Source: Pseudomonadota bacterium
GTDB taxonomy: Bacteria; Pseudomonadota; Gammaproteobacteria; Steroidobacterales; Steroidobacteraceae
DNA length: 32,475 nt
NCBI GenBank assembly: GCA_947453225.1
Contig: CANGFV010000012.1
Span: 1 to 32,475 of the forward strand
Direction of reading: 5' to 3'
The position numbers and the translations under genes were made by a program. Positions 1 through 32,475 of this stretch are shown in pieces. Every line of letters starts with the position of its first letter. Positions within the stretch are counted from its first letter, which is position 1. The notes under the pieces are model-generated. The model saw only the letters and a program-made list of their open reading frames with translations. It ran no database searches and was not told where the DNA came from.

Positions 1-1001
1 AATTGTTTGGTAGCGCCTAGTGAGCGGCCAATCGGGGAGCCTTCTCTGACTTTCACGGCTGCCGACTGTACCGCCTCCCGCATGGGGAGGTTGTTGATTA
101 CTTCTCCAGAAATACGTAGCGCATCGAGGACTGGCACTGCGCTAGAAGTGAGCGTGGCCAGCGTACGCGCAAAGCGAGTGGTGTTGGTGCCGCGGACTAC
201 GCGGCCTAATAGAGGAATTCGTAGCAGGAAGGCGTGGAAGCGACGACGATTATTCTCATCACGTAGCGATCGAGCAAAGAGAATGCCGCCAATAATAAGC
301 GCTAAGAGTAACCACAACCCCCATTGACGCATGAAGTCTGAAAAAGCCATAAGAATGCGGGTCATAAGCGGTAGTTCTGCCTTGGCGTTCTCAAATTGCT
401 TTACGATTTTTGGAACTACATAGGTCAGCATCAGCATAACAATGCCCGAACACACGGTGAACAACAGCACCGGATAGAGCATGGCATTAATTGTTCGGCT
501 ACGTAATTGTTCGCGTGATTCGGTGTAGTCAGCTAAGCGCTCTAAAACTTTATCTAAGTGCCCCGATTGTTCGCCGGCGGCGACTGTTGCGCGATAGATT
601 TCTGGGAAGGAGCGAGGAAAATCGCCAAACCCTTCTGCAAGCGGATGTCCTTCCATGACTTTTGCGCGCACGCCCATGAAAATACTACGTACATGGCCCA
701 GTTCTGTTTGTTCTGAAACCGCCAGTAGCGCTTCTTCCAATGGTAGGCCAGCGCGGACTAGGGTAGATAACTGGCGCGTCACTAACGCTAGATCATGAGC
801 GCTCAGGCTTTTATGTCGCTTACTCGTGAAATTACTGAATTGGATGCGCCGATCTTCACGACGTTGCACTTCCTCGACACTGACTGGCAGTAAGTTTTGC
901 TCGCGTAACAATTGTCGAATTTGTTTGACGCTATCGCCTTCAAGTATGCCCTGACGTTCCTGTCCAGAGGTATTTACAGCGGTGTATTGGAAGGCGGCCA
1001 T
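1..1001 (-). CDS. gspF: Type II secretion inner-membrane platform protein GspF (partial, C-terminus cut by window edge)
   Basis: GspF is the polytopic inner-membrane platform protein of the type II secretion system; it contacts the ATPase GspE and the GspL/GspM assembly. The minus-strand frame is open from the ATG at 1001 to the window edge, giving about 333 residues of a family usually near 400. The protein opens MAAFQYTAVNTSGQ, typical of GspF. A first T2SSF repeat (about residues 70-190) contains LVRAGLPLEEAL, and a first membrane segment follows at about 170-190 (VLLFTVCSGIVMLMLTYVVP). A second membrane segment lies near 220-235, and the second repeat begins with FARTLATLTSSAVPVLDAL. The gene follows gspE with a 24-base gap and no strong ribosome site. 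No frameshift is visible. The identification is firm; only the last membrane segment is missing, by truncation. Confidence 0.95.
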   Translation of the reverse strand, partial: MAAFQYTAVNTSGQERQGILEGDSVKQIRQLLREQNLLPVSVEEVQRREDRRIQFSNFTSKRHKSLSAHDLALVTRQLSTLVRAGLPLEEALLAVSEQTELGHVRSIFMGVRAKVMEGHPLAEGFGDFPRSFPEIYRATVAAGEQSGHLDKVLERLADYTESREQLRSRTINAMLYPVLLFTVCSGIVMLMLTYVVPKIVKQFENAKAELPLMTRILMAFSDFMRQWGLWLLLALIIGGILFARSLRDENNRRRFHAFLLRIPLLGRVVRGTNTTRFARTLATLTSSAVPVLDALRISGEVINNLPMREAVQSAAVKVREGSPIGRSLGATKQ

Positions 1002-1025
1002 GATGAGTTGATTACTACGAGCTAA

Positions 1026-2510
1026 TTATTCTTCTCGAGTAACGCGCAAGACTTCTTCGACCGTAGTGATGCCTTGGAGAATCTTGTTGCGACCGTCATC
1101 CCGGATGCTAGGTGTTAAAGTACGAGCATAGCGCTCTAGTTCGTGTTCGCCGGCGCCGTCATGAATCATATTTCTTAAGGTGTCATCGATTGCGACAAAT
1201 TCATGGATGCCCGTACGACCCTTAAAGGCCTGTGTAGATCCTGTGCGAGGCCTATATAACGTGACCGGTGGATCAGTATCTGGGATATTCAGTAAGCGAC
1301 GTTCATAGTCGCTGGCAATATAGGCTTCGCGTTGTTCAGGATTGAGTACGCGCACCAGTCGTTGAGCTAGCACGCCCAATAGACTGGACGAGAGTAGGAA
1401 GGGTTCAATACCCATGTCTCGTAATCGTGTGACCGCGCCGACCGCAGTGTTGGTGTGAAGGGTGGAGAGTACAAGGTGACCTGTGAGTGAGGCTTGTACG
1501 GCGATTTGTGCGGTTTCAAGGTCGCGAATTTCACCCACCATCACCACGTCAGGGTCTTGACGCAGAATGGCGCGTAGTCCGCGGGCGAAAGTCATATCGA
1601 CTTTGGTATTGACCTGAGTCTGTCCAATGCCATCGATGTAGTACTCGATAGGATCTTCGACGGTCATAATGTTGCGAGTGTTATCGTTAATGCACTCAAG
1701 AGCCGCATATAACGTGGTGGTTTTACCCGAGCCGGTCGGTCCAGTTACCAAGACAATGCCGTGCGGTCGATGAACAAGATTTTGCATCAGTGTCTGAGTT
1801 TCAGGCACCATCCCAAGCGAGGTCAGATCTAATCGGCCCGCTTGCTTATCTAAAAGACGCAACACAACGCGTTCACCATGTCCGGCAGGAATAGTGGAGA
1901 CGCGCACATCGACTGCGCGACCTGCAATTCTTAGGGAGATTCGACCATCTTGAGGAACGCGTTTTTCGGCGATGTCCATTTTAGACATCACTTTGATACG
2001 CGAAACGACTAAAGGCGCGAGCGCTCTTTTAGATTGCAGCACTTCACGCATCACTCCATCGACACGAAAACGAAATACCAAGCGATTTTCAAAAGGTTCA
2101 ATATGAATATCGGATGCGTTTTCTTTAACGGCCTGAGTGAACAGTGCGTTAATGAGTTTTATGATCGGTGCGTGATCGTCGCTTTCTAGCAAATCAGAAG
2201 GTTCAGGAAGATCCTGTGCTAGATGTTCAAGGTCAATGTCATCTTCAAGACCTTCAACCGCGTCTTGAGCTGCATTTTGGCCGGCTTCATATTGAGTGCG
2301 CAGCAGTTGATCAAAGGCTTCTGAATCTATGCGTTGCACAGCTAGCGGAATAGAGATGAGTCGACGTACTTCAGCAATGGATGTTGGCGTGACGTCTTGG
2401 CGACACAGTAGATGTGCACGATCGTTCTTCACCTCAGTGATGATGACGCCGTGGCGCTTAGCGAAGCTGAAGGTCAGGCTGGGGCGAGAAGTTGCTGCCG
2501 TTTCGTTCAT
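1026..2510 (-). CDS. gspE: Type II secretion ATPase GspE, lacking the tetracysteine motif
   Basis: GspE is the cytoplasmic hexameric ATPase that powers pseudopilus assembly. The 494-residue protein has the N1E-type N-domain (about 1-110) and a secretion-ATPase core. Visible motifs are Walker A GPTGSGKTT (257-265), the Asp box around VEDPIEY (284-290), Walker B DVVMVGEIRD (321-330) and the His box around LVLSTLHTNT (346-355). Most GspE proteins carry two CxxC pairs that bind zinc between the core and the C-terminus. Here the corresponding stretch, about 389-430, has none: the first pair is replaced by NPEQ and the second region reads TGSTQAF, while the flanking GRTGIHE is intact. The ATPase core looks functional. 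The gene lies 10 bases after gspD, in the operon order C-D-E-F. The start ATG at 2510 fits the family length. Confidence 0.96.
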   Translation of the reverse strand: MNETAATSRPSLTFSFAKRHGVIITEVKNDRAHLLCRQDVTPTSIAEVRRLISIPLAVQRIDSEAFDQLLRTQYEAGQNAAQDAVEGLEDDIDLEHLAQDLPEPSDLLESDDHAPIIKLINALFTQAVKENASDIHIEPFENRLVFRFRVDGVMREVLQSKRALAPLVVSRIKVMSKMDIAEKRVPQDGRISLRIAGRAVDVRVSTIPAGHGERVVLRLLDKQAGRLDLTSLGMVPETQTLMQNLVHRPHGIVLVTGPTGSGKTTTLYAALECINDNTRNIMTVEDPIEYYIDGIGQTQVNTKVDMTFARGLRAILRQDPDVVMVGEIRDLETAQIAVQASLTGHLVLSTLHTNTAVGAVTRLRDMGIEPFLLSSSLLGVLAQRLVRVLNPEQREAYIASDYERRLLNIPDTDPPVTLYRPRTGSTQAFKGRTGIHEFVAIDDTLRNMIHDGAGEHELERYARTLTPSIRDDGRNKILQGITTVEEVLRVTREE

Positions 2511-2520
2511 GGGTGCCGTC

Positions 2521-4575
2521 TTACTTGACGCTATCCGTGGGCGGTAATGGTGCGGTACTTAAGTCTTTGGTAGGTGGCGCTACTGCATCAGAACTTGCTT
2601 GAGGCAATTCTGGCAGTAGGGGCTGTTCTTCGTTTGGTTGTAAGCTGACACTGCCGCCATTGATGTTGAGTTGCAAGTCGCGCACAAAATTATATTTCGA
2701 ATTAGTTTCATACGAAGCCTGAATGGCATTACGCATTACAGTGGGCTTAATGAAAACCAGTAGATTGGTTTTGCTCTTCTTGCTGTTGCTTGATTTAAAT
2801 AAGTGACCAATTAATGGGATTGAGCTCAGAATAGGTACGCGCGAGGCGCCTTCTGTGACTTTGTCGTCCAGTAGGCCGCCGAGAATGATGGTCTGACCAT
2901 CATCAACCAACACCTGAGTTTCAATGCTACGTTTATTGGTGATCAGACTACCGGCATCACCCGTTTGCTGTGACAGAGATGAAGACTCTTGAGCAATTTT
3001 GAGGGTAATTGTGCCGCCTTTGCTAATTTTAGGCGTGATGTGCAGTTTGGTGCCCACGTCTTGACGTTGGATCGTGGTGAATGGATTCACCGTTCCTGTT
3101 GAGCCACTGGTTGTGCCTGTGCTCGTTCCAGTCGAGGTGTACTGACCAGTAATCAACGGAACTTGTTGGGTCACCTCAATTTTCGCTTCCTTGTTATCTT
3201 GGGTCGTAATGGACGGTGTTGAAATGATGTTGGTGTTACCGTCTTCTTGCAGTGCGTGCAAAATGGCAGCAAAGCTGACTCCAGAATCAATAATGCGACC
3301 AACACCCAAAGTGGTGCCAGAAGGAAGCGCTGAAAAATTATTTGTAAGCGCCGCGCTTGCTACTGAAGTGATAGGCGTGCTTCCGCCATTGAAGATAGCG
3401 GCGGGTACGTTTGAGTTTGCATTTCCGTAGAGGGCCCAATTTACACCCAGTTCAGCTGATTTAGACGCCGATACTTCCACAACGATGGCCTCGAGTTTGA
3501 CGTTGGCTAGGCGGATATCCAGCGTGTCTACAATCGACATGATCTGTTCCATGATTTTAGGTGGTGCACTGACGACAAGCGCATTGGTTGCTTTGTCTGC
3601 CCAGATTGAAACACTGTTGCTCAAATTCGAGCTGGTACTGCCTGCTGCGGCGCTACCGGTGGCGGCCTGCGTGATGCCTTGGATTTGTGCTTTGAGGCTA
3701 TTAGCCATAGTTTCGGCATCTGCATACTCCAAAAAGCGTGTCTTGGTGTTGCTGCCGCTTTGTAGTGGGGTATCGAGGTAGGTAATTAATGTTCGAACAC
3801 GGAGTTGGGCTGCTTTATCGCCGCTGATAATGATGCTGTTAGTACGATCATCGGCAACGACTTTTAAGGGCTGGCCGCCATCGGCAGGTGCTGGTGTTGC
3901 GCCTGAAGCGCTTAAAGAATTAACAACTTTAATGATTTCTGATGCAGTGGCATTCTGCATCTGAATAATTTCGTAATTATCGTCGGTGGCTTTATCGATG
4001 CGCTCAATGATGCGTAGCATACGATTGACGTTATTGGCGCGATCTGTGATCACCAACATATTACTGGCTGAGTACGCTACCAAGTTACCGTAGGTGGCCA
4101 CTAAAGGTCGAAGTATTGGAACCAGTTGTGCGGCACTGACATTGCGTACAGTAATGACCTGAGTCACCAGTTCAGAAGAATTGCTGTTGATCGTGCCGGG
4201 TAGGTCGTTAGCAGGCACTTGGCGCGCATTCGCATCAGGAATAATAGTTAGCGTGTTGCCACCACTGGGCACGGCAACAAAGCCATGTACTTGGAGAATA
4301 GACAAGTAAGCTTCATAAAAAGCATTGGGTGACATGGGTGTAGAAGACAGCATGGTGACCTGCGCCTTCACACGAGGATCGATAATGATGGTTTTACCGG
4401 TCACGGCGCTGACAGCTTCGGTGATCTGCGATAGATCCGCATCTTTGTAATTAGGCGTGATTGTGGCGCGATTGCTTACTTGCTGGGCATGAGCACAGGG
4501 CCACGTGAGTAGGCACGCAGCTAAAAAAGTGATGAGAGGTTGCCGTAATAGGGAGGTGAAATTGATGCTCATCAT
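2521..4575 (-). CDS. gspD: Type II secretion outer-membrane secretin GspD
   Basis: GspD forms the multimeric outer-membrane channel of the type II secretion system. The 684-residue protein starts with a Sec signal peptide (residues 1 to about 30, hydrophobic core LITFLAACLLTW, cleavage after AHA). Next come an N0 domain (NYKDADLSQITEAVSAVTGK), N1-N3 domains with repeated VVADDRTNSIIISG-type strands, and the secretin domain. The secretin domain includes the cap/gate loop rich in Gly/Ser/Thr (about residue 495-520) and the conserved VDDGQTIILGGLL segment. The C-terminal 45 residues are Pro-rich, and no clear pilotin-binding S-domain could be recognised by eye. The ATG at 4575 lies 8 bases after the gspC stop; a second Met follows directly. 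No pilotin gene (gspS) lies nearby in the window. Confidence 0.97.
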   Translation of the reverse strand: MMSINFTSLLRQPLITFLAACLLTWPCAHAQQVSNRATITPNYKDADLSQITEAVSAVTGKTIIIDPRVKAQVTMLSSTPMSPNAFYEAYLSILQVHGFVAVPSGGNTLTIIPDANARQVPANDLPGTINSNSSELVTQVITVRNVSAAQLVPILRPLVATYGNLVAYSASNMLVITDRANNVNRMLRIIERIDKATDDNYEIIQMQNATASEIIKVVNSLSASGATPAPADGGQPLKVVADDRTNSIIISGDKAAQLRVRTLITYLDTPLQSGSNTKTRFLEYADAETMANSLKAQIQGITQAATGSAAAGSTSSNLSNSVSIWADKATNALVVSAPPKIMEQIMSIVDTLDIRLANVKLEAIVVEVSASKSAELGVNWALYGNANSNVPAAIFNGGSTPITSVASAALTNNFSALPSGTTLGVGRIIDSGVSFAAILHALQEDGNTNIISTPSITTQDNKEAKIEVTQQVPLITGQYTSTGTSTGTTSGSTGTVNPFTTIQRQDVGTKLHITPKISKGGTITLKIAQESSSLSQQTGDAGSLITNKRSIETQVLVDDGQTIILGGLLDDKVTEGASRVPILSSIPLIGHLFKSSNSKKSKTNLLVFIKPTVMRNAIQASYETNSKYNFVRDLQLNINGGSVSLQPNEEQPLLPELPQASSDAVAPPTKDLSTAPLPPTDSVK

Positions 4576-4583
4576 AGTCCTAA

Positions 4584-5603
4584 TTATTTCGAACTGGCTT
4601 TGTTGGTAGAGGGTAAGCCACTAAGGCCGCCACTGCGAGGTCCTAAACTGCTGCTGGCGCTTGTCGCGCTGGACGATTGCGATCCAGTATTTCCAGGTAA
4701 ATTAAGTTGTGACATATCTAAAACTAGAGACTGGCTGACACCATTGCGTTCGACTGTAATTTGCGCGGTTGTAGATGAGGTCAAAGAATTAAGAATTTCG
4801 GTGCCCCGACGAATATCGTCTAGGACGCTGCCATTGACTGATGTGACTAAGTCCCCAGATTGTAAACCTATACGGGTAAATTGTTCACGGTCGCGGCCGG
4901 GGTAAATTCGGTAGCCTTTCTGGACGCCATTCACAAGTACGGGTTGAGCTCGGAACAGATCGCCTAAAACGTTCGGATTGGCATTCACCATTTTACGTAG
5001 CGTATCGCCAGGAGTATTGCTAGGGGTATTCATGTTTAGTCCCGCAGAGGTGGCGCTCGGTGGTAGCAAGGTAGTGGGCAGCCCGCGCGGTAACTTTACA
5101 GCTTCAAGTGTGCCGTTGTTATCGATGACGATACGGTCTGAATACACCGAGTGTAGACGGACGTTACCGTTAATTGATGCGCCTACACGGTAGAATTTTG
5201 CATTGCTTGCATTTTCTCCAACGATGGCAAAGCCTTGATCTGGTTCAGGCATGGCCATGGTGCCGGCAAGCAGTAGGTTGAGCTGGCTGATTGGAAGATT
5301 ATTTGGATCAACTTTAGTGGGTGTGGCACTTGGGTTGCCGAATAAATAGGCATTGGCTATCTGTTGTGGATCGATGGGCGTAAAGTTGACGGTGGGTAAC
5401 TGAGGTGGCGGCATTGGTGCTTCAGCCACGCTTGCGGGTGTCATAAAAAGCCAAGTTAGTTTGGCCGCCTGCCAGGTCACGCCAATGGCGGCAATCACAG
5501 TCAGAAGCTGTGGGGCTTTCTGCTTAGTCAGTTCAAATAAACGCTTCCCATCCATCTTCCTGAGCTGATGGAATATCGTTGGTAATTTAGGGCTGACGGT
5601 CAT
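4584..5603 (-). CDS. gspC: Type II secretion inner-membrane protein GspC with PDZ domain
   Basis: GspC links the inner-membrane platform to the periplasmic N0 domain of the secretin and helps set substrate specificity. The 339-residue protein has a short cytoplasmic N-terminus and one membrane segment at about 34-53 (LLTVIAAIGVTWQAAKLTWL). A periplasmic HR domain follows (about 85-175, NAYLFG then LNLLLAGTMA), then a PDZ domain at about 215-300 (RIYPGRDREQF, GLQSGDLVTSVNG). The last 35 residues are Ser/Gly-rich and probably disordered. It is the first gene of gspC-D-E-F and is divergent from clpS across a 230-base region. No clear Shine-Dalgarno sequence precedes the ATG at 5603. The identification is firm from domain order and operon position. 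Confidence 0.95.
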   Translation of the reverse strand: MTVSPKLPTIFHQLRKMDGKRLFELTKQKAPQLLTVIAAIGVTWQAAKLTWLFMTPASVAEAPMPPPQLPTVNFTPIDPQQIANAYLFGNPSATPTKVDPNNLPISQLNLLLAGTMAMPEPDQGFAIVGENASNAKFYRVGASINGNVRLHSVYSDRIVIDNNGTLEAVKLPRGLPTTLLPPSATSAGLNMNTPSNTPGDTLRKMVNANPNVLGDLFRAQPVLVNGVQKGYRIYPGRDREQFTRIGLQSGDLVTSVNGSVLDDIRRGTEILNSLTSSTTAQITVERNGVSQSLVLDMSQLNLPGNTGSQSSSATSASSSLGPRSGGLSGLPSTNKASSK

Positions 5604-5732
5604 GGGTTGGCAGTCGTTACATTCATGTATCTTTCAACTGACTAGCTTAACCGATTATTGCTTAATAAACAGTGTCATAAATGCGCTATTTGGGCGAAAT
5701 TTTATCTGCCTAATGCCGAGTTCCCATGCTTT

Positions 5733-5761
5733 TTGACCGAACAACAAATTATTTGTGCAAT
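5733..5761 (+). promoter_or_regulatory. Candidate sigma-70 promoter for clpS-clpA
   Basis: TTGACC (5733-5738) is separated by 17 bases from TGCAAT (5756-5761). The -35 matches consensus at five positions and the -10 at four. A second, weaker possibility is TTGTTT (5778-5783) with TATATA (5801-5806), also 17 bases apart and closer to the clpS ATG. Both point into clpS. Inferred from sequence only. Confidence 0.4.
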
Positions 5762-5833
5762 CTATTGCCGTGAGTGCTTGTTTTAAGTGGCGAGGGCTCT
5801 TATATAGTTGGACGGAAAGTTATTGATTATTTT

Positions 5834-6151
5834 ATGAGTGAATACAACCCTGAATCTGAATATGGCCTAGTTGTTGAGGCGGCTAGACCAAAGCTGCAGC
5901 GACCCCCTATGTACAGAGTTTTGCTGCTTAATGATGACTTCACGCCGATGGAGTTTGTTGTGCAGGTGCTTGAGCTGGTGTTTGGTTTGGATCGCACAAC
6001 CTCTACGCGAATCATGCTTGAAGTGCATACTCGAGGAAAAGGAGTCTGCGGTGTGTTTACCCATGAAATTGCAGAAACCAAGGTCGCCCAAGTGACGCGT
6101 TATGCCCAGCAACATCAGCATCCACTGCTGTGCACCATGGAGGAGGCCTGA
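5834..6151 (+). CDS. clpS: ATP-dependent Clp protease adaptor ClpS
   Basis: ClpS recognises primary destabilising N-terminal residues (Leu, Phe, Tyr, Trp) and hands the protein to ClpA for degradation by ClpAP. The 105-residue reading from the ATG at 5834 matches the usual family length. It contains the core [20 protein letters not shown], including the NDD and TPMEFV residues that form the N-degron pocket, the [20 protein letters not shown] segment and the C-terminal [10 protein letters not shown]. The frame stays open upstream to a GTG at 5774, but that extension has no family counterpart and overlaps a possible promoter, so I rejected it. The Shine-Dalgarno is weak: a purine-rich GGACGGAAAG lies too far upstream. 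The gene ends 43 bases before clpA, as expected for a clpS-clpA operon. Confidence 0.95.
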
Positions 6152-6194
6152 TGATGGTTGGACTCGGTCAGCAAATGATCGTGAGGGGAGTTAA

Positions 6195-8468
6195 ATGTTA
6201 AGTAGTGAACTTGAAATTAGTCTTAATGAGGCATTTCAGTCTGCCCGTGAGGCGCGTCATGAGTTCATGACGGTTGAACATTTGTTACTAGCGATTATTG
6301 ATGCGCCCAAGGTGGTGGAGGTGCTTCGTGCTTGTGGTGCTGATGCCATCAGGCTGCGTAAGGAATTGGAGGAATTTATTGACCAAACCACCCCACGCCT
6401 GAAAGAAGGTGATGAGCGGGATGTGCAGCCGACCCTAGGATTTCAGCGTGTTTTGCAACGCGCAGTATTCCATGTGCAGTCTAGTGGTCGCAAAGAAGTC
6501 ACTTCGGCGAATGTGTTAGTAGCGATTTTCAGTGAAAAGCATTCGCATGCTGCTTATCTGCTTGCCATGCAAGAAGTGGCTCGTCTAGACGTAGTCAATT
6601 TTATATCTCACGGATTGGCTAAAACTGGCGAAGATGGCGTGAATAAGGACAAGGAAGAATCTGTCGCCGATTCAGGTGAGCGTGAAAATGACTCAGGTTC
6701 GGCGTTAGATAAATTTGCGACCAATCTTAATAAGCTCGCTATGAGTGGCGGCATTGACCCATTGGTGGGGCGCCAGCAGGAAATTGAGCGCACCATTGAG
6801 ATTTTGTGTCGTCGTCGTAAGAACAATCCTCTGTATGTTGGTGAGGCGGGCGTAGGTAAAACAGCACTAGTAGAAGGGTTGGCAGCGCAAATCGTGGCGG
6901 GTAATGTTCCCGAGGTGCTGGTAGATGCGACGATTTATTCGCTGGATCTAGGTGCGCTTTTGGCGGGTACTAAGTACCGCGGAGATTTTGAGAAGCGGTT
7001 GAAATCACTGCTGTCTGAAATCAAGAAAACGCCAGGCGCAATTCTATTCATTGATGAAATTCATACAGTGATCGGTGCTGGGGCGGCCTCGGGCGGGGTG
7101 ATGGATGCGTCAAATTTGATCAAGCCGGCGCTTTCGAATGGGGAACTACGTTGTATTGGTTCAACGACATACAGCGAATACAGGGGTATTTTTGAAAAAG
7201 ATCATGCACTTGCAAGACGTTTCCAGAAAATAGATGTGCTCGAGCCTAGCGTGCCTGAAACCATAGAGATCCTCAAAGGGTTGCGCCCGCGTTTTGAGGA
7301 ACATCATGGCGTGCGATATGAAGACGAAGCGCTTAAGGTTGCTGCAGAGCTGGCGGCACGGCATATCAATGATCGCCAATTGCCTGACAAGGCCATTGAT
7401 GTGATTGATGAGGCGGGGGCTCGGCAGCGGCTCAAGCCCATCGGTGAACGGGCTGAAGTGGTTACGGTGTCCATGATTGAAGATGTAGTGGCGCGTATCG
7501 CCCGCATTCCGCCAAAGAACGTGTCAAGCTCTGATCGTGACTTGCTCAAGAATCTTGAGCGTAATTTGAAATTGGTCATTTATGGTCAAGACCCTGCCAT
7601 TGAGTCGCTGGCATCGGCTATCAAAATGGCGCGCTCTGGTCTGAATGATCAGCGTAAGCCTGTGGGTTCGTTTCTTTTTGCAGGTCCCACAGGGGTGGGT
7701 AAAACTGAGGTGACGCGTCAATTAGCTCTAGCCTTGGGCGTGGAACTGATTCGCTTCGACATGTCTGAGTATATGGAGTCGCATTCCGTTTCTCGACTCA
7801 TCGGTGCGCCCCCCGGATATGTAGGATTTGACCAAGGTGGTTTATTGACTGAGCAAATCAATAAGCATCCACATGCTGTGTTGTTGATGGATGAAATTGA
7901 GAAGGCCAATCCTCAGGTTTTCAATCTGTTATTGCAAGTGATGGATCACGGCACTCTGACTGATAACAACGGTCGTAAGGCAGATTTTCGTCACGTGATT
8001 ATTGTGATGACGACCAATGCCGGTGCGTTTGAAATGAGCCGACCCTCTATGGGTTTTGTGGCGAGTGATAACGCTAGTGATGGCATGGAGGCTATTAAAC
8101 GGCTATTTTCTCCTGAGTTTCGTAATCGAATTGATGCAATTATTCAGTTCAATCCGCTTGATGTCCGCACTATTCAGCGCGTGGTCGATAAGTTATTAGT
8201 GGAAGTTGAATCGCAGCTTGAACAAAAGGGTGTGCAACTACATATCGATGATACTGTGCGTGAATGGTTGGCCAGCAAGGGCTACGATCCCAAGATGGGC
8301 GCTAGACCAATGGCGCGTCTGATTCAAGAAACAATTAAGCGTGCGCTGGCCGAGGATTTATTGTTTGGCAATCTAGTGAATGGCGGTCATGCGTTTGTCA
8401 CTGTGGGTAAGGATGACAATATTCGCATTGAGACCCGCAAGCTGGAGGAACCAGCGTTACTTGGTTAG
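6195..8468 (+). CDS. clpA: Clp protease ATP-binding subunit ClpA
   Basis: ClpA is the AAA+ unfoldase that threads substrates, including ClpS-delivered N-degron proteins, into the ClpP peptidase. The 757-residue length is normal. The N-domain (1 to about 143) has the two Clp_N repeats. The first AAA module has Walker A GEAGVGKTA at about 216-224 and Walker B ILFIDEIHT. The second has Walker A GPTGVGKTE at about 497-505, the IGAPPGYVGF pore segment and Walker B VLLMDEIEKA. The ClpP-docking tripeptide, IGL in E. coli, reads MGF here, in the sequence RPSMGFVAS. A strong ribosome site GAGGGGAG precedes the ATG. The gene faces infA convergently, 93 bases away. Confidence 0.97.
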   Translation: MLSSELEISLNEAFQSAREARHEFMTVEHLLLAIIDAPKVVEVLRACGADAIRLRKELEEFIDQTTPRLKEGDERDVQPTLGFQRVLQRAVFHVQSSGRKEVTSANVLVAIFSEKHSHAAYLLAMQEVARLDVVNFISHGLAKTGEDGVNKDKEESVADSGERENDSGSALDKFATNLNKLAMSGGIDPLVGRQQEIERTIEILCRRRKNNPLYVGEAGVGKTALVEGLAAQIVAGNVPEVLVDATIYSLDLGALLAGTKYRGDFEKRLKSLLSEIKKTPGAILFIDEIHTVIGAGAASGGVMDASNLIKPALSNGELRCIGSTTYSEYRGIFEKDHALARRFQKIDVLEPSVPETIEILKGLRPRFEEHHGVRYEDEALKVAAELAARHINDRQLPDKAIDVIDEAGARQRLKPIGERAEVVTVSMIEDVVARIARIPPKNVSSSDRDLLKNLERNLKLVIYGQDPAIESLASAIKMARSGLNDQRKPVGSFLFAGPTGVGKTEVTRQLALALGVELIRFDMSEYMESHSVSRLIGAPPGYVGFDQGGLLTEQINKHPHAVLLMDEIEKANPQVFNLLLQVMDHGTLTDNNGRKADFRHVIIVMTTNAGAFEMSRPSMGFVASDNASDGMEAIKRLFSPEFRNRIDAIIQFNPLDVRTIQRVVDKLLVEVESQLEQKGVQLHIDDTVREWLASKGYDPKMGARPMARLIQETIKRALAEDLLFGNLVNGGHAFVTVGKDDNIRIETRKLEEPALLG

Positions 8469-8498
8469 ATGGCGTTGATTGAAAATAATAAGGCTAAT

Positions 8499-8519
8499 TG
8501 CCAATCAGGATGATTGGCA
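8499..8519. terminator. Possible weak bidirectional terminator between clpA and infA
   Basis: A perfect 8-bp inverted repeat (TGCCAATC / GATTGGCA) with a 5-base loop sits between the convergent clpA and infA stops. On the minus strand it is followed by a T-rich but not uniform stretch (attagccttattatttt); on the plus strand there is no T-run. The hairpin is seen directly; terminator function is inferred and weak. Confidence 0.35.
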
Positions 8520-8561
8520 TGCGTCAGTAGAGTGTTATAAATTGAGCTGTGCTTACTGCTA

Positions 8562-8780
8562 TTAGCGGGCGCGATACACAATGCGACCCTTGGTCAGGTC
8601 ATAGGGTGTCAGTTCGACTGTAACGGCATCACCGGTAAGAATACGGATGTAGTTTTTGCGCATCTTGCCGGAAATGTGCGCAATAACCACATGGCCGTTA
8701 CTCAGCTCAACGCGGAACGTAGTGTTGGGCAGCGTGTCAATCACGCGACCTTCCATCTGAATGGCATCTTCCTTCGACAA
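8562..8780 (-). CDS. infA: Translation initiation factor IF-1 (TTG start)
   Basis: IF-1 binds the 30S A-site during translation initiation. The 72-residue protein matches the family length exactly and is nearly colinear with the E. coli protein. It includes the OB-fold core ([20 protein letters not shown]) and the C-terminal [16 protein letters not shown]. The start is a TTG at 8780: an in-frame TGA lies three codons upstream, and no ATG or GTG lies between, so the TTG is forced if the residues MSKEDAIQ are right. A GTGAG stretch lies about 7 bases before it. The gene lies downstream of aat on the same strand and convergent to clpA, as in E. coli, except that the serine tRNA found there in E. 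coli is absent. Confidence 0.96.
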
Positions 8781-8851
8781 GTTAACTCACAAGAACTAAA
8801 GGGTGGCTGGGGGTGTCAAAATCGCGCGCGAATTGTGCATAAGAGCACGCA

Positions 8852-8871
8852 GCAATGCAACCAAGCATTGC
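8852..8871. repeat. 7-bp hairpin between aat and infA
   Basis: GCAATGC, a 6-base loop, then GCATTGC form a perfect inverted repeat in the 121-base gap after the aat stop and before the infA start. No T-run follows on the minus strand, so it does not look like a classical terminator. It may be an intercistronic processing or stabilising structure. Only the repeat itself is seen. Confidence 0.4.
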
Positions 8872-8901
8872 GAGTAGTCGCTAGTTAACCGCTTTGGGGT
8901 G

Positions 8902-9567
8902 TCAGCCGAGGTGCTTGTTGAGCAAATTGATGAACTCTGCTCTTGGGATGTTGCGTGCTCCAAGCCTCAACAGGTGAGGGGTGGCCATTTGGCAATCAAT
9001 GAATACTGGGGTAAAGCCCAGAATGCCTTGGCATAGCGCCTTGACTGCGATTTTGGAGGCATCACTGGTTCGGCTAAACATGGATTCGCCGAAGAAAATA
9101 TTGCCAAGTCTCACGCCATATAAGCCGCCAACCAGTAAATGATTAAGCCGAACTTCTATGGAATGAGCATGACTTAGTCGGTGCAGCTCCCAGTAAGCGG
9201 ATTGCATCTCCGAAGTGATCCAAGTGCCTGAGCTGCGCAAGTCTGGGTCGGCGCAGCCCTCCATGACGCCAGAAAAATCTTGATCGATTGACAGTTGAAA
9301 GCCTTTATTGCGTGCGGTTTTTTCTAAACTGCGCGAGGTCTTAAATTCAGTTGGGAACAGTACCGTGCGTGGGTTGGGTGACCACCACAGAATAGGCTGG
9401 CCTTGTGAATACCAAGGGAAAATTCCACGGCGATAGGCTGCTAATAACCGATCTGGGCTGAGGTCACCGCCGGCTGCGAGCAGACCTTCAGGGTCATTGA
9501 GCGCTGAGTCAACCGCAGGAAATTGCTCAGGTGCATCATCAATATGTAGCCAAGTTAATGCGCTCAT
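8902..9567 (-). CDS. aat: Leucyl/phenylalanyl-tRNA--protein transferase
   Basis: Aat transfers Leu or Phe from aminoacyl-tRNA to proteins with N-terminal Lys or Arg, creating N-degrons read by ClpS. Family motifs are all visible: GLLAAGGDLS, RRGIFPWYS, ILWWSPNPRTVLFP, GTWIT, HAHSIEV, GGLYGV, FGESMFSR, ASK and FIDCQ. Length (221 residues) is slightly below the E. coli enzyme because the C-terminal tail is shorter. The ATG at 9567 shares one base with the stop of the upstream gene (TGATG); a GTG at 9570 is the alternative, and either implies translational coupling. In many proteobacteria an arginyl or Bpt-type transferase gene is adjacent. Here none is seen, and the neighbour is a COG3146-type protein. 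Confidence 0.95.
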   Translation of the reverse strand: MSALTWLHIDDAPEQFPAVDSALNDPEGLLAAGGDLSPDRLLAAYRRGIFPWYSQGQPILWWSPNPRTVLFPTEFKTSRSLEKTARNKGFQLSIDQDFSGVMEGCADPDLRSSGTWITSEMQSAYWELHRLSHAHSIEVRLNHLLVGGLYGVRLGNIFFGESMFSRTSDASKIAVKALCQGILGFTPVFIDCQMATPHLLRLGARNIPRAEFINLLNKHLG

Positions 9568-10736
9568 CACTGAGGCTCCGAGTGCGCCTGACGGTGAAAG
9601 GGAATGTGCGCAGTAAGTTCGGCGGCATAGTGATCAGTCGCTGAGCGTTCGCGAATTAAATGCTCAGATAAGACGCGATGAAAGTCGGCGTTATTCACAT
9701 GGTGCGCCGAATACGTGAGGGACGGCTCAAAGCCGCGAGCGATTTTGTGTTCGCCCTGCGTGCCAGGTTCGAAGATCTGAATTCCTTTTTCGATGCAAAA
9801 CTCGATACCTTGGTAGTAACAAGTTTCAAAATGCAGGCTATCAAAGCGTTGATCAGCGCCCCAATAACGACCAAACAACGTGTTATCGCTGACAAAAAAT
9901 ATTGCCGCGGCAACAGCTTCGCCACGATATTCAGCGAGTTTGACCATGACCTGCGTGGGTAAGGCTTGAGCAACGCGGTGAAAAAACTCAGGTGTTAGAT
10001 AGTGTTCGTGGCCATGTTGATGAAAAGTCGACTGTGAAAAGGAAAAGACTTTTTTCCATAGTGCTTCATCGAGTTCATCTCCATTGAGTGTTCTAAATTG
10101 AATGCCAAATTCATCCAATACACGTCGTCGTTCACGCCGTGCTTTTTTTCGTTTATCGGCACGAAAAGAGGCTAAGAAATCATCCATCGACTGATATTTA
10201 CGATTAAACCAATGAAATTGGCATTGAGTGCGGATTAACCAGCCTGAGGCGTCTAATGTGTTCAGATCTTCTGCATGTGGAAACAAAACATGGGTGCTAG
10301 AAAGCTTGAGTTCTTCAGTGATTAATTTTAGCGTCTCAATTAATTCGCCGCGCAGAAGTTGTGAATCAGTATGCTTAGCCAGCAATGCACGCGGCCCGGT
10401 AGCGGGTGTGAAGGGAATGGCGCTCACTAACTTTGGATAATAAGACCGCCCGCTATTAGAAAAATGATGGTTATAAAATTCTGCCCAGCTGAAGTCGAAG
10501 ACGAATTCGCCCATGGAGTGGGTTTTAAGATACAGCGGCATGGCTGCAGCAAGGCTACCTTGCGGATTCAGCAGTATGAGATGGTGGGGGATCCATCCGG
10601 TGGCGGCGCAGACGCATCCAGTATCTTCAAGTGCCGCCAAAAACTCATGACGCAGAAATGGCTGACCGCAGAGATCCAGTGCATTCCAGTCCGTTGCCGA
10701 AACTTCATGAATGGATCGCAGGATGCGGGCAGTCAT
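9567..10736 (-). CDS. GNAT/FemAB-like acyltransferase of the COG3146 (DUF482) family
   Basis: The 389-residue protein resembles the COG3146 family (annotated as peptidogalycan biosynthesis or predicted N-acyltransferase), which has two GNAT-like folds and no settled substrate. Features seen are an N-terminal AxDWNALD-type opening, the aromatic FSWAEFYNHHF stretch, a basic segment FRADKRKKARRERRRV near residue 195, and the C-terminal half with FGRYWGA, HFETCYYQGIEFCIEKG and EPGTQGEHKIARGFEP. The last motif is characteristic of the family. It has no signal peptide and is likely cytoplasmic. It sits between trxB (14 bases upstream) and aat (stop/start overlap), so the three are probably co-transcribed. 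The family call is good; the biochemical role is unknown. Confidence 0.85.
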   Translation of the reverse strand: MTARILRSIHEVSATDWNALDLCGQPFLRHEFLAALEDTGCVCAATGWIPHHLILLNPQGSLAAAMPLYLKTHSMGEFVFDFSWAEFYNHHFSNSGRSYYPKLVSAIPFTPATGPRALLAKHTDSQLLRGELIETLKLITEELKLSSTHVLFPHAEDLNTLDASGWLIRTQCQFHWFNRKYQSMDDFLASFRADKRKKARRERRRVLDEFGIQFRTLNGDELDEALWKKVFSFSQSTFHQHGHEHYLTPEFFHRVAQALPTQVMVKLAEYRGEAVAAAIFFVSDNTLFGRYWGADQRFDSLHFETCYYQGIEFCIEKGIQIFEPGTQGEHKIARGFEPSLTYSAHHVNNADFHRVLSEHLIRERSATDHYAAELTAHIPFHRQAHSEPQ

Positions 10737-10750
10737 GACTTTATTAGTGT

Positions 10751-11830
<1,080 letters not shown>

Positions 11831-11993
11831 TCAACAGCGGCAAAGTGAAAACAGAGGTGAATGGTATGTCACTGGCTGCGATGAGCCAAGCGTATTGCCT
11901 GAACTTCGGGTAAATTTAGTGTGCTTTATTGCAGAGTAAAAGAAGCAGCAATTGATGTATAAGGTTCTTGAAATTTCTTTCGGTGAGCGTTGA

Positions 11994-14300
11994 GTGGCAA
12001 GTACAACAACACAAGAAAAGGGTTTAAGTGGGGTGGTGTCGCGAGCCCTGCGTGAGAGCGCGTTATTTGTGCTCGGTTCGCTCGCTTTGATTTTGCTTAT
12101 TGCCCTGATGACCTTTGATACTGCAGATCCTTCGTTTTATACCACTGGCGAGCCAGGCCCTGTGGCGAATTGGATTGGACCTTTTGGCGCCAGTCTTGCT
12201 GGTTTTCTGATGGGTTTGTTTGGCTGCGCATCGTTTCTTTTCCCTGTGTTGCTCGGATTCTTGGGCTGGTTTCTATTTCGCGGCGAGCAAGTTGAAAATC
12301 AAAGTCGATCTTCTTTGGCGTTTCGTATTGGTGGTTTTGTACTCACGCTGTTGACCAGTTGTGGGCTGGCAACTTTGCACTTTTCCGGTGAGAACTATCT
12401 GAATACTGCCGGCGGTGTATTGGGTGACATCATTGGTACTGGGTTATTGCATAGTCTCAATATTCTGGGCACCACACTGCTGTTGCTGGCGCTTTGGCTG
12501 GCCGCTGTATCGCTGTTTATTGGAGTGTCATGGATCGAAATTATGGATCGTCTCGGCTTTTGGGTGCTGGCAGGTGTGGATTGGGCGCAACAACGTTGGC
12601 AGGATGCTCAAGATCGTAAAGTGGGGCGTGAATCCAAAGAAGCCCGTCTTGAAGTGGTCCGTGAAGAAAAGAAGCGCGTTGCAAAACGTCCGCCGCTAAA
12701 AATTGAAACAATTGCGCCGAAAGTAGAAGCCAGTGCACGTGTTGAAAAAGAACGACAAGTGCCAATGTTTGATCACGCAGCCTCGACTGATCTGCCGCCA
12801 TTATCGTTACTTGATGATGTGCCAACTCGTGAGCCGACGTATTCGGCTGATGCTTTAGAGGCTATGTCGCGGTTGGTTGAATTGAAGCTGCGAGACTTTG
12901 GCGTTGAAGCTGAAGTGGTTGCAGTGCATCCAGGCCCTGTTGTTACGCGCTTTGAGTTGCAGCCCGCGGCGGGCGTTAAGGTCAGTCAGATTAGTAATCT
13001 CTCTAAGGATTTAGCCCGAGCACTTTCTGCGGTTAGCGTTCGAATTGTTGAAGTGATTCCCGGTAAATCAACGGTAGGGCTTGAAATTCCTAATGAAAAG
13101 CGGGAATTGGTGACGCTCGGCGAAATCATTAAGTCCACGGCCTACGACGAGATGGCTTCGCCACTCGCGTTGGTTCTCGGTAAAGACATCAGTGGTGCGC
13201 CGGTAGTGGCTGATTTGGGCAGAATGCCGCACTTGTTGGTGGGTGGTACGACCGGTTCGGGTAAATCCACCGCGGTCAATGCCATGGTGTTGTCCTTGTT
13301 GTACAAGGCGACTGCCGAACATGTGCGCATGATCATGATTGATCCGAAAATGCTCGAGTTGTCTGTATATGAGGGCATTCCGCATTTGCTGTCGCCAGTG
13401 GTCACGGACATGAAGCAAGCAGCGAATGCCTTGCGCTGGTGTGTTGCTGAAATGGAGCGTCGTTATCAACTCATGTCAGCGCTTGGTGTGCGTAATCTTG
13501 CAGGCTTTAATCGCAAGGTTAAAGACGCTCAAGAGGCTAAGCAGCCTATACGTGATCCATTACTGTTGAAACGATTACCGCCAGATCAAAGTCTTGACAC
13601 AGTGCCTTTCCTTGAGCCTATGCCATTCATCGTCGTCATTGTTGATGAGTTGGCAGACATGATGATGATTGTAGGTAAGAAGGTGGAGCAATTGATTGCA
13701 CGCTTGGCACAAAAGGCACGCGCCTCAGGGATTCACTTGATTTTGGCGACGCAAAGACCTTCTGTCGATGTGATTACCGGCTTAATCAAGGCCAATATCC
13801 CTACGCGTATTGCTTTCCAAGTATCGGCAAAAGTGGACTCAAGAACTATTTTGGATCAGATGGGTGCAGAGCAACTGTTGGGTCATGGTGATATGTTGTT
13901 CTTACAACCCGGTACCTCTGTGCCCGTGCGTGTGCATGGTGCATTCGTGTCAGACGCAGAAGTACATCGAGTTGTTGGATCATTAAAAACAAGCGCCGGC
14001 CCTGCATATATTCAAGAAATTTTGGATGGCCCAAGCGGAGCTTTGCCGGGTATTCCGGGTGAAGAAGGCGAAGAGGGTGAAGGTGGTGGCGACTCCGAAC
14101 AAGATGCGCTCTACGATGAGGCGGTCAAAATTGTGATTGAAAGTCGCAAGGCCTCTATTTCATATGTACAACGGCGCCTTAAGATTGGTTATAACCGTGC
14201 TGCACGCATGCTGGAAGCAATGGAAAGTGCAGGTCTGGTCAGTACTCTACAGTCTAATGGTCTGCGTGAAGTGTTAGTGCCTAGCTCTAATCAGGATTAG
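11994..14300 (+). CDS. ftsK: DNA translocase FtsK (GTG start)
   Basis: FtsK is the septal DNA pump that clears and aligns chromosome termini and activates XerCD recombination. The 768-residue protein has about four N-terminal membrane segments (about 22-42, 61-97, 110-130, 155-180) and a short charged linker (about 200-270). The RecA-like motor has Walker [14 protein letters not shown] near residue 417 and Walker [16 protein letters not shown]. The C-terminal winged-helix gamma domain ([20 protein letters not shown] ... [13 protein letters not shown]) reads KOPS sites. The start is GTG: the preceding codon is an in-frame TGA, so no longer product is possible. The linker is short compared with E. 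coli but normal for many bacteria. It begins an ftsK-lolA-vanZ-like-rarA run with overlapping or touching ends. Confidence 0.97.
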
Positions 14301-14303
14301 GTG

Positions 14304-14978
14304 ATGATTAAGGGAAGAGGTTGCTTTGCGCTGATAGGTTTGTGTCTATTGTTTTGTCTTGATTTTGCGATGGCACAAACTGAAACCACTATTGAGGGCG
14401 GGTATGCCAAGCTCGATCGTCTGCTTAATTCACTTAATACAATACAAGCAGACTTTACCCAAGTCGTTCAAGATAATCGCGATCAAGAAATTGAGCGAAG
14501 TAGCGGTCAATTGCAAATTAAGCGACCGGGTAAATTTAGATGGGAATATAAGAAGCCAAATCTGCAGACGTTAGTGTCAGACGGCCAGCGGCTATGGATA
14601 TATGATGCGGAATTAGAGCAGGTCACTATTAATCGAATTGATGCTTCATTTATGGGTTCGCCTGCAATGTTGCTATCAGGTCAGGATGGCTTACGAGCTA
14701 ATTTTGAGATTGAGCATGTTGAGCAGCGTGCTGATTTATTCGTGATTAATCTTGCGCCCAAGATGGCGGCCAGTTCTGACTTTAAGTTAATTCAAGTCTC
14801 GATACGTGGCGAGCAATTGGTGGGAATGTCTCTTACAGATAAATTAGGTCAAATAACTTCACTGCAATTCACCCAATTTAAGCGAAACCCAAAGTTAGCT
14901 GACAGCCAGTTTGTATTTGCTCCGCCCAAAGATGTGGATCTAGTGGATAACACCCGCCAGGCTGGAAAAGTTAAATGA
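14304..14978 (+). CDS. lolA: Outer-membrane lipoprotein carrier protein LolA
   Basis: LolA is the periplasmic chaperone that ferries lipoproteins from LolCDE to the outer-membrane receptor LolB. The protein starts with a Sec signal peptide (hydrophobic core FALIGLCLLFCLDFAM, cleavage after AMA). The mature part has the LolA signatures TIQADFTQVVQD, SGQLQIKRPGKFRWEY and DGQRLWIYD. Length (224 residues) is typical. The ATG at 14304 is chosen over the GTG at 14301 because an AGGA lies about 9 bases upstream and both give essentially the same protein. It starts immediately after the ftsK stop and overlaps the next gene by four bases (ATGA), so translation is probably coupled. Confidence 0.93.
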   Translation: MIKGRGCFALIGLCLLFCLDFAMAQTETTIEGGYAKLDRLLNSLNTIQADFTQVVQDNRDQEIERSSGQLQIKRPGKFRWEYKKPNLQTLVSDGQRLWIYDAELEQVTINRIDASFMGSPAMLLSGQDGLRANFEIEHVEQRADLFVINLAPKMAASSDFKLIQVSIRGEQLVGMSLTDKLGQITSLQFTQFKRNPKLADSQFVFAPPKDVDLVDNTRQAGKVK

Positions 14979-15364
14979 TGTTTAACGACCTGCGTTTCAT
15001 TCGATTTTGGTTTGTGCTGGGTTGGGTCTTTGTTGCCGCGGCGATGGTGCTGAGCCTGATGCCATTGCAGCAGGTCACGATGCCATCATGGAATGATAAG
15101 TTTGAACACACCATGGGTTATTTTTTATTGACCTTATGGTTCTGCGGTCTGTATCGGCGTCAACGTTATTGGGTGGTTGCGCTGTGGATGTTCGCTATGG
15201 GTGTTCTAGTTGAGATATTGCAAGGCATGATGCACCTAGGTAGGCAGGCAGATATTAAGGATATTTATGCCGATATTCTTGGTGTCGGCATCGCTATTTT
15301 TTTGGCGATGACTCCGTTGGGTCGTTGGCCTTACTGGTTCGAGAAGCTTGTGCCTAAGGCTTGA
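14975..15364 (+). CDS. VanZ-like small membrane protein
   Basis: This is a 129-residue integral membrane protein with about four hydrophobic segments (about 9-29, 45-61, 65-84, 98-113). The motif DKFEHTMGYFLLTLW after the first segment and the ADIKDIYADILGVGIA stretch are typical of the VanZ-like family, whose members have no agreed general role (one member affects teicoplanin resistance). It overlaps lolA by four bases and its stop shares a base with the rarA ATG, so it is embedded in a tightly coupled operon. In many gammaproteobacteria lolA is followed directly by rarA, so this gene looks like an operon insertion specific to some lineages. Family call good, function unknown. Confidence 0.85.
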   Translation: MMFNDLRFIRFWFVLGWVFVAAAMVLSLMPLQQVTMPSWNDKFEHTMGYFLLTLWFCGLYRRQRYWVVALWMFAMGVLVEILQGMMHLGRQADIKDIYADILGVGIAIFLAMTPLGRWPYWFEKLVPKA

Positions 15365-16653
15365 TGGTCGATCTTGTGACTAGTGATTTTCGACCGTTGG
15401 CAGATCGATTGCGACCTGGTTCGCTAGATGAAGTTGTAGGGCAGGAGCATTTGCTTGCAGCTCACTTGCCTTTACGAAGGATGGTTGAAGGCGGGCAGGT
15501 GCATTCTATGATTTTGTGGGGTCCGCCCGGTACGGGTAAGACGACCATTGCACGATTAATTGCCCGCAATTGCGACGCCGAATTCATCGCCTTGTCTGCT
15601 GTAATGGCGGGTGTTAAAGATATTCGTACTGCGGTAGAACAGGCTCAAATGCTGCGTCAGCAATCTGGTCGCCGCACGGTTTTATTTCTTGATGAAGTAC
15701 ATCGCTTCAACAAGGCACAACAGGATGCTTTTTTGCCCTGGGTTGAAGATGGTACTTTGGTGTTTATTGGCGCTACGACTGAGAATCCCTCATTTGAATT
15801 AAATAATGCTCTGTTGTCTCGTACGCGAGTGTATGTGCTGCGAGCCTTATCTGAGTCTCACCTAGCTACCTTGTTGCAACGTACTTTGGAGAAAGAAGTG
15901 CCCAGCTTAACAATTGAAGCTGGTTCAATCGCCTTACTTGCTAGTGCTGCAGATGGGGATGGTCGTCGTGCAATGAATATGCTGGAGTTAGCCATTGATC
16001 TGGCGCGCACCGAACCTGAGCCTTACTTTAGTTTGGCCATCGCTAAAGAAGTAAGTGGCGGTGTGCTGAGGCGTTTCGATAATCAAGGCGACATTTTTTA
16101 CGATCAAATATCAGCTTTGCATAAATCGGTTCGCGGCAGTGATCCTGACGCTGCGCTTTATTGGTTGGCGCGTATGTTAGATGGCGGGTGTGATCCTAGG
16201 TATATTCTGCGGCGAGTGCTGCGCATGGCTTCCGAGGATATAGGTAATGCTGATCCGCGTGCGTTAACGCTGGCGCTAGAGGCTAGCGAGGTTTATGAGC
16301 GATTGGGGAGTCCCGAAGGTGAGTTGGCTATTGCTCAGGCCGTGGTATTTCTCTCTTGCGTGGCTAAAAGTAATGCCATGTATGTCGCCTTTAATGAGGC
16401 GATGAGTGACGCCAAAAGTTCGGGATTATTGGAAGTGCCGATACATTTACGAAATGCGCCGACTCGACTGATGAAGCAGTTGGGGCATGGCGTGGGGTAT
16501 CGCTATGCTCATGATGAGCCGGAGGCTTTTGCCTCAGGTCAAACGTACTTTCCTGATCAGATGGTGAGTCGGCACTATTATCGACCCGTATCTCGGGGTC
16601 TGGAAATTAAGATTGCCGAAATGCTACAAAAGCATAGAGAGACCAAGATATAA
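15364..16653 (+). CDS. rarA: Replication-associated recombination protein A (RarA/MgsA AAA+ ATPase)
   Basis: RarA is a clamp-loader-like AAA+ ATPase that acts at stalled replication forks. The 429-residue protein opens with the typical LADRLRPGSLDEVVGQEHLL. It has Walker A GPPGTGKTT at about 53-61, Walker B VLFLDEVHRF, sensor 1 FIGATTENPSFELN with LLSRTRVY, and the C-terminal tetramerisation region (AALYWLARMLDGGCDPRYIL, RRVLRMASEDIGNADP, Mg-chelatase/RarA C-terminal domain). The ATG at 15364 shares one base with the stop of the VanZ-like gene (TGATG); a TTG at 15361 is an unlikely alternative. It is the last gene of the ftsK run before a gap of 87 bases to serS. Confidence 0.96.
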   Translation: MVDLVTSDFRPLADRLRPGSLDEVVGQEHLLAAHLPLRRMVEGGQVHSMILWGPPGTGKTTIARLIARNCDAEFIALSAVMAGVKDIRTAVEQAQMLRQQSGRRTVLFLDEVHRFNKAQQDAFLPWVEDGTLVFIGATTENPSFELNNALLSRTRVYVLRALSESHLATLLQRTLEKEVPSLTIEAGSIALLASAADGDGRRAMNMLELAIDLARTEPEPYFSLAIAKEVSGGVLRRFDNQGDIFYDQISALHKSVRGSDPDAALYWLARMLDGGCDPRYILRRVLRMASEDIGNADPRALTLALEASEVYERLGSPEGELAIAQAVVFLSCVAKSNAMYVAFNEAMSDAKSSGLLEVPIHLRNAPTRLMKQLGHGVGYRYAHDEPEAFASGQTYFPDQMVSRHYYRPVSRGLEIKIAEMLQKHRETKI

Positions 16654-16728
16654 CGTCTAAAATCACCGTAATGAGTTTAATTACTGTCTGTCGACGAAGT
16701 AATATTTGTTGGACGATCGTTGGGTTGA

Positions 16729-18021
<1,293 letters not shown>

Positions 18022-18258
18022 AGTTTCCAGACTCTGAAGGCGTGATTATTCAATAATTTACTTCATTTAAGCAATTTAAATATCTGATTAATATGGTTTA
18101 ATTATTAATTAAATGATGCCAGCCTGGCTGTTCTGAGTCTGTTTTGTTGCTTTGATTTGTAATGAATCATCCGGCGTTAGCTTTCTCCGGTTACTTTAAT
18201 TTTGAGTTCAGTTCTGGACGAAATCACCCAAGGATATGGCTTCATTACGCCTTGGGCA

Positions 18259-18286
18259 TTGAAAACCTGCCTGCATCGTATATAGT
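18259..18286 (+). promoter_or_regulatory. Sigma-70 promoter for the small acidic gene and probably lysC-lysA
   Basis: TTGAAA (18259-18264) and TATAGT (18281-18286) are 16 bases apart, close to consensus. The predicted start of transcription is near 18293, giving a leader of about 60 bases before the GTG at 18355. The site directly follows the CCCAAGG/CCTTGGG inverted repeat, which could be an operator. No comparably good promoter is seen between the small gene and lysC-lysA. Confidence 0.6.
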
Positions 18287-18298
18287 CCGCGCTTCGCA

Positions 18299-18354
18299 AG
18301 GGGGTAACCCCTAAACTTACTGTTTTACGTGGAATTTCTGTTAGGAAAGCTAAC
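18299..18354 (+). promoter_or_regulatory. Structured 5' leader with GNRA-loop hairpin and Shine-Dalgarno hairpin
   Basis: Two hairpins are visible. AGGGG (18299-18303), loop GTAA, CCCCT (18308-18312) forms a stem capped by a GNRA-type tetraloop almost at the predicted 5' end. GTTAG (18340-18344), loop GAAAG, CTAAC (18350-18354) places the ribosome site AGGAAAG in the stem and loop directly beside the GTG start. An 8-base direct repeat ACGTGGAA occurs at 18327 and 18353. Structures are seen; regulation is inferred. Confidence 0.4.
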
Positions 18355-18576
18355 GTGGAAAGAGATGACGACCAATTCGATCTTGATGATGATTTTGTGC
18401 CGCCGAGTGAGGAAGCCGTAGATTACGATCGTATGATGGATCGTACTGAACGGCGCGTCCGGCCTGGTACTGGCGCTGCGGTCAAAAAAGGACCAGCAGC
18501 CTGGAGTAGGCTTGAAGATGTGCTGGCCGAAAAACGTTTGCAGAAAGCACTGCAGGAATTTGATGTTGACACCTAA
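18355..18576 (+). CDS. Small acidic protein of unknown function (possibly PA3496-like)
   Basis: This is a 73-residue protein with a very acidic N-terminal half (ERDDDQFDLDDDF, EEAVDYD), a basic centre (RTERRVRPG, AVKKG) and a predicted C-terminal helix ending RLEDVLAEKRLQKALQEFD. It has no membrane segment or signal peptide. That it is a real gene is supported by a near-consensus promoter, a ribosome site AGGAAAG seven bases before the GTG, and a rho-independent terminator shortly after the stop. The C-terminal pattern (RLxxxLxEKRLxKxLxEFDxD) recalls the small acidic PA3496-like proteins labelled as putative envelope-integrity proteins, but I cannot confirm this without a search. It lies 121 bases upstream of lysC-lysA on the same strand. 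Function unknown. Confidence 0.75.
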   Translation: MERDDDQFDLDDDFVPPSEEAVDYDRMMDRTERRVRPGTGAAVKKGPAAWSRLEDVLAEKRLQKALQEFDVDT

Positions 18577-18585
18577 TTCCCCGCA

Positions 18586-18618
18586 GTTAGCTTGTTCAAG
18601 CTGACGCCTAACGTCAGC
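18586..18618 (+). promoter_or_regulatory. Overlapping, mutually exclusive hairpins before the terminator
   Basis: Hairpin A pairs GTTAGCTT (18586-18593) with AAGCTGAC (18598-18605), one G-U pair, loop GTTC. Hairpin B pairs GCTGACG (18600-18606) with CGTCAGC (18612-18618), loop CCTAA. They share 18600-18605 and so cannot form together. They stand between the small gene and its terminator. Complementarity is seen; a switching role is speculative. Confidence 0.35.
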
Positions 18619-18627
18619 AAATTTTCG

Positions 18628-18660
18628 AAACGGGGCCACTTGATGTGAACCCCGTTTTTG
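18628..18660 (+). terminator. Rho-independent terminator (or attenuator) upstream of lysC-lysA
   Basis: AAACGGGG (18628-18635) pairs with CCCCGTTT (18650-18657) across a 14-base loop, followed by a T-rich tail (TTTTTGTTTG overlapping the stem end). It follows the small acidic gene by 51 bases and ends about 40 bases before the lysC-lysA ATG. Since no clear promoter lies after it, partial read-through may feed lysC-lysA. Confidence 0.7.
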
Positions 18661-18697
18661 TTTGTGTAACGATTGGAATTGATTACAACAGGTTTAG

Positions 18698-21307
18698 ATG
18701 ATGAGTAATTCAACCCCGTCTCAGCAGTCGTCACCAGCCTCATGGGTTGTGCTGAAGTTTGGTGGTACCAGTGTGTCCTCAGTAGCCAATTGGAGCAACA
18801 TTGCCTCCATCGTCAAGTTGCGACTCAGTGAAGGCTTACGTCCAGTTATTGTTCATTCTGCAATATCTAAGATGACTGATAGCCTAGAGCTGCTTCTAAG
18901 TAGAGCGCTCAAAGGTGATTGGGAGTCAGTGCTTGAAAGCATTATCAATCGTCATCGTGAGTTGGCCCGTGAAATGGGTGTGGTCATTAGTCCTGAATTG
19001 GAAGAGCAGTTCGGCCGTTTGAAACAAATTGCATCAGGCATCGCGTTGGTAGGAGAGGTTAGTGAGCGTCTGCGTGCTCGTGTGATGGCGCAGGGCGAAT
19101 TGATGGCGACTCGTTTGGGTGCGTTGTATTTAGCCTCGCAAGGTGTTCAAGTGCAGTGGGTGGATGCTCGTAAAGTGCTCAAATCAGTGGCGCTTAAGAA
19201 TGCAACAAGTCGAGCGAGCTATCTATCGGCAACCTGTAATTTTGAGCCTGATTCACAGCTGCAGAGTGAATGGAGTGCGCTAGGTCAAGTCATTATCACT
19301 CAGGGATTTATTGCCAGCGATGCTGCTGAAGACACTGTATTGCTCGGTCGGGGTGGTTCGGATACATCCGGTAGTTATTTTGCTACCAAGCTGCAAGCGC
19401 AGCGTCTGGAGATTTGGACGGACGTACCGGGGATGTTCAGTGCTAATCCCCGTGCTATTCCTACGGCTCGTTTATTACGTGCGCTTGATTACGATGAAGC
19501 GCAAGAAATTGCTAGTGCCGGCGCTAAGGTATTGCATCCGCGTTGCATCATGCCCGTAAAGCAACATGGTATTCCTTTGTATGTTTATGCGACCCAAACT
19601 CCAGATTTAGAAGGCACAATTATCACTGCGCATGGCGGTGAGGGTGACCCGCAAGTCAAGGCGGTCACGGTTAAGAATGGCATTACCTTGGTTTCCATGG
19701 ATACTGTCGGAATGTGGCATTCGGTGGGTTTTCTAGCTGATGCATTTCAGGTGTTTAAAAATCACGGTATGTCCGTAGATTTGGTTTCAACTTCAGAAAC
19801 TAATGTGACTGTTTCTCTCGATCCTGCCGCTAATACGCTCACTCAGGCTGCCGTGGATTTGTTAGTCGAGGATCTTGCGCAGTTATGCAAGGTTCAGGTT
19901 TTTGGTCCGTGTGCGGCGGTGAGTCTGGTAGGAAGACAGATACGAGCAATCTTGCACCGTTTGGGAGATGCGCTGGAGTTATTTGAAGAGCAAAAAATTT
20001 ATCTAATGACTCAAGCGGCTAACGACCTGAATCTGACCTTTGTATTAGATGAAAGTCAGGGTGATCGATTAGTGTCGCGTTTGCACCAAATCACCATTCA
20101 TGACTCGCCTGACAGTCATGTGTTGGGCCCGACTTGGGAGCAATTGTACAGTCCAAAGCAGGTCGTCTCTGAACTACCGGTTGCTTGGTGGCAGCAAAAG
20201 CAGTCCGAGTTATTACAGATTGCAAATCAGCATCCTTCTGCCTATGTCTATGATCGTGACGCCTTGGTGCGTCAGGCTAAAGCAATGAAGAGCATTGCTG
20301 CACTGGATCAGGTGTTCTTTGCGATGAAAGCAAACCCGCATCCAGAGGTGCTGAGAACATTTGTTTCACAAGGATTGGGGCTTGAGTGCGTCTCTCAAGG
20401 TGAGTTGGCTCATGTGTTTAATACCGTGCCTGAACTTGAGCGCAAGCGCATTCTATTTACACCTAATTTTGCGGCACGTAATGAATATGAGTTTGCCTTG
20501 AAACAGGGCGTATGGGTGACGCTGGATAACTTATATTTGCTTCAAGCATGGCCTGAGACCTTCAAAGGCCGCGAGGTATTGCTCAGAGTAGATACTGGAT
20601 ATGGCCGCGGTCATCACCATCATGTGCGTACGGCAGGTGCGCATTCTAAGTTTGGTATTCCTTTATCTGACTTCGATGAAGTGTTGCAGTTAGTGCAGCA
20701 ATACGATATTCGCGTTGTTGGCTTGCAGGCGCATACTGGTAGCGGTGTGTTTGCCATTGAGAATTGGCGAGAAGTTGCAGAAACTCTGGCGAATCTTGCT
20801 GCGCGTTTCAACAATATTCAGTTGCTCGATATTGGCGGTGGCTTGGGTGTTCCTGAGAAATTGGGTCAGCCTGAGTTTGATATTGCTGCGTTATCGAAGA
20901 TGCTTGCTGAGTTCAAAGCGCAACATCCAAAAATCAAATTATGGATGGAGCCAGGGCGTTATCTCGTGGCTCAGGCTGGCGTTTTGTTGACGCATGTCAC
21001 CCAGCGTAAGGGTAAGGGTGAGGTTCAGTATGTGGGGGTCACCACTGGCATGAATTCATTGATTCGTCCGGCGTTATACGGAGCACACCATGATATTTTT
21101 AATCTCACTCGGTTGCAGGAAGTGGCTACACAAACCATTAATGTGGTTGGACCGATTTGCGAGTCTGGAGATATGTTGGGTATAGATCGTCTATTGCCGC
21201 CTACGCAAGAGGGCGATGTATTATTAGTGGCGACAACAGGTGCTTATGGGCATGCGATGAGCTCGAACTACAATCTAAGAGCGCCAGCGACTGAGTTGGT
21301 GATATAA
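18698..21307 (+). CDS. lysC/lysA: Bifunctional aspartate kinase / diaminopimelate decarboxylase (LysC-LysA fusion)
   Basis: One 869-residue protein joins the first and last steps of lysine synthesis. The N-terminal aspartokinase (about 10-300) has LKFGGTSVSS and LGRGGSDTSGSYFA, followed by ACT-type regulatory domains (about 320-465, with the VSMDTVGMWH and VSTSETNVTVSL strands). A linker near 470-500 leads to the PLP-dependent decarboxylase. It has the Schiff-base lysine K544 in FFAMKANPHPE, GYGRGHHHHVRTAGAHSKFG, LQAHTGSG, GGGLGVP, EPGRYLVA, CESGDMLG and GAYGHAMSSNYN. Both halves keep their key residues. Fusions of this kind are known in Xanthomonas and Xylella. The ATG at 18698 (AGG upstream) is immediately followed by a second ATG. 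It converges on gspN with only 14 bases between stops. Confidence 0.95.
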   Translation: MMSNSTPSQQSSPASWVVLKFGGTSVSSVANWSNIASIVKLRLSEGLRPVIVHSAISKMTDSLELLLSRALKGDWESVLESIINRHRELAREMGVVISPELEEQFGRLKQIASGIALVGEVSERLRARVMAQGELMATRLGALYLASQGVQVQWVDARKVLKSVALKNATSRASYLSATCNFEPDSQLQSEWSALGQVIITQGFIASDAAEDTVLLGRGGSDTSGSYFATKLQAQRLEIWTDVPGMFSANPRAIPTARLLRALDYDEAQEIASAGAKVLHPRCIMPVKQHGIPLYVYATQTPDLEGTIITAHGGEGDPQVKAVTVKNGITLVSMDTVGMWHSVGFLADAFQVFKNHGMSVDLVSTSETNVTVSLDPAANTLTQAAVDLLVEDLAQLCKVQVFGPCAAVSLVGRQIRAILHRLGDALELFEEQKIYLMTQAANDLNLTFVLDESQGDRLVSRLHQITIHDSPDSHVLGPTWEQLYSPKQVVSELPVAWWQQKQSELLQIANQHPSAYVYDRDALVRQAKAMKSIAALDQVFFAMKANPHPEVLRTFVSQGLGLECVSQGELAHVFNTVPELERKRILFTPNFAARNEYEFALKQGVWVTLDNLYLLQAWPETFKGREVLLRVDTGYGRGHHHHVRTAGAHSKFGIPLSDFDEVLQLVQQYDIRVVGLQAHTGSGVFAIENWREVAETLANLAARFNNIQLLDIGGGLGVPEKLGQPEFDIAALSKMLAEFKAQHPKIKLWMEPGRYLVAQAGVLLTHVTQRKGKGEVQYVGVTTGMNSLIRPALYGAHHDIFNLTRLQEVATQTINVVGPICESGDMLGIDRLLPPTQEGDVLLVATTGAYGHAMSSNYNLRAPATELVI

Positions 21308-21321
21308 CAGTGATGCCTTAA

Positions 21322-22077
21322 TCAGAAGGTTCCAGCAATTGATAAAAGGTGGCGACCCTGTGTATCGGGTGGGCCTAGATACTTGATGCGTGACATGATG
21401 CTTGGTGGCGTGATGTCTCTTGGCGTGAAATACAAATCTAGCAAGTAATTTCTATCGCTAGCTAGCCTAATTGTTCCGCTAACACCAAGGCTGGCATCTT
21501 CCATGTCACTGAAGTTGCCAATTACTATTGTTGGGTTTTTAGTTGCAGCATGGAATGAGAGTCTAAAGCTGCCTATAGCGCTGGCTGCTTTAGGTTCAGT
21601 GAGATCAATCAAGTCGAATGTGCCCTCAATAGCAATAGGCCAGTCATCTTTTAGTGTCAGTTGCTTAATGTCTGCCTGTAGCAGTCCATCCCAGCCTTTA
21701 AGCATTTCACTGCCGCCGATGATTGTTTCAAGGGGCAGAGTGGCTTTTAATTCATGGATCTTTGTCTGACCGGTAAGGCTACGACTGATATTTCCAATAA
21801 CAACCCCATCTTTTAGCTGGGCTTTAAAGTTAGATGATAATTGGCCGATCAGTAGGGGTAAGGGATGAATCTGCCATTCCAGAGTCTCGATATTGACGTC
21901 TTTGGATCGCAGGCCTTTAGCGTAGCCATGCCAGAGACTCCCCGAGCTTTGTGAGACGGTAATTCCATAGGGCTGAAGGAGTTTGAGTGCGCTGCTGGCA
22001 GGCATGTTGATTGCGAAGAATGTCGCAAAGCCAAGTAGAGCGGCAATTGACCACCAAAGATATTTCTTGATCTCCAT
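21322..22077 (-). CDS. gspN: Type II secretion protein GspN
   Basis: GspN is an accessory inner-membrane/periplasmic component found in many but not all type II secretion operons; its exact role is unclear. The 251-residue protein has a single N-terminal membrane segment (about 5-25, YLWWSIAALLGFATFFAI), then a beta-rich periplasmic region. Typical features are LLQPYGITVSQSSGSLWHGYA, LEWQIHPLPLLIGQLS and a C-terminal GPPDTQGRHLLSIAG. The ATG at 22077 gives the normal topology. A TTG at 22089 in the same frame is possible but less likely, and neither has a clear Shine-Dalgarno. It is the last gene of gspG-N, 21 bases after gspM, and faces the lysC-lysA stop. Confidence 0.88.
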   Translation of the reverse strand: MEIKKYLWWSIAALLGFATFFAINMPASSALKLLQPYGITVSQSSGSLWHGYAKGLRSKDVNIETLEWQIHPLPLLIGQLSSNFKAQLKDGVVIGNISRSLTGQTKIHELKATLPLETIIGGSEMLKGWDGLLQADIKQLTLKDDWPIAIEGTFDLIDLTEPKAASAIGSFRLSFHAATKNPTIVIGNFSDMEDASLGVSGTIRLASDRNYLLDLYFTPRDITPPSIMSRIKYLGPPDTQGRHLLSIAGTF

Positions 22078-22098
22078 TCCAAAGAGCAACCGACGAAC

Positions 22099-22590
22099 CT
22101 ATCTTGTTAAGGAAATCGAGGCATTGACTTGGCCGGCTTGCGGAGTTTCAGTGATTGAAGCATCCAGAATTTGAATGCCTTTGGTTTTTTGAAGTTGATC
22201 CAGCCAAATGATCAAGTCATTAAAGTTGGCATTTTCAAACTGAGCTTTAACGCCCTGTTGGCCATTGGGAATTTGTCCGGTCAATGCAGAGGCTAATTTG
22301 CTACCGGCAACCGAGTCAGCCACCAGTTTTACTAGGGATTCGGTTTTTGAGATGTTGGTAAACTGAGCATTGCCTAGTCCGCTTAATTGACCTGCCATGG
22401 TTCTTAGCCAAACGATGTCTTGTTGCTTTTGAGTGATACGGTCAGTGCGATTGCTGATTGCTTTATAAAGCGGATAAAAGGCCAGTCCATAGATGGCGCC
22501 TGCGGACAGCAAAAGTATTGAGGTGAGCGCTAGCCAGCGTTCGCGGGGTTTTAGTGAGTTGATTTTGGTTTTGAGTTGACTGTATTGCAT
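22099..22590 (-). CDS. gspM: Type II secretion inner-membrane protein GspM
   Basis: GspM is a bitopic platform protein that pairs with GspL. From the ATG at 22590 the protein has 163 residues: a short cytoplasmic start (LKTKINSLKPRERW), the family's PRERxxL signature, one membrane segment (WLALTSILLLSAGAIYGLAF) and a periplasmic ferredoxin-like domain (FENANFNDLIIWLDQLQKTKGIQI). The frame also offers a TTG at 22626 that overlaps the gspL stop (TTGA). I prefer the ATG because the extra 12 residues fall outside the family's usual N-terminus, but the overlap would permit coupling, so the start is uncertain. No strong ribosome site precedes either. Confidence 0.88.
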   Translation of the reverse strand: MQYSQLKTKINSLKPRERWLALTSILLLSAGAIYGLAFYPLYKAISNRTDRITQKQQDIVWLRTMAGQLSGLGNAQFTNISKTESLVKLVADSVAGSKLASALTGQIPNGQQGVKAQFENANFNDLIIWLDQLQKTKGIQILDASITETPQAGQVNASISLTR

Positions 22591-22622
22591 GGCTATGTTG
22601 TTTTTTAATTTTGGATAAATGA

Positions 22623-23876
22623 TCAAACGCCGCTTGATGACTTGAAGGTCATGTGGCCTTCAATTTTGTCATCGATCGGTGTTGTGTCCTCAACATTGGT
22701 GGTGATGCCTTGGGTTTTGGCTTGTTGTTGGATGTAATCCAGTGACTGATCATTTGGCGCTAATACTTTTAATTGCACAGTGCCTTGATTGTAATTTAGC
22801 TCTTGAATCTTTAACGCATCCTTGGCATTGGTGGACTTAGATAACACATCCAAGGTTTTCATGAGGTGATTGGGCTTTCTGAGTTCTTGTAATTGTTGCC
22901 AGCGAGTTTCAAATGCTGTCCGAACCTGGCCTGATTTTACGGGGGTATTAACGGATAGGGTTTGGCTATAAATAGTTTGAATTTGCTTGTCTAGTTCGGC
23001 TTCTTGTTTGCCTAGTTGTCTTAGCTCAATTCCTTTGCTGAATAAATGCAGGCCAATTAAGGCCAATAAGATGCTGGCTGCAACTTTCCAGCCCCCAAAA
23101 TTGCGTTGCGTTTTTTTACGTTGGGTATATTCACCCTGCAGTAAATTAATTGCACTAGGTTGGGTCGCCTGCAGTGCAAGTAAGGGTAATACACCATCAG
23201 GTAGCAGTTTTATTGCAAGTTTGGGTGCGCGTTCCTGTAGTGCATTAATTGTAGTTTTTTCTGCTTCGCATTCAGCTTCAGTGATGTATACCGTGACTGA
23301 TTGATCGGTCGCGGGGACGAGTAGATACAAGGCTTCTGTTAATGGCGATACATCTAATGTATTTACAGTTGAGTCTGCCTGTTTGACAGAGACTCGACCC
23401 TGATCAATTAAAATGGTGATGCCTTCTGATGTAATAGGTAACAGACTGGTATCGGTGTTCAGTGCATCGGGTTGTGCGCCTGCTGCAGTTAATGCCGAGA
23501 TCCAAGTCTTCATTAAGTTACGAGAGACAACCACTACTGGCGTGCTTGGCGCTTTGCCGCGTTTGCCAATCGCAAAGTGCAGTTCATCAATGTCTACGGC
23601 AAGTTGATCCTCTAGGGCATAGGGGACGACTTGGCTGAGTTTGGTATTGCCTTTCAGTGCGGGTAGTACAGGATTAAGGGCAAGCGTCTCGGTGCCAGGC
23701 ACAAGGGCAATCACTTTCCTGCCGTGAGCAAGCATTGCGGCCTCCGCAAGGCGACCTTGCAGTGCTGTACCTAGGCGTGCGCCGTGCGTATCTACTAATA
23801 GCCACTGTGCCTCGGTCTCGGTGGGCGTGACTGTATTGACCGCGCTCAGCAAACGTATTACTAAAATTTCTGACAT
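22623..23876 (-). CDS. gspL: Type II secretion platform protein GspL
   Basis: GspL ties the cytoplasmic ATPase GspE to the inner-membrane platform. The 417-residue protein has an actin-like cytoplasmic domain (about 1-245, with LIPAxE-like VALVPGTETLALNPVLPAL and QVVPYALEDQLAVDIDELHF), one membrane segment at about 255-278 (VAASILLALIGLHLF) and a periplasmic ferredoxin-like domain (about 320-417). The QVVPYALED motif is characteristic of the family. It starts at the ATG at 23876, 18 bases after the gspK stop. Length and domain order are normal. Confidence 0.93.
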   Translation of the reverse strand: MSEILVIRLLSAVNTVTPTETEAQWLLVDTHGARLGTALQGRLAEAAMLAHGRKVIALVPGTETLALNPVLPALKGNTKLSQVVPYALEDQLAVDIDELHFAIGKRGKAPSTPVVVVSRNLMKTWISALTAAGAQPDALNTDTSLLPITSEGITILIDQGRVSVKQADSTVNTLDVSPLTEALYLLVPATDQSVTVYITEAECEAEKTTINALQERAPKLAIKLLPDGVLPLLALQATQPSAINLLQGEYTQRKKTQRNFGGWKVAASILLALIGLHLFSKGIELRQLGKQEAELDKQIQTIYSQTLSVNTPVKSGQVRTAFETRWQQLQELRKPNHLMKTLDVLSKSTNAKDALKIQELNYNQGTVQLKVLAPNDQSLDYIQQQAKTQGITTNVEDTTPIDDKIEGHMTFKSSSGV

Positions 23877-23894
23877 GGCTGGTTCTATAGTTGG

Positions 23895-24872
23895 CTAATA
23901 GGGCGTGCCAAAGCTGCGTTGTATGACTCGCACTTTGGCGTTGTTACCATTTCCGAATCTGTTAATGACACTGTACATGGCAAGTTCCGTTGAGCCAAGA
24001 GTGACAAGGATATTCACTCGAAAGTAGTTGGTTGTTTCGACCAGATAATCAGGATAAGTGGCGATAAGTTTGTCGAAATCTGGATCGCCCCTAAAGTCGT
24101 TCTTGACTTCGCTGAGTCTGGGGAAGCAGCCATTGGCGCGATTGCTTGTGAATGTGTTTGTGTTGTTGCCAAATTGGGTGCGTGTGGTCGCTAATGAGTC
24201 CAAGACTTCCGCTGCTGCGGTACATACATTAAGGCCCGTGCCGGCAGGTAGGGCGCTTACGAAGGGCTCTAGTTTGTCGTAAATGGCCTTCGTCATGCCC
24301 ACCTGAAACATCAATTCAGAGGTTCGGGTGATGGCCATGTTGGCGGTTAGATATGGCGGCGATTGTCCGGCGTAGACGGAGTCTTCAGCGCCATCTGGAG
24401 GTTCCGCTGTGGTATTGGCATCCAGCCAATCCACGGTGATGTTTGCCCATCGGCGATCAAGCCCAAGAATTTCTAGAAGTCGTTCAAACTGTTTCACAGC
24501 CGCTTCGTTCTTGGTGCCATCTAATTTGAGTAAGTTGTTTAAATTAAATCGGCCCTGAAGGTCTTCCAATCGACCTTTGATGTCACCCGTTCCCTCATCA
24601 AGTGGCAAGTTAATGGGCGTGCCCCAATCTTCTTTTGCAGAGTCTATAGTTGATTCTTTGCTGTCCTCGATAAGCACGTTTGCCGCAAGCGCTTCTGCGC
24701 CTAGGCCTAATGCGTAGGCTTGGTCTAAAGCCATAATGGTTGAGGTGCGACGTTGATCCATATAGCTCTCAGTGCCCACGCTCACTGCCAGCATGGTGGC
24801 CAGCACCACGATCAAAATTGCCATCAGCAAAGCAATGCCGCGTTCCTTTTTTGGGAAGTGGGAATAGCTCAT
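23895..24872 (-). CDS. gspK: Type II secretion minor pseudopilin GspK
   Basis: GspK caps the pseudopilus tip together with GspI and GspJ. The 325-residue protein has a prepilin leader cleaved after Gly12 (KKERG^IALLMAILIVVLATMLAVSVG). It lacks the glutamate at position +5, which is the known peculiarity of GspK. The large inserted alpha domain follows, with the conserved DLQGRFNLNNL, VDWLDAN and TSELMFQVGM segments and a pair of Cys residues. Its ATG overlaps the gspJ stop by four bases (ATGA). Prepilin peptidase (GspO/PilD), needed for cleavage, is not in the window. Confidence 0.95.
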   Translation of the reverse strand: MSYSHFPKKERGIALLMAILIVVLATMLAVSVGTESYMDQRRTSTIMALDQAYALGLGAEALAANVLIEDSKESTIDSAKEDWGTPINLPLDEGTGDIKGRLEDLQGRFNLNNLLKLDGTKNEAAVKQFERLLEILGLDRRWANITVDWLDANTTAEPPDGAEDSVYAGQSPPYLTANMAITRTSELMFQVGMTKAIYDKLEPFVSALPAGTGLNVCTAAAEVLDSLATTRTQFGNNTNTFTSNRANGCFPRLSEVKNDFRGDPDFDKLIATYPDYLVETTNYFRVNILVTLGSTELAMYSVINRFGNGNNAKVRVIQRSFGTPY

Positions 24873-25498
24873 GCGGCAATCTCAATGAGACGCACGATTT
24901 CACCCCAGTCATTGAGTTTGAGGGTAATTTCTACTGCAAGCGGTAATTGTCTGGCTGCAGAAGTTGCAGAACCGCCGACTGTATTAGCAGGCCATGAGGT
25001 TTGCCATTGACGATTAAGATCCATGAAACGGAAGCTCATTGAGCTTACTTCGCCGAGCAGTTCCACCTGTTGAGGCTCATTGCTTAAGTTACGATCGAGC
25101 GTGACCCAATAATCACGATAGAGTTTGTTATCTTCAATGCGATAGCAGACTCGTTGTAGCGTCGAGCGTGGCAGACCTACTGGGTTTGTCCAGCCAGAGT
25201 GCGTCAATTCCAGCAAGCAACCTGTAGCATTAATCTGTATCGAGGGCTTCAAGGTTGCTGAGGTGGCATCACGTACGGGGCGGGGCTCGAGTTGCATTAA
25301 GTCTCGTGAGATGCTGGTTACCGTGCGTTGAATCGAACGAATTCTGAGCATGGATTCAGAGGTGTGTTCGCGCTGCTTCACCAGTTCATTAAATCCTCCC
25401 ATAGCCATCACGCCGACAATGGAAAAAATAATGATGGAGATGAGTAATTCAAGTAAGGTAAAGCCGCGAGTGCGTAATATGGAGCGGGGGTTGTTCAT
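24869..25498 (-). CDS. gspJ: Type II secretion minor pseudopilin GspJ
   Basis: GspJ forms the tip complex with GspI and GspK. The 209-residue protein carries a short prepilin leader cleaved after Gly12 (RTRG^FTLLELLISIIIFSIVGVM) with Glu at +5. The globular part has the GspJ pattern RTVTSISRDLMQLEPRPVRD and a C-terminal LAVEITLKLNDWGEIVRL. Both ends overlap neighbours by four bases (ATGA with gspI upstream and with gspK downstream), indicating tight translational coupling. Length is normal. Confidence 0.94.
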   Translation of the reverse strand: MNNPRSILRTRGFTLLELLISIIIFSIVGVMAMGGFNELVKQREHTSESMLRIRSIQRTVTSISRDLMQLEPRPVRDATSATLKPSIQINATGCLLELTHSGWTNPVGLPRSTLQRVCYRIEDNKLYRDYWVTLDRNLSNEPQQVELLGEVSSMSFRFMDLNRQWQTSWPANTVGGSATSAARQLPLAVEITLKLNDWGEIVRLIEIAA

Positions 25499-26043
25499 GT
25501 TGAGCCTCCATCTCCATTTTCGCCATTGTCATTGTTTTCTGAGCTTGCGCTGGAACTAGAGCTAGAGTAGTTGTTGCCGCTGGCACTTGATGATGATCCG
25601 CTGCCGCCACCGCCACGACGCTCAGGGCCAGTATCCCACTCGATACGATTGCCATTCACATTCATAGCGGTGCTATAAAAGCCATAGACACTAGCAATGC
25701 TATTGCTGTCCGAATCTTTTGGTGAAACGTGGATGTCTATGCGCTGCATAGATTTCACATCGGTTTCACTGATAGTCATGCGCCAGTGCCAAGTGCTGCC
25801 CGCCATATTGATATAAGCATCTGATTCACCGTTTTTTGGAGCAGCATTGCTTAATCTAAATTCAGTCAGCTTATTCATCGCCACCCAGTGAGCGATGGTT
25901 TTTTGGCGAATGTAGTCAGCGTTATTAATGGTTTGGCTAATGGCTTCAATCACAGCCAGCATGCCTAATCCGACAATAACTAATGCTGCCAATACCTCGA
26001 TCAGCGTAAAACCGCGTTGATGGGTGTAGCGTGCTGGAGTCAT
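25495..26043 (-). CDS. gspI: Type II secretion minor pseudopilin GspI with Ser/Asn-rich C-terminal tail
   Basis: GspI is the tip-complex scaffold pseudopilin. The leader is cleaved after Gly11 (HQRG^FTLIEVLAALVIVGLGM), with Glu at +5. The core IRQKTIAHWVAMNKLTEFRL is family-typical (the WVAxNKLxExRL motif). GspI is usually about 120-130 residues; this one has 182. After the last core strand (IEWDTGPE) comes a tail of about 42 residues (141-182) made almost only of Gly, Ser, Asn, Glu and Asp. Several different Ser codons are used, so it is not a simple recent DNA repeat. The ATG overlaps the gspH stop (ATGA). Confidence 0.92.
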   Translation of the reverse strand: MTPARYTHQRGFTLIEVLAALVIVGLGMLAVIEAISQTINNADYIRQKTIAHWVAMNKLTEFRLSNAAPKNGESDAYINMAGSTWHWRMTISETDVKSMQRIDIHVSPKDSDSNSIASVYGFYSTAMNVNGNRIEWDTGPERRGGGGSGSSSSASGNNYSSSSSSASSENNDNGENGDGGST

Positions 26044-26705
26044 TGTAAGTTGCTACCCGAGTCAAGGGTCAGGGTGCTGTCGTCTGCTCCAACTAGTCTC
26101 CAGCTAAAGTCTGATTGATCTCTGGATATACGCAATTCAAACGGTGAGATGTCGCCACTGGATAAAATCATGATTTGTGGTGTGACATCTTCTTTGAGTG
26201 CAGACGAACTTGTGTTACTGGTGGTATTGGGTTGATAGCCTATCTGCGTATCCGTACTTTGGGCACTAGATGAACTTGAGGAAGTTCTTGCAAGTAGTTC
26301 TTGGTTTTCTTGATGTGTGTTAATAACTATTTCTCTATCTTCAAGCCACAAGCGCATTTGTAAGCCTGCTGGAAGTTGCCGATAGTCGGTCATATCGTCG
26401 TTATTCATGAGTTGCCAGTGTTGGGCGGTGTGGTCGTAACGCATGAATAGGTAGCCATCTTTTTCGATTAACAGACCAATGTCTCGTCCTTGTAATTCAG
26501 ATTCTTCTTTGACTTGTTCAATCACCGCTTTTAATCGTTTTGCCTGATCTTCGATATCGTTATCGCGGCCGAGTACGCCCATAGATAGTGTGGCTACTGA
26601 CAAAATAATACCGATGATGACAATGACCACCAGTAATTCAATGAGAGTAAAGCCAGAGCCGCTGCTTAATGGCTTTTTTGGCGTATGACCTTGAGTGGCA
26701 AACAT
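26040..26705 (-). CDS. gspH: Type II secretion minor pseudopilin GspH with Ser/Thr-rich insertion
   Basis: GspH is a minor pseudopilin linking the GspG shaft to the tip complex. The leader is cleaved after Gly18 (SGSG^FTLIELLVVIVIIGIIL), with Glu at +5. The core motif PQIMILSSGDISPFELRI near 176-193 is the GspH signature. Length is 221 residues, longer than the usual 150-190. The excess is a low-complexity Ser/Thr/Asn stretch at about 141-170, placed in a loop just before the signature strand. The gene follows gspG after a 65-base gap that holds a strong hairpin. Confidence 0.92.
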   Translation of the reverse strand: MFATQGHTPKKPLSSGSGFTLIELLVVIVIIGIILSVATLSMGVLGRDNDIEDQAKRLKAVIEQVKEESELQGRDIGLLIEKDGYLFMRYDHTAQHWQLMNNDDMTDYRQLPAGLQMRLWLEDREIVINTHQENQELLARTSSSSSSAQSTDTQIGYQPNTTSNTSSSALKEDVTPQIMILSSGDISPFELRISRDQSDFSWRLVGADDSTLTLDSGSNLQ

Positions 26706-26721
26706 CGGCTTAGCGAATAAC

Positions 26722-26754
26722 TGATCTGGTTGATGTCAACCATCAACCAGATCA
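26722..26754. repeat. 14-bp perfect inverted repeat between gspG and gspH
   Basis: TGATCTGGTTGATG (26722-26735), loop TCAAC, CATCAACCAGATCA (26741-26754) are fully complementary. In the gspG to gspH direction no run of T follows, so it is not a standard terminator. Such intercistronic hairpins often stabilise the upstream message and lower downstream expression, which would fit GspG being the major pseudopilin. The repeat is seen; the role is inferred. Confidence 0.75.
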
Positions 26755-26770
26755 ATAGCTGGGCGCTAAT

Positions 26771-27226
26771 TTAATTTGCGTCCCAGTTGCCAATATCGGC
26801 GTTCACGCCTTCGCCGCCATCCTGATTGTCTGCACCCAACGACCAGAGGTCATATTCTTTTCCGTGCGTACCTGGGTATTGATAGTGATATTCGTTACCC
26901 CATGGATCTTGCTTAATGCTGTCGATGTAGCCGCCTGGCTTCCAATTTCGGACGGAGGCATCGCCTGGGTTGGTCACCAAGGCTTTCAGTCCTTGGTCAG
27001 AGCTTGGGTATTTGAAGTTATCTAGACGAAATAGATTCAGGGCTGTTTCGTAGGCACGAATATCTTGTTTGACTTTCGCAACTTGTGCGTCATCAATTCG
27101 TCGAATGACTTGCGGTGCGACCAGTGCGGCGAGGATGCCTAAAATCACGACGACAACCATGATTTCAATCAAGGTGAAGCCCTGCTGTGAGCGACTAAAA
27201 TGGCGATAGGCTGTTGAGGCTTTCAT
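26771..27226 (-). CDS. gspG: Type II secretion major pseudopilin GspG
   Basis: GspG is the main subunit of the type II pseudopilus. The leader is cleaved at QQG^FTLIEIMVVVVILGILAAL, with Glu at +5. The mature part has IRAYETALNLFRLDNFKYPS, GLKALVTNP, GGYIDSIKQDPWGNEYHY and the C-terminal calcium-site loop LGADNQDGGEGVNADIGNWD, all diagnostic. From the ATG at 27226 there are 151 residues; an in-frame ATG at 27241 adds five. I prefer the internal one because a GGAA lies about 10 bases upstream, while the outer ATG has no purine-rich site. It is the first gene of gspG-N and is divergent from the rhombosortase gene about 50-70 bases away. Confidence 0.95.
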   Translation of the reverse strand: MKASTAYRHFSRSQQGFTLIEIMVVVVILGILAALVAPQVIRRIDDAQVAKVKQDIRAYETALNLFRLDNFKYPSSDQGLKALVTNPGDASVRNWKPGGYIDSIKQDPWGNEYHYQYPGTHGKEYDLWSLGADNQDGGEGVNADIGNWDAN

Positions 27227-27292
27227 AGTGTAATGTTCCATGGGTTCAGGCTATGTTTGTAAGTGTCCCATAATAACAAACAGGGTGCTCGT

Positions 27293-27895
27293 GTGAGTGA
27301 CAATACATTTAAGTTTTGGCGGTTGCGTTACTATTTTCCAATACTGACGTTGGGTGTATTGCTGCTGATTTTCAGTCTGGGCGACGAACCCCTGCGTTTG
27401 TGGCTGAGATATGAGCGTGGGGCGATTTTACGGGGGCATGAACTCTGGCGATTTGTGACCGGACATTTGGTGCACGGTAGTTGGCAGCATACTTGGCTAA
27501 ATCTTTCTGGATTAATCATTATTTCAGTGCTTTTTCGTCATACCTATCGTGTGGCAGAGTGGCTGATAATAGGATTGATTTCGGCGCTGTGTATCGACCT
27601 TGGCTTGTTGTATTGGATGCCATACCTGCAGTGGTATCTCGGGCTGTCAGGGGTTTTGCATGGAGTTTTGGTGGCTGGGGCGTTGTTCTGGTGGCGCACT
27701 GAAAATCGCCGGTTGGCTGCGCTATTGTTAATCATGCTCACTTGCAAGTTGGCTTGGGAGCAGTGGCAGGGTGCCTTACCGCTTTCAGGGGAACTGAATG
27801 TGATTGTGAATGCTCATCTGTATGGAGCAATAGGTGGGCTTTTCTCAGGCTTGCTGCTCATCTTCAAGTCTGCATATTTCAACCAGAAGCAATGA
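27293..27895 (+). CDS. rrtA: Rhombosortase-like rhomboid-family intramembrane serine protease
   Basis: Rhombosortases are small rhomboid proteases that process the C-terminal GlyGly-CTERM signal of surface or secreted proteins, many of them type II secretion clients. The 200-residue protein has about six hydrophobic segments. Catalytic features are the HTWLN motif (rhomboid HxxxN type), GLSGVLHG with the nucleophile Ser119, a KLAWEQWQG stretch and the general-base region NAHLYGAIGG with His175. GLSGxLHG and KxxWEQ are, as I recall the family, rhombosortase-like rather than generic rhomboid. The GTG at 27293 has a good ribosome site (CAGGG, 7 bases before); the GTG at 27263 has none. It is divergent from gspG, which supports a link to secretion. 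Substrates are not in the window. Confidence 0.82.
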   Translation: MSDNTFKFWRLRYYFPILTLGVLLLIFSLGDEPLRLWLRYERGAILRGHELWRFVTGHLVHGSWQHTWLNLSGLIIISVLFRHTYRVAEWLIIGLISALCIDLGLLYWMPYLQWYLGLSGVLHGVLVAGALFWWRTENRRLAALLLIMLTCKLAWEQWQGALPLSGELNVIVNAHLYGAIGGLFSGLLLIFKSAYFNQKQ

Positions 27896-27925
27896 AATCT
27901 CAGCCTGTATTAAGGCTAATCTCGA

Positions 27926-27931
27926 TATAAT
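27926..27931 (+). promoter_or_regulatory. Possible -10 element for fabD
   Basis: A perfect TATAAT lies 48 bases before the fabD ATG in the 83-base gap after the rhombosortase gene. No convincing -35 hexamer is found at 16-18 bases upstream, so the promoter is only a candidate. Confidence 0.3.
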
Positions 27932-27978
27932 CTTCAAAGTTTAAATTTAATGATTCTGCTGTAGAGGTTGATAACTAA

Positions 27979-28917
27979 ATGACGTTTGCAATGGTATTTC
28001 CCGGTCAGGGGTCGCAGTCTGTAGGTATGTTGGCCGCATTAGCGGAACAGGAATCTCTAGTTCGCGATACATTTGCTGAGGCCTCTTCTGTGTTGGGTTA
28101 CGACCTGTGGCAGTTGTGTCAGCAAGGGCCAGAAGATCAGTTGGGTGTTACCGAGAACACCCAACCTGCAATGCTCACTGCCGGCGTTGCTACGTGGCGC
28201 GTGTGGAGAAAACATGGCGGCGCTATACCTGCTGCGATGGCTGGGCATAGCTTGGGTGAATACACTGCTTTAGTGTGTGCAGGTTCGCTTGATTTCAAAA
28301 CCGCAGTTGATCTGGTGAAATTTCGCGGTCAGGCCATGCAAGGTGCTGTGCCTTCTGGGCAGGGTGCGATGGCTGCCATTCTTGGACTTGAAGATGCAGA
28401 TGTTGTAGCAGCCTGCGCTGAAGCTGCACAGGGTGAAATTGTGCAGGCAGCCAACTTTAATTCGCCTGGTCAGGTGGTGATTGCAGGTCAAAAAGCGGCT
28501 GTAGAACGTGCTATTGAGGCGCTTAAAGCCAAAGGTGCTAAACGCGCACTGATTTTGCCGGTCAGCGTGCCTTCACATACCGAGTTAATGCGTCCTGCGG
28601 CCAACCAATTGGCCGAGCGATTATCGCAAGTTGAATTTAAGACTCCAGAAACTGCCGTTTATACCGTGGGTATGCGTACTCATGCCGCTGCGTCTGATAT
28701 TCGCCAAGCTTTGTTTGATCAACTGGTGGGGCCAGTGCGTTGGACAGATTGTGTAAAAACTATCTTGCAGACAGGTGTGAATGTTCTCATCGAGTGTGGT
28801 CCTGGTAAAGTGTTAACCGGTTTAAATCGGCGCATCGACCGCAATAAAGAGATTGCCATGCTCGCCATCGAAGATTCTGCATCGTTGGCTGAAGCGCTGA
28901 ATTCGGTAAAGGGGTAA
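27979..28917 (+). CDS. fabD: Malonyl-CoA:ACP transacylase
   Basis: FabD loads malonyl groups from malonyl-CoA onto acyl carrier protein for fatty-acid elongation. The 312-residue protein opens MTFAMVFPGQGSQSVGM (GQGSQ motif). It has the nucleophile Ser91 in GHSLGEY, the conserved arginine in VKFRGQAMQ and the catalytic His200 in VPSHTELM. Length is normal. A ribosome site AGAGG lies about 11 bases before the ATG. It ends two bases before fabG. Genes plsX and fabH, which often precede fabD in proteobacteria, are not upstream here; the preceding gene is the rhombosortase. Confidence 0.97.
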   Translation: MTFAMVFPGQGSQSVGMLAALAEQESLVRDTFAEASSVLGYDLWQLCQQGPEDQLGVTENTQPAMLTAGVATWRVWRKHGGAIPAAMAGHSLGEYTALVCAGSLDFKTAVDLVKFRGQAMQGAVPSGQGAMAAILGLEDADVVAACAEAAQGEIVQAANFNSPGQVVIAGQKAAVERAIEALKAKGAKRALILPVSVPSHTELMRPAANQLAERLSQVEFKTPETAVYTVGMRTHAAASDIRQALFDQLVGPVRWTDCVKTILQTGVNVLIECGPGKVLTGLNRRIDRNKEIAMLAIEDSASLAEALNSVKG

Positions 28918-28919
28918 TC

Positions 28920-29675
28920 ATGAGTAACAACTTGGCTTTAAGTGGTGACATCGCTTTAGTGACGGGAGCATCGCGTGGTATCGGTCAGGCCATCGCGCAG
29001 TTGCTGGCTTCTTCAGGCGCCAAAGTCATCGGTACGGCCACGAGTGAAGCGGGTGCGGCAGCCATTACTCAGCGTTTCAGTGAGTTGGGGCTGTCTGGTC
29101 GTGGCGCGGTACTGAATGTTGGTGATCCTGCCTCGATTACTGAGTTACTCAAAGACATCGAATCCCAAGAAGGGACACCAAGCATCCTAGTCAACAATGC
29201 AGGCATCACTCGCGATAATTTGCTGATGCGTATGAAAGACGAAGAATGGGATGAGTTGCTTGCCGTCAACTTAGGTTCGGTGTTCAGACTCTCTAAGGGC
29301 GTGCTCCGCGGCATGATGAAGGCTCGCAAGGGGCGAATTATCACGATTGCTTCCGTGGTCGGAGTGATGGGAAATGCCGGTCAGACCAATTACGCCGCGG
29401 CAAAGGCGGGCATTATTGGCTTCTCTAAATCGCTAGCTCGGGAAGTGGGCTCGCGCAACATTACGGTGAACGTGGTGGCTCCGGGCTTTATTGCCACCGA
29501 CATGACTGCCCAGCTTTCTGAGGAGCAGCGTCAGCGCCTCGCCGAGCAGGTACCCGTCGGCCGATTGGGGTGTGTGGACGATATTGCTCAGGCGGTGTTG
29601 TTTTTAGCGTCTCCCCATGCTGGCTACATTACGGGTGAAACCCTGCATGTAAATGGCGGTATGTACATGATTTAA
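28920..29675 (+). CDS. fabG: 3-oxoacyl-ACP reductase
   Basis: FabG is the NADPH-dependent short-chain dehydrogenase that reduces 3-oxoacyl-ACP in each elongation cycle. The 251-residue protein shows the cofactor motif TGASRGIG, NNAGI, and the catalytic triad Ser145 (TIASVVG), Tyr158 and Lys162 (YAAAKAG). It ends with the typical ITGETLHVNGGMYM. It starts two bases after the fabD stop, so the two are surely co-transcribed. A 182-base gap with its own promoter separates it from acpP. Confidence 0.97.
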   Translation: MSNNLALSGDIALVTGASRGIGQAIAQLLASSGAKVIGTATSEAGAAAITQRFSELGLSGRGAVLNVGDPASITELLKDIESQEGTPSILVNNAGITRDNLLMRMKDEEWDELLAVNLGSVFRLSKGVLRGMMKARKGRIITIASVVGVMGNAGQTNYAAAKAGIIGFSKSLAREVGSRNITVNVVAPGFIATDMTAQLSEEQRQRLAEQVPVGRLGCVDDIAQAVLFLASPHAGYITGETLHVNGGMYMI

Positions 29676-29751
29676 TGGGGTTAAACAGTGCCTTGTCCGC
29701 CTAGCCTGTCTGTTTCATGCAGTCAAGCTAATGTTTTGGTTTAACTTATGA

Positions 29752-29780
29752 TTGGACAGGGGCTTAAGTTCACATAGAAT
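29752..29780 (+). promoter_or_regulatory. Sigma-70 promoter for acpP
   Basis: TTGGAC (29752-29757) and TAGAAT (29775-29780) are exactly 17 bases apart, each close to consensus. Transcription would start near 29787, leaving a leader of about 70 bases. A separate strong acpP promoter inside the fab cluster is well known in other bacteria and fits the high demand for carrier protein. Confidence 0.6.
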
Positions 29781-29798
29781 ACGCGCCCCATGCGGTCT

Positions 29799-29852
29799 GA
29801 TCCGGCCTGTTGTAGGCGGTAGGATCGCTTGGTTTCACCACTGAGGACTCAG
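29799..29852 (+). promoter_or_regulatory. Structured acpP leader: bulged hairpin plus palindromic ribosome site
   Basis: GATCC (29799-29803) pairs with GGATC (29822-29826), enclosing GCCT/AGGC (29805-29808 / 29814-29817). Close to the ATG, the palindrome CTGAGGACTCAG (29841-29852) places the Shine-Dalgarno GAGGA in a small stem-loop. Pairing is seen; any effect on translation is inferred. Confidence 0.35.
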
Positions 29853-29857
29853 ACATA

Positions 29858-30097
29858 ATGAGCAGCATTGAGCAACAAGTTAAAGCAATCGTCGCCGAAC
29901 AATTGGGCGTAAAAGAAGAAGAAGTCACTAACAGTGCCTCTTTCGTTGACGATTTGGGCGCAGATTCTCTCGACACCGTCGAGTTGGTTATGGCGCTTGA
30001 AGAGGAATTCGAGACTGAAATTCCTGACGAAGACGCAGAAAAAATCACAACAGTTCAGCAAGCAATCGACTACGTCAGTCAGCGCCGCAAGGCCTAA
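29858..30097 (+). CDS. acpP: Acyl carrier protein
   Basis: AcpP carries growing acyl chains on a phosphopantetheine arm. The 79-residue, strongly acidic protein has the attachment serine Ser37 in [18 protein letters not shown], the opening [17 protein letters not shown] and the [20 protein letters not shown] helix, all near-identical to the family. The ATG at 29858 follows GAGGA by about 10 bases. It stands between fabG and fabF, with its own promoter upstream. Confidence 0.98.
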
Positions 30098-30177
30098 TTG
30101 ACGATTAGCGTATACGGCCACGGATGGCGCGCGCTCTGGCGCACAGTTATTTCTCTTTCTGATTAACGAGGTGGCGC

Positions 30178-31425
30178 TTGTCCAAAAGACGTGTTGTCAT
30201 TACCGGCCTTGGCATCGTTTCGCCTGTCGGCAGTACCATTGATTCCGCCTGGGCCGCTGTATTGGCAGGTCAAAGCGGTATTGGGCCGATTACTCGATTT
30301 GATGTCAGCGCTTTTCCCGTGCGCTTTGGCGGCTCAGTTAAGGACTTTAATGCTGAGGATTATTTAGCGCCCAAAGAATTGCGCAAAATAGATCCCTTCA
30401 TGCATTACGGCTATGCGGCGGGTATTCAGGCCTTCAAGGACTCTGGGCTTGAAGTCAATGAGCAAAATTCCAGTCGAGTCGGTGTGGCCATGGGTGCCGG
30501 CATTGGCGGCTTGGATACCATCGAAGATAACTTCGGCAAATATTTGGGCGCTGACAATAGCCCGAAGCGTATTTCGCCATTTTTTGTGCCTGGCAGCATC
30601 ATCAACATGATCTCGGGGCATCTGTCCATTAATTTGAACCTAAGAGGCCCGAATATCGCCACCGTCACGGCGTGTACGACCTCCACCCATGCATTGGGTA
30701 TTGCTGCTCGTTTAATTCAGTACGGCGATGCCGATGTCATGATTGCCGGCGGTGCTGAAATGGCAACCACGCCACTTGGCTTGGGTGGGTTCAGTCAGGC
30801 GCGCGCCTTATCACAGCGTAACGATGATCCAACGCGCGCGAGTCGTCCATGGGATCGCGATCGTGATGGGTTTGTATTGTCTGATGGTGCTGGTGCCATT
30901 GTGTTGGAAGAGTATGAGCACGCCAAAGCGCGTGGCGCACGAATTTATGCTGAGTTCGCTGGCTTTGGTATGAGTGGTGATGCTCACCACATCACCACGC
31001 CACCGGAAGATGGCGAAGGCGCGCGATTGGCGATGGCCAATGCCTTGCGTGATGCCGGAATGAATCCAGCTGATATTCAATACGTGAATGCACATGCCAC
31101 GTCGACCGAATTGGGTGATCGTGCTGAAACTATGGCGATGAAGCGTGCTTTCGGCGATCAAGCAGCGAAACTTGCAATCAGTTCAACAAAATCAGTCACT
31201 GGACATTTGTTAGGTGCGGCTGGTGTTGTAGAAGCTATTTTTACCGTGTTGGCACTGCGTGATCAGGTTGTGCCTGCCACCATCAATCTAGATAATCCAA
31301 GTCCTGAATGTGATTTGGATTATGTGCCGCATACTTCTCGTCAGATGCCGCTACGTGCCGCGCTATCTAATTCCTTCGGTTTTGGTGGTACTAACGGCAG
31401 TTTGATTTTCAAAACCTTGAGTTAA
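30178..31425 (+). CDS. fabF: Beta-ketoacyl-ACP synthase II (TTG start)
   Basis: FabF condenses malonyl-ACP with acyl-ACP, including the temperature-sensitive elongation of palmitoleate in E. coli. The 415-residue protein has the active-site cysteine C166 in TACTTSTHA, the first catalytic histidine in NAHATST and the second in [12 protein letters not shown], and the closing [12 protein letters not shown]. The start is a TTG at 30178, with a strong ribosome site GAGG six bases before it. An in-frame TGA lies six codons upstream and no ATG or GTG intervenes, so the TTG is forced. It lies 80 bases after acpP; the gap has a GC-rich stretch but no clear terminator. Confidence 0.97.
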
Positions 31426-31433
31426 GCGCTACG

Positions 31434-31458
31434 CCTAGCTGAGATGCTCTCAGCTAGG
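31434..31458. terminator. 10-bp hairpin after fabF, possible terminator
   Basis: CCTAGCTGAG (31434-31443), loop ATGCT, CTCAGCTAGG (31449-31458) form a perfect stem 8 bases after the fabF stop and 38 bases before the pabB start. It is not followed by a T-run (TTGAAGCGTTTAG), so efficient rho-independent termination is doubtful; it may protect the fab message or act with Rho. Confidence 0.45.
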
Positions 31459-31495
31459 TTGAAGCGTTTAGTCATCGTTGCGCAGTGAGTATCTA

Positions 31496-32475
31496 GTGAA
31501 TTCCACTGGCATCAGCCGTACAGAAAATGAAACCGAGGCTTGGTCGTTAGGTTATATCGCGACCGATGAATTGCTTGCGCTTCACCATGCTTTTCCTGAG
31601 CGCTATCCTTATTTACTAGAATCTTCTGCCAGTAGCTTAGAAGGCAATAATCAAGACGTGTTGCTGGCGTTTCCGCAGTCTCAGCTTAATCTTGTTGCGC
31701 AACATGGGTTGTCTACTCCGCCTGAATTGTCAGGTACCGCTACCGATGATTTTCTAGTAGCACTGGATCAGTGGTGGCAACAGCAGCGTATTGCTGAAAT
31801 ACAGCAGCCCCATAAATTTAGCGGCGGCTGGTTTTTATATCTCAGCTATGAACTGGCTGGGCAAATTGAGCCCAAGCTTCAATCACAATTGCATCCAGAA
31901 CATAATCAACTCATCGCTCAGGCGGTACGTGTGCCCGCTGCAATTATTAGAGACAGCAACACTGGGAAAAGTGATTTTGTTTGCGAAGCGAATGCTGAGT
32001 GTCAGGTAAAGCTAGATCAACTCAAACTAGATCTTCAGGCAATCCGTACGGCTCCAATAAATTATAAAAATATAGAGCTTGGTGCTTTTGAAGAAGATGA
32101 CCCACAGCATTTTATTAAAGATGTCGTGGTGGCCAAATCGCATATCGCCCAGGGCGATATTTATCAGGCGAATCTATCGCGTGGCTGGCAGGCGCATCGT
32201 ACGAAAGGTGATGCGGCGAGTTTGTATAAACGCCTTAAGTCTACCAATCCTTCGCCATTTGCAGGACTGGCAAAATTACAGCCTGATCATTATGTGATTA
32301 GTTCGTCTCCTGAACGCTTAATTGAAGTGCGTGATGGTTGGGTGAGTACTCGTCCTATTGCCGGTACTCGGCCGCGACATGCTGATACGCAAATTGATCA
32401 GTCATTAATTGCTGAATTGCACGCGCATCCTAAAGAGCGCGCTGAGCACATCATGCTGCTGGATTTAGAGCGCAA
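31496..32475 (+). CDS. pabB: Aminodeoxychorismate synthase component I (partial, C-terminus beyond window)
   Basis: PabB converts chorismate, with ammonia from PabA, to 4-amino-4-deoxychorismate for folate synthesis. The frame is open from the GTG at 31496 to the window end (326 codons of an expected 450 or so). The N-terminal domain has PYLLESSA and FSGGWFLYLSYELAG. The chorismate-binding core has HIAQGDIYQANLSRGW, SSPERLIEV, the RPIAGTRPR motif and HIMLLDLER. The PYLLES and GDIYQANLS patterns favour PabB over anthranilate synthase TrpE. GTG at 31496 has a GTGAG nearby; a TTG at 31478 is possible. It follows fabF after a hairpin, where E. coli has pabC and yceG. Confidence 0.92.
   Translation, partial: MNSTGISRTENETEAWSLGYIATDELLALHHAFPERYPYLLESSASSLEGNNQDVLLAFPQSQLNLVAQHGLSTPPELSGTATDDFLVALDQWWQQQRIAEIQQPHKFSGGWFLYLSYELAGQIEPKLQSQLHPEHNQLIAQAVRVPAAIIRDSNTGKSDFVCEANAECQVKLDQLKLDLQAIRTAPINYKNIELGAFEEDDPQHFIKDVVVAKSHIAQGDIYQANLSRGWQAHRTKGDAASLYKRLKSTNPSPFAGLAKLQPDHYVISSSPERLIEVRDGWVSTRPIAGTRPRHADTQIDQSLIAELHAHPKERAEHIMLLDLER

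Follow-up and report, generated by a model that had tools for sequence, protein, structure and literature searches.

The closest described relatives of the gene studied here are the rhombosortases of the TIGR03902 family, among them RssP of Vibrio cholerae and SO_2504 of Shewanella oneidensis. In V. cholerae, the available text of PMC6219818 and PMC11389362 describes VesB as anchored in the inner membrane by a GlyGly-CTERM tail that rhombosortase cleaves after the second glycine; the cut protein receives a glycerophosphoethanolamine-containing modification and then passes through the type II secretion system (T2SS) to the surface. Loss of the enzyme in S. oneidensis is reported, in the accessible part of PMC6085458, to change the location and activity of ExeM little. 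Three signatures of the family are given in the available portion of PMC3237569, namely, SGxLH (its His replacing Tyr205 of GlpG), WRxxS/T in loop 1, and AHxxGxxxG in TM6. A separate body of work concerns GspN: according to the available text of PMC12802150, this protein is needed in Acinetobacter baumannii for T2SS export of N-terminal lipoproteins, not of soluble cargo, and had been dispensable for secretion in earlier work.

The gene described here shares with the TIGR03902 family a score above the cut-off and all three signatures, and its source genome likewise has GlyGly-CTERM-type tails and a T2SS, but it differs in being a divergent neighbor of gspG at the T2SS locus. Such a placement is not described in the accessible parts of PMC3237569, PMC6219818, PMC11389362, and PMC13393428, and we found no rhomboid mentioned together with gspG and fabD in the open-access literature. 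As far as the available texts extend, co-mentions of rhombosortase and gspG are confined to the reference lists of PMC10128026 and PMC4713064 and to a list of secreted proteins in PMC5861075.

Identification of the rhombosortase gene

The window, i.e., the whole stretch of 32,475 nucleotides that was analyzed, is a complete contig (C12) of a draft genome of 1.86 Mb (116 contigs, 96% complete). A preliminary description had placed an open reading frame for a rhombosortase-like protease on its forward strand, and both the position of this frame (Table 1) and the four motifs read from its translation (GLSGVLHG, HTWLN, KLAWEQ, and NAHLYGA) were borne out by the sequence. AGGG lies seven bases 5' of the GTG start, and an in-frame GTG at 27263 is a possible alternative start. 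The protein scores well above the TIGR03902 cut-off of 84 bits (E 5e-37) and matches Pfam Rhomboid at 45.9 bits, with no other Pfam domain above its cut-off. In 14 control genomes, the TIGR03902 model gave no match above the cut-off and weak matches below it in all 14.

The SGxLH signature is present as S119-G-V-L-H123, in which S119, G120, L122, and H123 are invariant in 31 aligned rows; the loop 1 signature reads W52 R53 F V T56, and AHLYGAIGG occupies residues 174 to 182. Ser119 is the counterpart of the active-site Ser-119 of SO_2504, as given in the available portion of PMC3237569. An AlphaFold2 model of the product has a mean pLDDT of 93.3, and its best Foldseek matches in the PDB are GlpG (TM-score of ~0.6 to 0.65 by query length, ~21% identity); at 200 residues, the product has the rhomboid fold without the cytoplasmic N-terminal domain of GlpG. 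On this sequence evidence, the product is confirmed as a rhombosortase and an ordinary member of the known family. Self-processing at the GG-rich last loop of the enzyme was also considered and rejected; that stretch is part of the catalytic helix, and evidence for such processing is absent.

Table 1. Features of the rrtA-T2SS locus in the window
Feature	Coordinates	Strand	Evidence or remark
gspF-like ORF, truncated by contig end	3..1001	-	Directly downstream of gspE; position and sequence look
gspE, ATPase	1026..2510	-	TIGR02533, 678.6 bits
gspD, secretin	2521..4575	-	TIGR02517, 507.6 bits
gspC	4584..5603	-	Pfam T2SSC, 97.9 bits; weak PDZ_2, 18.9 bits, below cut-off of 27
gspN, accessory T2SS gene, far end of gspG-N run	21322..22089	-	Pfam T2SSN, 92 bits
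gspM	22099..22626	-	Pfam T2SSM, 83.7 bits
gspL	22623..23876	-	Pfam T2SSL, 85.8 bits; GspL_C, 49.4 bits
gspK	23895..24872	-	NF037980, 220.7 bits
gspJ	24869..25498	-	TIGR01711, 136.5 bits
gspI, Gly/Ser/Asn-rich C-terminal tail	25495..26043	-	TIGR01707, 86.7 bits, residues 11-109 of 182
gspH	26040..26705	-	TIGR01708, 122.6 bits
gspG, major pseudopilin	26771..27241	-	Pfam T2SSG, 131.3 bits; TIGR01710, 173 bits
Divergent gap gspG-rrtA, 51 bases	27242..27292		Sequence
Rhombosortase gene (rrtA/rssP type)	27293..27895	+	200 aa, GTG start; TIGR03902, 127.1 bits
Codon of catalytic Ser119 (GxSG)	27647..27649	+	Invariant in 31 aligned rows
Codon of His123, rhombosortase hallmark replacing GlpG Tyr205	27659..27661	+	Invariant in 31 aligned rows
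Codon of catalytic His175 in AHxxGxxxG of TM6	27815..27817	+	Invariant in 31 aligned rows
fabD, neighbor on the other side of rrtA	27979..28917	+	TIGR00128, 354 bits at 27979-28845

The T2SS locus and the divergent gap

A T2SS is present in the source genome, with gspC, D, E, G, H, I, J, K, L, M, and N identified by models, and fabD on the opposite side of rrtA is followed by fabG, acpP, and fabF, which were named by inspection of the sequence. Depending on whether gspG starts at 27241 or at its second Met at 27226 on the reverse strand, the gap to rrtA measures 51 or 66 bases, in agreement with the ~50 to 70 bases between divergent starts that had been estimated earlier. Promoters within the 51-base gap would have to overlap. 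A promoter and terminator scan of positions 27000 to 28100 returned two promoter-like sites versus a mean of 1.5 in shuffled sequences, and its counts overall were close to those from chance. The shared regulatory region that had been proposed for the two genes is thus matched by their close divergent geometry and not by the number of promoter-like sites.

Conservation of the gene order

Relatives of the locus were obtained by an alignment-based scan; a single-protein contig scan gave none. In a sample of 100 genomes from the family Steroidobacteraceae, the inferred family, we identified 74 copies above the TIGR03902 cut-off in 73 genomes. By coordinates, 59 of these copies are divergent beside gspG (54 flanked by a divergent gspG on one side and by fabD in the same orientation on the other, and 5 with gspG only), two are beside fabD only, and 13 are elsewhere. 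When the best-scoring 30 family loci were checked by sequence, gspG was adjacent in 29 and fabD also in 28; the sole exception (L007, genome G024) has an empty gspG-fabD site. Such empty sites, with gspG and fabD directly divergent and 132 to 417 bases apart, are also seen in 24 of the 27 genomes that lack an above-cut-off copy, and 10 of the 13 copies located elsewhere occur in genomes with an empty site of 124 to 275 bases. The other three comprise one genome with no adjacent gspG-fabD pair, one with a 2.4-kb gap, and one with a second copy in place.

Beyond the family, an above-cut-off copy was present in 97 of 147 genomes of an order-wide sample, and loci taken from genome searches reach 1.5 kb to either side. 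Among the 80 named loci, 58 lie beside gsp genes (gspG is among these in 54, and the other 4 have gspH-N only); three of the 22 unlinked loci are near a contig end (L069, L070, and L098). A cultured relative with the arrangement is Povalibacter uvarum DSM 26723 (L065). Across all 168 loci, 122 are gsp linked, 41 are unlinked, and 5 at contig ends carry no label. A class-wide sample contained the enzyme in 94 of 274 genomes; among the matches listed, at least 36 of the 94 copies, from 24 families, are at a T2SS cluster (at least 26 within 1.5 kb of gspG and at least 10 others no farther than 12 kb from gspG or gspN), and 58 are not near one. These sequence comparisons show the link between rrtA and the T2SS to be a conserved gene order and not a local accident, and, because the pairing has been kept in many related bacteria, they hint that the enzyme and the export machine may work as one unit.

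Candidate cargo proteins

A scan of the source genome with the GlyGly-CTERM model TIGR03501 returned one tail above the cut-off of 15.5 bits (contig C73, 17.8 bits), which forms the C terminus of an S8 protease; with its frame scored whole, the value falls to 14.8 bits, just under the cut-off. The protease gene is split across two overlapping frames (L003:1465-3025), each of which matches Peptidase_S8 alone, so this cargo may have been lost or the assembly may be wrong. A homologue in a same-genus genome (L348) is unsplit and occupies a single frame. We also built a lineage tail profile from 25 tails of the family, which include the C73 tail, so that its redetection of that tail is circular. 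This profile further retrieved a tail that TIGR03501 had missed, namely, the C terminus of a GloVer-repeat protein encoded on contig C40 (E 0.96). By eye, the C40 tail is clearly tripartite, with a glycine motif, a hydrophobic stretch, and arginines; the protein contains seven GloVer stretches, and among CTERM models it matches MYXO-CTERM best, at 16.6 bits against a cut-off of 20. The preliminary description had expected a pairing with GlyGly-CTERM proteins and had proposed scanning the genome for them, taking their absence as evidence against a rhombosortase; the two tails, one found by TIGR03501 and the other by the lineage profile and by eye, agree with that expectation.

Related genomes gave a varied picture. 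With the lineage profile, a one-frame S8 protease with a similar tail was found in same-genus genome G016 (E 0.009), and three tails were found in G053 (E of ≤0.002), one of which is itself in the profile; in G036, which has the enzyme, TIGR03501 at an E value of 1 and the lineage profile both failed to yield a convincing tail. Tails above the cut-off occur in 37 of the 73 family genomes with the enzyme versus 8 of the 27 without it (p 0.07) and are therefore not clearly commoner with it. The neighbor of the rhombosortase gene in G024 encodes a protein whose tail is, by eye, of the GlyGly-CTERM type (L007:2004-3314). A home-made regular expression for tails was discarded; its matches were mostly the last helix of the enzyme itself and chance frames.

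Association of rhombosortase with GspN

With thresholds of E 1e-20 for the enzyme, 1e-28 for gspG, and 1e-6 for gspN (Pfam T2SSN), gspN was present in 83 of 88 gspG-containing genomes with rhombosortase versus 38 of 95 without it (183 genomes; Fisher, 8e-16) and, after collapsing by family, in 57 of 60 versus 24 of 60 (p 5e-11), both tests ignoring ancestry. Requiring gspE as well left the counts at 83 of 88 and 34 of 86. In six of the 94 enzyme genomes, gspG gave no match at its threshold, so that they fall outside this count; three of them have gspN.

Ancestry was taken into account with a Pagel-type test of dependent evolution on a GspE tree, which covers 145 of the 190 genomes with a GspE match. 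The likelihood ratio of 32.2 was reached in none of 34 simulations under independence, and values of 27.0 to 30.2 were obtained with capped rates, with another tree, or after removal of seven GspE rows lacking GKTT. In the fitted model, the rates of which lie at their bounds, no loss of gspN occurs in the presence of rhombosortase, and the loss rate of rhombosortase in the absence of gspN takes the largest value permitted. As gain of the enzyme without gspN is also fitted as high, the main message of the fit is that rhombosortase fails to persist where gspN is missing. Independent-pairs tests were not significant in either direction: 15 pairs gave on average 2.2 differing the same way, 0.5 the opposite way, and 12.3 showing no difference, and in the other direction, 7 pairs gave 2.1, 0.8, and 4.2, respectively. 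Among 11 families that are mixed for the enzyme, two vary in the expected way (f132 and, in part, f17), one varies in the opposite way (f169), and the remaining eight show no matching gspN difference. We read the association between rhombosortase and GspN as a real lead and not as a proof.

No link between rhombosortase and gspN was found in print in the accessible open-access literature. The A. baumannii system of PMC12802150 resembles the present one in that rhombosortase mostly co-occurs with gspN and that gspN lies in the same gsp run, but its cargo consists of N-terminal lipoproteins, and in the available text, rhombosortase figures only in the reference list. The same paper lists gspN for S. 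oneidensis MR-1, a strain that has SO_2504.

Alternative explanations

An ordinary GlpG-like housekeeping rhomboid that came to lie at gspG by chance would also account for the Pfam Rhomboid domain and the GlpG-like fold, and the product does share with E. coli GlpG both the rhomboid fold and a Ser/His dyad. However, two GlpG models, with cut-offs of 335 and 250, give it 16.1 and 16.3 bits, respectively, the position of GlpG Tyr205 is taken by the invariant His123, and the source genome has a separate rhomboid on contig C108, with 33 bits to TIGR03902. This reading is refuted by the margin between the scores and by the signature residues, and we regard it as scarcely credible; the earlier judgment that the protein is a rhombosortase and not a housekeeping rhomboid held up in the comparison of rhombosortase and rhomboid models that had been suggested for it, in which the rhombosortase model came out far ahead of GlpG. 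Very improbable as well is a dedicated enzyme-target pair with the target gene next door, as in the single-target genomes of Haft and Varghese. The pairs described in the available portion of PMC3237569 involve the same enzyme family, and one such pair exists in this bacterial family, in L007, where the tail gene adjoins rrtA, but in the window the neighbors of rrtA are gspG, with the T2SS operon, and fabD, and both tails are on other contigs (C73 and C40), with none within the 32-kb contig.

Considerably harder to set aside is the explanation that the gene encodes a true rhombosortase whose place at the side of gspG is inherited gene order without functional coupling to the T2SS, to which we give appreciable, although minority, weight. 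It would fit with gspG and fabD being neighbors with or without rrtA, with the promoter scan showing nothing above chance, with the 58 of 94 class-sample copies not near a cluster among the matches listed, and with genome G073, in which rrtA stays with fabD and gspG is on another contig. On an rrtA tree of 168 rows (148 distinct, with overlapping records of the same genomes), the linked label changes 9 times, or 12 times with contig-end loci as a third group; as shuffles under the three-group labeling need 40.6 changes versus the 12 observed, much of the linkage pattern reflects common descent. Where the block is broken, however, rrtA mostly stays with the gsp genes: a nearby fab gene is lacking in 20 linked loci, of which 16 are away from contig ends, and in four of these fab-free loci (L122, L124, L125, and L141), gspE-D-C lies on the far side of rrtA. 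In L063, L064, L075, and L083 (Steroidobacter and Peristeroidobacter), no gspG heads the gspH-N run, and rrtA sits beside gspH. A fab-type match without gsp genes is limited to six loci, three at contig ends and the others being L080 (a weak FabG-like match only, at 69 bits), L171, and L186. Linkage in 24 families among the matches listed likewise argues against inherited order as the whole explanation.

Proposed role of the locus

We consider it highly probable that the gene encodes a rhombosortase that cuts GlyGly-CTERM cargo before its modification and export by the T2SS and that stands beside the T2SS operon, a degree of confidence that leaves out the functional linkage and any role of GspN. 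Family membership, the gene order with its conservation, and the cargo-type tails were observed directly. The predicted cleavage, lipid attachment, and T2SS export in the source organism are carried over from the work on V. cholerae. The enzyme would be an inner-membrane rhomboid serine protease with a Ser119/His175 dyad. Its cargo would bear a signal peptide and end in a glycine motif, a hydrophobic helix, and a basic tail, and it would halt in the inner membrane. By analogy with V. cholerae, rhombosortase would cleave inside the glycine motif, the new C terminus would acquire a glycerophosphoethanolamine-containing group, probably a lipid, and the modified cargo would exit via the T2SS and reach the cell surface. 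The gene for the enzyme is, in this lineage, a standing neighbor of the T2SS operon and would serve cargo genes sited elsewhere; in the source genome, the cargo probably comprises the S8 protease and the GloVer-repeat protein.

More tentatively, and with less than even confidence, we propose that C-terminally lipidated cargo is produced by rhombosortase and carried with the help of GspN and that the rrtA-gspG...N locus may be the genetic footprint of such a unit. This proposal, in which the handling of GlyGly-CTERM cargo by GspN is drawn by analogy, is made because rhombosortase is nearly confined to T2SSs with GspN and because GspN exports lipid-anchored cargo, according to the available text of PMC12802150. 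If it is true, GspN would gain a second kind of lipidated cargo, and a question raised in 2011, whether rhombosortase marks a T2SS subclass, would be answered; from the present sample, it may do so. The useful part of the analysis is the context, i.e., a rhombosortase-T2SS locus in many families of bacteria whose names place them in the Gammaproteobacteria, together with a strong statistical link to GspN, and so far as the accessible open-access literature shows, neither the conserved locus nor the GspN link is in print.

Additional features of the loci

In L122 (10504-11861) and also in L124, L125, and L141, about 1.3 kb separates rrtA from gspE, an interval that may correspond to gspF. In the window, GspI has Ser/Gly-rich low-complexity stretches, its last 73 residues lying outside the TIGR01707 model, and GspH and GspC have Ser/Gly-rich stretches too, to a lesser extent. 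A fused aspartate kinase/diaminopimelate decarboxylase of 869 residues is encoded on the forward strand at 18698 to 21307 (NF006515, 1245 bits).
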